Below, piece after piece: positions 1-64,000 of a stretch of 64,000 nt of DNA. The stretch's first letter is position 1. Every line of letters starts with the position of its first letter. The notes under the pieces were generated by a model. The model did no database searches. It was not told the origin of the DNA and was given only the letters and a program-made list of their open reading frames with translations. A program made the translations under genes and the position numbers. Source of the DNA: Prochlorococcus sp. AG-347-E03 (GTDB lineage Bacteria > Cyanobacteriota > Cyanobacteriia > PCC-6307 > Cyanobiaceae); assembly GCA_003279115.1 (NCBI GenBank), contig QCBG01000005.1, forward strand, positions 1-64,000, read 5' to 3'.

Positions 1-2
1 AT

Positions 3-2264
3 CTATTAAAAGAAAACGATACACTTGATGGGATTTATCAGGCTTTGGACAAGATTCAGCAGAATAATGATAAACAATATAAAGGATTCATCAAAGGTTC
101 GGTTATAGAAAAGCTCAGAAACGATAAGCATAATGCTTTTCTTTCCCGAGATTTAGCAAAAATAAATACTGAAGTTCCTTTGATATTAAGTGATGGTTAT
201 GAATTAAAAAATATAAATCAAGAACTTCTCTCAGAGTCACTGCAAAAACTTGAATTATCAACACTACTTCGGCAAATTAATATTTTCAATTCAACTTTTA
301 GTAAAGGTGGTTTTGACAAAAATAACGTGGCTAAAGAGGAGGAGAAAGATTCAAAGGTCTCTAGTAAAAGTGAATTAGATAATAGTGAAAATAAAATCCC
401 TAAAATCAAAGTAACTGTTGTAGATGATTTTGAATTACTTGATAAATTAATTCAAAGATTAGAAAAGACCAATAATATAGTTTCTTTAGATACAGAGACT
501 AATAGTTTAAATCCAATCGATGCGGAACTTGTTGGGATAGGACTATGTCTTGGAGAAGAAACTGATGATTTATTTTATATACCTCTTGGTCATCAAACAA
601 AAAAAGAGACTCCCTATCAATTATCCATTGAAGATGTTTTCTCAAAACTAAGAACTTGGATAGAAGATCCAAAAAAAGAAAAGGCACTCCAAAATTCTAA
701 ATTTGACAGGCAAATATTTTTCAATCACGGACTTGATCTTAAAGGCGTAACCTTTGACACTTTGTTAGCAGACTATCTTCTAAATAATCAGGAGAAGCAT
801 GGGTTAAGTGAAATTAGTTTTAGATTATTTGGATTTAGGCCTCCTTCATTTAAGGAAACAGTTGGAAAAAATAAAGACTTTTCATTCGTTGATATTGATG
901 AAGCTTGTATTTACTGCGGTTATGATGTATTTCTAACTTTTAAAATTGTCAAAATTTTTAAAGAAAGATTTTCAACAGAAAAAAATGAATTATTCAAATT
1001 ATTCGAAGAAATCGAGCTGCCCTTAGAGCCGGTATTATCTCAGATGGAAATGAATGGAATAATCATCGACATCCCTTATTTAGATAAACTCTCAAAAGAA
1101 CTAAAAAGTACCTTAGAAGATATTGAAAGTAAAGTTTATGAATTAGCAGAAGAAAATTTTAATCTATCTTCACCAAAACAACTCGGTGAGATCTTATTTG
1201 AAAAATTAAATTTAGATAAAAAGAAATCACGCAAAACAAAAACAGGATGGAGTACAGATGCAGTAGTTCTTGAGAGATTAGTCGACGAGCATGAAATAAT
1301 CCAACATTTAATAAAACATAGAACTCTCAGCAAATTACTTAGTACTTATATTGATGCTCTTCCAAATCTTATTAACGAAAAAACAGGAAGGGTTCATACA
1401 AACTTTAATCAAGCTGCTACGGCAACTGGAAGACTTAGTAGTAGCAATCCTAATCTACAAAATATTCCGGTTAGGACTGAATTTAGTAGGAGAATCAGAA
1501 AAGCATTCTTGCCTGAAAAAAACTGGAAACTTTTATCAGCTGATTATTCTCAGATCGAATTAAGAATACTTGCTCACTTAGCGGATGAAGAAATATTAAT
1601 TAATGCATTTCATAAAAACGATGACATTCATTCTTTGACTGCAAGATTAATTTTCGAGAAAGAAGAAATATCATCCGACGAAAGGAGAGTTGGGAAAACA
1701 ATAAATTTTGGAGTTATCTATGGCATGGGTATAAAAAAGTTTGCCCGTTCAACAGGAGTAAGTACTCCAGAGGCAAAAGAATTCTTAATAAAATACAAAG
1801 AAAGATATTCAAAAATTTTCAAATTTCTTGAACTCCAAGAAAGGCTTGCCTTATCAAAAGGTTATGTAAAAACAATTTTTGGTCGAAAAAGAGAATTTAA
1901 GTTTGATAAAAATGGACTTGGAAGATTAATAGGGAAAGATCCTTACGAAATTGACCTGCAATCTGCAAGAAGGGCTGGCATGGAAGCACAGTCATTAAGA
2001 GCCGCAGCCAATGCCCCGATTCAGGGTTCAAGTGCAGACATTATTAAAATTGCAATGGTTCAACTAAATAAAAAATTCATAGAAATGAATGTTCCAGCAA
2101 AAATGCTTTTACAAGTACATGATGAATTATTGTTTGAAGTTGAACCAGATTCTTTGGAAATTACTACGAAATTAGTAAAGAAGACTATGGAAGATTGTGT
2201 AAAATTAAATGTGCCTCTTTTAGTTGATATTGGAATTGGAGACAATTGGATGGAGACAAAATAA
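3..2264 (+). CDS. polA: DNA polymerase I (5'-truncated by window edge)
   Basis: Frame is open upstream of the TTG at 45 to the window edge (LLKENDTLDGIYQALDK, 5'-3' exonuclease-like). 3'-5' exo motif SLDTETNSL and polymerase motifs DYSQIELRILAHL, RRVGKTINFGVIYGM, QVHDELLFEV. Confidence 0.97.
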   Translation, partial: LLKENDTLDGIYQALDKIQQNNDKQYKGFIKGSVIEKLRNDKHNAFLSRDLAKINTEVPLILSDGYELKNINQELLSESLQKLELSTLLRQINIFNSTFSKGGFDKNNVAKEEEKDSKVSSKSELDNSENKIPKIKVTVVDDFELLDKLIQRLEKTNNIVSLDTETNSLNPIDAELVGIGLCLGEETDDLFYIPLGHQTKKETPYQLSIEDVFSKLRTWIEDPKKEKALQNSKFDRQIFFNHGLDLKGVTFDTLLADYLLNNQEKHGLSEISFRLFGFRPPSFKETVGKNKDFSFVDIDEACIYCGYDVFLTFKIVKIFKERFSTEKNELFKLFEEIELPLEPVLSQMEMNGIIIDIPYLDKLSKELKSTLEDIESKVYELAEENFNLSSPKQLGEILFEKLNLDKKKSRKTKTGWSTDAVVLERLVDEHEIIQHLIKHRTLSKLLSTYIDALPNLINEKTGRVHTNFNQAATATGRLSSSNPNLQNIPVRTEFSRRIRKAFLPEKNWKLLSADYSQIELRILAHLADEEILINAFHKNDDIHSLTARLIFEKEEISSDERRVGKTINFGVIYGMGIKKFARSTGVSTPEAKEFLIKYKERYSKIFKFLELQERLALSKGYVKTIFGRKREFKFDKNGLGRLIGKDPYEIDLQSARRAGMEAQSLRAAANAPIQGSSADIIKIAMVQLNKKFIEMNVPAKMLLQVHDELLFEVEPDSLEITTKLVKKTMEDCVKLNVPLLVDIGIGDNWMETK

Positions 2265-2288
2265 ACCTTATGAAATACTTATCTTAAG

Positions 2289-3758
2289 ATGATCAAACTT
2301 TTTAATACTTTAAGCAAAAAAGTTGAGGTTTTTAAGCCTATTGATGATGTAGTAAAAATTTATTGTTGTGGGGTAACTGTTTATGATTTATGTCATCTTG
2401 GTCATGCCAGAAGTTATATCGCTTGGGATGTATTGAGAAGATTTTTAATTTACAGTGATTTCAAAGTGAAGTATGTTCAAAATTTTACAGATATTGATGA
2501 CAAGATCTTAAAAAGAGCGAAAGAAGAAAGCAGTTCAATGAAGGAAGTATCTGAAAAGAATATCATTGAATTTCATAAAGATATGGATTCTTTAGGGATA
2601 ATGCGTCCGGATAGCATGCCAAGAGCAACGAATCATATATGCAATATCTGCTCCTTCATAACAATCCTCGAGGACAAAGGTTATGCATACTCTAGTGACG
2701 GAGACGTTTATTATTCTGTTTTCAAAAATAAAAATTATGGAAAGCTAAGTAATCAAAATTTACAAGAACAAAATATCAATCAGCAAGGAAGAATGGTTAA
2801 TGAGGAAAATAGTAAAAAACTTGATCCTCAAGATTTTGCGCTATGGAAAAAAGCCAAAGATGATGAACCATTTTTTGATTCGCCATGGGGTAAAGGTAGG
2901 CCAGGATGGCATATTGAATGTTCGGCGATGGTTAAAGATGAATTAGGAGATACTATCGATATCCATTTAGGTGGTTCTGATTTGATTTTTCCACATCATG
3001 AGAATGAAATCGCCCAATCAGAAGCAGCCAATGGCAAAAAGCTAGCGAACTATTGGTTACACAATGGGATGGTCAATGTAAATGGACAAAAGATGAGTAA
3101 ATCCCTTAAAAATTTTAAAACTATCAGAGAGCTAATTAAGTCAGGTATAAGCCCTATGACTTTGCGATATTTTGTTATGACTGTGAATTATAGAAAACCA
3201 CTTGATTTTACTGAAGAAGCTTTAAAGAGTGCTTCAGAAGCTTGGAAAAATATTAATATAGCCCTTTCTTTTATGGATCTTACAAAAGGTGTTTTTAGAT
3301 CTATTGATAAAGACGAATCAATCGTAGAAGAATATAAAGAAAAAATAAGCTTTGAATTATCTCAAAAAAAGCTTAGATTTTCTGAGGCTCTGGGAAATGA
3401 CCTTAATACAGCAGGTGCTATTGCAATTATTTACGATTTAGCAAAACCATTAAAAAACTTTTTAAACCAATTTCAAAGGGTCGAAGGTTTTAAAATAGAC
3501 CTAAATGAAAAATTCTTTCTACTTGAGAGTTTTAAAACTCTTGAAAAGTTGACTGAGGTACTTGGTCTTAAAAAGGAGGTTTTAGTAAAAGAAAGTAAAA
3601 TACCAGAAGAAGAAATTTCAAAGCTTATTAATGAAAGATTGAAAGCAAAAAAGGAAAAGAATTATGCGAAGTCCGATGAAATTAGGAATTTGTTAAAAGA
3701 AAAAGGTATTGAACTTATAGATCAATCAAAGGAAATAACAACATGGATAAGGATCTAA
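2289..3758 (+). CDS. cysS: Cysteinyl-tRNA synthetase
   Basis: CCGVTVYDLCHLGHARSY, GWHIECSAM, KMSKSLKNF motifs. Confidence 0.97.
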   Translation: MIKLFNTLSKKVEVFKPIDDVVKIYCCGVTVYDLCHLGHARSYIAWDVLRRFLIYSDFKVKYVQNFTDIDDKILKRAKEESSSMKEVSEKNIIEFHKDMDSLGIMRPDSMPRATNHICNICSFITILEDKGYAYSSDGDVYYSVFKNKNYGKLSNQNLQEQNINQQGRMVNEENSKKLDPQDFALWKKAKDDEPFFDSPWGKGRPGWHIECSAMVKDELGDTIDIHLGGSDLIFPHHENEIAQSEAANGKKLANYWLHNGMVNVNGQKMSKSLKNFKTIRELIKSGISPMTLRYFVMTVNYRKPLDFTEEALKSASEAWKNINIALSFMDLTKGVFRSIDKDESIVEEYKEKISFELSQKKLRFSEALGNDLNTAGAIAIIYDLAKPLKNFLNQFQRVEGFKIDLNEKFFLLESFKTLEKLTEVLGLKKEVLVKESKIPEEEISKLINERLKAKKEKNYAKSDEIRNLLKEKGIELIDQSKEITTWIRI

Positions 3759-3840
3759 ATTTTAAGAAAAAAACCAATTTGAAATTTTTGTTTTTTAAAT
3801 ACCCCTTTAAATGGGAAGATATTAGAAATATAAGAGAAAA

Positions 3841-5070
3841 TTGAAATACATTACTGTGCTCGGTTCTACTGGTTCAATTGGGACTCAAACTCTCGAAATA
3901 GCTAGTGAGCAGCCTGATAAGTTTAGAGCCGTAGCTCTTTCGGCAGGAAGAAATATTAATTTATTAACCGAACAAGTTAAAACACATAAACCAGAAGTAG
4001 TTGCGATTGAGGATGAAAATCTTATAGAAGATTTAAAGGATAATATTAATAACTTAGATTTGGATAGTGCTCCCTTGGTCTTGAGTGGGAAGGAAGGGAT
4101 TAACACTGTTGCAGCATGGGATAAGGCAGATACTGTGGTTACAGGGATAGTAGGATGTGCAGGCTTAATTCCAACAATGTCAGCGATAAGTGCGGGGAAA
4201 AATATTGCACTTGCTAACAAAGAAACTTTAATTGCGGCAGGGCCAATTGTTATTCCTGCATTAAAGAAAAATAATAGTAGGCTTTTACCTGCTGATTCAG
4301 AACACTCTGCTATCTTTCAATGTTTACAAGGATTGCCAAATTATGAAAATGCAGATTTTTCAACAGGAGAGACCCCTAAAGGTTTAAAAGCCATACATTT
4401 AACAGCTTCTGGTGGTGCTTTCAGAGATTGGGCCGTTGAAGATTTAAAGCATGTCACAGTGGAAGATGCAACTTCACATCCTAATTGGGATATGGGAAAA
4501 AAAATAACTGTAGATTCTGCGACTCTTATGAATAAAGGATTAGAAGTTATAGAAGCCCATTATTTATTTGGGACCTCTTACGAAAATATCGAAATAGTTA
4601 TCCACCCTCAAAGTATTATTCACTCAATGATTGAGATGGAAGATTCTTCAGTATTAGCTCAATTAGGTTGGCCAGATATGAAACTACCCATTTTATATGC
4701 GATGAGTTGGCCTGAAAGATTTAAAACAAATTGGAAAAGATTAAACCTAAGTGAAATTGGTAAATTAACTTTTAAAGAGCCAGACGAGTTTAAATATCCA
4801 TGCATGGGACTTGCTTATGCCGCAGGAAAATCTTCTGGGACGATGCCTGCAGTCTTAAATGCTGCTAATGAAATGGCTGTTGAACAATTCCTTAAAGAAA
4901 AAATTTCTTTTCAAGAAATTCCAACATTTATAAGTAAAGCTTGTGAATCACATATGGATAATTTGAATTTGAGTCCCGAATTGGAGGATATTCTTGAAGT
5001 AGACAATTGGGCCAGACTTTTTGTTGAGCAAGAAATTAAAAAAGGGAAAAAATACGTAAGTATTGGATAA
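3841..5070 (+). CDS. dxr: 1-deoxy-D-xylulose 5-phosphate reductoisomerase
   Basis: [14 protein letters not shown]-terminus, [25 protein letters not shown] start. Confidence 0.97.
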
Positions 5071-5156
5071 AAGTGAATATTAAAAGTCACCTAACTAACG
5101 ATTTCTTACGAATATTGGATGCTGAAATTACAAGCAAAGTCTTTCATCTTTAAACT

Positions 5157-5843
5157 TTATGCCACTCTAAATTCTCGTTTCATATTCATTTCAGGCAAGT
5201 CATTCATTGAATCTCTCCATTCCTGGGCCCATTCACTTTGACTATGTCTATAAATTCTAATTAGTTCATCTACAGAAGAATCATGATAATCAACTCTAAG
5301 GTCTAAAAGGGGAAAGCCTAGTTCTCCGCTTACCTTTAAGGCGCTTGAGGTTGAACGGGGGCTTCGTCTATCTCCACCTATATTTTCTCCGGCATTAAGA
5401 GCATCAAGTAGTCTTTTCCCTAATTTGATATTTGGATCACTTTGTTTAAAAACATCAGCCATCACCTCAAGAACTTCAATATTCTCTAGAAAATTGCCAG
5501 CTACAGAAAAGTTTTCTCCACTTATATGTCCGCTTGTCTGAAAACATTCTTGACCTGTCCAGCATGCGCTTCTCCCATACTTATCAATTAAGTGAACCTG
5601 TCTTTTTCCCCTGCCAAAATCTTCTTTAATTAAATCTTCCAAAACAATTTTTGAATCAGAGCAGGATTGGAGTAACTCAAGACTTCTTAATCCTAAATAA
5701 GGATTAGTTTGCCCTTGAGTTGCAACAGCACCAACCTGTGATCTAACAAATGAAACTGTTGAGCCAACAGCTATATGACAAGAAGAAACTGCAACACCAA
5801 ATCTATTTTTTAAAGGATCAAAACCAATAATTGAAAATGTCAT
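5157..5843 (-). CDS. DUF1028 family protein (putative Ntn-hydrolase-like)
   Basis: MTFSIIGFDPLKNRFGVAVSSCHIAVGSTVSFVRSQVGAVATQGQTNPYLG is typical of the DUF1028 N-terminus. 1 nt from the next cluster gene. Confidence 0.85.
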   Translation of the reverse strand: MTFSIIGFDPLKNRFGVAVSSCHIAVGSTVSFVRSQVGAVATQGQTNPYLGLRSLELLQSCSDSKIVLEDLIKEDFGRGKRQVHLIDKYGRSACWTGQECFQTSGHISGENFSVAGNFLENIEVLEVMADVFKQSDPNIKLGKRLLDALNAGENIGGDRRSPRSTSSALKVSGELGFPLLDLRVDYHDSSVDELIRIYRHSQSEWAQEWRDSMNDLPEMNMKREFRVA

Positions 5844-7121
5844 TTATATCATTAGAGGCTTGTCTAAAAAATTCTTATCAATGTAAAATATTGTATTCAA
5901 TAAAACCTCAATACCATTAGCGCATTGATCAAGAGAAGTATATTCCTTATAGGAATGACTCAGACCATTCCTACTTGGGACAAAGATCATAACCATAGGA
6001 CAAATCCTACCTATTTCTTGTGAGTCATGACTTGCTTTGCTTGGTAAAATTCCAGTTTTAAATCCCAACTTTTCAGATTCGCGAAATGAAGATCTCACTA
6101 ATTTAGGGCATGACTTAGTGGGAATCACTTCAAATTGAGGTTCTATCTGTACTACGCATCCAGTAACTTCTTGAATTTCTGAGCATAGATTCTCAATTCT
6201 TAAACTCATTTTCCCAATTACATCTTCATCCAAATCTCTCATATCTATAGTGAATACTGCCTCTCCTGGAATAACATTTGCCGCATTGGGATGTAATTTC
6301 AATTTGCCAACTGTTGCGACTGCACTTTCAGAAGTAGTTTTAGCAATCTGTTCAATGCCAACAATAATTTTAGAGGCGGCCAAAAGTGCGTCATTTCTAT
6401 TTGACATCGGTGTAGTTCCTGCATGATTTGCCTGGCCTGTAACCTTAACCGTTATTCTTTTTTGACCTACTATTCCATTAACAATTCCGATATCCAAACC
6501 ACCATCTTCTAGAACCTTTCCCTGTTCAACATGTAATTCAAGAAAAGCGAATATATCTTTTTTACTTCTTGCTGCACTTTTAATCTCAAGCCAATTTCCA
6601 CCAATCCGAGAAAGATTATGAATTATTGAACAAGAGTTACTGGTAATAAAATCTTCTTCGTTTACGGATAAATTACCTGTAAAGCCTTTACAACCAATCA
6701 TTGTCGATTCTTCATCAGCAAAGACAATTATTTCAAATGGTCTATTTAATTTAATGTCATTTTCCTGAAGGAAAAAAGCAATTTCAATTCCTGCAATTAC
6801 TCCTAAAGTTCCATCGTACTTACCTCCCTTTGGAACAGTATCGAGATGCGATCCAGTAACAATTGGAGGTAAATTATTATCATGACCATCTAATTTTGCA
6901 ATAATATTCCCTGCAGTATCTATTTTTATTTTTAAACCTAAGTCTTTAAGGGTTTTCATAAAAAAATTTCTTGCATATATATCTTCATCAGAAAAACCTC
7001 TTCTTGAAACAGAGCCATTCTCAGAAGCTCCGATTGAAGAAAAAGAATTAATCAATTCTTGGATTCTCTCCCTATTTATTACCTGTGGCTCTAGGATGTT
7101 TAATCCAGCGCTATAGCTCAT
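5844..7121 (-). CDS. Zn-dependent M20-type hydantoinase/carbamoylase (N-carbamoyl-L-amino-acid hydrolase / allantoate amidohydrolase family)
   Basis: TGSHLDTVPKGGKYDGTLGV, FADEES, LELHVEQGKVLEDGGLDIGIVNGIVG, NHAGTTPMSNRNDAL, ASHDSQEIG, GLSHS metal/substrate motifs. Confidence 0.88.
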   Translation of the reverse strand: MSYSAGLNILEPQVINRERIQELINSFSSIGASENGSVSRRGFSDEDIYARNFFMKTLKDLGLKIKIDTAGNIIAKLDGHDNNLPPIVTGSHLDTVPKGGKYDGTLGVIAGIEIAFFLQENDIKLNRPFEIIVFADEESTMIGCKGFTGNLSVNEEDFITSNSCSIIHNLSRIGGNWLEIKSAARSKKDIFAFLELHVEQGKVLEDGGLDIGIVNGIVGQKRITVKVTGQANHAGTTPMSNRNDALLAASKIIVGIEQIAKTTSESAVATVGKLKLHPNAANVIPGEAVFTIDMRDLDEDVIGKMSLRIENLCSEIQEVTGCVVQIEPQFEVIPTKSCPKLVRSSFRESEKLGFKTGILPSKASHDSQEIGRICPMVMIFVPSRNGLSHSYKEYTSLDQCANGIEVLLNTIFYIDKNFLDKPLMI

Positions 7122-7215
7122 ACCTTTATTACTTAAACCTATTTAAAGTCTCTTATTTTTCAAATAAAACCTGTATTGGTTTACACCTTTTCAGAAATTA
7201 ATTAAAGGAACGAAT

Positions 7216-9228
7216 TCAAACTTTCCAACCCAAATTATCAGCCAACTTTTGAGCTTTATCTGGGATATCTTCAATTATAAAAATCTTATATAAGATCTGA
7301 ACGCTTAAAAGATGATTGATTATTGCATCCAATTGTACTTTTTCTGAGGCATCAAGCTCTGAACTAAAAAATTTATTCAGCAAATTATTTACTTCTGTTT
7401 CATCCAAGATTCCAAATTCTCTTATCCTCTCAGGACTTAAAAACTCATCCACAATTTCCTGCATAGAACTTAAATTATCTTTATCTGCATGAGAAGGGGG
7501 AGCCATAAAAGGAAATTTTTCACGTTTATATAATGATTCAGGCAGCAATCCTGACATGGCTTCTCTTAAAACATACTTCTCAACATTATCTTTAATCCTT
7601 AATTCAGGGGGGACAGCAACAGCAGCTTCAGCTAGGTAATGATCTAAAAATGCAGGTCTTGCCTCCATTGAATTTGACATATCCACTCTATCTCCTCCCC
7701 ATGTGAGAATTTGGCCCTCAAGCATAGTCTTCATCCAAACGTACTGAGCCTGATCAATTGCGTATCTATCTTCTAACTGTTCAAGATCAAGTTCTCCAAA
7801 AATTGCTGCTCCAGGATCATAATCTTCCGTTAACTCTTTATACTTACTTGAGATTAGACTTTTTGCATAAGTTTCACATGCAAGCCAAGGTTGAAGGCAA
7901 CTTGGCGTAAATCCTAAGAATTCCTTGAAAGATTGATTACTTATCTCTTCATTAGCTAGCATCGCGCCCTTGAAAATATCATTTGAATTTTCTAGATTCT
8001 CTTTAAGATTCTCAGATTCTGCATTAGAAATTCCTACCCCATAGGTATACATATCTTTTCTAAAAGCGGGATAGCCGCCAAACAATTCATCTGAACCCTC
8101 TCCTGTCATAACGACCTTATAATCGAGCTCATTCACTCTTTTACTCATAAGGTATTTGGCAATTGCAAGGGTGTTATAAATAGATCTTTCAGTAAACCAT
8201 AGAACCTTTTCAAAATTCCCATACAGATCATCCCCATTTATTTTTAAAATCTCATGATCTGCATTTGTGGCGACAGCCATCTCTTTTGCTATCGCAGTTT
8301 CATCATATCTTTCATCACTGAAACCAATCGTGAATGCCTTTACTGATTTTTGACTTATGGCAGAAGCCAATCCCAAAATTGAGCAACTATCAATTCCACC
8401 GGATAAATAACAGCCGACCGGAACATCAGCGACCATTCTTAATTCGACAGCTCTCAACAATTCTTTTCTAATATTTTCAATAAAATATTCTTCACTTTTT
8501 TCTCTTTCATAAGCGTTTTTCTTTGGGAAATTTATATCCCAGAACTTTTCCTCTGTTATCTGAAATTTATTATTTAATCTTTTGACCTTAAGAATATATC
8601 CAGGCTTAACTTGTTTAACACCTGCAAATGCCGTAGAGCCAGGGACCATAACCTGCATAAGTTGATGAACCAGTCCTTCTCCAGTAAATTTTCTTTCAAC
8701 TGATGGATGGGCAAATAGTACTTTTAATTCAGAGCCAAATATTAAGGAATCATCGGTCTCAATCCAGTATTGAGGTTTAATCCCAAATCGATCTCTTACA
8801 AGATAAAGACAATCCTGATCTGCATCAAACAACGAAAAGGCAAATTCTCCTCTCAAATAAGATAATGACTCATCAATGCCATATTTCTCATAAAGTCTAA
8901 GCAATATTTCCGAATCACTTTTTGAAGAAAAGCTTACGCCCTGAGCAACAAGATCAGCCCTGATTCTTTGAAAGTCATAAAATTCACCGTTATGTGCCAT
9001 CAAAATATTATTTTTAGCACCTCCAATAAAAGGCTGTCTAGCTCGATTTTCATTCAAATCTATTATTGATAGTCTTGCATGACAGAACCCTACAGAAGCA
9101 TCATCTGATAATTTATATCCGAAACCGTCCGGTCCACGATGGCTTTGAATAGCAGCCATATTTACAAGAATCTGAGGTACAACAGATTTATCTTTTGATT
9201 TATTAAAAACCCCCCCTATTCCACACAT
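7216..9228 (-). CDS. asnB: Asparagine synthetase (glutamine-hydrolysing) family amidotransferase
   Basis: MCGIGGVFN (catalytic Cys2), RGPDGFG, MAHNGEFYDF, CYLSGGIDSCSILGLAS PP-loop, MTGEGSDELFGGYPAFR. Confidence 0.93.
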   Translation of the reverse strand: MCGIGGVFNKSKDKSVVPQILVNMAAIQSHRGPDGFGYKLSDDASVGFCHARLSIIDLNENRARQPFIGGAKNNILMAHNGEFYDFQRIRADLVAQGVSFSSKSDSEILLRLYEKYGIDESLSYLRGEFAFSLFDADQDCLYLVRDRFGIKPQYWIETDDSLIFGSELKVLFAHPSVERKFTGEGLVHQLMQVMVPGSTAFAGVKQVKPGYILKVKRLNNKFQITEEKFWDINFPKKNAYEREKSEEYFIENIRKELLRAVELRMVADVPVGCYLSGGIDSCSILGLASAISQKSVKAFTIGFSDERYDETAIAKEMAVATNADHEILKINGDDLYGNFEKVLWFTERSIYNTLAIAKYLMSKRVNELDYKVVMTGEGSDELFGGYPAFRKDMYTYGVGISNAESENLKENLENSNDIFKGAMLANEEISNQSFKEFLGFTPSCLQPWLACETYAKSLISSKYKELTEDYDPGAAIFGELDLEQLEDRYAIDQAQYVWMKTMLEGQILTWGGDRVDMSNSMEARPAFLDHYLAEAAVAVPPELRIKDNVEKYVLREAMSGLLPESLYKREKFPFMAPPSHADKDNLSSMQEIVDEFLSPERIREFGILDETEVNNLLNKFFSSELDASEKVQLDAIINHLLSVQILYKIFIIEDIPDKAQKLADNLGWKV

Positions 9229-9232
9229 CTAT

Positions 9233-10360
9233 TTAAATGACATCCATTACTCTTGTTGTTCTATCCATCAGACAGGTAAGTAATGCCATTCTTACAAATA
9301 CTGCTCCTCTTGACTGAGCAAAATACCAATTTTTTGGTGTCTGATCAAGTGATGTTGACAATTCGGGACCACGAGCAAGTGGATGCAATATTATGGAATC
9401 TTTTTTAAATGGCAACTCACTGTGCAATTTAAATGCACTTCCATGAACCTCATAATTTGCTCCCACCCATGCAATTGCATTTATATAGGTAACGTCCAGA
9501 GAAGGTAATACTTTTTGCATATCCGTCTCCAGCTCAATCTTTAGACCAGATTCAATAAGTTGTTCCAGCTGGCCTTCATCAAATAGATCGTTCTGATCGA
9601 TGGATTTGTCATCGTAAATGACAATAATTTTTTTTATGAAATATGAAAACTTGCAGAATAATTTCAGAAGAGATCTGACTGTTCTCATGCGTGATGGAAC
9701 TCCGATAATACCAATAGTTATTTTTTCACTATCATCAATTGATTTATTAACCAGATGTGGTCTCCATTTAAAAATTGTATAAAGATCTGACATCGCCTGA
9801 GTGGGATGTTCATCGATTCCATTACCAGCATTGATTATTGGAATTCTCAATGACTTTGTCATTTCAAAAATCGCCTCATTGTCACTATCTCTAAGTACAA
9901 TGCAGTCACCGTAATTATTAAACATATGAGCAATATCCAGATGGGTTTCTCCCTTGGCAATTCCAGTGGAACTTTTATCGGTGATATTTATTGAATCGCC
10001 ACCCAGCCTATGCCATGCGCTGTCAAAAGATAATCTTGTTCTGGTGCTTGGTTCATAAAATGCATTTATGAGTATCTTTCCCTTTAGGGGACTGTTATGG
10101 GAAATATATCTGTTTGGATTACTTTCAAATTTTGCCGCCAGCCTAAAAAGTTGTAGAAGACAATCTTTACTAAAGGGGTCTATGGAAATTACATGCCTAT
10201 CCAATAACTCATATAAAAATTCCGCTCTTTCCTTTATTTCAGATAATAAATTCTGAGGATGAGTAGAGCCGTAAATATCGGGTCCGATTCTTGAAAAAGA
10301 AAATGATTTTTCCTTATGTAAGGTTTTTACTTTATATGATCCCAAAATATTAAAGTTCAA
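9233..10360 (-). CDS. Aspartate/ornithine carbamoyltransferase superfamily protein (PyrB-like, atypical acceptor site)
   Basis: FYEPSTRTRLSFDSAWHRLGGD, KGETHLD, NAGNGIDEHPTQAMSDLYTI, ILHPLARGPEL, SRGAVFVRMALL. 4 nt from asnB-like gene. Confidence 0.88.
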   Translation of the reverse strand: MNFNILGSYKVKTLHKEKSFSFSRIGPDIYGSTHPQNLLSEIKERAEFLYELLDRHVISIDPFSKDCLLQLFRLAAKFESNPNRYISHNSPLKGKILINAFYEPSTRTRLSFDSAWHRLGGDSINITDKSSTGIAKGETHLDIAHMFNNYGDCIVLRDSDNEAIFEMTKSLRIPIINAGNGIDEHPTQAMSDLYTIFKWRPHLVNKSIDDSEKITIGIIGVPSRMRTVRSLLKLFCKFSYFIKKIIVIYDDKSIDQNDLFDEGQLEQLIESGLKIELETDMQKVLPSLDVTYINAIAWVGANYEVHGSAFKLHSELPFKKDSIILHPLARGPELSTSLDQTPKNWYFAQSRGAVFVRMALLTCLMDRTTRVMDVI

Positions 10361-10436
10361 AAATTTGTGTCTATAACTACATTTTTATAAACAAAAATCA
10401 GTAAAGACAAGTAATTTCAAAGAAAAATCTCAGAAA

Positions 10437-10568
10437 ATGTCTAATCAATATCAGTTTCTGTATAGAACTAATACAGGAAATATTTATTCAGCTCAGAATT
10501 TAACAGCAATACTGGTTGCCATAACCTTTGAAATAGAAGTTTTAACGGGTGCTTGTGTCATGCCCTAG
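10437..10568 (+). CDS. Small ORF, 43 aa (MSNQYQFLYRTNTGNIYSAQNLTAILVAITFEIEVLTGACVMP)
   Basis: ATG to TAG, absent from supplied track; protein-like composition, immediately upstream of the [2Fe-2S] gene. Confidence 0.5.
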   Translation: MSNQYQFLYRTNTGNIYSAQNLTAILVAITFEIEVLTGACVMP

Positions 10569-10605
10569 AATTGACTTAATGGCAGTATGGCAAAGGGATT
10601 TTAAA

Positions 10606-10953
10606 ATGACAAAATGGGTAAATAAACACCTTCTGCTATGCGCAACACCCACAAAACAGAAATGCTTTAAAGGCAATGAAGGTCAAAAAACATGGGAATG
10701 TCTGAAAAAGACTTTAAAAAAATTTGAGAACGATCCCTGTACAAAAAACGTTCATATATTAAGATCAAAAGCTGACTGTTTAAGGATATGTAAGAACGGC
10801 CCAATTCTTCTTGTTTGGCCTGATGGTATTTGGTACGAGAAAGTTTCTCCAGAAAAAATTTCAGAAATTTTTACCTCACATATTATTAACGGTAAGCCAA
10901 TAGAAAAATGGATTTTTAAAACAACACCATTTTTAAATAGTCCTAGATACTGA
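10606..10953 (+). CDS. Thioredoxin-like (2Fe-2S) ferredoxin domain protein
   Basis: Cys pattern HLLLCATPTKQKC...DCLRICKNGPILLVWPDGIWYEKV. ATG at 10606 is preferred over the track start at 10549, which overlaps the upstream small ORF. Confidence 0.82.
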   Translation: MTKWVNKHLLLCATPTKQKCFKGNEGQKTWECLKKTLKKFENDPCTKNVHILRSKADCLRICKNGPILLVWPDGIWYEKVSPEKISEIFTSHIINGKPIEKWIFKTTPFLNSPRY

Positions 10954-12028
10954 TAAACCAATTCTTCACAACTTCGTCTGACCAGCAGCCATTAATAGAG
11001 TGAAAACCATTATGACCTCCTTTCTCAGTTATAAAAATAGTAAATTTATCAATAAATTTCCCTCTTAAATTCAAAGTTGCATTATATGGAACCCAAGGAT
11101 CATCCTTGGCATGAATAAAAAGCATTTGAGGTAATTTTTTTATTGAGTTTTGGATTCTAAATATTGGAGAAGCTTTAAGATAATAATCTTCTAAAGAATT
11201 AAATCCCCAACTTGGAGCTGTAAATTTCTGATCAAATTCCCTTATACTTTTTAAATTTCTAATTTTTTTTCTTAATTTCTCATTATTAAGAATTTTGCCT
11301 TCATCATTAAATCCGTCCCATAATTGATTTTTTAAGCGGTGAAGTAACCATTTTTGGTAGATATAATTTCTAGATTTTTCAATACAGAGACTGCATGATG
11401 ATAAATCTAAAGGGCTACTCACACAAGCTAGGCCATCTAAAAGTTTTTCTCCTTTGTTTTCATCGTAATCTAAGCAGGCATTTAAAAGAATAGTTCCACC
11501 TAAAGATAATCCAACTCCGTAAATTGGAAGATTATTCATCATAATGAGATCTTTAAACTCTAAATAAATGAATTTTTTAAAATAATTAATTGCTGCAATA
11601 ACATCACTGGAGCATCTAGCACTATAATTTCCTTTGGCTAAATATCTCGCAGATCCAGATCCTCTCAGATTTAATTTAAGAACTCCAAAACCATTATTTG
11701 CTAATTTCCTAGAGATTCTTCTTAAACCAAACCGTTTAGTTGAGCCCCCTAAACCATGAGTAACGATTACAAAACCCCTTAGTGAGTCTAAGCTTTCAGG
11801 TAATTCTAAAAACCCTAGAAGATAATCAGATTCAAATTTTTTAGAGAGAATTTTATTAATCGGAAAGAATAGTTTTTTATTTTTTTTTGATTTACCAAGA
11901 TCAATAACAAACGTATCTCTCAAAGTTTGTAAGTCGCCACCTATCCAAGGTAAGACTTCTCGAAAGGGCTTATTTTTTACGTAATCTGAAAAACTAAAAG
12001 ATATACTATTCTTTCTCCCCAACTCCAA
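10943..12028 (-). CDS. Alpha/beta-fold hydrolase, YheT family
   Basis: VTHGLGGSTKRFGLRRISRKLANNGFGVLKLNLRGSG, GVGLSLGGTILLN, IHAKDDPWVP. Confidence 0.85.
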   Translation of the reverse strand: MELGRKNSISFSFSDYVKNKPFREVLPWIGGDLQTLRDTFVIDLGKSKKNKKLFFPINKILSKKFESDYLLGFLELPESLDSLRGFVIVTHGLGGSTKRFGLRRISRKLANNGFGVLKLNLRGSGSARYLAKGNYSARCSSDVIAAINYFKKFIYLEFKDLIMMNNLPIYGVGLSLGGTILLNACLDYDENKGEKLLDGLACVSSPLDLSSCSLCIEKSRNYIYQKWLLHRLKNQLWDGFNDEGKILNNEKLRKKIRNLKSIREFDQKFTAPSWGFNSLEDYYLKASPIFRIQNSIKKLPQMLFIHAKDDPWVPYNATLNLRGKFIDKFTIFITEKGGHNGFHSINGCWSDEVVKNWFISI

Positions 12029-13448
12029 GATCCTTTAATTCTCCAATCAAATCATTCAGTACCTTTTTTGCATCACCAAAGACCATTGAGGTATTTGGCA
12101 GATCAAATAAATCATTTTTTATTCCGGAGTAACCTGCACTCATACCACGTTTAATTACAAATACCGTTCTTGCTTCCTGCACATCAAGAACTGGCATGCC
12201 ATATAAAGGAGAAGAGCTATCATTTTTAGCTTGAGGATTAACCACATCATTTGCTCCTAAAACTAAAACAACATCCGTTGCCGGAAAATCAGGATTTACA
12301 ACGTCCATCTCTTTAAGTTGTTCGTAAGGAACATCTGCTTCTGCTAAAAGTACATTCATATGTCCAGGCATCCTCCCTGCTACAGGATGAATTGCGTAAA
12401 CAACTTCAATACCATTTTGCTCTAGTTTTTTTGTCACTTCCCTTAAAGTATGTTGAGCTTGAGCTACTGCCAGACCATAACCAGGAACAATAATTACCTT
12501 GTTCGCTGCCTCTAAAGTCAATGCGCATTCTTCAACACTGCAAGAAGTTATATTTGTATATTCTCCAGAACCAGAAGAGGCTGTACTTTGTGCCGATAAA
12601 GATCCTCCAAAAAGAACTGAGACCAATGATCTATTCATACCCTTGCACATTACTTGAGTAAGTATTAGACCTGCAGCTCCAACCATTGCGCCTGCCACTA
12701 TCAAAAGCTGACTATCAACTACGAAACCTGCTGCTGCTGCTGCAATTCCTGAATAGCTATTTAATAAAGATATAACGACTGGCATATCCGCTCCACCAAT
12801 TGGCAAAGTAACTCCAATACCTAATAAAGAAGAAACTATAACTAAAAGCCAAATAGAATTTGTATTGCCGTTTATCAAATCAAAAATGGCTATCAAGGAA
12901 GCAACTGCAAAAACAATATTGACAAAATGTCTAACTTTGCTCTGAGTCCATCCTGGAGTTGACAACCAACCCTGTAACTTTGCCATCGCCACAATTGAAC
13001 CTGTGAAAGTTATGGCACCAACAAATATAGAAACAGATATTGAAACTTCGTTAATCAATGACTTAAAAAAATCAAGATTTTCTAAATTATTAGATATAGG
13101 GAAAATAGCTACTCCTAAGGCGACTAAAAGTGATGACATTCCACCACAACCATTGAACAAAGCCACTGTCTCAGGCATGGAGGTCATGGGTACTTTTTTT
13201 GCGAGTATTGCTCCGAATAAACTACCTATGATTGATCCAATTATTATCCAAATCCAAGACTGAATAGCAATTCCAGAAGTACCTAAATAATAAGAAAGCA
13301 ATCCTACTACTGATAGCGACATTGCAAATGCAGCTAATCTATTGGCATCCCTTGCTGATTTTACTTTTGACAATCCTTTTATTCCCAAAGCCAGTAACAG
13401 TACAGCTAGAAGGTCAATAACGAATTTAATAATTACAGGTAGATTCAT
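12006..13448 (-). CDS. pntB: NAD(P) transhydrogenase subunit beta
   Basis: GGADMPVVISLLNSYSGIAAAAAGF, VIIVPGYGLAVAQAQH, YAIHPVAGRMPGHMNVLLAEA. Confidence 0.96.
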   Translation of the reverse strand: MNLPVIIKFVIDLLAVLLLALGIKGLSKVKSARDANRLAAFAMSLSVVGLLSYYLGTSGIAIQSWIWIIIGSIIGSLFGAILAKKVPMTSMPETVALFNGCGGMSSLLVALGVAIFPISNNLENLDFFKSLINEVSISVSIFVGAITFTGSIVAMAKLQGWLSTPGWTQSKVRHFVNIVFAVASLIAIFDLINGNTNSIWLLVIVSSLLGIGVTLPIGGADMPVVISLLNSYSGIAAAAAGFVVDSQLLIVAGAMVGAAGLILTQVMCKGMNRSLVSVLFGGSLSAQSTASSGSGEYTNITSCSVEECALTLEAANKVIIVPGYGLAVAQAQHTLREVTKKLEQNGIEVVYAIHPVAGRMPGHMNVLLAEADVPYEQLKEMDVVNPDFPATDVVLVLGANDVVNPQAKNDSSSPLYGMPVLDVQEARTVFVIKRGMSAGYSGIKNDLFDLPNTSMVFGDAKKVLNDLIGELKDLGVGEKE

Positions 13449-13455
13449 TTTAAAA

Positions 13456-13749
13456 TTACTTCTTATTTGATGGTTTACGACTAAACATCGCGAGCATTCG
13501 ATCAGTTACAAAGAAACCGCCTACAACGTTGAAAAGGGCAAATCCGAGAGAAACTGAACCTATGATTAAAAGTGGTACGTTGCCTCCTGCTTTTACAATT
13601 AAAGTTAATGCTGCCAACATAGTTATTCCTGAAATTGCATTTGCTCCGCTCATTAGAGGTGTGTGAAGAGTAGGAGGAACTTTTCCAATTAACTCGAGTC
13701 CTAATAAACTGCCAAGTAAAAGAACCCAAAGAAGACTTATAAAAGACAT
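13456..13749 (-). CDS. pntA2: NAD(P) transhydrogenase alpha subunit, membrane part
   Basis: 97-aa TM protein, VPPTLHTPLMSGANAISGITML, between pntB and pntA1. Confidence 0.93.
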   Translation of the reverse strand: MSFISLLWVLLLGSLLGLELIGKVPPTLHTPLMSGANAISGITMLAALTLIVKAGGNVPLLIIGSVSLGFALFNVVGGFFVTDRMLAMFSRKPSNKK

Positions 13750-13761
13750 AATTTTAGAACC

Positions 13762-14892
13762 TCAATTTTCAAAAACTTTATTTTGAAGAACAACTCCTTC
13801 ATCGCTTAATAAACATCCAGAAATGAGTTCATCCTCTTTATCTAATTCAATTACACCATCTTTTATAAAAGGTGTAATCAAAGATGTTAAGTTCTTAGCA
13901 TAAAGTGAACTTGCATCATAAGGAACTGATGAGGGTAATTCTCCCGCCCCTATAAGTTTTACCCCATCTTTGATAATAATTTCATTTGATTTTGTTCCTT
14001 CACAATTACCTCCCTGAGAAACTGCCAAATCAATCACTACTGCACCAGGCCTCATTTTTTCAATCATAGGAGAGTCTATTAAAACAGGAGCCTTTTTACC
14101 TAGAACTTGCGCAGTACATATAGCAACATCAGCTTCAGATAAATATTTAGTTAAAGTAGCCTTTTGTTTTGAAAGGAATTCGGGCGTTACAGCTTTTGCA
14201 TAACCTCCAGCTTCTCCAGGTTTTTCATCCACTTCAGGAAGTTCTATAAATCTTGCTCCGAGGGACTCTACTTGTTCTTTAACAGCAGGTCTAATATCAG
14301 ATACAAATACTATTGCACCAAGTCTTTTTGCTGTCGCAACTGCCTGCAATCCTGCAACGCCACCACCAAGAACCACTACTTTAGCAGGTTGAACTGTGCC
14401 AGCTGCCGTCATAAGCATTGGGAAATATCTATCTAACTCACTTGCAGCTAAAAGAACTGCTTTATATCCAGCGATATTGGCCTGTGAAGAGAGAACATCA
14501 GAAGATTGCGCTCGACTAATCCTCGGAAGCAATTCTAGTGATAAAGCTGAAATCTTATTACTATTTATAATCTTAAGAAGCTCCTTATTACCATATGGGT
14601 TAAGAAGCCCAAGAAGAACAGCGCCTTTCTTTAATTTAGTTAAATTATCCTCTGATGGTGTTTGAACACAAAATATTAGGTCAGCTTCACCCCAAATTTT
14701 TTGATCAAAGTTACTTATTATTGTTCCGCCCGATTTTTCATATGACAAGTCACTAAATCCTGATAATTTTCCCGCTGAACTCTCAATATAAACATCACAT
14801 CCAAGGCTTTTTAATTTCTTTACCGCTTCTGGAGTAGCTGAAACTCTCCTTTCACCAGAGCTTGTTTCGGAAGGAATAAGTATCTTTGTCAA
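13762..14892 (-). CDS. pntA1: NAD(P) transhydrogenase alpha subunit, soluble part
   Basis: IPSETSSGERRVSATPEAVKKL, VLGGGVAGLQAVATAKRLGA, MRPGAVVIDLA. Confidence 0.95.
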   Translation of the reverse strand: MTKILIPSETSSGERRVSATPEAVKKLKSLGCDVYIESSAGKLSGFSDLSYEKSGGTIISNFDQKIWGEADLIFCVQTPSEDNLTKLKKGAVLLGLLNPYGNKELLKIINSNKISALSLELLPRISRAQSSDVLSSQANIAGYKAVLLAASELDRYFPMLMTAAGTVQPAKVVVLGGGVAGLQAVATAKRLGAIVFVSDIRPAVKEQVESLGARFIELPEVDEKPGEAGGYAKAVTPEFLSKQKATLTKYLSEADVAICTAQVLGKKAPVLIDSPMIEKMRPGAVVIDLAVSQGGNCEGTKSNEIIIKDGVKLIGAGELPSSVPYDASSLYAKNLTSLITPFIKDGVIELDKEDELISGCLLSDEGVVLQNKVFEN

Positions 14893-15019
14893 TTTATTTA
14901 TTTTTTTAACATACTAAATATAAATTGAAGAAAGTCAAAAGTCTTGGATTTTTGTTAAAAATATATTTTCTTTTCTATAAAAAATAGCTATCTAGAATAT
15001 ATAGGTATTAAATATTCCA

Positions 15020-15598
15020 ATGAGTATAAAAGCAATCGAATGTCCAGATGGAGTATGTCACAGTCATCATGGTGGTCATGCTGTTCCAAGGCAAACTATG
15101 CAGAAAAATCTAGAAAAGCATGGTAAGGACTGGTGCGAAAAATTAGCAGAGAGAATTTATGAAATGTCGGTTGATACTTATTCACAGACAGTGATGCCTA
15201 GTCTCCACTCAGCAGGCTGGCAAAGAAGACATTTAGATTGGGAATTTAAGCTCGGAGAAAATGATTCTGAACCTGATGAAGCTCTTGTTGAAGGAATTAT
15301 TAATGCCACTGAAAGCTTTCTAAGAAGTAGTGAGGTGCATCGATTATTTATTCAGGAATTAGTCCAAGGCACATTTGAGGAAGCAAATGACAAAAAAATA
15401 ATTTCTAAAGCAATAAAATCTATCATTGAAGAGGAAATTGTCATTTCACTAAGAGAAAAGAAAGAATCTCTTTTAAAGAAAATATCCGCAAAATTAATTT
15501 TAGAAGAAAAAGTTAGTGAGGAACTTGCAATAAATTCAGCTAAAGAGGGTTTTGAGGAAGTTGAAAGGCTACTTGCAAATCATAGCGAGGCAGTTTAA
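15020..15598 (+). CDS. Conserved hypothetical protein with His-rich N-terminus
   Basis: Long ORF; CPDGVCHSHHGGHAVPRQTMQ N-terminus followed by a helical acidic region. Confidence 0.75.
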   Translation: MSIKAIECPDGVCHSHHGGHAVPRQTMQKNLEKHGKDWCEKLAERIYEMSVDTYSQTVMPSLHSAGWQRRHLDWEFKLGENDSEPDEALVEGIINATESFLRSSEVHRLFIQELVQGTFEEANDKKIISKAIKSIIEEEIVISLREKKESLLKKISAKLILEEKVSEELAINSAKEGFEEVERLLANHSEAV

Positions 15599-15752
15599 TT
15601 TAGATTCTTTATATTTTTTTTATAATCTCCTCAAAAACCAGTTCAAATATAAATTAAAGATTAAATTATTGTTTGGAAGTACAAAGTTGTAACTTATTAG
15701 ACAATACAAATAACTTGTTTTGTGTTTATCTATATAAAACTTTTAAGTTTCA

Positions 15753-15977
15753 ATGGATAATTTCATTAGAAAAAGGATAGACATTGCGACCTGTTGGGCT
15801 ACCAACAGAATTTCTGCAATGGACACTCTAGAAAGATACGAAGACAGTTATGCAATAGCAGAAGAATTCAGAGAGTGGATACTGCATATCGGAGAAAAGA
15901 ACGAAAACTTAAAAGGTTCTGTTTTAAACTTCCCAAAGGAATTAAAAAAAATATTAGACCAAAAAATAAACGATTAA
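15753..15977 (+). CDS. Small conserved hypothetical protein (74 aa)
   Basis: ATG ORF with regular codon usage; the overlapping frame at 15794-16027 is low-complexity and basic. Confidence 0.65.
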   Translation: MDNFIRKRIDIATCWATNRISAMDTLERYEDSYAIAEEFREWILHIGEKNENLKGSVLNFPKELKKILDQKIND

Positions 15978-16056
15978 ATAATAATTTGATCGAGTGGAAT
16001 CCGTCCTACATTAATCGGGTTTTTTGATTATTATTAATAGTGAAATTAGCAAATAA

Positions 16057-17433
16057 ATGGAAAATAAAGAGAAGATTTCAAATATAGAAAATGTTGTAAT
16101 TATAGGTTCTGGACCTGCAGGTTATACTGCTGCAATTTATGCGGCACGAGCGAATCTTCAACCTTTGCTCGTAACAGGATTTAATTCTGGTGGAATTCCT
16201 GGTGGGCAATTAATGACAACGACATTTGTGGAAAATTATCCAGGTTTCCCAGATGGAGTATTAGGTCCTGAGTTGATGGATCTAATGAAGGCTCAAGCAG
16301 AAAGATGGGGTACTAATTTATACGAAAGCGATGTAGTCTCAATAAATACTGATTCACATCCTTTTGAATTAAAAACTTTAGAGGGGACTATAAAAGCTTA
16401 TTCAATTATTATTGCAACTGGAGCAAGCGCAAATAGATTAGGCGTTATAAATGAAGAAAAATTCTGGAGTAAAGGAATAAGTGCTTGTGCAATTTGTGAT
16501 GGGGCAACTCCACAATTCAGAGGTGAAGAATTAGCTGTGATTGGAGGAGGGGACTCTGCATGTGAAGAAGCAGCATACCTTACAAAGTATGGCAGCAAAG
16601 TGCACTTAATTGTTAGGTCAGAAAAATTAAGGGCTAGTGCAGCAATGGTTGATAGAGTAAAAGCTAATCCAAAGATAGAAATTCATTGGAACACAAAAGT
16701 TGATAAAGCTGATGGCTATGAATGGCTTGAGAAAATAGAAACTATTCACTCTCAAGAAGGTAAAGGGGAAATAAATATAAAGGGTCTTTTTTACGCAATA
16801 GGTCACACACCAAATACGAAGTTCTTAGGCAACAAAATTGATTTAGATAATAAAGGATACATTGCTTGCAAATCAGGAAGACCAGAAACATCTATCGAAG
16901 GCATTTTTGCAGCAGGTGATGTTGTTGATTCTGAGTGGAGACAAGGAGTTACCGCAGCAGGAACAGGATGCATGGCAGCATTAGCTACAGAAAGGTGGCT
17001 TGCCGAGAAAAACTTAGCAAAAACTATAGTCAGAGAAACACCCGAACCAGAAAAAAAACTTAATTCATCAGATTTTAATGAAGAAGAAGTTAATGAAGAT
17101 ACTTTCGATTCAAATTCTGAATGGCAAAAAGGCAGTTATGCATTAAGGAAACTTTATCATGAGAGTAAAAAACCAATCTTAGTAATTTTTAGTTCCCCAA
17201 GCTGCGGCCCATGTCATGTTTTGAAACCTCAGTTAAAAAGGGTAATTAAAGAACTTGATGGCGCAGTACTTGGCGTTGAAATAGATATTGATAAAGATCA
17301 AGATATTGCAAAACAAGCTGGTATTAACGGCACACCAACAGTTCAACTTTTTAAAGAAAAATTATTAAAAAAACAATGGCAAGGTGTTAAACAAAGAAGT
17401 GAGTTTAAAGAAGCGATAAAAAATATTATCTAA
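16057..17433 (+). CDS. ntrC: NADPH-thioredoxin reductase C (thioredoxin reductase-thioredoxin fusion)
   Basis: VIIGSGPAGYTAAIYAARA, SACAICDGA redox site, GIFAAGDVVD, then C-terminal thioredoxin domain with SSPSCGPCHVLKPQL. Confidence 0.95.
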   Translation: MENKEKISNIENVVIIGSGPAGYTAAIYAARANLQPLLVTGFNSGGIPGGQLMTTTFVENYPGFPDGVLGPELMDLMKAQAERWGTNLYESDVVSINTDSHPFELKTLEGTIKAYSIIIATGASANRLGVINEEKFWSKGISACAICDGATPQFRGEELAVIGGGDSACEEAAYLTKYGSKVHLIVRSEKLRASAAMVDRVKANPKIEIHWNTKVDKADGYEWLEKIETIHSQEGKGEINIKGLFYAIGHTPNTKFLGNKIDLDNKGYIACKSGRPETSIEGIFAAGDVVDSEWRQGVTAAGTGCMAALATERWLAEKNLAKTIVRETPEPEKKLNSSDFNEEEVNEDTFDSNSEWQKGSYALRKLYHESKKPILVIFSSPSCGPCHVLKPQLKRVIKELDGAVLGVEIDIDKDQDIAKQAGINGTPTVQLFKEKLLKKQWQGVKQRSEFKEAIKNII

Positions 17434-17442
17434 AATAACTGT

Positions 17443-17709
17443 TTACTTATTATTCCTCTTAGGATTATTTTTGTTAGTTGTAGGTCTAGCACCTCCAGCA
17501 TTCCTTTCTCTATAAGTTATTCTCCCTCTAGAAAGATCATAGGGACTTATCTCAACCAAAACTTTGTCACCAGCTAATAATTTAATTCTAAATTTAGTCA
17601 ATTTACCTGCAGCTCTACATAAACATTGATGTCCTTCAGGTTGTTCTAAGGTAACCAAATAAAATCCATTTCCCTGTTCTTTTTCTATTACACCTGAAGT
17701 TTCAATCAT
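17443..17709 (-). CDS. infA: Translation initiation factor IF-1
   Basis: IETSGVIEKEQGNGFYLVTLEQPEGHQCLCRAAGKL...LAGDKVLVEISPYDLSRGRITYRER. Confidence 0.93.
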   Translation of the reverse strand: MIETSGVIEKEQGNGFYLVTLEQPEGHQCLCRAAGKLTKFRIKLLAGDKVLVEISPYDLSRGRITYRERNAGGARPTTNKNNPKRNNK

Positions 17710-17803
17710 TAATTAATCTTTTACTAAATATCATATTATCAGAAAAAGATTGGCCAAGATTGATTTAAAAAAAAATTAAATAAGTAAAAATATGAAATTC
17801 AAT

Positions 17804-18016
17804 TCAAATTGAAAATTTAATTTCATTAATTATTTGAAGTTGACCATAGTAAAAATTTGCTTTAGCAATTTTTTCAGAATCTTCTAATTGATCAAAAAAA
17901 ACAAAGCCAAGGCTTTCCCATAATGAAGATCCGCAAACATTATTCAGTTCAATTCTTGCTTCTTTTGCAAAATTATCTAGCTTTCGTTCAAGATTTTTAG
18001 ACTTAGAAACAGACAT
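17804..18016 (-). CDS. Small conserved hypothetical protein (70 aa)
   Basis: ORF with plausible composition between infA and the ycf39-like gene. Confidence 0.6.
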   Translation of the reverse strand: MSVSKSKNLERKLDNFAKEARIELNNVCGSSLWESLGFVFFDQLEDSEKIAKANFYYGQLQIINEIKFSI

Positions 18017-18071
18017 AGGTCAATAAAATTTATATAGTACAAATATACTATATAATTCTAAAATTACAATA

Positions 18072-19034
18072 TTAAAAAGGTAATCTCTTTTTTTCTTCAA
18101 TATTTAGATCAGCTTCCATTTCCCTTAATCTCTTAAGAATTTGTTGGTAGTACTCCTTTATATAACTCTCTAGTGATGTCATATCTTCTTTTTTTAGTTC
18201 TAATATTTCGTAAGTTTTGCTCATGTCAGCATCTAATGATTCACCACTGCTGGTTACTTCAGCAAAAGCCAATCTTTCAGCGACATTTAAAGAATCTTGG
18301 AAAAAGGAAACTACTTTTTGAGTGACACTAATTAGGAAGGGGGAAACTCGAAAAATTTTAGCCTTCTTTTCGCTAAATTTTTCACATAGAGATATAACTT
18401 CGTTTGAATCCCATGCTTTAGGACCAACCAATGGCAATGATGTTCTATATGTATTTGGATTATTAACTGATGCGACAATAACTTTTGCCATGTCTTGAGT
18501 ATTCATGTATGCAATTTTAGTTGGAGTTCCACTCATCCATACTGCTTGACTATCTAAAATTGGAATAGCAAATTGACTTATAACTCCTTGCATAAAAGCT
18601 GCACATTTGAAGATTGTATAATCTAGATCAGACTTCTCAAGAAGTTTTTCAGTACAAAACTTAATGTCCATTAGTGGCACTTTTCTGAATTTCTCTGTTA
18701 GAAGTATTGAAAGGAATATCACTCTTTTGACATTTAGAGTTTCACAAGCATTGAATAAGTTAAGTTTTCCATCCCAATCTATTTCATAAATACTTCTAGG
18801 ATCATCTGGCTTACTGGTTGCAGCATCAATAACGACTTCAATATCTTGTAATGCATATTCAATATCTGAAGAGTTTAATAAGTTACCTTTTGTCAGCTCA
18901 CAACCCCATTCTTGTAGAAAAGAAGCTTTTCTTGGGTTTCTAACAAAGCATCTAACTTCGTGTCCATCTTCTACAGCTTGCTTTGCTATTTGCCTACCAA
19001 GAGTCCCTGTTGCTCCTACTAAAAGAATCTTCAT
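18072..19034 (-). CDS. ycf39: Ycf39-like NmrA-family NAD(P)-binding protein (PSII assembly factor homologue)
   Basis: MKILLVGATGTLGRQIAKQAVEDGHEVRCFVRNPRKASFLQEWGCELTKGNL. Confidence 0.88.
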   Translation of the reverse strand: MKILLVGATGTLGRQIAKQAVEDGHEVRCFVRNPRKASFLQEWGCELTKGNLLNSSDIEYALQDIEVVIDAATSKPDDPRSIYEIDWDGKLNLFNACETLNVKRVIFLSILLTEKFRKVPLMDIKFCTEKLLEKSDLDYTIFKCAAFMQGVISQFAIPILDSQAVWMSGTPTKIAYMNTQDMAKVIVASVNNPNTYRTSLPLVGPKAWDSNEVISLCEKFSEKKAKIFRVSPFLISVTQKVVSFFQDSLNVAERLAFAEVTSSGESLDADMSKTYEILELKKEDMTSLESYIKEYYQQILKRLREMEADLNIEEKKRLPF

Positions 19035-19091
19035 ACTTAAGATTTACTTAACTTTTAGAACATAACTCAATTTGTTATGTATTCGTGAGAA

Positions 19092-19190
19092 TCAATCTCC
19101 CTGAAACTTTAATAATAATGCACCACCAACCAATCCTATTGGTATCAATATCCAAAAAACTGCTGCAATACTAAAAATTTCTTTAGCCAT
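19092..19190 (-). CDS. petM: Cytochrome b6f complex subunit VII (PetM)
   Basis: Not in ORF track. Minus-strand translation [32 protein letters not shown] matches the canonical PetM pattern. Confidence 0.95.
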
Positions 19191-19281
19191 AGTAAAATTT
19201 TATGATTACTATAATTTACAATCAATATACATATTTTTGTTAAAAAAGTAGATAATGCAAATATCTTGAAAATTTAAATAT

Positions 19282-20226
19282 ATGGATGACAGTCTTAAAG
19301 AAAAAAATATTAATTATCCTAATTACTGGAATTGGAATGGTTTTAAAATCTGTTGGAGTGTTTCAGGCGAAGATAATAAAATTCCAATTGTATTTCTCCA
19401 CGGATTTGGTGCTAGTAGAAAACATTGGAGAAACAATTTAGAATATTTTGCAAAAAGAAATTTTGCCACTTATTCAATGGATCTAATTGGGTTTGGCGAA
19501 TCGGATCAACCTGGAATTAGACAAATTGGAAAAATAAATAATGAGATTTGGTGTGAACAAGTGAAAGACTTTATTGCACAGGTCATAAGACCAAATAATT
19601 CTGAAAAAGTCATTCTTATTGGCAATTCTTTAGGTTCATTAGTGGCATTAACATGTGCTGTTTCATTAGAGGACCAAATTGCAACAGTTATTGCATCGCC
19701 TTTACCAGATCAAATTCAGGCAAAAAAAGAGAAAATACCAAATAAATCATTACTTAAAAAAATTAAAGCTGTTTTCATAGGAATATTTTTTAGATTGTTC
19801 CCAATGGAGATTATTTTATTTCTAATAGTCAAATTAGGCTTTATAAAACTGGGGCTATATTCTGCCTATTACAAAAAAGATAATATTGATCGCGAACTAA
19901 TAGATTTAATAACAAGACCGGTTTTAAGGAGAACTGCAGCTAGATCATTAAGAGCAATGTGTATTGGAATGTCTTCAAGAGATGAAGAATTTCAAGCATC
20001 CTACCTATTAGGAAAACTTTGCGCCTCAAAAAAAGTTCCTTTTTTACTAATTTGGGGAGATAAAGATAATTTCATACCTTTGTTTCTTGGTAAAAAGATT
20101 GCAAATTTCCACAGATGGGTAAAATTAAAAATAGTATCCAATTCTGGACATTGTATCCATGATGAAGATCCTTCAGTATTCAATAGCATCTCTTATGAAT
20201 GGATTAGAGATTTAAAAACCTTTTAA
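19282..20226 (+). CDS. Alpha/beta hydrolase
   Basis: PIVFLHGFGASRKHWRNN, LIGNSLGSLVAL, LLIWGDKDNFIP, SGHCIHDEDP. Confidence 0.88.
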   Translation: MDDSLKEKNINYPNYWNWNGFKICWSVSGEDNKIPIVFLHGFGASRKHWRNNLEYFAKRNFATYSMDLIGFGESDQPGIRQIGKINNEIWCEQVKDFIAQVIRPNNSEKVILIGNSLGSLVALTCAVSLEDQIATVIASPLPDQIQAKKEKIPNKSLLKKIKAVFIGIFFRLFPMEIILFLIVKLGFIKLGLYSAYYKKDNIDRELIDLITRPVLRRTAARSLRAMCIGMSSRDEEFQASYLLGKLCASKKVPFLLIWGDKDNFIPLFLGKKIANFHRWVKLKIVSNSGHCIHDEDPSVFNSISYEWIRDLKTF

Positions 20227-20229
20227 AAT

Positions 20230-20754
20230 ATGAAACATACATTATCAGTTCTTGTTGAAGATGAATCTGGAGCTTTGAGTAGAATCTCAGGTCTCTTTGC
20301 TAGAAGGGGATTTAACATAGATAGCTTAGCTGTAGGCCCTGCAGAATCGAAAGGGATTTCAAGATTAACAATGGTTGTAGAAGGTGATGATGAAACTCTT
20401 CAACAAATGACTAAGCAACTTAATAAGTTATTTAATGTTCTGGGAGTTGTTGATTTTACTAATCTCGCCGCTGTTGAGAGAGAATTAATGTTACTGAAAG
20501 TATCTTCAAAAGAAGATACAAGAAGCAATATACTAGATATAGTTCAAATATTCCGTGCAAAAGTTGTAGACGTTTCAGATATAGCATTAACACTTGAAGT
20601 TGTTGGAGATCCTGGGAAGTTAGTTGCTTTGGAGAAATTACTCGAACCATATGGCATTCTTGAAATAGCAAGGACTGGCAAAGTAGCTCTTAAGCGCTCT
20701 TCAGGAGTTAATACAGAAATGTTGAAAATCAACAAATATTCTCTAGAAATTTAA
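20230..20754 (+). CDS. ilvH: Acetolactate synthase small (regulatory) subunit
   Basis: [48 protein letters not shown]. Confidence 0.97.
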
Positions 20755-21362
20755 TTAGATATTTTCACTTCCTTGATATAGTCTGCTTGATCAATTTTTT
20801 CAAGTACTTCTAATCCTTTAATAATTTTTCCAAAAATCGAGTATCTTCCGTCTAATTCTGGAATCCTATTTGTTACAAAAAAAAATTCTGTAGATGAAGA
20901 CTTACTTTTTCCTAGTTTTACCATAGCTATTGAACCACTCTCAAAAGTATTTATCAAATCTTCAGCTTCATAAGGATTTTTTATTTGATATTTGTATGTC
21001 GGTTTAGTTTCTTCCTTAAATTTTATTTCTAAAGGAATTGAGAGACTTGTTTTGTTTATAGCTTGATTTTGTTCAATATAAAATTTATTTTCTGGATTAA
21101 CCCCACTGTGTATAAATTTATGTTGGGGATAACTGATTATTTTATAAAATTTTTTATTTTTATAAATATTATTTTCTATATTTTCTATAAAGTTGGATAC
21201 TGTAACTGGGTTATCTTTACCAAATAACTTAACCTCAAAATTTCCTTTTGAAGTTTTAAAATAAACAATTTCATTATTTTTTATACAATTTAATTTAAGT
21301 TTTTGACAGTAATAATTTGAATCAATCTGACTTTTAAAACTGCAAGCTGACGCCAAAAACAA
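20751..21362 (-). CDS. Cyclophilin-type peptidyl-prolyl cis-trans isomerase (likely lipoprotein/exported)
   Basis: [77 protein letters not shown]. Confidence 0.9.
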
Positions 21363-21400
21363 AATCTGAATGAAAGATGATGTTTTTAATAAATATTGTT

Positions 21401-21958
21401 TTATTTTAAGCCCTCCAAATTAACATTCAAAAATTTAGCCAGCCTTGCACCTTCTTCTTCAACTTGAAGAAGTGGTTTAAGTTCACCTGCTCCGCTAAGA
21501 GGGAGGGGTTTTTTTCTCCCTTTAAGGACTAAGGCAATTCTTCTTCTAGGATTAAATCCTTCACTAATATCTAATTTTACCGATTTAATTTCTTCGAATT
21601 TCAATTTAACTTCAATATCTTTAAATAACCCTTTTCTTTTTATTTCCACAGACTTTGATGATTTATCAAAAGAATTACTTCCTGAACCAAAATTTATATA
21701 AACTAGGTACCACAAATAAAAATTCAATAAATTTGCTATGACTCCGTAGGCTCCCATTATGATTCCTTGCGGTATAAATAATAAAGTTGATGGATTTCCC
21801 AAAGGTAACAGATCCCTCCCTGTGTAACTCGATAAAGAGGCTAAAAGGAAACCTATACCTCCTATCGTAAGCATTCCACCAATAATATAATTAGAAATTT
21901 TTCTTGATCCACCAATTTTTTGTTCGATTTTATCGAAAGACGTGAGGTCTGAATTCAT
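21401..21958 (-). CDS. ycf4: Photosystem I assembly protein Ycf4
   Basis: GGSRKISNYIIGGMLTIGGIGFLLASLSSYTGRDLLPLGNPSTLLFIPQGIIMGAYG. Confidence 0.96.
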   Translation of the reverse strand: MNSDLTSFDKIEQKIGGSRKISNYIIGGMLTIGGIGFLLASLSSYTGRDLLPLGNPSTLLFIPQGIIMGAYGVIANLLNFYLWYLVYINFGSGSNSFDKSSKSVEIKRKGLFKDIEVKLKFEEIKSVKLDISEGFNPRRRIALVLKGRKKPLPLSGAGELKPLLQVEEEGARLAKFLNVNLEGLK

Positions 21959-22139
21959 TTTTATCTTTTTTAGAGCCTAATTCAGATAATTTAACAAACT
22001 AAGGGAGTATTCTTACCTATTTTTTAATAAAAAAGTCAGGAAAGCTTTACAAGGCATTTCAGATATACGAATATTTCCCCACATTACTCTCAATCTTTGT
22101 TACAGTCACTGCGTATCCCAAAGCTAAAAACGATTTCTC

Positions 22140-23216
22140 ATGACGATCGCAGTTGGTAGCGCCCCACAAAGAGGATGGTTTGATGTCCTTGATGATTGGT
22201 TGAAGCGCGACCGCTTTGTATTTATTGGTTGGTCCGGACTACTTCTACTTCCTTGTGCATATCTTGCTATAGGTGGTTGGTTCGTCGGAACAACATTTGT
22301 TACCTCTTGGTACACACACGGAGTTGCAAGCTCATACCTCGAAGGTTGTAACTTTTTAACAGCAGCTGTAAGCACCCCTGGTGATGCCATGGGACACAGT
22401 CTTCTATTTTTATGGGGTCCTGAAGCCCAAGGTAGTTTCGTAAGATGGCTACAACTTGGCGGTCTTTGGAACTTCGTTGCATTACATGGAGTATTTGGCC
22501 TAATTGGTTTTATGCTTCGTCAGTTTGAAATTGCTGGCCTTGTTGGAATTAGACCATACAACGCACTAGCTTTCTCAGCGGTAATTGCAGTATTTACAAG
22601 TATTTTCCTTATTTATCCTTTAGGACAGCATAGTTGGTTCTTCGCACCTTCATTTGGTGTTGCAGCAATCTTCCGTTACATTCTGTTCATTCAAGGTTTT
22701 CACAATATTACTTTAAACCCATTCCATATGATGGGAGTTGCTGGAATTCTTGGTGGCGCTCTACTTTGTGCTATTCACGGAGCTACAGTACAAAATACTT
22801 TGTATGAAGATACAAGTATTTACACAGATGGTAAAGTTCAAAGTTCAACATTTAGAGCTTTTGATCCAACTCAAGAAGAAGAAACTTATTCAATGATTAC
22901 AGCTAATAGATTCTGGAGTCAAATCTTCGGTATTGCTTTCTCAAATAAGCGTTTCTTACATTTCTTGATGCTATTTGTACCTGTTATGGGTATGTGGACA
23001 TCTTCAATCGGTATTGTCGGCTTAGCACTAAACTTAAGAGCTTATGATTTCGTAAGTCAAGAAATACGTGCAGCAGAAGATCCAGAATTTGAAACTTTCT
23101 ATACAAAAAATATACTTTTGAACGAAGGTATGCGAGCATGGATGTCTTCTGTGGATCAACCACACGAAAACTTTGTATTCCCTGAGGAGGTTCTTCCACG
23201 TGGAAACGCCCTTTAA
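22140..23216 (+). CDS. psbD: Photosystem II D2 protein
   Basis: [43 protein letters not shown], full length 358 aa. Confidence 0.99.
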
Positions 23217-24582
23217 TAATTTACTAAGAGCTCCAAACCAAAGTATTGAGGAAACTGGTTATGCCTGGTACGTAGGCAACGCTAGATTAATCAATTTATC
23301 TGGACGTTTATTAGGAGCTCATATTGCTCACTCTGGACTAATAGTCTTTTGGGCAGGAGCAATGATGCTCTTTGAGGTTAATCATTTTACTTTTGATAAA
23401 CCAATGTGGGAGCAAGGACTAATCTGTATGCCACACGTAGCAATGTTTGGTTATGGAATTGGCCCCGGTGGTGAAGTTACTGATATCATGCCTTTCTTCC
23501 AGGCAGGTGTGGTTCATTTGATAGCTTCTGCTGTTCTTGGTTTTGGTGGTATTTACCATTCATTAGCGGGTCCAGAAAAACTCGAAGAAGATTTCCCATT
23601 TTTCTCAACTGATTGGAGAGATAAAAATCAAATGACTAATATCCTTGGATATCATTTGATTGTTTTAGGTGTAGGTGCATTAGCATGGTCAGTTAACTGG
23701 TGTTTTATTGGCGGTGCATATGACACATGGGCACCTGGTGGTGGTGAAGTCAGACTTGTCAATCCAACTTTAGACCCAAGGGTTATTCTTGGTTATTTAT
23801 TCAGATCCCCATGGGGAGGTGCTGGTTCAATAATCGGTGTAAACTCAATCGAGGATATTGTTGGTGGTCATGTATATGTGGGTATTACTGCAATTATTGG
23901 AGGAATATTCCATATCTTTACTAAACCTTTTGGATGGGCAAGAAGAGCGTTTATCTGGAACGGCGAAGGTCTTTTAAGTTATGCTCTTGGTGGAATTTGT
24001 GTAGCAAGTTTTATTGCTTCAACATTCATCTGGTTTAACAATACTGCTTACCCTTCAGAATTTTATGGACCAACAAATGCTGAAGCTTCACAGGCCCAAA
24101 GCTTTACTTTCCTTGTGAGAGACCAAAGAATTGGAGCTAACGTAGGTTCAACAATGGGACCAACAGGTCTAGGTAAGTATCTCATGAGATCTCCTACTGG
24201 TGAAATTATATTTGGTGGTGAAACAATGAGATTTTGGGATTTCAGAGGTCCATGGTTAGAGCCTTTAAGAGGACCTAACGGTTTAAGCCTTGAGAAAATC
24301 CAAAATGATATTCAGCCTTGGCAAGTAAGAAGAGCTGCTGAATATATGACTCATGCTCCTAACGCTTCTATCAACTCTGTTGGTGGAATCATTACAGAGC
24401 CTAATGCTGTTAACTTCGTTAACTTAAGACAATGGTTAGCTGCAGCTCAATTCTTCCTAGGATGGTTTACATTCATTGGTCACCTTTGGCATGCTGGACG
24501 TGCTAGAGCGGCCGCTGCTGGTTTCGAAAAAGGAATCGACAGAAAGAGTGAACCAGCTCTAGAAATGCCTGATTTAGATTAA
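23200..24582 (+). CDS. psbC: Photosystem II CP43 protein
   Basis: [44 protein letters not shown] start at 23200 inside the psbD 3' end; the track start at 23173 adds a non-homologous leader. Confidence 0.97.
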
Positions 24583-24605
24583 TTTTTCTATTTCATCTAA
24601 AAAAG

Positions 24606-24632
24606 CCCTATCTCTAGATAGGGTTTTTTTTT
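24606..24632 (+). terminator. Rho-independent terminator after psbC
   Basis: CCCTATCT-ct-AGATAGGG inverted repeat followed by a T run. Confidence 0.85.
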
Positions 24633-24643
24633 GCTCAATTTTA

Positions 24644-25255
24644 TTATCTATATAAATTTTCTCTGAGCCATGGCAAACTTAAACCCATTACATTACTGAA
24701 GCAACCCTCTATTTTTTCTATATATTTGCCGCCTATACCTTCCAAAGCAAACCCACCTGCACAGTGTAAAGGTTCGTTTGTATCTACATAACTTTTTATT
24801 TCCCAATCTTCCAACTTAGAAAAATAAACTCTTGAACTGACTGTTTTCTTAATTGTTTTAATTACTCTAAACTTGTTTAAAGATGAATCAAAATTTCCAA
24901 TTATTAGAGTGTGTCCAGTATGTAAAAAACCATATTCTCCAGACATTTTTTTCCATCTAGTAAATGCCTCTTCTTTATCAGATGGTTTTCCATAAGCTTC
25001 CCCTTTAAATTCAAAAATTGAATCACATCCAAGAATTTGCAATAGACCAAAATTTAATTTTTCGGGAAATGATATTTCTTGAATATTATCAGATAAACTA
25101 TTTGCCTTTTGAAAGGATAATTCCAAAGCTAAATGATATGTGTTCTTTTCTTTTATTGAATTTTCATCAAAGTTACTCGGTATTTGAATAAATTCAATTT
25201 GACAATTTTCAAGTAATTGCTTTCTAGATTGAGAGGCAGAGGCTAGAATTAACAC
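24644..25255 (-). CDS. maf: Maf-like nucleotide pyrophosphatase
   Basis: [18 protein letters not shown]-terminus, [31 protein letters not shown]. Confidence 0.92.
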
Positions 25256-25321
25256 AAAATTTTTACCAAATTATAATTCAATTTTCTAAATAATAAATTT
25301 CAAACTATATTAAATTTACTA

Positions 25322-26851
25322 ATGGATTTGGAAGAAAAGTTTCAACCAATAAAGAAACCAATAATGGTCTTAGGTACTTCCAGTGGGGCAGGAAAATCAT
25401 TAACAGTTACAGCTATTTGCAGAATTCTAAAAAATTTAGGAGAAGAACCAATACCTTATAAAGGTCAAAATATGAGTAACAACGCTTGGGTTGATTGGGA
25501 TGGAGGAGAGATGGCATATTCACAAGCACTTCAAGCCTTTGCTTGTGGTATAAATCCTTCTTCAGAAATGAATCCTATTTTATTAAAACCACAAGGAAAT
25601 TCAATAAGCGAGGTCATTCACCTTGGAAAAAGCATAGGAACCACAACCGCAAAAAATTACTATAAAGATTGGTTTTTTCCTGGCTGGGAAGTAATTAAAA
25701 AAAGTTTAAAGTCTATTTATAAACGAACTCCGAATTGTCGATTAATTATCGAAGGTGCTGGCAGTCCCGTAGAAATGAATTTAATTCATAGAGACCTTAC
25801 TAATTTAAGAGTTGCAAAATATTTAAATGCAAATTGCATATTAGTTACTGATATTGAAAGAGGAGGCGTATTTGCACAAATAATTGGCACTCTTGAATTA
25901 TTGAAGCCCGAAGAAAAGAAACTTATTAAGGGAATTATTATAAATAGATTCAGAGGAGACCTTTCATTATTTGAAGAAGGGAAGAAATGGATAGAGAATA
26001 AAACTCAAATCCCTGTTATTGGAATTATTCCATGGTTAAATGATTCATTTCCTCCAGAGGATTCTTTAGATTTATTAGAAAAAAAAATCACTGTCACAAA
26101 TCCTGAGATAAAAGTTGGGATTATAAAATTACCATCTATAAGTAACTTCTCGGATTTTGATCCATTAGAAAATGAAGAAACAATATTAATTGAATGGATT
26201 AGAGAGTCTCAGAACTTGAGTAAGTATGACTTCATTATTCTGCCGGGTAGTAAACAAACGATTAAAGATCAAATATTTCTTGAAAATTCTGGCTTATCTC
26301 AGGATATAAGGGAATATTCAAATAACAAAGGCAATATTTTTGGAATATGTGGGGGTCTACAAATGTTAGGGACAACACTGGAAGATCCTTATTTTAAAGA
26401 GGGTTCCAACAATTGTTCTGAACAAAAAACTAAAGGGATTGGATTACTGCCATTAAAAACCACTTTCCTTGAAAAGAAATTGACGCGTCAAATCAACTCG
26501 GAATCTTTTTGGCCATGCCAATCTAAAATTAATGGTTTTGAAATTCATAATGGCCAGACGGAATTGAATGATAATCAAAACTCATTAAAAATTAACCCCA
26601 TCTTCAAAGACTTAAATCTTGGCTGGTACAAAGAAAATATAGAAGGTGGAACTATTGCAGGCACATACATTCATGGCATCTTCGAAAATGATGATTGGAG
26701 AGATCAATATATAAATTTAATAAGAAAGAGTAAAAATCTACCAATGATAATTAAAAAATCAATATCTTATAAAAAGAAAAGAGAATCAATCCTTGATAAT
26801 CTTGCTAATGAATTTAATAAACACTTAAATCTCACATCATTTTTAGATTGA
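25322..26851 (+). CDS. cobQ: Cobyric acid synthase
   Basis: IMVLGTSSGAGKSLTVTAICRIL, KGQNMSNNAWV, IEGAGSPVEMNL, GICGGLQMLG, GTYIHGIFEND. Confidence 0.96.
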   Translation: MDLEEKFQPIKKPIMVLGTSSGAGKSLTVTAICRILKNLGEEPIPYKGQNMSNNAWVDWDGGEMAYSQALQAFACGINPSSEMNPILLKPQGNSISEVIHLGKSIGTTTAKNYYKDWFFPGWEVIKKSLKSIYKRTPNCRLIIEGAGSPVEMNLIHRDLTNLRVAKYLNANCILVTDIERGGVFAQIIGTLELLKPEEKKLIKGIIINRFRGDLSLFEEGKKWIENKTQIPVIGIIPWLNDSFPPEDSLDLLEKKITVTNPEIKVGIIKLPSISNFSDFDPLENEETILIEWIRESQNLSKYDFIILPGSKQTIKDQIFLENSGLSQDIREYSNNKGNIFGICGGLQMLGTTLEDPYFKEGSNNCSEQKTKGIGLLPLKTTFLEKKLTRQINSESFWPCQSKINGFEIHNGQTELNDNQNSLKINPIFKDLNLGWYKENIEGGTIAGTYIHGIFENDDWRDQYINLIRKSKNLPMIIKKSISYKKKRESILDNLANEFNKHLNLTSFLD

Positions 26852-27099
26852 AAGGGAAAAACATAAAAGTCTTATGGCCAAATAATGTTGAGACATTTGT
26901 TTCAGAAGGAGATGATTGGTTCTCTTCTGCTGAGAAAGCAGGTTTGGAAATTCCGACTGGATGTCTTACAGGCAGTTGTGGAGCCTGTGAAATCGATGTA
27001 AACGGTGAAACAATAAGGGCCTGTATCAGTGAAATCAAAAATAGTAAGCAGTGTAGTCTAAAGGTTTCTTTGACTACAGACCCATTTTGGGAAACCTAG
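26848..27099 (+). CDS. [2Fe-2S] plant-type ferredoxin-like protein
   Basis: PTGCLTGSCGACEIDVNGETIRAC Cys motif; TTG start overlapping the cobQ stop by 4 nt. Confidence 0.87.
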   Translation: MKGKNIKVLWPNNVETFVSEGDDWFSSAEKAGLEIPTGCLTGSCGACEIDVNGETIRACISEIKNSKQCSLKVSLTTDPFWET

Positions 27100-27125
27100 C
27101 TAATTTAAAATTTTTTTTATAAAAC

Positions 27126-27737
27126 TCAACATGTTAATGTTTTTATTTTTACCTTATCTTTCTTAAAAATTTTTGTTATTACGCTACCTGTTTTGCTATT
27201 AAAACAGCCTAAGACACCTTTTTCGTCATCACTGAAAGGAATTGACTGTACATTGAAAATTAAATCCTCGCTGTACATCGTTAGCCAGTAGTTACGATTT
27301 TTGGATTCCCAAATAGTAGCAGTTGAATTATTGCCTAATTTTATGCAATCTCTAAGATGATTATTTCTTGTTTGTTTTTGCGTTAAATGACATCCTGATA
27401 CCTTTGTAAATCTTTGCAAATCTCCTACCGACTTTGGATAAATTGAATCAGACATATAAATATTTTTAGCTGCATAAAGATATGATCTTATGTTTAATCT
27501 TTCTTGTATTAACATAAATTCTTTTGAGACATCTACGGAACTTCTTAAAGAATTAAAACCAGCGTTAGAGTATTTTTTAATCCCATCAATCGATTTTCTA
27601 ACTGGAATTTCAAGTTTTGGAACTGCTATTACAAGAAGAATACTTGAAATTGCAAGAACGAAAATAATTTCTACTAAAGAAAAACCAGATTCACATTGAT
27701 TGAATATTCTTTTTCTAACAGATAAAAAATTTCTCAT
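27126..27737 (-). CDS. Type IV pilin-like protein (prepilin N-terminal methylation motif)
   Basis: CESGFSLVEIIFVLAISSILLVIAVPKL class III signal/N-methylation domain. Confidence 0.88.
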   Translation of the reverse strand: MRNFLSVRKRIFNQCESGFSLVEIIFVLAISSILLVIAVPKLEIPVRKSIDGIKKYSNAGFNSLRSSVDVSKEFMLIQERLNIRSYLYAAKNIYMSDSIYPKSVGDLQRFTKVSGCHLTQKQTRNNHLRDCIKLGNNSTATIWESKNRNYWLTMYSEDLIFNVQSIPFSDDEKGVLGCFNSKTGSVITKIFKKDKVKIKTLTC

Positions 27738-27817
27738 AAATTAAATCTATTAAAAGATTTATGTCTTATTTATTATCTATGAAAAAATAAAATGCAGCAA
27801 TTATAAATATGTATAAA

Positions 27818-27902
27818 CGGAGAGGGTGGGATTCGAACCCACGAATAGTTACCTATTAAACGATTTCGAGTCGTTCGCTTTCGACCACTCAGCCACCTCT
27901 CC
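27818..27902 (-). tRNA. tRNA-Ser (anticodon CGA)
   Basis: Minus strand GGAGAGGTGGCTGAGTGGTCGAAAGC...GACTCGAAATC...GGTTCGAATCCCACCCTCTCCG; acceptor stem pairs, long variable arm. Confidence 0.96.
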
Positions 27903-27964
27903 GCATACATATAATTATGAACATAATTGAATATAAAATATGATCTTTTTAATTGTCTTTATTG

Positions 27965-28987
27965 TTAATCCCAACCTGCATCTTTCATCAATTTTATTGC
28001 AATAGAATTATTTACCCCTAAGTCTTCTACAGTTACCTTATCAGGAACAAATTCTCCAAATTCCTTGACTATTGGATTTTGATTAACCTCTTCTAATGGA
28101 TGTTCAAACGTTGGAGCAGCAAGTCCTTTACTTCCCTTTGGAGATGCCAAATATTCAAGTAGCTCAATGGCTTCATTTTTATTTGTGGCATATTTTGCTA
28201 CACCACCAGCACTAATATTTACATGTGCAGGATTAGGAGTAAGGACTGTTGTTTTTTTTGCATATAATGCATCTCTTCTTCCATTTACACCAGCCAACAT
28301 TCTTGCGACATAGTAATGATTTACGATCCCGACACCGCACTTTCTTTTCGAAACTGCTCTTATAATAGAAATATCTCCTGGGAAAAACGGTTGTGATACA
28401 TTTGAAATCATTCCATTAAGCCAATTTTTTGTTGCCTCTTCCCCCTTATTAATTATTTGATTAGCAACCAAAGATTGATTATAGGGACTTTTTCTATTCC
28501 TCAAACATACTTTTCCTTTTAAAGATGGGTCAGCTAAATCACTGTAATCATTAATCTTGCTAACATCTACAACCTTTGGATTCGCGACCATAACTCTAAC
28601 TCTTCTGGTCAATGCGTACCATTCCTTATTAGGATCTTTCAATCCAATAGGGACATCATTTTCCAAAGTGGCTGAATTGATTTGTTGAAGCAATCCAGAT
28701 TTTGCAGCATTTGTAATTCTTGCTGCATCAACAAGCAAAATTAGATCAGCTTGAGAATTTTTTCCCTCTCTCTTTAATCTTTCGATTAAAGAGATACCAG
28801 CAGCTTCAATTAGTCGGACTTTTATACCAGTTTCTTCTGCGAATTTTTTAAAAACACTTCTATCTGTGTTGTAATGTCTCCCTGAATATACTTTGACTTC
28901 TTTTTCAGTAGAATTTACAGGTATATTTAAACCTAGTAAAAAGGCACAACTCAAAGCTGAATAAAATATTTTTTTTAGGTTTTGCAA
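27965..28987 (-). CDS. futA: Fe(III) ABC transporter substrate-binding protein (FutA/IdiA family)
   Basis: Signal peptide; EVKVYSGRHYNTDRSVFKKFAEETGIKVRLIEAAG...ADLILLVDAARI typical of Fe3+-binding proteins. Confidence 0.93.
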   Translation of the reverse strand: MQNLKKIFYSALSCAFLLGLNIPVNSTEKEVKVYSGRHYNTDRSVFKKFAEETGIKVRLIEAAGISLIERLKREGKNSQADLILLVDAARITNAAKSGLLQQINSATLENDVPIGLKDPNKEWYALTRRVRVMVANPKVVDVSKINDYSDLADPSLKGKVCLRNRKSPYNQSLVANQIINKGEEATKNWLNGMISNVSQPFFPGDISIIRAVSKRKCGVGIVNHYYVARMLAGVNGRRDALYAKKTTVLTPNPAHVNISAGGVAKYATNKNEAIELLEYLASPKGSKGLAAPTFEHPLEEVNQNPIVKEFGEFVPDKVTVEDLGVNNSIAIKLMKDAGWD

Positions 28988-29089
28988 TTTTTTCGAATAG
29001 TATCTATGGTTACTTTATATATATTAAAAGCACAAGAATCCTAAAAGATATTTTCTATACGCCACCTTGTATCATTTTTTATAATCAGA

Positions 29090-29755
29090 ATGAATTATTT
29101 AACTAACCAGCTTCTCATTCAAGAAGAAATTGAAGCATTAATTAAAAATTTAAAGAAAGAAAATACTCTCTGGGAAGACGGGAAAAAGACAGCGGGAAGC
29201 CATGCCTCAATAGTTAAAAATAATTTGCAATTAAATAGAGAATCGGAGATATCTAAAAAACTATCTCTTTTAATCAAAAAGAAAATTCTTTCTAGTCCTT
29301 TAATAAAAAGCTTTGCCTTACCAAAAATAATTCATGGAATAATGTTTACGAAATCATTAAATAATATGCAATATGGTAGGCATATTGATAATCCATTTAT
29401 GTCATCAGGTCGATCAGATTTATCTTTTACCATTTCTTTAAGTGATAAAAATAAATACGACGGGGGAGAGCTCATTATTGAAGAGATGAATTCAGAAAAA
29501 AAATTCAAATTAGATGCTGGTGAAATAATTATTTATCCAAGTACTTACTTACATTCAGTCAAAAAGATTAAAAATGGAGAAAGAATAGTATGCGTAGGAT
29601 GGATTGAAAGTTATGTAAAATCAATTGAAGAAAGAGAATATTTATTTGATCTTGATGCAGGTGCTAAAGGATTGCTAGCTAAAAATGGAAGGTCAGACGA
29701 ATTGGATCTTATTTTCAAGTCTTACTCGAATCTTCTTAGGCTACTTGGTAGTTAA
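29090..29755 (+). CDS. PKHD-type 2OG-Fe(II) oxygenase (PiuC-like)
   Basis: YGRHIDNPFMSSGRSDLSFTISLSDKNKYDGGELIIEE, SAGEIIIYPSTYLHSVKKI-type HxD...H motif, GWIESYV. Confidence 0.92.
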   Translation: MNYLTNQLLIQEEIEALIKNLKKENTLWEDGKKTAGSHASIVKNNLQLNRESEISKKLSLLIKKKILSSPLIKSFALPKIIHGIMFTKSLNNMQYGRHIDNPFMSSGRSDLSFTISLSDKNKYDGGELIIEEMNSEKKFKLDAGEIIIYPSTYLHSVKKIKNGERIVCVGWIESYVKSIEEREYLFDLDAGAKGLLAKNGRSDELDLIFKSYSNLLRLLGS

Positions 29756-29827
29756 AGAATCATTTTATACACTCAATAGAAAATTGTTTAAAAAATATTT
29801 AAAATAAATTTGAATTTAAAATTTGAA

Positions 29828-30055
29828 ATGCCAAAAAAAAGTTCGATAGCATTATTCATTGCTGCTACTAGCGCATTATCGATATCATCTTCAGTTAATA
29901 GTGGGGAGAATGACATGGGTGGTCTTAAAGAATGGAATACAGACATGGACATTAATGCAGATTTCATACTAGATGACAAAGCTCAAGAGATTGCAGATAA
30001 GGCAAAAAAATCAGATGTTTGCATACCCATTGGGGAAGGAGAAAATTGTTGGTAA
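29828..30055 (+). CDS. Small secreted hypothetical protein (75 aa)
   Basis: MPKKSSIALFIAATSALSISSSVNS signal-like leader, acidic mature part ending SDVCIPIGEGENCW; ATG at 29828 preferred. Confidence 0.6.
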   Translation: MPKKSSIALFIAATSALSISSSVNSGENDMGGLKEWNTDMDINADFILDDKAQEIADKAKKSDVCIPIGEGENCW

Positions 30056-30075
30056 GTTAAAAAAAAATATATATA

Positions 30076-30102
30076 AAAAAAACACCCGTTAGGGTGTTTT
30101 TT
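30076..30102. terminator. Bidirectional terminator between convergent genes
   Basis: A-run, CACCC-gtta-GGGTG, T-run, between 30055(+) and 30135(-) gene ends. Confidence 0.85.
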
Positions 30103-30134
30103 AGTTTTTCTTAAGTTTTTACTTAGAAGCGATC

Positions 30135-31442
30135 CTAGAACTTTAAGGTTGTTGTTACAACTGTTCCAAAAGTATCATCATCTTGTTGGAAGGAATCACG
30201 ACCTCCGAAGACTGCAGGAGTAATTGTCATATAATCATTGTATTTAAATGAATAATATGCTTCCCACAAAAGTGGGTCATCAACTTCGCCAGTGTCTCCT
30301 CCGCCAGCAACAGAAGTAGCCTTTAGTGGTTGAGAAAGTGCAATTCCAATCCTGTCATCTGCACTCATAATATCCTTCCAAGTTAAACCAATCATCCAGC
30401 TTGCTGCCTCATCAACAGCTCCATTAGCTGCATCATCCCAAACCTTTAAATCGTATCCTACAGAAATTTCAGGAACTGCAGTACCTGACTCTTCAGGCAT
30501 CCAATATGCTCTTGCAGCATATCCCATCGAATCTGCAGCGGTATTCTCACCTAATGCTGTTGCATTATATAACTGAGATGTCCATTCCTGAGCATTTGAA
30601 AGAGTTAAAGATAAGTGATACCTTGGCTGGGTATATGCAAATTGAGTATCCCATTTGCTAACTGAATCGTTTTGGAAAAACCCGGTACTGTCAGCATTTT
30701 TATCAACTATGTTTGAGGCTATAGCAAAACCGTTGTCAGCTTCATATTTGAAACCAAATCCAACGTCAGTACTAGCTCCAAAATTACTATTTCCGCCTAA
30801 TTTAAAGGCTTTTAAGGCACCCGGCTTATAAATAGATGGAGTCACGTACATGTAGTAGTTCTCAATCATAGGACCTACGAAAGCAGTGATACTTTCACCT
30901 ATAGGGAATGTATACCAGATCTTATCGATATTCATCGCATGATCAGTGTCTTTAGTAGAGATATGATAACCAGCAGGCTTAGATGACCAAGCATCACCAT
31001 TATTTCCGCCTTTTAAACGAACATAGAGGTTATCATCACCTGTAAAACTTGTATTCAAGTTCATCGTATAGGTATAACCTGTCTGAACTCCATCGGTAGG
31101 TTCATCTGCAAGAGAACCATCCTCATCATCATCAATATCATTGATGCCATCTATGCCACCAACCCAGAAGATCGCTTTACCATCCATCGATGTTGTGGTA
31201 GAAAAAGATCCAGCTTCAAATTCACTTTGATTTGGCTGAAGGCCATCAAGTTCATCAATTTTAGACTGAAGTTCTTTTACAATAGACTTAAGGTTCTCAA
31301 TATCTTCGACTTGGTTGTTAGTAAAAGAACTACTATCAAGAGTCGAAGGATTTAATTTCATTACATCGGAAGCCTGAACAGCAATGGGAGCTAATAAGCT
31401 CACAGATGCTCCTGCTACCAACATTTTTTGGAAGAGTTTCAT
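30135..31442 (-). CDS. Outer-membrane porin (cyanobacterial OprB-like)
   Basis: Signal peptide MKLFQKMLVAGASVSLLAPIAVQA, coiled-coil (DIENLKSIVKELQSKIDEL), beta-barrel-like repeats, C-terminal ...VVTTTLKF. Confidence 0.87.
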   Translation of the reverse strand: MKLFQKMLVAGASVSLLAPIAVQASDVMKLNPSTLDSSSFTNNQVEDIENLKSIVKELQSKIDELDGLQPNQSEFEAGSFSTTTSMDGKAIFWVGGIDGINDIDDDEDGSLADEPTDGVQTGYTYTMNLNTSFTGDDNLYVRLKGGNNGDAWSSKPAGYHISTKDTDHAMNIDKIWYTFPIGESITAFVGPMIENYYMYVTPSIYKPGALKAFKLGGNSNFGASTDVGFGFKYEADNGFAIASNIVDKNADSTGFFQNDSVSKWDTQFAYTQPRYHLSLTLSNAQEWTSQLYNATALGENTAADSMGYAARAYWMPEESGTAVPEISVGYDLKVWDDAANGAVDEAASWMIGLTWKDIMSADDRIGIALSQPLKATSVAGGGDTGEVDDPLLWEAYYSFKYNDYMTITPAVFGGRDSFQQDDDTFGTVVTTTLKF

Positions 31443-31578
31443 TTTGCCTCACACGGATATTGCCCTTTAAAAAGGGTGCATTCTTACTGTATCGAGAGCT
31501 ACAAAAAAGCAAAGAATTAAAAGTTCCAAGTCGCTGTAACTTTTTATACAATTAATTCTTCCTAGTAGGTTATCCAGA

Positions 31579-32451
31579 TTATTTTTTTATTAATGGGTAC
31601 TTAAGAAATTCTCTTTCCTCTATCCATGATGATGCAACTTCTCTAGCTAATTTTCTAATCTTTTCAATATATTGGGCACGATCTGTAACTGAAATAACTC
31701 CCCTCGCATCGAGTAGATTAAAAGTATGACTACATTTCAGAACAAAATCAAGCGCAGGATAAGTTAATTTCTTTTCTATTAAAGAATTTGCCTCATCTTG
31801 GTAAATTTCAAATAATTTCCGTAAATTATCAGGACTAGATTGAGTAAAGTTATATTCGCATTGGTTTTTTTCGAATTGAAGCCAAATATCACTATATTTC
31901 AAATTTTTATTCCAGTTTAAGTCCCAAATACTTTCCTTATCCTGCAAAAACATTGCAATTCTCTCTAATCCATATGTGATTTCAATTGGGATTGGATTAC
32001 AATCTAACCCCCCACATTGTTGGAAATATGTAAATTGAGTAACTTCCATTCCATCCAACCAAACTTCCCAACCTACTCCCCAAGCACCAAGTGTTGGTGA
32101 CTCCCAATTATCCTCTACAAATCTAATATCATGATCTTTAGGATTAATTCCAAGAGACTCTAAAGATGTTAAATATTTTTCTTGAATTCCATCTGGTGAA
32201 GGTTTAATTATTACTTGATATTGAAAGTAATGTTGAGCCCTATTAGGATTATCGCCAAACCGCCCATCAGTAGGTCTCCTACACGGCTCGGCATAAGCAA
32301 CCGACCAAGGTTCCGGTCCAATAGCCCTCAAAAAAGTATGAGGATTCATTGTGCCTGCACCCTTTTCAGTATCGTAAGGCTGCATAATCAAACACCCTTC
32401 TTTGGACCAAAAATTATTTAAATTTTGGATTATATCCTGAAAAAACATCAA
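31579..32451 (-). CDS. glyQ: Glycyl-tRNA synthetase alpha subunit
   Basis: [58 protein letters not shown]. Confidence 0.98.
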
Positions 32452-32604
32452 ATATAAAAAAGTGAGGGATTTAGATCAATGCCATTACATATAATAACAA
32501 AGCTAAAAACAAAAAATTTTTCCACTCTATGTTCTGAAAAGTATTATCTGATAAAAAGTCATCATTAAATTAAATCGGGGATAAAGACATAATTTATAAA
32601 TCAA

Positions 32605-32994
32605 TTAATTATGAAAAAAATCTAGTGGTAATGGTCCAACAGTACTAGATTCTTTAGATTCATGGTCATACTGACAAGTTAATAAAATACCTTCACCGAG
32701 ACCATTTTCAGATCTAATAAAAACATTACCAGTTTTTTGATTACCTTTTAAAAAAACACTTCCATCGGCATGAAGGGAGTTTAGATTCACAAATTTAATG
32801 GAGGAATATTTTTTAGTAATTGATTGTAATGCTTCAATAGCTTTAGTATCACCAGGTGCCATTATTCCTATTGTTATCCAATCAGCATTAAAAATATTAG
32901 TTTCTAGTTCTTCTAATAGTTTTTGTATTTGAACTTTACTTAAAATAGGAGCAGTTCTAAGACTGTTTAAATCGGCTAACTTATTTATCTCCAT
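32605..32994 (-). CDS. DUF1824 family protein
   Basis: ADWITIGIMAPGDTKAIEALQSI...GEGILLTCQYD pattern remembered for DUF1824. Confidence 0.75.
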   Translation of the reverse strand: MEINKLADLNSLRTAPILSKVQIQKLLEELETNIFNADWITIGIMAPGDTKAIEALQSITKKYSSIKFVNLNSLHADGSVFLKGNQKTGNVFIRSENGLGEGILLTCQYDHESKESSTVGPLPLDFFHN

Positions 32995-33020
32995 TTAATT
33001 AATACCTAAAATTATAATTA

Positions 33021-33353
33021 TTAACCAAATGTTCTTCCATTCCAAGCCCACATTGAAGCAGGCACATCCTCGAAAGAAATATAAATCTTATCTATTGGGA
33101 TTCCAATTTTCTCATAAACAAAATTAGATATTGCCTTTGCCATTTCTGAAGGATTTAAAGATCCTATAGACTTAATCTCTAAAAAGCAACAAGGGCTTTC
33201 ATCATCGAAATACATTTCAGAATTATCATCTAATTTAGCCATAACAAATCTTTTTGATTTATTTGTTAAAGAAGAAACTAATATTGAGATTTCTTCAAGT
33301 AATTTTTTCTTATCCTCTATTTTTGCTGATGTAGAAACATTAATGTAAGGCAT
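33021..33353 (-). CDS. Tautomerase/MIF family protein
   Basis: MPYINVSTSA (Pro2), FVMAKLDDNSEMYFDDESPCCFLEIKSIG, VPASMWAWNGRTFG. Confidence 0.87.
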   Translation of the reverse strand: MPYINVSTSAKIEDKKKLLEEISILVSSLTNKSKRFVMAKLDDNSEMYFDDESPCCFLEIKSIGSLNPSEMAKAISNFVYEKIGIPIDKIYISFEDVPASMWAWNGRTFG

Positions 33354-33355
33354 AT

Positions 33356-33526
33356 TTATGCAGCTAAATTATCTTTTTGAAAATTATTTTGTAGAGTAAA
33401 AGTCTTATTTTTTGTAGCTTTTCTTGATGAAAGATATGCCATATCATATTCACTTATTCCGTTTTTATATGGATTGAAAAGAGCATTTTTGGATCTACTT
33501 TTTTTGCTCCTTTTGAATTCAATCAT
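33356..33526 (-). CDS. Small basic protein, 56 aa, upstream of the tautomerase gene
   Basis: Not in track. MIEFKRSKKSRSKNALFNPYKNGISEYDMAYLSSRKATKNKTFTLQNNFQKDNLAA*; stop is 2 nt before the tautomerase ATG. Confidence 0.6.
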   Translation of the reverse strand: MIEFKRSKKSRSKNALFNPYKNGISEYDMAYLSSRKATKNKTFTLQNNFQKDNLAA

Positions 33527-33680
33527 TTTTAACTAAATTATTAATTTATAATTTAACTTTTTTTGAATAGATGTCTAGGTTTTTTTAAAATCTTTAATTA
33601 ATTAAATGCAAAATTCATTTCAACAACACAATATTAATATCTATTCACTAGATTTAGAGGAGAGCTAACTAATTATCGTT

Positions 33681-34319
33681 TTGGAAGTTTTAAATAATTA
33701 TCAAAGAAAAAAACTTGACGAGAGCAATGATGAAGAATTTTATTCCGAACCAAAATTTGTTTATCATTTAGATTCAAATTTCAGGCATTACCTTTCAAAT
33801 ATTTATAAAAAAGAAATTTCACATTATTCGACTGTCCTCGATTTAATGTCCAGTTGGGATAGTTATTTACCTAAAGAGAAAAAATACAAAAAAGTTATTG
33901 GCCATGGATTAAATAAACAAGAACTTGAGAAGAACAAAATTTTTGATACTTATTGGATCCAAAATTTCAATTTAAATCAAGAAATTCCCCTAGATAATGA
34001 AAGTATTGATTATTGTTTAATGGTCGCAGCCTGGCAATATTTACAATATCCAGAAAATTTAACTAGAGAAATTGCAAGAATTTTGAGTAGTCAGGGCAAG
34101 TTCATAATAGCTTTTTCAAATAGAGCATTTTGGCATAAAGCTCCTAATATATGGACTACCTCTACTGAGGAAGAAAGAGTCAAATATGTAAGAAAAGTAT
34201 TAATCACAAACGGGTTTTATGAACCAAAAATTATTAAAAAGTTCAATGAGTCCTCCCTTAGTTTTTTGAATTTTTTAAATAAAGACCCATTTTATTGTTT
34301 AATTGCGACTAAAGATTAA
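33681..34319 (+). CDS. SAM-dependent methyltransferase-like protein
   Basis: VLDLMSSWDSYLP, NLNQEIPLDNESIDYCLMVAAWQYLQYPENLTREIARILSSQGKFIIAFSNRAFW; TTG start. Confidence 0.8.
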   Translation: MEVLNNYQRKKLDESNDEEFYSEPKFVYHLDSNFRHYLSNIYKKEISHYSTVLDLMSSWDSYLPKEKKYKKVIGHGLNKQELEKNKIFDTYWIQNFNLNQEIPLDNESIDYCLMVAAWQYLQYPENLTREIARILSSQGKFIIAFSNRAFWHKAPNIWTTSTEEERVKYVRKVLITNGFYEPKIIKKFNESSLSFLNFLNKDPFYCLIATKD

Positions 34320-34415
34320 ATAATACCAATACCAAATTTCAGACATGGCTATTAACAAAAATCTATAGCCATACTTTCAAATTTTTACTAATATTGGATA
34401 GCTAAAATTAATAAT

Positions 34416-34661
34416 ATGGGCTCCAAAAGAGAAAAATATCCTGAAAAATGCCCTTGGGATCTTGGACCTAATCAACATTTATCAAAAGAAGAAAACTGGA
34501 CTTTAAGATTAGGGGAGGCAAACGTATGTTTTAGCAAGAATAAACTAGATAATAATTATTTTCATGTAATTAGTAATGAAAATGAAGAACAAATCTTAGC
34601 CTTTAGAGCAAGGCTTCTTTATCAAAAACTACTTGATAAAGGTTTTAGATTGGTTGAATAA
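34416..34661 (+). CDS. Small conserved hypothetical protein (81 aa)
   Basis: ATG ORF, Trp/Cys-containing ordered sequence. Confidence 0.6.
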   Translation: MGSKREKYPEKCPWDLGPNQHLSKEENWTLRLGEANVCFSKNKLDNNYFHVISNENEEQILAFRARLLYQKLLDKGFRLVE

Positions 34662-34667
34662 AAAAGC

Positions 34668-35321
34668 TTACTTCAATAAACTTAAATCCTCGAAAACGAA
34701 CATTTGTTTTTCTTCTTCTTGATTTTTGTTTAAGTATTTTATTGTCCTCGAATTTAAGATCCAATAATCCTCTTCACCTATATTTATAAATTCATCCGAG
34801 TATTCTAATTTTTGCGAATTAGCCTTGAGTGTGTCGGGATCAATTTGTTGACTACTGTATTTTTTACTAAGGGAACCTATTCCTGTATGTAAGAATTCTT
34901 CAACAAAAATCTCAATGATTGTTCCGTGTATTTTTCTATAGACCATATTAATGCAGTCATTTTTAACCCTGTATTTATCACCTTGATTCTTCCCTGAAAC
35001 ACTCATTTCAATTCCACTCTCTGAATTCTTGAGTAAATTAAAGTTATTTTCTGAATGAACAGTTTTAAATTCTCTCTTTACCCTATGTATACAGACTTCA
35101 AATAATTGAGAGGAGATACTTTTAACAATTTTCTCATCCTCTATTTTTTTAATATTTGGTTTAAAGTCTTTACCTAATAAGAATTCACCTTCATGAATAT
35201 TATTATTAACCAAAAAAATACATTTACCTTTGTAACCATTAAATTCATTCTTCCAAGTATACCTATTTTCATAAGCCTTCCGAAAAATCTCCTTACAATT
35301 AATTTCTCTTAAATTCTCCAT
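34668..35321 (-). CDS. DUF3386 family protein
   Basis: EIFRKAYENRYTWKNEFNGYKGKCIF resembles the cyanobacterial DUF3386 N-terminus. Confidence 0.72.
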   Translation of the reverse strand: MENLREINCKEIFRKAYENRYTWKNEFNGYKGKCIFLVNNNIHEGEFLLGKDFKPNIKKIEDEKIVKSISSQLFEVCIHRVKREFKTVHSENNFNLLKNSESGIEMSVSGKNQGDKYRVKNDCINMVYRKIHGTIIEIFVEEFLHTGIGSLSKKYSSQQIDPDTLKANSQKLEYSDEFINIGEEDYWILNSRTIKYLNKNQEEEKQMFVFEDLSLLK

Positions 35322-35351
35322 TTATTTATTGAATATATTGAGTAGTCTACA

Positions 35352-35387
35352 AAAAAAAACCTCCCTGTTAAGGGAGAGTTTTTTTAT
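35352..35387. terminator. Rho-independent terminator downstream of pcb
   Basis: CTCCCT-gtta-AGGGAG flanked by A-run and T-run. Confidence 0.82.
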
Positions 35388-35396
35388 TAGTTTGAA

Positions 35397-36455
35397 CTAG
35401 TTTTGAGTAATTTTTGTATTTTCAATATTGTCAAATGCTTGACCAATTTTCTTAAAGTCAAATCCCATTGCTCTTAATGCGTGCCAAAGATGACCTTGTA
35501 AGAAAAAGAATCCCAAATAGAAATGGGTATTAGCAAGCCAAGCTCTTGAGCTGTATGTTCCTGAACCTAAATCAACTGTATCAGTAAAATAAGGTGCGAA
35601 TTCAAATTGAAGCTTTAAAGGCTCTCCATAAAGATCAACTGGATATATGGTTGTATTTGAAGCACACCAAAAAGCAGCAACAAAAGCCATATAAGAAACA
35701 CCAACTACTGAGTAAGATAAAATAGCCTCTGCTCCCAGTAATCCTTTTCCTTTAAATTCCGTATACTCTCCAAATTGTTTAGTACAAATATGGAAAACTC
35801 CTCCAATTATCTCAAGGAAAGCTAAGAAAGCATGTCCTCCCATAACATCTTCAAGACTATCAATTTTTAAAAAATCAAATTGGTGATTCCAAATTGCAGC
35901 AATATCTAAATTGTAGACAACTTGTCTTGTAGATCCTATCGCTGGGTCGTAAATTCCATGAATTCTTGCCCATTCTACAAACATTATTGCTCCAAGACCA
36001 AGAAAAATGAGGTGATGGCCAAGAATAAAAGTTAATTTATCGGGATCATCCCACTCAAAATCAAATTTTTGTGGCTTACTATTCTCTGGATATTCTCCAA
36101 GATCGCCTGCAAATTTGTTGGAATGTAATAATCCTCCAGCACCCAACACTGCTGAGAAAATTAGATGTAATGTGCAAATTACAACAATTCCATATGGTTC
36201 TGTAATAACACCATTTTCAATGCCACCAATTCCAATACCTGCTAGGTGAGGCAAAACAATTGCTTTCTGTGCACCCATTGGAATACTGGCGTCGTAACGA
36301 GCCAATTCGAATAATCCAAAAGCTCCTGCCCAGAACATCATTAATCCTGCATGGGCAGCATGAGCTGCTATGAATTTACCTGAACGGCCAACAACACCAG
36401 AATTCCCTGCGTACCAGTCATAGGTGACATCAGATTTTCCGTAAGTTTGTAACAC
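35397..36455 (-). CDS. pcb: Prochlorophyte chlorophyll-binding protein Pcb (IsiA/CP43-like antenna)
   Basis: VTYDWYAGNSGVVGRSGKFIAAHAAHAGLMMFWAGAFGLFELARYD; 352 aa, six-helix CP43-like without the large lumenal loop. Confidence 0.95.
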   Translation of the reverse strand: MLQTYGKSDVTYDWYAGNSGVVGRSGKFIAAHAAHAGLMMFWAGAFGLFELARYDASIPMGAQKAIVLPHLAGIGIGGIENGVITEPYGIVVICTLHLIFSAVLGAGGLLHSNKFAGDLGEYPENSKPQKFDFEWDDPDKLTFILGHHLIFLGLGAIMFVEWARIHGIYDPAIGSTRQVVYNLDIAAIWNHQFDFLKIDSLEDVMGGHAFLAFLEIIGGVFHICTKQFGEYTEFKGKGLLGAEAILSYSVVGVSYMAFVAAFWCASNTTIYPVDLYGEPLKLQFEFAPYFTDTVDLGSGTYSSRAWLANTHFYLGFFFLQGHLWHALRAMGFDFKKIGQAFDNIENTKITQN

Positions 36456-36600
36456 TTGATTTAAGTAAACAGCAAGTTGAGCTTATTGCTATTCAGTCTG
36501 GTTTTTGACATGTTCTTTACAGATTTAATTACTTATGTAAAAAAAACATATTTTGAAAGAACAAATGTTACAAATCTATGGAGGTAATATCTTTAAAAGC

Positions 36601-37125
36601 TTATGTCAATGAAGGGATTTCGCCTTTAAGCTGAGAAGCCCATGATTCAAGACGTGAATCAGTCAAATCAGATTCACTATCTTCATCGAGAGGTAATCCA
36701 CAAAAACTTTCTCCAATGATGCTTTTAGATTCATCAAATGTATAAGAAGATTTATCCACATAACCGACCATTTCGGCACCTGCTTTAGTGAAGTAGCTAT
36801 GAAGCTCTTCCATTGCATCACAATAATTTTCTGTATATGTAGAAGAATCTCCTAAGCCAAAAATTGCAACTTTTTTTCCTGATAAACTTAGTTCACCAAT
36901 ATCCTCTAAGATTGAATCCCAAGCAGTTCCTGATCTTTCCTCATCTGCTCCGGTGTTCCAAGTAGGTATCCCACAGATAATCCCGTCAAGGCCTTCGAAT
37001 TCCGAAAGATCATCTACATCAGATACATCTTTAGGTGCTTCTGCTGAAGAAATAAAGTTGTGAAGACGATCAGCTACGTCTTCAGTTTTTCCAGTTGTAG
37101 TTGCGTAATAAATTCCTACAGTCAT
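36601..37125 (-). CDS. isiB: Flavodoxin
   Basis: GIYYATTTGKTEDVADRL, GIPTWNTGADEERSGTAWDSILEDI, VAIFGLGDSSTYTENYCDAM. Confidence 0.96.
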   Translation of the reverse strand: MTVGIYYATTTGKTEDVADRLHNFISSAEAPKDVSDVDDLSEFEGLDGIICGIPTWNTGADEERSGTAWDSILEDIGELSLSGKKVAIFGLGDSSTYTENYCDAMEELHSYFTKAGAEMVGYVDKSSYTFDESKSIIGESFCGLPLDEDSESDLTDSRLESWASQLKGEIPSLT

Positions 37126-37266
37126 AACTTCAAATTGTTTACCTTAAAATAATAAAATCTAGAAACATTAAATTAATTTCTTAAAAAACTTTTTCATGTA
37201 AGATTTTATACTAATTAAAGTAAGAAAAATTTTCTAAGAATAATTCATAAAAATTTTTACACCATC

Positions 37267-38001
37267 GTGACTGACAAATTTCAAAATGATATTAATAATC
37301 TTGTTGAAAAAAATAACTTTATAGGAGGGAAAAAATTTAAATTAATTATCTTGTTTGGATTGTTGGGAGATTTTGACAGCTTTGAATATGCAATTAATTT
37401 AAAAAATTTTATTGATAATGATCAAAATAAAAATTTAGATATTTTTGCTATTGCCATTGGCAACAACAATGGGAAACAAAAATTCTGTGAATTTACTGGC
37501 TTTCCTAAAGAAAATTTAATAGTTGTGTCTGATAATCAAATCCATAATAATCTTGAAGTCTCTAGAGGGTTAGATATAGGTTTAGGCGGTTGGATCAATA
37601 TGCTTTTGATGTTGTCAGGGATAAATTCTTTTAAAACAATTAAAGAAGTTATTAGAGGTTACACAGGTGACCGAAAAGCAAAGCAAATCTATTCGGAATT
37701 TGACAAAATTGACGCTTTAAAATTTCTAAAATTTTCAGGTAATTCTTTTAGAAAGGTATTCGGTGATGGTTACTTGAGACCATTTGAACTGGCAACATTT
37801 AGATTAAATAATATGAATGAGATAATCAAAAATTGGAGTGATTATATTATTCATGAAAAATATCTTCCTCAAAGAGGTGCTTCCTTTTTATTAAATGATA
37901 AAAATAAAGTTATTTATAAATTTTTTTCAAGTGATGTTCTTGGATATTCATCAAATATGAGAGATCCTTTAGAATTTTTATCTTATTTAATTAAAGAATA
38001 G
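37267..38001 (+). CDS. AhpC/TSA-like thioredoxin-fold family protein
   Basis: KLIILFGLLGDFDSFEYAINLKNF...RPFELATFRLNNMNEIIKNW...LPQRGASFLLNDKNKVIYKF; GTG start. Confidence 0.65.
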   Translation: MTDKFQNDINNLVEKNNFIGGKKFKLIILFGLLGDFDSFEYAINLKNFIDNDQNKNLDIFAIAIGNNNGKQKFCEFTGFPKENLIVVSDNQIHNNLEVSRGLDIGLGGWINMLLMLSGINSFKTIKEVIRGYTGDRKAKQIYSEFDKIDALKFLKFSGNSFRKVFGDGYLRPFELATFRLNNMNEIIKNWSDYIIHEKYLPQRGASFLLNDKNKVIYKFFSSDVLGYSSNMRDPLEFLSYLIKE

Positions 38002-38015
38002 TTTTTCAAAGTTTT

Positions 38016-38279
38016 ATGAATATAGACGTATTTGGATATTTTGCTGCGATTTTAACAACAGCTGCATTTTTACCACAACTTATAAAGACTTTAAAAACAA
38101 AAAAAGCAGATGATGTTTCATTGACAACTTTAATAATGTTCATTATTGGAGTTTTGTCTTGGATTATTTACGGTTATAAAATTTCTTCTACACCAATATT
38201 AATTGCTAATTTGATTACCTTAATTTTAAATCTCTTGATATTAATCTCAAAGGTTTATTATTCAAAAAAACTTGAGTAA
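38016..38279 (+). CDS. SemiSWEET/MtN3-like sugar transporter
   Basis: 87 aa, 3 TM; FGYFAAILTTAAFLPQLIKTLKTKKADDVSLTTLIMFIIGVLSWIIYG (PQ-loop-like SemiSWEET motif). Confidence 0.9.
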   Translation: MNIDVFGYFAAILTTAAFLPQLIKTLKTKKADDVSLTTLIMFIIGVLSWIIYGYKISSTPILIANLITLILNLLILISKVYYSKKLE

Positions 38280-38350
38280 GCAATAAATATCTTAATTATA
38301 TTAAAATATAAAGAATTTACTCAAATTTTATTTATCATTAAACTAAATTT

Positions 38351-38584
38351 TTGTTGATCTTGAAAACTTCAAAATGCTGGGTTTGGTTCAAAGGTAGCCT
38401 TAAAGATGGTGGTTTTTGGAAAGAGGGGTTTACTTGTACTTTTGATGAGAAACCTGGGGTTTTAATTGAAAGTCCTGCTTACGTCACTTGTAGAGTTCCG
38501 ACTTGGAGAGTTTTGACTAAAGAACCTGAAGATTTAAATGAAACTCCTTTAATTCCCGATAAAGCAATATGGAAAATAATTTAA
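38351..38584 (+). CDS. Small conserved hypothetical protein (77 aa)
   Basis: TTG-start ORF, Trp/Cys-rich ordered sequence CWVWFKGSLKDGGFWKEGF. Confidence 0.6.
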   Translation: MLILKTSKCWVWFKGSLKDGGFWKEGFTCTFDEKPGVLIESPAYVTCRVPTWRVLTKEPEDLNETPLIPDKAIWKII

Positions 38585-38639
38585 TAAATACATCCATAAA
38601 AAGCTTTTTGACTGTGCAATAGCAAGTTAATATTGCTTT

Positions 38640-39572
38640 ATTAAATATTTTATTAATACCATCTACTCTCTCTTTATAAATATTATCCCTTTCTTAATTT
38701 TTGGTTTTTTTATTGGGAAAAAGAATCCAAAGATTTCTAAATATATTGCAAAACCTCTCATAAAATTTGGGATTCCATTGAGTGTAATGGGTCTTTTATT
38801 AAAAGAGGGTATAGATATAAACCTCATTAAAAGCGCATTTTTAGCATTCTCCCTAATTGGATGTTTAATAACTTTAATAAATATATTCCCAATATTTAAA
38901 AATAGACTTTCAAATTATACATTGCAGCTAGCAGGCCTAATAGGAAATACATCATTTCTTGGAATACCAATTGCGATAGCTCTTTTACCTACGACAACTA
39001 TCAACTTCACTATCGGATTTGACTTAGGGACAACACTATTTGCTTGGATATTTGGACCTTTTTTTCTGCAAGAAAGTTCTCAAAACAAGAATATCCCAAA
39101 TATCAAAGCCTTATTAAACGCATTGATAAATAGTCCCGCATCAAGGGGAATCATTGGTGTACTCATTGCATACTTTTTTCAACTAGAGGAAATATTAGGC
39201 AATTATCTTTGGATACCTGCAAGAATAGTTATTGCTTTGGCAATAATAATTGTGGGAACAAGATTAGGGATAATAACAAATCAAAAGGGTAAATTTTTTG
39301 AAATCGATGAAGAAATTAAATTCTCAATTTTATTAAAGTTATTTATTCTTCCTTTTATTGTTTTTTTAACAAGTAAATTTTTAAATTTTGATTTCTATCA
39401 ATCATCAGCAGTAATACTTCAGGCAGGTACCCCAACCGCGATTTCCACAATTTTAATGGCTGAGGCTTATGGCGTGAAACAAAAAATCGCTTCAAAAATC
39501 CTATTTACCACGACTTTAATTTCAATAGTTACCATTCCTGTCTTAAAAATTCTTATAAATGCATTTAACTAG
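38640..39572 (+). CDS. AEC (auxin efflux carrier) family permease
   Basis: NTSFLGIPIAIALLP, LQAGTPTAISTILMAEAYG. The frame is open upstream of the track ATG (38778) to a TAA at 38628-38630 and encodes a plausible first TM (INTIYSLFINIIPFLIFGFFIGKKNPKISKYIAKPLIKFGIPLSV); start codon uncertain. Confidence 0.75.
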   Translation: MKYFINTIYSLFINIIPFLIFGFFIGKKNPKISKYIAKPLIKFGIPLSVMGLLLKEGIDINLIKSAFLAFSLIGCLITLINIFPIFKNRLSNYTLQLAGLIGNTSFLGIPIAIALLPTTTINFTIGFDLGTTLFAWIFGPFFLQESSQNKNIPNIKALLNALINSPASRGIIGVLIAYFFQLEEILGNYLWIPARIVIALAIIIVGTRLGIITNQKGKFFEIDEEIKFSILLKLFILPFIVFLTSKFLNFDFYQSSAVILQAGTPTAISTILMAEAYGVKQKIASKILFTTTLISIVTIPVLKILINAFN

Positions 39573-39645
39573 AGCTAAAAGCACGAATAAAGAATATTGT
39601 AAAGAAAATATCCTGATAACTACATAATGTCTTAAGATTTAGGTT

Positions 39646-39897
39646 ATGAAGTCAGCGAACCCTGAAAATGAATACATCCCTTTAGACCTCAGGATTTCCG
39701 TGAGGAGAGATACTCTAAGGCTGATCTCTGAGATGGCTCAAGATATGGGGATAAGCATTAATGAAGTTTTTAGTTTTTTGGCAGAAGATTCTGTCATCGA
39801 TCTCGAATTACTAGAAGATTTAAATGAAATTGAAATCCCCTCTAAATGTAGTCTTGATGATCTTAAAAACGCTCTTCTTAAAAAGAAGCTTTGTTAA
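39646..39897 (+). CDS. Small hypothetical protein, possibly ribbon-helix-helix-like (83 aa)
   Basis: PLDLRISVRRDTLRLISEMAQDMGISINEVFSFL resembles a CopG/RHH pattern. Confidence 0.6.
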   Translation: MKSANPENEYIPLDLRISVRRDTLRLISEMAQDMGISINEVFSFLAEDSVIDLELLEDLNEIEIPSKCSLDDLKNALLKKKLC

Positions 39898-41699
39898 AAT
39901 TTCTCAACTTTTCTACTTTCCCAGTCAGATTCATAACCGCTATTAACTAGAAATTGCGAATAATTATTCAAATCACTTTTCTGAATTCGCCATAAATTAT
40001 AAATCCCATATTTACCCAATTTTTGATGATTAATATTTGACCAGTGCTGTTCGCGCGAAGAGTATTCATCTATTACGACCAATAGAGATTTGTATTCATA
40101 ATCAGGTTGGTCCTCATAATTTTCTCTCCTATCAGTATTTAGCCTATCTGAAAGATTAATTAATCCTTGTTTAGTATTTGGTTCATAAAAAACTATTTGT
40201 CTCGAATAGTAATGTAAAGAAGGTTTTCTTATCCCGATCATTGCTAGAGTTTCATTCCCCTCACGAATATTTGAAACTAATTTTGAGATATTTCTTAAAG
40301 GTAATTGCCTAGAAGTATCTGCTAATTTTCTAATTGGCGTCATCAAAAAAGATTGTCCTACTAAAAGGAAAATTTGAAGATAAAAAAAGATATTTTTGGA
40401 TTTTAAAGAAAATAAAACTATTGCAAGAAGCGTTAATGAAGAAAAAAACAATTTGGCTTTAAAAATTATCCCAGAACTTATCAATTCAGATGCAAGATTA
40501 GGCATTTCAGGATCATTTATTGAACTTAGCCAAATATTTGAAAAAAAGAATGCTATCGAGACACCAAACAAAACTAAAATATTAAAGAACCCTAAATATA
40601 AAAAACTTTTATTCGAATTTTTTAAACTTATAAAGCTATTACTAATTAAAATTGCCGCTGCTGGAATTGCTGGCAGCCAATAGCTTGGTAGTTTCGTAGC
40701 AGAAATACTAAAGAAGATTAAAACTGATATTAACCAACATAGAGAATATGTAAAAAGGGTTTCAGTAATATTGCGGCTTTCTTTTGAACTTTTCAAAAAA
40801 TCATTAAAAGCTTTAAATATCCCGTGATATAAAAAAGGAGTGAAAGGTAATGAAGCAAATATCATTATGTACAGAAAAAACCAAACTGGTTCTGCATGAT
40901 TATTTACAACTGAAGTATATCTTTGAAAATTATGATAACCAAAAAAACTATCCCAAAAAGACTTTCCTTCTCTAATTAGTTCTAAGATATACCAAGGAAT
41001 GCTTATCAGTATTGTTATTAAAAAACCTTTCTTAGGGTTTATCTTGTAGACCAATGTTCTCCAATCCTTCTGACTAATTATGAAGGAGGTAATAGTCAAT
41101 GTTGCCAAAACAAATGCAACAGGCCCTTTAGTTAAAATTGCAAATCCTAAAAAAACCCACGCTGAAATACATTGATCATTATTGTCACTCGCCATTCTTC
41201 TCCAAAACAAAAGCAAGCTGATACCTAAGGTTCCAGTAAGAAGTGCATCGCTAACAGCAGTTCTACTCCAGATAATTATGAATGGAGACAGAGCAAATCC
41301 TAGTGATGCAATAATTGGAGTGATAAATTGCTTGTCACCATTTTGTGGCCAACAAAACAACGTATCTCCAATCATCAACATTAAGAATAATGATCCCAAA
41401 GCTGAAGGAAGTCTTGCTGAGAGTGACCCGAGACTATCCCAAATCTCGTTTTTCGGTAAAGAGTAAAAAAAACCCATTAGCCAATATATTAGTGGAGGCT
41501 TATCAAAACGGAACATTCCATTGACTTTTGGAGTCAACCAATCACCAGATTCACTCATTGCCCTTCCAGCACTGGCAAATAAAGGAGGAGTTTCATCCAC
41601 TAGTCCTGTACTGCCTAACCCAAAGAAAAATACTATAATCCCACTAAATAAAATTATTAGTAAGGTTATGAGCCTTTTTTTTGATTTAAAAAGAATCAT
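39894..41699 (-). CDS. Glycosyltransferase family 39 / ArnT-like membrane protein
   Basis: VDETPPLFASAGRAMSESGDWLTPKVNGMFRFDKPPLIYWLMGFFYSL, multiple TM segments. Confidence 0.9.
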   Translation of the reverse strand: MILFKSKKRLITLLIILFSGIIVFFFGLGSTGLVDETPPLFASAGRAMSESGDWLTPKVNGMFRFDKPPLIYWLMGFFYSLPKNEIWDSLGSLSARLPSALGSLFLMLMIGDTLFCWPQNGDKQFITPIIASLGFALSPFIIIWSRTAVSDALLTGTLGISLLLFWRRMASDNNDQCISAWVFLGFAILTKGPVAFVLATLTITSFIISQKDWRTLVYKINPKKGFLITILISIPWYILELIREGKSFWDSFFGYHNFQRYTSVVNNHAEPVWFFLYIMIFASLPFTPFLYHGIFKAFNDFLKSSKESRNITETLFTYSLCWLISVLIFFSISATKLPSYWLPAIPAAAILISNSFISLKNSNKSFLYLGFFNILVLFGVSIAFFFSNIWLSSINDPEMPNLASELISSGIIFKAKLFFSSLTLLAIVLFSLKSKNIFFYLQIFLLVGQSFLMTPIRKLADTSRQLPLRNISKLVSNIREGNETLAMIGIRKPSLHYYSRQIVFYEPNTKQGLINLSDRLNTDRRENYEDQPDYEYKSLLVVIDEYSSREQHWSNINHQKLGKYGIYNLWRIQKSDLNNYSQFLVNSGYESDWESRKVEKF

Positions 41700-41717
41700 T
41701 CAATATTATTTATTTTA

Positions 41718-42791
41718 TTAATATTCTTTAATTACCTTATTAAGCCAGTTCACAACCTTATTAGCAAATATATCTGTGGAAGCATTTTTTTCTACCCATT
41801 CTCTACATTTTTTACGCTCTATTTTTTTAATAATCTCAACATAGGAAAGCATATTTTTTTTGTCATCAGGATCAGCAAGATATCCTGTTTGCCCATGCTG
41901 AATAATTTCACTAGGTCCTCCCCTTTTATAAGCTATGACTGGCACTCCACAGGCTAAAGCTTCAACCACTACATTTCCATATGCCTCATTCCATTTAGGA
42001 GTATTTAGCAATACCCTACATTTACCAAGTTCTTTTTGTAATTCATTGGTTGATAAAAAACCCATCCAATCTATAGTTCCTTTCGGAAAAGATTGTTCTA
42101 TCTTTGTGGCATAGTTCTTATCTTCTTTAACTCCCCAAACTTTTAGTTTTTCGCTAAGTTTATGGGCAACATAAACAGCATCCTCTAAACCTTTTTCCGG
42201 GGCCACTCTCCCAACCCATGCCAAGGGTCCATCCACTGAATCTTGAAAAGTATAATTATCTAATTTAAAACCATTCCCAATAATTATTGGTTTTTTTATG
42301 AATGGATAATCATCAGCTTGTATTTTTGAATGAAAAGCAAAATTATTCGGATACTTACCATATACCTTTGAGAGTAAATTACTTATTACTAAACTCTCAG
42401 AACCCATACTAATTATATGCGCAATGGGGATATCTACAGTTAGAGTCATCCAAATTGGTAACCAATCATAAGACATGTTTAGTAATACATCTGCCTTTTT
42501 AGCTATATCTAAACCCTTTTCAAGCATTCCAGCCAAAAGTGAATTATCTGGGATACTTACGGGAGAATTATAATTTTGATGCTGCCAACTAATTTGATCT
42601 TCACCATCTACAAAATGTAATTTTGCTTTTTCATTACTCTCGTATAGTTTTGAGTTTTTAGGAGCTATCACCTCCACCGTGTGTCCTAAAGAAAGCAGGC
42701 CTGAAACTAAGGAGTTTAAAGTTAATTCAACTCCTCCACCTTTACCGCTCCCAAGGAAACCTAAAGGAGTACTAATTAAAACTATGCGCAT
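41718..42791 (-). CDS. Glycosyltransferase family 4
   Basis: GKGGGVELTLNSLVSGLLSLGHTVEVIAP, AWVGRVAPEKGLEDAV, EAYGNVVVEALACGVPVIAYKRGGPSEII. Confidence 0.92.
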   Translation of the reverse strand: MRIVLISTPLGFLGSGKGGGVELTLNSLVSGLLSLGHTVEVIAPKNSKLYESNEKAKLHFVDGEDQISWQHQNYNSPVSIPDNSLLAGMLEKGLDIAKKADVLLNMSYDWLPIWMTLTVDIPIAHIISMGSESLVISNLLSKVYGKYPNNFAFHSKIQADDYPFIKKPIIIGNGFKLDNYTFQDSVDGPLAWVGRVAPEKGLEDAVYVAHKLSEKLKVWGVKEDKNYATKIEQSFPKGTIDWMGFLSTNELQKELGKCRVLLNTPKWNEAYGNVVVEALACGVPVIAYKRGGPSEIIQHGQTGYLADPDDKKNMLSYVEIIKKIERKKCREWVEKNASTDIFANKVVNWLNKVIKEY

Positions 42792-42821
42792 TATTTAAAC
42801 CTTTTCAAACCAAGAACCTAT

Positions 42822-43760
42822 TTAAATATTATTAGTGAATTTATTTTCCCACAGAGACCTTCTTTGGCTTACAAAAAATACCGAAATAAGAACAAAAACA
42901 ACCCCTATCCATTGAAGAATAGTGAGTCTTTCTCCTAACCAAAAACCCCCACTGAGAAGAGCGAATACAGGAGTTAAAAATGCAAGAGTACTAAATCCAG
43001 TTATTTCTTTATTATTAGCAAAGTAGAAAAATAATCCATAAGCTATTGCTCCTCCAAAAATACTTGCAAATGACATTAGTCCCCAATCAAATATTGACCA
43101 ATCTGGAATTATTTGAAAATTTGAGTTTATGCAGTGCTTAATAATTAAGGGCAAACTTCCCAAAACCATATGCCATCCTGTAACTGCAACTGGATCGCTT
43201 TTAGTACAGGTGAATCTAATTAAAATTGTTCCTAATGCCATAGCTAGCGAAGCTGCAAGCATCCATAGTTCTCCAAAGTTAAAAGCAACATCACTTATTG
43301 CATTATCAGACATTAACCACCAATTTCCAAGCAATTCTTGCGGAACTCCTAAGAATACTATTCCTCCTAGGCCAAAAAGTAAGCCTAACCATCCTATTGG
43401 ATTAATTAAATTTCCAAAAATTGCCCTTGCCAAAATTGCTACTAACAAGGGCTGAGAATCAATCAATACAGAGCCCAGACCTGCACCAGTTTTTTCAATA
43501 CCATAGGTTAAAAACAACTGAAAAAAAGTTGCATCTACGATTGTAAAGACAAAAAACCACTTTAAATCGCACTTATAAATTTTTAGATCTCTTTTAAACA
43601 AATATGTTGTAATTAGAACAAGAATCCCTGCAGGAAGTAATCTTAAAGAAGCAACAAACTCCGGCCCAGCACTAGAAACTAAGGGAGTCATAGCCGCCAT
43701 TGAAGTTCCCCAAAGTGCAAAAGGGAGTATCATTAAAAACCAATTTAGGATTGAATTCAT
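42822..43760 (-). CDS. EamA/DMT-family transporter
   Basis: About 10 TM, PFALWGTSMAAMTPLV and SLASIFGGAIAYGLFF-type repeats. Confidence 0.88.
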   Translation of the reverse strand: MNSILNWFLMILPFALWGTSMAAMTPLVSSAGPEFVASLRLLPAGILVLITTYLFKRDLKIYKCDLKWFFVFTIVDATFFQLFLTYGIEKTGAGLGSVLIDSQPLLVAILARAIFGNLINPIGWLGLLFGLGGIVFLGVPQELLGNWWLMSDNAISDVAFNFGELWMLAASLAMALGTILIRFTCTKSDPVAVTGWHMVLGSLPLIIKHCINSNFQIIPDWSIFDWGLMSFASIFGGAIAYGLFFYFANNKEITGFSTLAFLTPVFALLSGGFWLGERLTILQWIGVVFVLISVFFVSQRRSLWENKFTNNI

Positions 43761-43812
43761 TAGGTCTGCTGATAATCTTTTTAAAGTAGTTTTATGTATT
43801 TACCTTAAAAGA

Positions 43813-44622
43813 ATGATTTGGCCTTTTAGAAGAAAATCAAAAAAAAGAATGGCTCGTATTGTAATTGATGAGCCTATTACAAGTTCAACAAGAGTTTCTG
43901 TCCTTAAAGCTCTTAAACAAGTTGAGGATAGAGAATTTCCTGCTTTAATCGTGAGAATTGATTCGCCAGGGGGTACTGTTGGAGATAGCCAAGAAATATA
44001 CTCTGCTATTAAAAGACTAAAAGATAAGGGTTGTAAAGTCATAGCTAGTTTTGGGAATATATCAGCATCCGGAGGGGTTTACATTGGTGTTGCATCTGAC
44101 AAAATAGTTGCGAATCCAGGCACAATTACAGGATCTATTGGTGTAATTATAAGAGGAAATAATTTATCAGAATTATTAGATAAAGTTGGTATAAAATTTG
44201 AGACTGTAAAAAGCGGTGTGTTTAAAGATATACTTTCTCCAGACAAACCTCTAAGCGAGGAAGGGAGAAAACTACTTCAAGGTCTAATAGATGAAAGCTA
44301 TAAACAATTTACTGAAGCTGTTGCTGAAGGAAGAAGTTTACCTGTTGAAGAAGTAAGAAAATTTGCCGATGGGAGAATTTTTACTGGAACACAAGCTAAA
44401 GAATTAGGGCTTGTTGATGAAGTTGGAGATGAATTTGTTGCGAGGGAAATTGCCTCAAAAATGGTCGATATTGACCCTAAAATTCAGCCTATAACATTTG
44501 GGAAGAAAAAGAAAAAAATACTTGGATTAATTCCTGGAAGTAAAGTAATTGAAAGAGTTGTCAATAATATCACCTTTGAGATTGACTCATCTAATAAAAT
44601 ACTTTGGTTATATAAACCCTAA
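43813..44622 (+). CDS. sppA: Signal peptide peptidase SppA (protease IV)
   Basis: PALIVRIDSPGGTVGDSQEIYSAI, GNISASGGVYIGVASDKIVANPGTITGSIGVI. Confidence 0.95.
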   Translation: MIWPFRRKSKKRMARIVIDEPITSSTRVSVLKALKQVEDREFPALIVRIDSPGGTVGDSQEIYSAIKRLKDKGCKVIASFGNISASGGVYIGVASDKIVANPGTITGSIGVIIRGNNLSELLDKVGIKFETVKSGVFKDILSPDKPLSEEGRKLLQGLIDESYKQFTEAVAEGRSLPVEEVRKFADGRIFTGTQAKELGLVDEVGDEFVAREIASKMVDIDPKIQPITFGKKKKKILGLIPGSKVIERVVNNITFEIDSSNKILWLYKP

Positions 44623-44638
44623 ATCCTTAGATAAGAAA

Positions 44639-45010
44639 ATGAAAGATGATTATAAAATAAAATTTATTCGAGGAGCCACTACTGCATCAGGGAACTCTAT
44701 TGAGGAAATAGAGGATGCAGTAGTAGAATTAATAGACGAATTAATTTCACGAAATAGTCTGAGTAAGTCGAACTTATTATCTATTACATTCACCGCGACT
44801 AAAGATTTGGATGCCTGTTTCCCTGCATCAATTGCAAGGAAATGTAATGGACTCGATTCAGTTGCATTTTTAGATTGCCAACAAATGTATGTATCAAATG
44901 ATATGGATTTTTGTATAAGAATAATGGCTCAAGTTTTATTGCCGCCAAATAACCCCGTAAAGCATCCATATTTAAGAGGTGCTGCTAAATTAAGGACTGA
45001 TAGATGTTAA
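44639..45010 (+). CDS. aroH: Chorismate mutase (AroH class)
   Basis: KIKFIRGATTASGNSIEEIEDAVVELIDELISRNSL; ATG at 44639 preferred, as the track extension overlaps sppA. Confidence 0.94.
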   Translation: MKDDYKIKFIRGATTASGNSIEEIEDAVVELIDELISRNSLSKSNLLSITFTATKDLDACFPASIARKCNGLDSVAFLDCQQMYVSNDMDFCIRIMAQVLLPPNNPVKHPYLRGAAKLRTDRC

Positions 45011-45038
45011 TCTTAGTAGAACAATTTTTCTTTTTAAA

Positions 45039-45665
45039 TTGTCTAGCCTGAATCAAGCCAAAAAATTTTCCTCAATGTTTTTAAACTCAAAGAAGTTTGC
45101 TTTAAATTTTAAAATTTTCAAATTTCTTATTATCCCTGCATTTTTAGTTTCAACTCCACTTCTTACTAACATACAACATGTTAAAGCAGGGTTGGAATTC
45201 CAATGGGACCAAGACTCTGGACATAGAAAATTAAAATGGTTTCAAAAAGAAAACAAAACCAGATTTAGAAACACTATTTATTTTTTCTTGAGGCCAACAG
45301 ATAGAAATGCTGATCTATTAAAAATTAATCTAGCCATCCCAAAAACCTTTAAATCGACTCTAAAAAAAGAAAAAATTAGTTTTTGTAAGGTGAAAATAGG
45401 TGGTTTTGATAGTAGGACTAGATGTCTGGAAGATATTCCTGCTGATATCGAAATCAATACTAATGAATCATCCCTACGCTCAATAGACATTTACCCCTAT
45501 AGTCCTATTCCTTCTAATAAAGATAATAGGGAAAGTTATGCTATTGTCTTCAAAAAAATATTCAACCCCAAGAGATCAGGACTTTATCAATTCCATTCAT
45601 TTGGTCAGCCGAAAGGTAAAACGGTTTCAAGATATATAGGAAGCTGGACTATTGTGATCGATTAA
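45039..45665 (+). CDS. DUF2808 family protein
   Basis: Signal-like N-terminus and GLEFQWDQDSGHRKLKWFQ...FYLRP-like DUF2808 pattern; start uncertain (45039 TTG or later). Confidence 0.75.
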   Translation: MSSLNQAKKFSSMFLNSKKFALNFKIFKFLIIPAFLVSTPLLTNIQHVKAGLEFQWDQDSGHRKLKWFQKENKTRFRNTIYFFLRPTDRNADLLKINLAIPKTFKSTLKKEKISFCKVKIGGFDSRTRCLEDIPADIEINTNESSLRSIDIYPYSPIPSNKDNRESYAIVFKKIFNPKRSGLYQFHSFGQPKGKTVSRYIGSWTIVID

Positions 45666-45695
45666 ATGATAAATTAATTATGGATAATTAAAAAA

Positions 45696-45833
45696 ATGAC
45701 TAAAAGAACTTTTGGTGGAACTTCAAGAAAGAGAAAACGTGTATCTGGTTTCAGAGTAAGAATGCGCTCTCATACTGGCAGAAGAGTGATTAAAAGCAGG
45801 AGACAAAAGGGTAGGGAAAGAATAGCAGTCTAA
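45696..45833 (+). CDS. rpmH: 50S ribosomal protein L34
   Basis: Not in track. [45 protein letters not shown], directly upstream of rnpA. Confidence 0.98.
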
Positions 45834-45845
45834 CTAATAATTAAA

Positions 45846-46232
45846 ATGGCCTTACCTAGAGATATGCGTTTAAAAGGTCATAGGACTTTTGATTATATTC
45901 ATAAAAATTCTATTAAATATCATGGGAAATTAATGACTTTTAAGGTGGCAAGATCAAATCCAAAAATCATCTTATCTCATAAAAGTAGATATAGCTCAAA
46001 CAATTTGAGGATAGCAATTGCCATTAGTAAAAAAGTCTCAAAAAAAGCTGTAGATAGAAATAAAACAAGGAGAATTCTGCAAGATTGGTTATTAAAAAAT
46101 ATCCAGAAAATTAATAGCCACAAACCTTATTGGTTACTTGTTAACCTTAGGTTTGGAGATTTCTGCAATGATAAAAATAAACTTTTGGAGGAATTTCAAA
46201 AATTAATGTTTAAATCTGACCTAATCAAATGA
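45846..46232 (+). CDS. rnpA: Ribonuclease P protein component
   Basis: RLKGHRTFDYIHKNSIKYHGKLM, RIAIAISKKVSKKAVDRNKTRRILQDW. Confidence 0.95.
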   Translation: MALPRDMRLKGHRTFDYIHKNSIKYHGKLMTFKVARSNPKIILSHKSRYSSNNLRIAIAISKKVSKKAVDRNKTRRILQDWLLKNIQKINSHKPYWLLVNLRFGDFCNDKNKLLEEFQKLMFKSDLIK

Positions 46233-46642
46233 TTAACATGAACGAAGAAACCTTTTACGAAGGAGGTCCTGCAAAAAGTGATTTAATAATAAATTTACTA
46301 GCAGGTATCACTCTTCTTGGTTTGCCATTCACCTTTGCTGCAATAGTTAGAGCATTATGGCTAAGATACAAAATTACAAATAAAAGAATCACTATTAATG
46401 GTGGATGGTTTGGCAAAAACAAAACTCAAGTTTCATTAAGTAACATTGAAGAAATAAGATCTATTCCAAGGGGGTTTGGCTCATATGGCGATATGGTTCT
46501 TATTCTTAATGATGGATCAAAAGTTGAAATGAAATCTTTACCTCTTTTTAGAGAAAAGCAAAAATATATTGAGGAATATATAAATAAAAGAACACAAATC
46601 CCAAATCTAAACGAGGTAGAAGGATTTGCTACTAAATCCTAA
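46229..46642 (+). CDS. PH-domain membrane protein
   Basis: RYKITNKRITINGGWFGKNKTQVSLSNIEEIRSI; between rnpA and yidC. Confidence 0.85.
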   Translation: MINMNEETFYEGGPAKSDLIINLLAGITLLGLPFTFAAIVRALWLRYKITNKRITINGGWFGKNKTQVSLSNIEEIRSIPRGFGSYGDMVLILNDGSKVEMKSLPLFREKQKYIEEYINKRTQIPNLNEVEGFATKS

Positions 46643-46713
46643 ATAAATTAATTACAAAAACCTTTTTTTCCTGTAAAATAAATGTCTATTAAAATTACTC
46701 TCTTTTTAATATC

Positions 46714-47856
46714 GTGATAGGGTTCATTTCTGAAAAACTACTTATCCCGATTCTAGATTTTTTCTATGGCTTGGTACCTAGCTACGGATTGGCAATTGTT
46801 GCACTAACAGTAGTTATAAGGGTTGCTCTTTTCCCTTTGAGTGCTGGGTCAATTAGAAGTGCAAGAAGAATGAAAATTGCACAACCAGTAATGCAAAAAA
46901 GGCAAGCAGAAATAAAATCTAAGTTTTCAGGTGATCCAAAGAAACAGCAAGAAGAATTAGGAAAATTAATGAATGAGTTTGGCAGTCCTCTTGCAGGTTG
47001 CCTTCCGTTGATTGTTCAAATGCCGGTCCTATTTGCATTGTTTGCGACCCTTAGAGGATCTCCATTTGCTGATGTTCCTTACAATATAAATCTTAAGGTA
47101 GTGCCTCAAGATCAAATTGCTGCTATTGACCCAAAACCCTATAAATCACCAAGACACTCTATTTTTATTACAGAAAAATCACATTTTCCTGTAGTAGCAA
47201 CTATCCCAAATGGAACAAAATTAGGAACAGAAGAATCAATAAAAATAAATTTGCAAACAACAAATGGTAATAGCTACTCGGAAGTTTTGTCCAATTACGA
47301 TAACGGATCCAAATTTCTCCCTACCTGGACGGTTTCAAAAGGTTCGGAGAATTTAAAAGTTTCTCAAGACGGTACAGTCACTGCAATTAAACCAGGTGAT
47401 GCAACAATTGAAGCGAAAATCCCAGGTCTTGCTGCAAAGAGTGGTTTTCTTTTTATTAAAGCTCTCGGTCAAGTAGGTTTTTATGTAGATGGGGCTATTA
47501 ACTGGGATATTGCTGCATTAGTTGGTGCCTTTGGATTAACACTACTTCTTTCTCAAGTTTTGTCTAGTCAAGGCATGCCTGCAAATCCTCAACAATCAAC
47601 AGCTAACAAGATTACACCAGTAATGATTACTGGAATGTTTCTGTTTTTCCCATTACCGGCAGGAGTATTACTTTATATGGTTGTTGCCAATATATTTCAG
47701 GCATTTCAAACCTTTCTTCTTAACAAAGAAGCTCTTCCTGAGAATCTACAAAAAATTCTGGATCAACAATTATTAGCGAAAGATCAAGTAATAACAACTT
47801 CTGCTTCAAATATTTCAGAAAAAAGATTGCCTTTTGAACCTAACAGTAAAAAATAG
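46714..47856 (+). CDS. yidC: Membrane protein insertase YidC/Oxa1
   Basis: [69 protein letters not shown] start. Confidence 0.95.
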
Positions 47857-47871
47857 CCTTAATTTTAAGTA

Positions 47872-49338
47872 ATGAGTTCTTGGTGTAGAAATTTAGAATT
47901 ACTAATAAAATCAAGAACATCATTAATTTGGATAAGGACTAAAGAAGAAGAAAGATTAGAAAAGCTAATTAGTCTTTCATGTGAAAAATTAAATATAAAA
48001 AGATTCATTTGCTGGGATTGTGTTAACGGTTTAAAAGGATTAATAAATGAAGAAGGTAAATTTTCTAGTAATCCGTTAGGAGTTCTCAATTGGCTTAAAG
48101 AACAAAGTTCTGAAGTCTCATCAGTTTTATTATTAAAAGATTTCCACAAATTTTATGATGATCCATCTATCAACAGGACTATTAAAGAACTATCTTCAGC
48201 GCTTAAAAAAACTAGTCATAATTTAATTATTAGTTCTCATTTATTTCCATCATCAGAAGAGCTGGATGAATTAATGACAATTGTAAATCTACCTTTACCT
48301 GATCAAAAAGAATTGAAAAATCTAATAAAAAAAATTGCTATTAATACCAATTCAAATCTTAAGGAACAAGACTTAAACGAACTTTCTATAGCCTCAAGTG
48401 GACTTACCGAAATAAAAGTAAAACAAGTCACTGCAAAGGCCCTTGCTCAAAGAGGAAAAATAAGTAAAGAAGATATTAAAGATATTCTTGAGGAGAAAAA
48501 ACAAGTGATCGCAAGAAGTGAAATTTTAGAATTTTTCGAGGCTAAATCATGTCAAGATGATATTGGCGGTTTAAATGTTTTAAAAGTTTGGCTTAATCAA
48601 AGACACAGGGCCTTTTCTAAAGAAGCTAGAGATTATGGGTTACCCATTCCTAAGGGCGTCTTACTCGTCGGAGCGCAAGGAACAGGGAAATCGCTTACCG
48701 CAAAATCAATTTCTAAGAGTTGGTCAATGCCGCTACTCAGGTTAGATGTTGGGAGACTGTTTTCTAGCCTCGTTGGTTCAAGCGAAGCAAGAACTAGAGA
48801 AACAATTTCAAGAGCTGAGGCCATGTCTCCGTGTATCCTGTGGATCGACGAAATAGACAAAGGTTTTGGTGGCGATGCTAGAAGCGATGGAGGAACAAGT
48901 CAGAGGGTTTTGGCAAGTTTACTAACTTGGATGGCTGAAAAAGAATCCGCCGTATTTGTCATTGCTACCGCTAATGCTATAGATAAGCTTCCTGCTGAAT
49001 TATTAAGGAAAGGTAGGTTTGATGAGATATTTTTTCTTGATTTGCCAAATTCCGAAGAAAGATTAAGTATTCTGGATTTGCACCTAAAAAAAAGAAGGCC
49101 AAGTTACAGTTTTCCTCTATCTACTATCATCGATAGAACAGATGGGTTCTCAGGGGCAGAACTTGAACAAGCAGTAATAGAGGGGATGCATATTTCATTC
49201 TCTGAAAATAGAGAGCTTATGGAGAAAGATTTAATAAAGGCAGTTTCTGAACTAGTTCCTTTATCAAGAACTGCTAAAGAGCAAATTGATTTTCTAAAAA
49301 AATGGTCATCCACAGGACGGGCCCGCTCTGCATCGTGA
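47872..49338 (+). CDS. ycf46: AAA+ ATPase, Ycf46-like
   Basis: GVLLVGAQGTGKSLTAKSI Walker A, CILWIDEIDKGFGG Walker B, SGAELEQAVIEGM. Confidence 0.92.
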   Translation: MSSWCRNLELLIKSRTSLIWIRTKEEERLEKLISLSCEKLNIKRFICWDCVNGLKGLINEEGKFSSNPLGVLNWLKEQSSEVSSVLLLKDFHKFYDDPSINRTIKELSSALKKTSHNLIISSHLFPSSEELDELMTIVNLPLPDQKELKNLIKKIAINTNSNLKEQDLNELSIASSGLTEIKVKQVTAKALAQRGKISKEDIKDILEEKKQVIARSEILEFFEAKSCQDDIGGLNVLKVWLNQRHRAFSKEARDYGLPIPKGVLLVGAQGTGKSLTAKSISKSWSMPLLRLDVGRLFSSLVGSSEARTRETISRAEAMSPCILWIDEIDKGFGGDARSDGGTSQRVLASLLTWMAEKESAVFVIATANAIDKLPAELLRKGRFDEIFFLDLPNSEERLSILDLHLKKRRPSYSFPLSTIIDRTDGFSGAELEQAVIEGMHISFSENRELMEKDLIKAVSELVPLSRTAKEQIDFLKKWSSTGRARSAS

Positions 49339-49368
49339 ATAAAATTTAATTTTTAAAATATTCCATAA

Positions 49369-49416
49369 GTCAGGAATCATTAAAGTCAGGAATCATTAAA
49401 GTCAGGAATCATTAAT
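49369..49416 (+). repeat. Three tandem copies of 16-bp GTCAGGAATCATTAAA
   Basis: Copies at 49369-49384, 49385-49400 and 49401-49416 (last copy ends ...TTAAT). Confidence 0.98.
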
Positions 49417-49492
49417 TTAGTTAATTTTTAATCAAAAAACCCAAATAATGAATTGAGATTAACTATGTTATTTAATGTAATAAAAAAAAAGA

Positions 49493-50770
49493 GTGTTAGA
49501 TCAAAAATTAATAAGAGAAAACCCAACATTTGTTGAAGAGAATTTATCCTTAAGAGGAAAAGTTTACAAGATATCTCATATTCATGAATTAACTGTTAAG
49601 AAAAAGGAAATTGACATAGAAATATCCAGTCTTCAATCTGAGAGTAAAAAATTAAGCAAATTAATCGGTCAAGTTATTGGAAAATCCCAAAATAATAATT
49701 CACAAGAATTAAATGATTTAAAGAAAAAGGGAAACGAATACAGAATTAAAATTTCTGAACTAGAAGAGAAACAAAGAATATTAGAAAAAGAAGTAGATGA
49801 TGAGATTTATAATTTGCCAAATTTTCCTAGCAAAGATGCGCCTATTGGGAAAGATGAAAGTGATAATTTACAAATAAAAACTTGGGGGGATCCTCTTATA
49901 AATGAGAATATAAAATCACACTGGGAAATCGGAGAAAGTCTTAATATTTTTGACTCTGTAAAATCAACAAAAATATCAAAAAGTCGTTTTATCACACTTA
50001 TAGGCAATGGTGCCAGATTAGAGAGGGCATTAATTAATTTTATGCTCGATACACATACGAAAAATGGTTACTTGGAGTTAATGCCGCCAGCTTTAGTAAA
50101 TTCAGAAAGTCTTACCGGATCTGGTCAATTACCTAAATTTTCAAATGAAAGTTTTAAGTGTTCTAATGATGATTTATGGCTTTCTCCAACAGCTGAAGTT
50201 CCACTAACTGCTTTACATAGAAACGAGCTTATTGATCCCAAGCATTTACCCATTAAGTACGTTGCATATAGTCCATGTTTCAGGAGAGAAGCTGGAAGTT
50301 ATGGAAGGGATACTAAAGGTTTAATAAGACTTCATCAATTTAATAAGGTTGAACTCTATTGGTTTTGTGATCCAAGTAAATCTTTAGAAGCGCATAAAAA
50401 GATTACTTCTGATGCAGAAAGCATTTTAAAAAAGCTCAACTTACCTTACAGATTAGTAGATATTTGTACTGGAGATTTAGGCTTTTCTTCTAGTAGAACT
50501 TTTGATCTTGAAGTTTGGCTTCCCAGTAGTAAATGTTATAGAGAAATTTCAAGTTGCAGTAATTGCCTTGACTTTCAAGCACGTAGATCATCAATAAGAT
50601 CAAAAATTGATAAAAAAAATAAATATATACATACCTTAAATGGTAGTGGTCTTGCTATTGGAAGAACAATGGCAGCGATTCTTGAGAATGGCCAACAAAC
50701 AGATGGTAGCGTTAAGATTCCAGATGCTCTAGTTCCATATTTTGGATCAAATTTTTTAAAAACTGCTTAA
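49493..50770 (+). CDS. serS: Seryl-tRNA synthetase
   Basis: [65 protein letters not shown] start. Confidence 0.97.
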
Positions 50771-50779
50771 TATAAAAAA

Positions 50780-51859
50780 ATGAATGTTTTAACCTCAATA
50801 ACAGTACTTGGATTCCTCATATTTTTTCATGAGATGGGGCATTTTCTTGCGGCTATTTTACAAGGTATTTATGTTGATGGATTTTCAATTGGCTTTGGGC
50901 CCTCAATTATTAAAAAAAAAGTTAAAAATATTACTTATTCATTCAGAGCCTTTCCTCTTGGAGGCTTTGTATCCTTCCCTGATGAAGAACTAAATAATAT
51001 TGACCCTAAAGATCCAAATCTTTTAAAAAATAGGCCAATAATTCAAAGAGTTATTGTAATTTCTGCTGGCGTATTTGCCAACTTGATACTTGCTTACTCA
51101 ATCTTAATTATAAATGTAACTACTGTTGGTATTCCATTTGATCCAGAACCAGGGATTTTAGTTTTGGCTACTCAACCTGAGAAGGCTGCATCTCTTGCTG
51201 GTTTAGAACCAGGGGATAAAATATTAGAAATCGAAACTAATACTTTAGGAGTTGGGGATCAAGCAGTTTCCACTTTAGTAAAAGAAATTCAAAATTCATC
51301 AGACGAACCAATTTCAATAAAAATTGAAAGGGATGGGAGTTTCAAAGATTTAACTTTGGTACCAAAAAATATTGATGGAAAAGGCACAATAGGTGCTCAA
51401 TTACAACCAAATATAAGAAAAGAAACTAAAAAGACAAAAAACGTTTTCGAACTTTTTAAATACACCAATAATGAATTTTCATCACTTTTAGTAAAAACAA
51501 TTCAAGGTTATAAAGGTTTAATAACAAATTTCTCATCAACAGCTCAACAATTAAGTGGGCCGGTAAAAATCGTTGAAATCGGTGCACAATTATCTCAACA
51601 AGGTGGAACAGGCATATTATTATTTGCGGCTTTAATCTCTATTAATTTAGCAGTACTTAATTCATTACCTTTACCATTGTTAGATGGTGGACAACTTCTT
51701 TTCACTATAATTGAAGGTTTTAGGGGTAAACCTGTTCCAGTCAAGGTGCAAATGGTTGTTACTCAATCCAGTTTTTTTCTTTTAGTTGGACTAAGTGTTC
51801 TGCTTATTATCAGAGATACTAGTCAACTATTAATCGTGCAAAGGTTATTAAACCAATAA
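50780..51859 (+). CDS. rseP: Site-2 protease RseP-like zinc metalloprotease
   Basis: FFHEMGHFLAA (HExxH), PDZ region, LNSLPLPLLDGGQL. Confidence 0.95.
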   Translation: MNVLTSITVLGFLIFFHEMGHFLAAILQGIYVDGFSIGFGPSIIKKKVKNITYSFRAFPLGGFVSFPDEELNNIDPKDPNLLKNRPIIQRVIVISAGVFANLILAYSILIINVTTVGIPFDPEPGILVLATQPEKAASLAGLEPGDKILEIETNTLGVGDQAVSTLVKEIQNSSDEPISIKIERDGSFKDLTLVPKNIDGKGTIGAQLQPNIRKETKKTKNVFELFKYTNNEFSSLLVKTIQGYKGLITNFSSTAQQLSGPVKIVEIGAQLSQQGGTGILLFAALISINLAVLNSLPLPLLDGGQLLFTIIEGFRGKPVPVKVQMVVTQSSFFLLVGLSVLLIIRDTSQLLIVQRLLNQ

Positions 51860-51923
51860 ATAAATTTTAAAAACTGTTCTCCAAGCTGTTAGTATAGTAA
51901 TTAGTTTTAAATATTCTGACTAA

Positions 51924-52226
51924 ATGGCGAAAAAGTCCATGATTGCGAGAGAAGTAAAACGCAAAAAACTTGTGAAGCAATATGCTGCAAAAAGGAAAGC
52001 ATTATTAAATGAATTTAATGCCGCAAAAGATCCAATGGAAAGGTTAGAAATTCATAGAAAGATTCAAGGTCTGCCAAGGAACTCTGCACCAAATAGAGTA
52101 AGAAATAGGTGTTGGGCAACTGGTAAACCTAGAGGAGTATATAGAGATTTTGGTCTTTGCAGGAATCAGTTAAGACAAAGAGCTCATAACGGTGAACTTC
52201 CTGGAGTAGTTAAATCAAGTTGGTAG
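51924..52226 (+). CDS. rpsN: 30S ribosomal protein S14
   Basis: [20 protein letters not shown]...[29 protein letters not shown]. Confidence 0.98.
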
Positions 52227-52396
52227 TATAAGTTTTCAACTTAAGTACTTTATTTCTCAAGAAAAAATAATACTTTTAGAAAATAAACTCATTTTTTGGA
52301 CATTTTTAAAAATTTTTATAGCTTATCTAAATAATTTACTCAATATGTCCCTTTTAAATGTAAGAATAAATTATGTATAGATTTATAATTTAAAAA

Positions 52397-54562
52397 GTGG
52401 AAGGACAAAATAAGTCGATCACGTTTGACGGACGAGAGATACGACTAACTACAGGACTATATGCTCCTCAAGCAAGTGGATCAGTAATGATTGAGTGTGG
52501 TGATACCTCACTATTAGTTACAGCGACAAAAACTGTCAAAAAAGAAACATCAGACTTTCTACCTCTGATATGCGACTATGAAGAAAAACTTTATGCTGCA
52601 GGGAGAATTCCTGGTGGCTTTATGAGAAGAGAAGGTCGCCCACCAGAAAGAGCGACTTTAATTGCAAGATTAATTGATAGGCCAATGAGGCCACTTTTCC
52701 CCACATGGATGAGGGATGAGATTCAAATAGTCGCATCATGCCTTTCTCTAGATGAAAGAGTTCCAGCAGATGTTTTGGCTGTTACGGGGGCTTCAATAGC
52801 AACTTTAGTTGGAGAGATTCCATTTTATGGGCCAATGGCTGCCGTAAGAGTTGGGCTTATAGGAGATGATTTCATCTTAAATCCTAGCTATAGAGAGATT
52901 GAGAAAGGAGATTTAGACATTGTTGTTGCAGGGTCACCAGACGGTATCGTCATGATTGAAGCAGGTGCGAATCAATTATCAGAGCAAGATACAATTGAAG
53001 CTATAGATTTCGGATATGAGGCTGTTACTGAGCTTATTAAATCGCAAGAAGTTTTACTACAAGATTTAGGAATAAAACAGATTAAGCCATCTGAACCTGA
53101 AGAAGATAAAACATTGCCCTCTTATTTAGAGAAAAATTGTACAAAACCTATTGAGTTAGTTTTAAAGAAATTTGACCTTTCAAAGGAAGAGAGAGATCTT
53201 GAACTCGAAAAAATTAAAACTGAAACTCAAAGCAAAATTGATTCACTTAAAGATGACAATCAAGTAAAAGTTCTAACCTCAGAAAATGAAAAATTACTTC
53301 ATTCCGACTTTAAAAAATTAACAAAAAGATTAATGAGGTCGCAAATTATAAATGATGGGAAAAGAGTTGATGGAAGAAATCTCGATGAAGTTAGAAAAAT
53401 ATCAGCCTCTGCAGGAATTCTTCCAAAAAGAGTTCATGGCTCTGCACTTTTTCAAAGAGGTCTAACTCAAGTCTTATCTACTACTACTCTTGGCACACCA
53501 AGCGATGCTCAAGAGATGGATGATTTAAATCCAAGCACTGAAAAAACATATTTGCATCACTATAATTTCCCTCCTTATTCGGTGGGCGAAACAAGACCAA
53601 TGAGAACTCCAGGCAGAAGAGAAATTGGCCATGGAGCATTAGCTGAAAGAGCAATAATACCCGTGCTGCCTGGTAAAGAAACATTTCCTTATGTTTTAAG
53701 AGTAGTAAGTGAAGTTTTAAGTTCTAACGGATCAACCTCAATGGGTTCAGTATGTGGAAGTACTCTTTCATTATTAGATGCAGGAGTTCCTCTAAAAGCA
53801 CTTGTAAGCGGTACTGCTATGGGCTTAATTAAAGAAGGTAAAGACGTTAGAATTCTTACAGATATTCAAGGAATTGAAGACTTTCTTGGAGACATGGATT
53901 TTAAGGTTGCTGGTACTGATAAAGGAATTACTGCCTTACAAATGGATATGAAAATTACAGGTTTACCAGTCTCTATTATTTCTGATGCAATTAAAAAAGC
54001 TCGACCTGCAAGATTACATATCTTAGAAAAGATGCAAGCGGCTATAGATAAACCTCAAGAATCGCTCTCTCCCCACGCTCCAAGACTTTTAAGCTTTAGG
54101 ATTGATCCTGAGCTTATAGGAACCGTAATTGGCCCTGGCGGAAGAACTATCAAAGGAATTACTGAGAGAACCAATACAAAAATAGATATAGAAGATGGAG
54201 GAATTGTAACTATTGCATCTCATGATGGAGCTGCAGCTGAAGAAGCTCAAAAGATAATTGAGGGATTAACACGCAAGGTTCATGAAGGTGAAATTTTTAC
54301 TGGAGTTGTCACTCGAATAATTCCGATTGGCGCATTTGTTGAAATTCTACCTGGTAAGGAGGGCATGGTTCATATATCCCAACTATCTGAAGCTAGAGTA
54401 GAGAGGGTTGAAGATGTTGTAAGGCAAGGTGATGAAGTAACCGTAAGGGTTCGCGAAATTGACAGCAGAGGAAGGATCAATCTTACTTTAAGGGGAGTTT
54501 CACAAAATGGAGGTATGTCTTATCCTGAGCCAACACCTACGCCGGTTGCGCCTTTAAATTAA
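52397..54562 (+). CDS. pnp: Polyribonucleotide nucleotidyltransferase
   Basis: [30 protein letters not shown] domain [16 protein letters not shown]1 domain; GTG start. Confidence 0.98.
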
Positions 54563-54566
54563 TACT

Positions 54567-55463
54567 CTAAGGATAAATATTATATTCTTTAATAATTTCT
54601 TTTACTTCGGAGCATATTCTTTTATGGTTTTTTTTATTATTAGTGGCAATTATTATTCCTGAATGTTTTAAATCGGTACTACCATAAACCAATTCCTCAT
54701 TATCAATATTGGTTATTGATCCCCCAGCCGCTTTTAAAATAGCTTCCGGTGCAGCAAAATCCCAATCTTTTGGAGCAGTTTTGCCTGGCAAACTCAATGC
54801 AATATAAATATCACTTTCTCCTCTAATAATTGAAGCAACTTTACAACCAATACTACCCATTAAAATAGTTTTCTTGAAATTAATCTTTTCAATTAAATCC
54901 TTTAATTTTTGATTCCTATGGTTTTTGCTTGTAACAATAGTCATCTTTTCGAGAATATTTGTTTCAGACAAGTTTTGTTTGCGAATATTTCCATCTCTGT
55001 TCTCACACCAAATTTTTTCTTCATAAGAAATCCATAATTCATCTTTTTCAGGGATAAGAACGATACCAATATATGGCTTTCGTTTATAGTTCAGGGCTAA
55101 ATGCATTGCGTAACTTTGCGTTCCTTGAATAAAATCTTTAGTCCCGTCTAAAGGATCAAGAACCCATAGCCAGTCAACATTATTGAAATAATTAGATTGT
55201 ATTTTAAAATTTTCTTCGCTCAAAATCTCCCAATTAGTATCTTGATATATTTGGTTTATTCTGTTAATAATTAATTCGTTTACTTCTAAATCAGCTAATG
55301 TTACGGGATCATCATTATTTTTATTTTTAAGAATTTCGTTTTTTTGTTCTAATTTTTTAATAATATTGGCATAGTACAACAAGATATCTGCAGCTTCCCA
55401 ACTCAAACTCCTCAGATTATCTATTAGATCATTAATTTCTACTCCGAAAGGTAATTTAACCAC
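54567..55463 (-). CDS. cysQ: 3'(2'),5'-bisphosphate nucleotidase, inositol monophosphatase family
   Basis: ILSEENFK, WVLDPLDGTKDFIQGTQSYAMHLAL, APKDWDFAAPEAIL. Confidence 0.92.
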   Translation of the reverse strand: MVKLPFGVEINDLIDNLRSLSWEAADILLYYANIIKKLEQKNEILKNKNNDDPVTLADLEVNELIINRINQIYQDTNWEILSEENFKIQSNYFNNVDWLWVLDPLDGTKDFIQGTQSYAMHLALNYKRKPYIGIVLIPEKDELWISYEEKIWCENRDGNIRKQNLSETNILEKMTIVTSKNHRNQKLKDLIEKINFKKTILMGSIGCKVASIIRGESDIYIALSLPGKTAPKDWDFAAPEAILKAAGGSITNIDNEELVYGSTDLKHSGIIIATNNKKNHKRICSEVKEIIKEYNIYP

Positions 55464-55466
55464 TTA

Positions 55467-56330
55467 ATGACAAATAATTCCTCATTATCTCATAGAAAAG
55501 AAGAACCTGAGGAAGGAATTTTATATTTAGTGGGTACACCGATTGGAAATTTAAATGATATGTCTCCAAGAGCAATAAATATTCTTGCAAATGTCTCTCT
55601 CATTGCTTGCGAAGACACAAGACAAACCAGAAAAATAATGAATAAATTTAGTATTTCTAATAATTTAGTAAGTTTTAATAAAGAAAATTCTTTAAAAAAA
55701 ATTCCCAATTTAATTAATGACCTTAAAGCAGGCAAGTCAATTGCACTTGTGAGTGACGCAGGAATGCCAGGAATTTGTGATCCTGGGGAAAACTTAGTTA
55801 GACATGTCAAATCTCAGGGATATGATGTTATTTGTATACCAGGAGCTTGTGCGGCAATAACAGCTCTCGTCTCAAGTGGAATGCCATCTTCTAAATTTAT
55901 CTTCGAAGGTTTCCTTCCTAAAAAAAAGGTTGATAGAGAAAAAATTCTTTTTGAAATTAGTAAGAATGAGAAAACAACTATAGTTTATGAATCTCCCCAT
56001 CGACTTAAGAAATTTTTGAGAGAATTATTAGATTTCTGTGGAGGTGAAAGAGAAATTCTTGTAGCGAGAGAATTAACTAAAAAATTTGAAGAACATTTGG
56101 TTAATAGAATTGATAGTACAGTAGAATTTTTTAAAGATAAAGAGGTGATTGGTGAGATAACAATAGTAATAAGAGGTATTCACAAAGATAAAAATGAAGA
56201 AATTAATAAGTCAGATTTAAAGAAGGATCTGAATGAATTAACTAATGCAGGTTTAAGTTTGTCAGCAGCTTCAAAGTATTTAGCCAAAAAATATGGCATC
56301 AAAAAAAACATAATTTATAATTTAAGATAG
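55467..56330 (+). CDS. rsmI: 16S rRNA (cytidine(1402)-2'-O)-methyltransferase
   Basis: LYLVGTPIGNLNDMSPRAINIL, CEDTRQTRKIM, SDAGMPGICDPGENLV. Confidence 0.95.
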   Translation: MTNNSSLSHRKEEPEEGILYLVGTPIGNLNDMSPRAINILANVSLIACEDTRQTRKIMNKFSISNNLVSFNKENSLKKIPNLINDLKAGKSIALVSDAGMPGICDPGENLVRHVKSQGYDVICIPGACAAITALVSSGMPSSKFIFEGFLPKKKVDREKILFEISKNEKTTIVYESPHRLKKFLRELLDFCGGEREILVARELTKKFEEHLVNRIDSTVEFFKDKEVIGEITIVIRGIHKDKNEEINKSDLKKDLNELTNAGLSLSAASKYLAKKYGIKKNIIYNLR

Positions 56331-56349
56331 ATTTCAAAAAATTAAATAT

Positions 56350-56571
56350 ATGTCAGTAATTTTAAAAAAAATAATTTTTGCAACCACTTTTAATTCTTGT
56401 TTATTCATATTGTTATTAATTGGAATACAAAATAGCTCAATTAAAAGTAAGGTTAACTTCTTAATAAACGAAACGATTAAATTACCAATAAGTTTTATTA
56501 TTGGAGCAAGTTTTATTAGCGGTTCTTTAATGGGAAGTTTCTTAAATATTAATTTAACAAAGAAAAGTTAA
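56350..56571 (+). CDS. Small two-TM membrane protein (LapA/DUF1049-like)
   Basis: 73 aa with two hydrophobic segments, IQNSS...INETIKLPISFIIGASFISGSLMGS. Confidence 0.6.
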   Translation: MSVILKKIIFATTFNSCLFILLLIGIQNSSIKSKVNFLINETIKLPISFIIGASFISGSLMGSFLNINLTKKS

Positions 56572-56575
56572 TAGT

Positions 56576-57274
56576 TTAAAGAGCTATTAATTTCTCTTCA
56601 CTTACAATCCTAGATATTCCTCTTGAAACTAGGATGGGAGAGACAATTCTAAATACATCTGTATTAGGAACCTTAATAACTTTTTGTTCCTTACTACAAG
56701 CTCTTTTTGCTAATTTTAAATCGCAATATATTTCTATTGTTTTTCTCTGTAAATCTTCATTTGGGAGAAATTCCCATTCTGGATAATCTTTTAATAATTT
56801 TATTTCTAATTCAATATTTTTATGAACAATCATATATACAGTTTTGGGAAAATCAATTTCTTTTATAGGTATAGATGACAACTCTTTACGAGGAACATTT
56901 TCTATTTCGAAATCTAAAGGAGAAATTTCTACAAATTCTGTACTTGAGAAATTATTATTATCAGTTTGATTAGCATCGAAAGTTTGCTCATTGCTAAATT
57001 CATTTTTAGAAGATTTCTTTGCTAATTCAGGATCATTTTTTTTCTTTATGTCTTTTTCCTCAAGAATACTTAATTCATGAAAATTATTATGATTTTCAAG
57101 TAATTGCTTATAAATTATTTCCCCAAGACTTTTTTTCAAGTTTCTAGATATTGTTGCTATTGTACAATTAAACTCCTCTGATAAAACTTCAATAGTTTTA
57201 CCATTTTTAAAATATTCAGCTATTTCACTTTTTTGTTTTTCTGTAAGTCTCTTAGCCATATTTAATTTTTTCAT
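56576..57274 (-). CDS. HTH-domain hypothetical protein
   Basis: N-terminal LTEKQKSEIAEYFKNGKTIEVLSEEFNCTIATISRNLKKSLG HTH; charged linker; a start at the internal MAKRLTEKQ is possible. Confidence 0.75.
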   Translation of the reverse strand: MKKLNMAKRLTEKQKSEIAEYFKNGKTIEVLSEEFNCTIATISRNLKKSLGEIIYKQLLENHNNFHELSILEEKDIKKKNDPELAKKSSKNEFSNEQTFDANQTDNNNFSSTEFVEISPLDFEIENVPRKELSSIPIKEIDFPKTVYMIVHKNIELEIKLLKDYPEWEFLPNEDLQRKTIEIYCDLKLAKRACSKEQKVIKVPNTDVFRIVSPILVSRGISRIVSEEKLIAL

Positions 57275-57495
57275 TCTTTCAAAATTTTACAATAATTCAG
57301 AGAAAAAAATAGATATCAATTTAAAAAATGATTTTTTTGAATTTATAGTATTTCTTTTTGATAATTTACTTGTTGTGAGTGCAGGGCTGTTTTAAAATAA
57401 AAAAGTTGTTTGGGTTATTTATAAATAGAACACTCAAAATAAGGTGAAATTTCATCTTTTGGAACTGTTCTGATTCATAAAACCAAAAAACTTCA

Positions 57496-57569
<74 letters not shown>

Positions 57570-57682
57570 TAAATTAAAAATTTTTAAACCCAGCATATCT
57601 AATATGGACAATACCAAAAATGACTCCATGAAATTTTTAGTATCTACTTTATTGTTATTATTCCATAAATAAAATATTTTTT

Positions 57683-59014
57683 TTGAAAACAATATTAAAT
57701 TTCAAAACTGGAATTTTTCTTTTTCGTTCAGGTATCTTTTTATTAGTTTCTGTGCCTGTACTATCCTCATTTTTATTTCTTTTTTCGATATTAATATCAT
57801 CTTATAAAAATTACAAAAATTTCTTATCTGACAAATATAATTATCCATTTTTTTTAGCTAGTTTTTTTCTAATAATTTCAGTATCTATATCTAGTTTAGA
57901 AACGTTCTCTAATAAAATTTCAGGCTGGAGCAATTATTTAAATTGGGTAAGTCTTTTTAATTGGCTTCCATTATTTTTTTGCATATGGGCATTTAAACCT
58001 TACTTATATTCTTCAAAATCAAGAAAAATAATTTTATTACTTTTACTTAGTGGCTCGGTTCCTCTAATAATTTCAGGTTATCTTCAAGTATTTTTTGACA
58101 TTCATGGGCCATTCAAGATTTTTAATGGATTAATAATATGGTTTCAAAGAGAAGGAGAACCTGGCCTAACTGGATTATTCAATAATAGAAATTATGCAAG
58201 TTTATGGTTCACAATATTGTGGCCTATTTGTTTAGCAATTTTGTCTCAAAGAAAAAATGGATCAAAATTTTTTATTTATATTTTTAGTATTTCAATAATT
58301 TCTTCTATTTATTTGACATTTTCTCGAAATGGATTCCTTAATCTATTTTTATCTTCTTTGATATTCTTGAAAGGCTCTTTATCAATTTGGTTATTTATTT
58401 TATTAATTTTATTAATAACATTATTAATAGCTGCGGTAACAAATATTTTCCCTTTAAGTTTTAAAGAATTTGCAATTAGTATAATACCTTCAGAAGTAAT
58501 AAAAAGATTTTCAATATTAGAGAACCTTGATGTTTTTACTTCAAATGCAAGATTCTCTATTTGGCTAAGCGCATTACAGTTTATAAAAGAAAGGCCTTTT
58601 CTTGGCTGGGGAGCAGCAACTTTTCCTATTTTATATAAAGCAGAGCATGATGTATGTTGTTATAAATCTTATCTTCAATGGTATGGTCATACTCACAATA
58701 TTCAACTTGAAATGGCTTTAAATTATGGTCTGCCTTTTTCATTTATAATTAATACAACATTGATTTTTATTCTTTATAAATCTTTTAAGAAAATTTTTAT
58801 TTTTAAAATAAGAGATAACAATCTTCAAGAAATAAACTTAAATAAGTTTGATAAAGCATGGTGGACAGCATCCTTTACTTTCTTTTTTAGTCAATTATTT
58901 GATATACACTACTATGATCTAAGATTAAATTTTGTATTTTGGATTTTCATATCTGGATTAATTATCAAAATACAAGAAAATAATAAAAAAAATCCGAATC
59001 CTAAAGGAATCTAG
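57683..59014 (+). CDS. O-antigen ligase/polymerase-like (Wzy_C) membrane protein
   Basis: GEPGLTGLFNNRNYASLW, FSRNGFLN, RFSIWLSALQFIKERPFLGWG, HTHNIQLEMALNYGLPF. Confidence 0.88.
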   Translation: MKTILNFKTGIFLFRSGIFLLVSVPVLSSFLFLFSILISSYKNYKNFLSDKYNYPFFLASFFLIISVSISSLETFSNKISGWSNYLNWVSLFNWLPLFFCIWAFKPYLYSSKSRKIILLLLLSGSVPLIISGYLQVFFDIHGPFKIFNGLIIWFQREGEPGLTGLFNNRNYASLWFTILWPICLAILSQRKNGSKFFIYIFSISIISSIYLTFSRNGFLNLFLSSLIFLKGSLSIWLFILLILLITLLIAAVTNIFPLSFKEFAISIIPSEVIKRFSILENLDVFTSNARFSIWLSALQFIKERPFLGWGAATFPILYKAEHDVCCYKSYLQWYGHTHNIQLEMALNYGLPFSFIINTTLIFILYKSFKKIFIFKIRDNNLQEINLNKFDKAWWTASFTFFFSQLFDIHYYDLRLNFVFWIFISGLIIKIQENNKKNPNPKGI

Positions 59015-59211
59015 TTTAATTATAAAAAGTAAATCATTAAAAATTTTTAAAATTAAATAACAAAATTAAATTATTTCATAACTTTTAATTGTAATTTTTT
59101 CAAACCATTAAAAATGGTATAAGATTATGAATATAGATTTTGTTTTTTGTATTAAAAAAAGATCTTTATTTCTTCTTTTAAAGAAAGATATATAATCTAC
59201 TTATTAATGAT

Positions 59212-60402
59212 ATGTGGTTTAAAGGGGTTAGGGTAAGTGCATTAATAGGGAGGGTTTTTACTGTAACCCTACTAACAAAATTTAATTATTTAGAAACCTC
59301 TGCAGCATTAGCCATATTATTTACTACAAGTAGTTTGTTTAATAGTGCTTTACCACCACTTCACAAAGAAATATATTTAAAAGCTGTTAAAAATAAAGTC
59401 TATAATTTAAGGGAAATTTTGATGAATTACCTTTTCCCTCTTTCATTAATTTTAATTTTTTCATCATTTATTGTCTGCATATTAATTAGAGATTTCCTAG
59501 ATCAATTTGATCCATCTTTATTCTTATATTCATTAATCTTTTTTTACTTAGTTACAGAAAAAATATTCGATGAGTTTAATAGATATTCGCTTACATTTCA
59601 AAAGTATTTCCCATGGAATATTATTTGTATTTCAAGAACTATTTTAAACAATATAATCTTTTTTATTTTAATAATTTCAGGAAAATATTCCGAAGAAATT
59701 ATTTTTAATTTCATTCTAATAATGTTTTCTATTTCTACTCTTAGCCCATTTTTATTAATATTAAAACCCTTGAAAATAAAAAGAACTTTAACTTATTTTT
59801 ATAAGAGGACTAAATATTCAAGCTTCAAATTATTAACTAATAAAAAAGTCCTCAAAGCTTGGTTAATTTCCTTATCAATGCTTTTACCTACATACAGTGA
59901 AAGAATAGCATCTTTAACAGCTGGCTCAAGTGAAAAAGGTAAAATGTATATTGCAGTTTCAATATTTCAACTAATAACATTTTTTGTAGATCTGCAAATT
60001 AATTCAAATAAAAAAGCTGAAATAATAAAAAATAAAAGTTTAAAAGAACTTTTAAGAAATTCGAAGATATTTATTTTCTCTTCTTTAATTATCACATTAG
60101 TATGTTTGGGCTATATTTTTTTCAATGTATCCGATGGCTTATACAATAATTTCAATAGTATTTCTACATTAATAATTTTAGGATCAAGTATTGTTTTGAA
60201 TTCTCTATCCTTAATTCAAGAAGAAAGAATTTTTTGGGCAAAAAAATATAAGTCGATTTTCATAGAAATGTTAATAATTTCCTCACTATTAATATTTTCT
60301 TTTATCTTCTTAAGATTTAATACTCTTATATTATCTATTGGTATAATTTCCACGAATATAGCCAGATTCACAATCTCAACGAAAATTGCGAATGAATATT
60401 AA
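59212..60402 (+). CDS. Polysaccharide export/flippase-like multi-TM protein
   Basis: About 10-12 hydrophobic segments; position among polysaccharide genes. Confidence 0.55.
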   Translation: MWFKGVRVSALIGRVFTVTLLTKFNYLETSAALAILFTTSSLFNSALPPLHKEIYLKAVKNKVYNLREILMNYLFPLSLILIFSSFIVCILIRDFLDQFDPSLFLYSLIFFYLVTEKIFDEFNRYSLTFQKYFPWNIICISRTILNNIIFFILIISGKYSEEIIFNFILIMFSISTLSPFLLILKPLKIKRTLTYFYKRTKYSSFKLLTNKKVLKAWLISLSMLLPTYSERIASLTAGSSEKGKMYIAVSIFQLITFFVDLQINSNKKAEIIKNKSLKELLRNSKIFIFSSLIITLVCLGYIFFNVSDGLYNNFNSISTLIILGSSIVLNSLSLIQEERIFWAKKYKSIFIEMLIISSLLIFSFIFLRFNTLILSIGIISTNIARFTISTKIANEY

Positions 60403-60487
60403 AAACTTTTAAGTCATTAATGCAATCTTTTCTATATTATGAAGTCTAATTTAAAGTAAAAATTATTAACTAATTTCATTTTTATAA

Positions 60488-61255
60488 GTGAAAAAAAAAT
60501 CGGATTTAGATATTGAACGCGAAAGATATTCAAAAAGGGCAAAAATAAATAAACAAAGTTCGAAAAAATTCAAACTAAAAAAAAGAAAAAATAATTTAAT
60601 AGATGCACCATATATTGAAATTTATTTTAAATCCCTTATTAGAAATTCAAAAAAAGGATTTAAAATTTTGGAAATTTGCTGTGGTGAAGGTGAACGAAGT
60701 GGTCCAATTTTAGAAAATTATAAAGACATAACATTTGCAGATATATCAAAAAATTCACTTGATGTTATTAAAAAAAACTATAGTTCTTTTTTAACGAAAA
60801 CTATTAATTTTAAGGAATGTAATATGGAAATACTTCCGTTTGATAATGAAATATTTGATATTGTCGCATGTGCAGGAGGTCTAAGCTATGGAAACAATAA
60901 ATTAGTTTTAAATGAAATTCATAGAGTTTTAAAACAAAATGGAATTTTTATATGTATTGATTCGTTAAATGAGAATCCTATTTATAAATTAAATAGATAT
61001 TTACATTATTTAAGGGGAAATAGAACAAAAAGTACATTAAAAAGAATGCCAGATAGAAAATTAATAGAGGATTATGATCGTAAATTTGGGATTACAAAAA
61101 TAAATTATTCAGGAACATTAATTTGGATACTCTATCCCCTTTCGAAAATAATCGGCTATAAAAAATCAAAAATCTTATCTGATTTTTTTGATAAAAATCT
61201 ACCAAAATGGATGTCCTTTAAATTTATTATGGAAGCAAAAAAGATATCTGAATAA
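60488..61255 (+). CDS. Class I SAM-dependent methyltransferase
   Basis: FKILEICCGEGERSGPILENY, ILPFDNEIFDIVACAGGLSYGNNKLVLNEIHRVLKQNGIFICIDSLNENP; GTG start. Confidence 0.88.
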   Translation: MKKKSDLDIERERYSKRAKINKQSSKKFKLKKRKNNLIDAPYIEIYFKSLIRNSKKGFKILEICCGEGERSGPILENYKDITFADISKNSLDVIKKNYSSFLTKTINFKECNMEILPFDNEIFDIVACAGGLSYGNNKLVLNEIHRVLKQNGIFICIDSLNENPIYKLNRYLHYLRGNRTKSTLKRMPDRKLIEDYDRKFGITKINYSGTLIWILYPLSKIIGYKKSKILSDFFDKNLPKWMSFKFIMEAKKISE

Positions 61256-61336
61256 ATACATTATCTCATTAATATAATGAATTTTTTTTAAATAATAATT
61301 TTTCAATATATAATTACTAATAGCTTTTTTTTTGTT

Positions 61337-62443
61337 TTGAAAAATATCCCATTTTGCGACTACAAGAAACTTTACCTTAATCATAGAGAAAATTATTTAA
61401 AAATAATTGATGAAGTTGCAAGCAGTGGGGGGTTTATCATGCAACAAGCAAAGAAAGATTTTGAGAAGGAACTATCTGAATTTACAGGATGTAATCATGC
61501 GATAGGAGTAGGAAATTGCACTGATGGTCTTGAAATAATTTGGCAATCAATAGGACTAAGACCAGGTGATGAAGTAATTTGCTCTTCCCATACTTTTATA
61601 GCTACAGCATCATCTATAGTCATGGCTGGAGGAGTCCCAAAACCTGTTGAAATAGGAGATGATAATTTAATATGTTCAGAAGCAATTTCGGATGCAATTA
61701 ATTCGAGAACTGTTGGAATAATGCCAACCCAACTTAATGGGAGAATATGTGATATGGATAAGATTATTAATCTAGCTAATAAACATAAATTATTTGTTGT
61801 AGAAGATGCTGCTCAAGCTTTAGGCGCAAGATATAAAGGGAAACATTCAGGGACATTTGGGATTGCAGGTGCTATTAGTTTTTATCCAGCGAAGGTTATG
61901 GGATGTTTTGGAGATGGAGGAGCCATAGTAACAAATAATTATGACATTTTTAATAGATCTCATCAACTTCATGATCAAGGAAGAGATGTCAATGGAGAGC
62001 TCAAGTCATGGGGTAGGAATAGTAGGTTAGATAATTTACAGGCGGCAATACTTTCATATCAACTTCAAAAATATCCTGCAGTAATTCAAAGAAGAAGAGA
62101 AATTGCCTCTTATTATCACAAAAAGTTATCTCAATTAAATGAGCTTAAGCTTCCACCACCTCCACTTGAGGATTCAGATAATTTTGATATTTTTCAAAAT
62201 TACGAATTTATGGCGGATAACAGAGATGAATTAAAGAAATATCTAGAAGAAAATGGTATCAAAACTTTAATTCAATGGAATGGTAAGGGGATACATCAAT
62301 GGGAATCATTGGGCTTTACTGTTAAATTGCCTAAAGTAGAGGATTTCTTCAAAAAATGCATAATGATACCAATTTGGGATTATCTAACAGATGAAGAAGT
62401 TAGATATATAGCTGATAAGATTATTTCTTTTTATCGAAAATGA
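61337..62443 (+). CDS. DegT/DnrJ/EryC1/StrS aminotransferase
   Basis: GVGNCTDGLEIIWQSIGLRPGDEVICSSHTFIATASSIVMAGG, VVEDAAQALGARYKGKHSGTFGIAGAISFYPAKVMGCFGDGGAIVTN. Confidence 0.95.
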   Translation: MKNIPFCDYKKLYLNHRENYLKIIDEVASSGGFIMQQAKKDFEKELSEFTGCNHAIGVGNCTDGLEIIWQSIGLRPGDEVICSSHTFIATASSIVMAGGVPKPVEIGDDNLICSEAISDAINSRTVGIMPTQLNGRICDMDKIINLANKHKLFVVEDAAQALGARYKGKHSGTFGIAGAISFYPAKVMGCFGDGGAIVTNNYDIFNRSHQLHDQGRDVNGELKSWGRNSRLDNLQAAILSYQLQKYPAVIQRRREIASYYHKKLSQLNELKLPPPPLEDSDNFDIFQNYEFMADNRDELKKYLEENGIKTLIQWNGKGIHQWESLGFTVKLPKVEDFFKKCIMIPIWDYLTDEEVRYIADKIISFYRK

Positions 62444-63192
62444 ATTTTACTCATTCAGTAAAAAAACGTATATTTGACATTACTTTTAGTTTTTTTGGAT
62501 TAATACTTGTAATACCATTAATAATTCCCTTTATATTTTTAATTTGGTTACAAGACTTTGAGAACCCTTTTTACATAGCTGATAGGGTTGGTTTCAATTT
62601 TAAGAAATTTAAAATAATAAAACTCAGATCTATGATAGTAAAAGCGGATAAGTCAAAAGTAGATTCTACTAGCGCAAATGACCCAAGAATAACAAAAGTT
62701 GGCGCGATTATAAGAAAACTAAAATTAGATGAATTAACTCAACTTTATAACGTTTTCAAAGGGGAAATGTCCTTTGTAGGCCCAAGGCCTAATGTTGAGA
62801 GAGAAACAAATTTATATAGCAATAAAGAAAAAGAGCTATTAAAAGTTAAACCTGGCATAACAGATTTTGCTTCAATAGTATTTTCAGATGAATCAGACAT
62901 TTTGAAAGACTACCAAAACCCAGATATCGCATATAATCAGTTGATTAGACCAAGAAAAAATTTCTTAGCGCTAACTTATATTAAAAATAAATCAATTACC
63001 TTAGATATAAAAATAATTCTCCTCACAATTTTCGCTTTTATTAATAAAAGAAAAACTATAAGTCTGATAGTAAGAATACTTAGAAGTTATGAAACTCCAG
63101 AAGAAATTATTGAAATGGCAAGAAGGAATAATAAATTAACCCCCATGGCTCCACCAGGTTTAAAAGATATTATCTATTCAAGAGAAATATAA
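62440..63192 (+). CDS. Bacterial sugar transferase (phosphoglycosyl transferase)
   Basis: KKRIFDITFSFFGLILVIPLIIP, KIIKLRSMI, KLDELTQLYNVFKGEMSFVGPRPNV. Confidence 0.93.
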   Translation: MNFTHSVKKRIFDITFSFFGLILVIPLIIPFIFLIWLQDFENPFYIADRVGFNFKKFKIIKLRSMIVKADKSKVDSTSANDPRITKVGAIIRKLKLDELTQLYNVFKGEMSFVGPRPNVERETNLYSNKEKELLKVKPGITDFASIVFSDESDILKDYQNPDIAYNQLIRPRKNFLALTYIKNKSITLDIKIILLTIFAFINKRKTISLIVRILRSYETPEEIIEMARRNNKLTPMAPPGLKDIIYSREI

Positions 63193-63225
63193 TAAATTAA
63201 ATATAAAAGTTCGAATGCATAAAAA

Positions 63226-64000
63226 TTAAAAATAGTATGAATCATTTATGAATTTGATAATTTTTTCTTCATTAGGATAATAATCTTTCTCATGAACCTC
63301 ACTTGAAGGGGCAGGGCAATCAGGGAGAGTTATTCTTCTTGGGGGGTCAATTAGAGTATTTGTAGGAACATTTTCAACTATTGAAGTTATTACTTCAGAA
63401 GCCATTCCACATGATTTCCAACCTGAATCTATTACCAGTAATCTTTTTGTTTTCAATACAGAATCTAATATACTTTTTGAATTAAATGGATTTAAAACTC
63501 TTAAATCGAAAACTTCAGCACGTACTCCATCAGAATTAAGTTTTTTCGAAGCATTTAATGCCAGAAGTGTAGAATAACCAGAACCAACAATAGTAATTTG
63601 ATCTCCCTTTTTTAAACATTTAGGAGTTAAAGCATTTAATGGGGTTTCTTTAATAGGTTTTAAATTAGCAGTCTGCTCATATAACCATCTATCATCTATA
63701 TAAATTACAGGGTCTGGTGATAAAACTGAGGATATGAGTAGATCTCTTGCATCCTGGACAGTGGAAGGCATAACTACTCGAATACCTGGAATATGAGCGA
63801 ACCAACTATGTAAAGCTTGGGAGTGTTGGGCTCCCTGAGATCCACCTCTATTAATAATGGACCTTATAGTTACTGGTGCATTTAATTGTCCTCCAAACAT
63901 ATATGACCATTTCGCCGCTTGATTAACAATTGAATCCATTGCATAAAGCATAAAATCCATCCTAGGATGAACTACGATAGGTTTCATCCCACAAATAGAT
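63226..64000 (-). CDS. Thiamine-diphosphate-dependent dehydrogenase beta-subunit-like / transketolase-like protein (5'-truncated by window edge)
   Basis: Frame is open to the edge (SICGMKPIVVHPRMDFM); RGGSQGAQHSQALHSWFAHIPGIRVVMPSTVQDA, ITLPDCPAPSSEVHEKDYYP resembles E1-beta. Confidence 0.88.
   Translation of the reverse strand, partial: SICGMKPIVVHPRMDFMLYAMDSIVNQAAKWSYMFGGQLNAPVTIRSIINRGGSQGAQHSQALHSWFAHIPGIRVVMPSTVQDARDLLISSVLSPDPVIYIDDRWLYEQTANLKPIKETPLNALTPKCLKKGDQITIVGSGYSTLLALNASKKLNSDGVRAEVFDLRVLNPFNSKSILDSVLKTKRLLVIDSGWKSCGMASEVITSIVENVPTNTLIDPPRRITLPDCPAPSSEVHEKDYYPNEEKIIKFINDSYYF

Follow-up and report, generated by a model that had tools for sequence, protein, structure and literature searches.

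A described parallel to the genes treated here is the synthesis of the osmolyte NAGGN, a pathway that is controlled by a MarR repressor and in which the amidotransferase AsnO adds an amide group to a capped glutamine dipeptide (PMC8070244). The NAGGN operon asnO-ngg (TIGR03104; PA3459-PA3461 in Pseudomonas, with the MarR gene PA3458) combines an N-capping enzyme, a GNAT acetyltransferase, with an AsnB-type amidotransferase and a hydrolase, and the resulting osmolyte is neutral and capped at both its amino and its carboxyl end. Another compatible solute is Nα-carbamoyl-L-glutamine 1-amide (CGA), for which no assignment of genes was found in a search of 5.4 million open-licence papers; a report of CGA in cyanobacteria was not found there either. 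Nor did this literature yield an assignment that links DUF1028 with N-carbamoyl compounds or a Prochlorococcus ATCase with an asparagine synthetase, and in the parts searched of papers on picocyanobacterial salinity adaptation the genes described below are not mentioned. As to the enzyme family concerned, Arg167 of aspartate carbamoyltransferase (ATCase, PyrB) binds the alpha-carboxylate of the substrate, and Arg229 and Gln231 bind its beta-carboxylate. Arg167, a residue in contact with the substrate analogue PALA, is kept in position by Glu50, and it is Glu233 that turns Arg229 into the active site (PMC6056424).

The window, a stretch of 64,000 nucleotides from Prochlorococcus sp. AG-347-E03, contains a cassette of four genes (Table 1), in which an ATCase-like carbamoyltransferase is followed downstream on the same strand by an AsnB-like amidotransferase, a hydrolase of the M20 carbamoylase family and a DUF1028 protein. 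Like asnO-ngg, the cassette joins an N-capping enzyme to an AsnB-type amidotransferase and a hydrolase, the capping enzyme being a carbamoyltransferase instead of an acetyltransferase, and the product proposed below would likewise be neutral and capped at both ends. MarR regulator genes, a further feature in common with the NAGGN operon, lie near several of the related clusters. Purifying selection acts on each of the four genes, with dN/dS values of 0.03-0.12 for the carbamoyltransferase and AsnB and of 0.05-0.22 for M20 and DUF1028; on the carbamoyltransferase the selection is strong, the values among Prochlorococcus copies being 0.03-0.09.

Table 1. Features of the cassette, with positions in the window
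Feature	Position	Strand	Basis
N-carbamoyltransferase resembling ATCase, with a non-aspartate pocket; proposed to be a glutamine N-alpha-carbamoyltransferase	9233..10360	-	ORF, profile, alignment, tree and structure evidence
N-terminal extension of ~48 aa relative to the start of E. coli PyrB, conserved in the clade	10213..10360	-	alignment of relatives
240s-loop segment YINAIAWVGA in place of the RxQxER aspartate signature (residues 292-301)	9458..9487	-	alignment
AsnB-like amidotransferase that hydrolyses glutamine and has Cys2; proposed to amidate the 1-carboxylate	7216..9228	-	profiles, tree, adjacency
M20 hydantoinase/carbamoylase-family hydrolase (proposed product recycling)	5844..7121	-	profile scores
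DUF1028 protein homologous to PDB 2IMH; proposed amidase in the recycling branch	5157..5843	-	profile, structure match

The most constant partner of the carbamoyltransferase is the amidotransferase: AsnB, whole or cut by a contig end, lies next to it in 78 of 80 related loci, and the two others are L057, where the contig ends, and Thiorhodospira sibirica, where both genes are present and unlinked, the AsnB falling into the same AsnB clade of the tree. With 428 bits, the AsnB-like protein clears the cut-off of 267 set for the broad asparagine synthase model (TIGR01536), but it stays below that of the NAGGN amidotransferase (TIGR03104, 299 against 570 bits, compared to 985 bits for the true AsnO of Ectothiorhodospira mobilis), and the AsnB proteins of the cassette form a clade separate from the NAGGN amidotransferase and from other AsnB paralogues. 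The M20 protein, which is encoded nearby in most of the 80 loci, exceeds the cut-off of the hydantoinase/carbamoylase subfamily (TIGR01879), to which the ErtE / allantoate amidohydrolase family also belongs, but stays below the cut-off of the N-carbamyl-L-glutamate amidohydrolase ErtE (383 against 520 bits), which nevertheless is its second-best NCBIfam model and the best one in Synechococcus. DUF1028 was found only in picocyanobacterial versions of the cluster, and in Ectothiorhodospira its place is taken by an isochorismatase-family hydrolase that weakly resembles biuret amidohydrolase. Cyanobium sp. ATX 6A2 has its DUF1028 gene (L037, 13145-13870) in inverted orientation between the AsnB and M20 genes, and the order of the recycling genes is therefore not fixed. 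In Synechococcus, in Cyanobium and in most of the versions from proteobacteria, a sodium:solute symporter is encoded ahead of the carbamoyltransferase; Prochlorococcus and Ectothiorhodospira have none in this place.

The carbamoyltransferase has 375 aa and a TTG start, upstream of which there is no in-frame ATG. A preliminary description of this DNA had noticed an N-terminal extension of roughly 40 aa; the extension is real, amounts to about 48 residues ahead of the E. coli start, and is found throughout the clade, with P35, L38, E44 and L49 being invariant. The protein was aligned with E. coli PyrB and with the PyrB and OTCase proteins of its host genome and of six other carriers. None of the carbamoyl-phosphate residues has been lost (E. 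coli S52/T53/R54/T55, K84, R105, H134 and Q137), in agreement with the motifs FYEPSTRTR, AKGETHLD, HPTQA and SRMRTVRS that had been read from the sequence and that are all present in the open reading frame. It had also been noted that MRHP aligns to LRDS, which is correct, the catalytic Arg105 within the motif being nonetheless kept, and that LHPLPR has become LHPLARG, which appears in the alignment as P268->A. Another change outside the loop is S80->G. The 240s loop itself is about 6 residues shorter than in E. coli PyrB and shows the changes T228->N, R229->A, Q231->A, K232->W, E233->V and R234->G, so the earlier reading that YINAIAWVGA lacks Arg229 and Gln231 holds, also as to its position (Table 1). 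This replacement is a property of the clade and not of a single protein: the loop YINA/SIAW(V/E)G is fixed in 39 sequences from cyanobacteria and proteobacteria, the positions of R229 and Q231 are occupied by Ala (or Ser) and Ala in the tabulated representatives, and Asn294 and Trp298, which correspond to E. coli 228 and 232 and differ from both PyrB and OTCase, are invariant in all 39 relatives. E. coli R167 and E50 are kept. Because Arg167 is retained together with its partner Glu50, the alpha-carboxylate of the acceptor is probably still bound, and the loss would be confined to the recognition of the side-chain carboxylate; as judged from these residues, the acceptor would be an amino acid that offers an alpha-carboxylate and whose side chain is neutral.

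Which neutral amino acid this may be is suggested by the distribution of the cassette. The strain used in the 1991 isolation of CGA was reportedly DSM 4180. E. mobilis DSM 4180 possesses a homologue of the carbamoyltransferase with 58% identity (L082), next to which AsnB, M20 and the isochorismatase-family hydrolase are encoded. DSM 4180T is listed as E. marismortui (PMC7824335), and E. mobilis and E. marismortui are synonyms (PMC1224877), as is also found in the taxonomy. E. marismortui is the only reported producer of CGA, which is described as a minor solute there (PMC3857566). The producer species thus carries the cluster, and the chemistry of CGA matches the two core enzymes of that cluster. 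The genome of E. mobilis DSM 4180 encodes exactly three proteins of the ATC/OTC family, one with an OTCase loop (L089), a PyrB with RLQRER (L095) and the cassette homologue, which judging by these sequences is the only one of them that has no assigned job. The pair of carbamoyltransferase and AsnB is also encoded by E. magna and T. sibirica; for T. sibirica no osmotic-stress genes were annotated, E. magna has no genes for betaine or ectoine synthesis, and in the passage on these two organisms CGA is named among the candidate alternative solutes (PMC7824335). E. mobilis DSM 4180 in addition encodes a clear NAGGN amidotransferase (L114, 778-2547; the TIGR03104 match given above), and as a true AsnO and the cassette are both encoded, E. 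mobilis can probably make both capped-glutamine solutes.

Based on comparative genomics and on the one producer strain, it is suggested with a probability of about 0.62 that the cassette makes and recycles CGA as an osmolyte. The carbamoyltransferase would transfer the carbamoyl group of carbamoyl phosphate to L-glutamine, resulting in N-alpha-carbamoyl-L-glutamine, and in doing so it would use the conserved phosphate/carbamoyl site and the Arg167-Glu50 contact; in place of the Arg229/Gln231/Glu233 clamp for the side-chain carboxylate there is a loop whose Asn and Trp are invariant. The AsnB-like protein would then, by analogy with AsnO in NAGGN synthesis, use ATP and glutamine to amidate the 1-carboxylate, which would yield CGA. 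As CGA differs from glutamine by just an N-carbamoylation and a 1-amidation, it fits the two most tightly linked genes. When the salt concentration falls, the M20 carbamoylase and an amidase would together return glutamine, CO2 and ammonia, the amidase perhaps being DUF1028 in Prochlorococcus and the isochorismatase-family hydrolase in Ectothiorhodospira, and the Na+:solute symporter of Synechococcus and most proteobacterial versions may retrieve or import the solute. The preliminary description had proposed a non-aspartate acceptor, possibly less acidic or amide-containing, in connection with AsnB, and this idea gains support from the separate PyrB (see below), from the clade-fixed change of the pocket and from the near-universal adjacency of AsnB.

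The assignment to CGA is weakest where it names glutamine, and no other neutral amino acid, as the acceptor, and where it relies on the single documented producer. The same two-step chemistry might act on another acceptor, such as asparagine, and then result in an N-carbamoyl amino acid amide that serves as osmolyte or nitrogen store. The loss of Arg229 and Gln231 with Arg167 being kept predicts a neutral side chain without naming it, so asparagine or another neutral amino acid would suit the pocket as well, and the gene-neighbourhood evidence is identical to that for CGA. This is nevertheless rather unlikely, as glutamine is the parent of the one carbamoylated and amidated amino acid that has been characterised in a carrier species and as the M20 protein scores well with the N-carbamyl-glutamate hydrolase model, albeit under its cut-off. 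Much less probable is a degradative role, in which the symporter would import carbamoylated amino acids, M20 and DUF1028 would cut them, and the carbamoyltransferase would work phosphorolytically to generate carbamoyl phosphate. The M20 protein, DUF1028 or the isochorismatase-family hydrolase, and the symporter are indeed all of catabolic or transport type, but the closest partner of the carbamoyltransferase is an ATP-dependent amidotransferase of a biosynthetic type, and the Prochlorococcus versions have no adjacent symporter and yet keep all four enzymes.

With regard to its descent, the carbamoyltransferase is close to PyrB and distinct from it. Both ATCase/OTCase domains of Pfam (PF02729/PF00185) are recognised in the protein, which stays below every NCBIfam cut-off for ATCase or OTCase (191 against 237 bits in case of TIGR00670 and 183 against 263 in case of NF002032). 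The best matches among solved structures are ATCases, with 1ezz as top entry, which reads LHPLAR and thus has an Ala at position 268 like the Prochlorococcus protein. The AlphaFold2 model (mean pLDDT 81, poor in residues 1-25 and 104-109) has the ATCase fold, with a TM-score of ~0.85 when normalised by the target. In the tree, the 39 relatives constitute one clade with a support of 100 beside the ATCases and away from the OTCases, the exact place of the clade among the ATCases being unsure due to some long branches. The true pyrB lies elsewhere in the genome, which encodes three members of the ATC/OTC family, namely an OTCase (L001), a separate PyrB with an intact RLQKER (L002) and the cassette protein, and six further carrier genomes likewise have exactly three members each, with two copies in these carrier genomes left unclassified. 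A second, divergent aspartate carbamoyltransferase that acts beside an ordinary asparagine synthetase in no special pathway is very improbable and a second PyrB is rejected, since, for all the ATCase fold, the ATCases as closest structures and the AsnB score above the broad asparagine synthase cut-off, the genome has a PyrB with an intact RLQKER, the protein scores below every ATCase cut-off, R229, Q231 and E233 have been lost across the clade, and the cassette AsnB stands apart from the NAGGN type and other paralogues. An OTCase- or YgeW-type enzyme is also rejected on the basis of loop and tree, the alignment showing neither the DxWxSMG loop of OTCase type nor the HCLP motif, and no family cut-off for ornithine, putrescine or N-acetylornithine carbamoyltransferases or YgeW is reached. 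What is shared with PyrB, its nearest relative in the tree, are the fold, the carbamoyl-phosphate residues and Arg167/Glu50, whereas the clamp, Ser80, Pro268, the loop length, the N-terminus and the scores for all ATCase equivalogs differ. The protein is thus probably an ATCase-related carbamoyltransferase of new specificity and is filed as such, not as PyrB.

The gene is present in 35 of 266 Prochlorococcus genomes (~13%), or in 12 of the 87 good ones, and is therefore not essential for marine life. Among 386 sampled cyanobacteria it was found in 17 genomes, all of the same family, and one genome of that family (G379) has two copies on contig 1 (1682796-1683869 and 2535827-2536906). Relatives also occur in Kangiella, Pseudoalteromonas, Alteromonas, Nitrosomonas halophila, Ectothiorhodospira and Thiorhodospira, and we take the named hosts to be marine, halophilic or soda-lake organisms. 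Two contigs probably have misleading labels. The contig JAKQYF010000253.1 (L010) is assigned to Trichodesmium sp. MAG_R03, but its cassette is 96-97% identical to that of Prochlorococcus, and it has most likely come into the Trichodesmium bin as a contaminant from Prochlorococcus. The cassette on NYVG01000026.1 (L040), a contig under the name Gammaproteobacteria (CPC316), is of Synechococcus type and includes symporter and DUF1028, and this contig is probably misbinned.

In the window, the cassette is located between dxr and the gene of a 2Fe-2S thioredoxin-like protein, and in six other Prochlorococcus genomes hardly any sequence separates dxr from that gene, which leaves no space for an insert. 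Two of these six (G410 and G422) have the carbamoyltransferase elsewhere, and the other four showed none. In MIT 9314, the same four genes are found at another site, downstream of an apparent ribonucleotide reductase. With its differing chromosomal sites and the empty sites, the four-gene cassette is a mobile unit in Prochlorococcus. A scan of viral contigs gave no relative, and a phage-borne gene was rejected. In a cassette-free Prochlorococcus genome (G397; L127, 642-1495), the dxr site contains an unrelated insert of ~850 bp, in which no remnant of the cassette was found (only matches of at most 24 bases), suggesting that the dxr site takes up different inserts.

The carbamoyltransferase gene can readily be taken for PyrB and the AsnB-like gene for an asparagine synthetase, which would be a pitfall for annotation. 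If the assignment to CGA is right, genes would be found for a compatible solute that has been known since 1991 and has had no pathway in the literature searched, and a carbamoyltransferase specificity would be added to a textbook enzyme family. It would also predict an osmolyte with as many as four nitrogen atoms per molecule in some of the most abundant phototrophs of the ocean, which would be surprising in cells that economise nitrogen.
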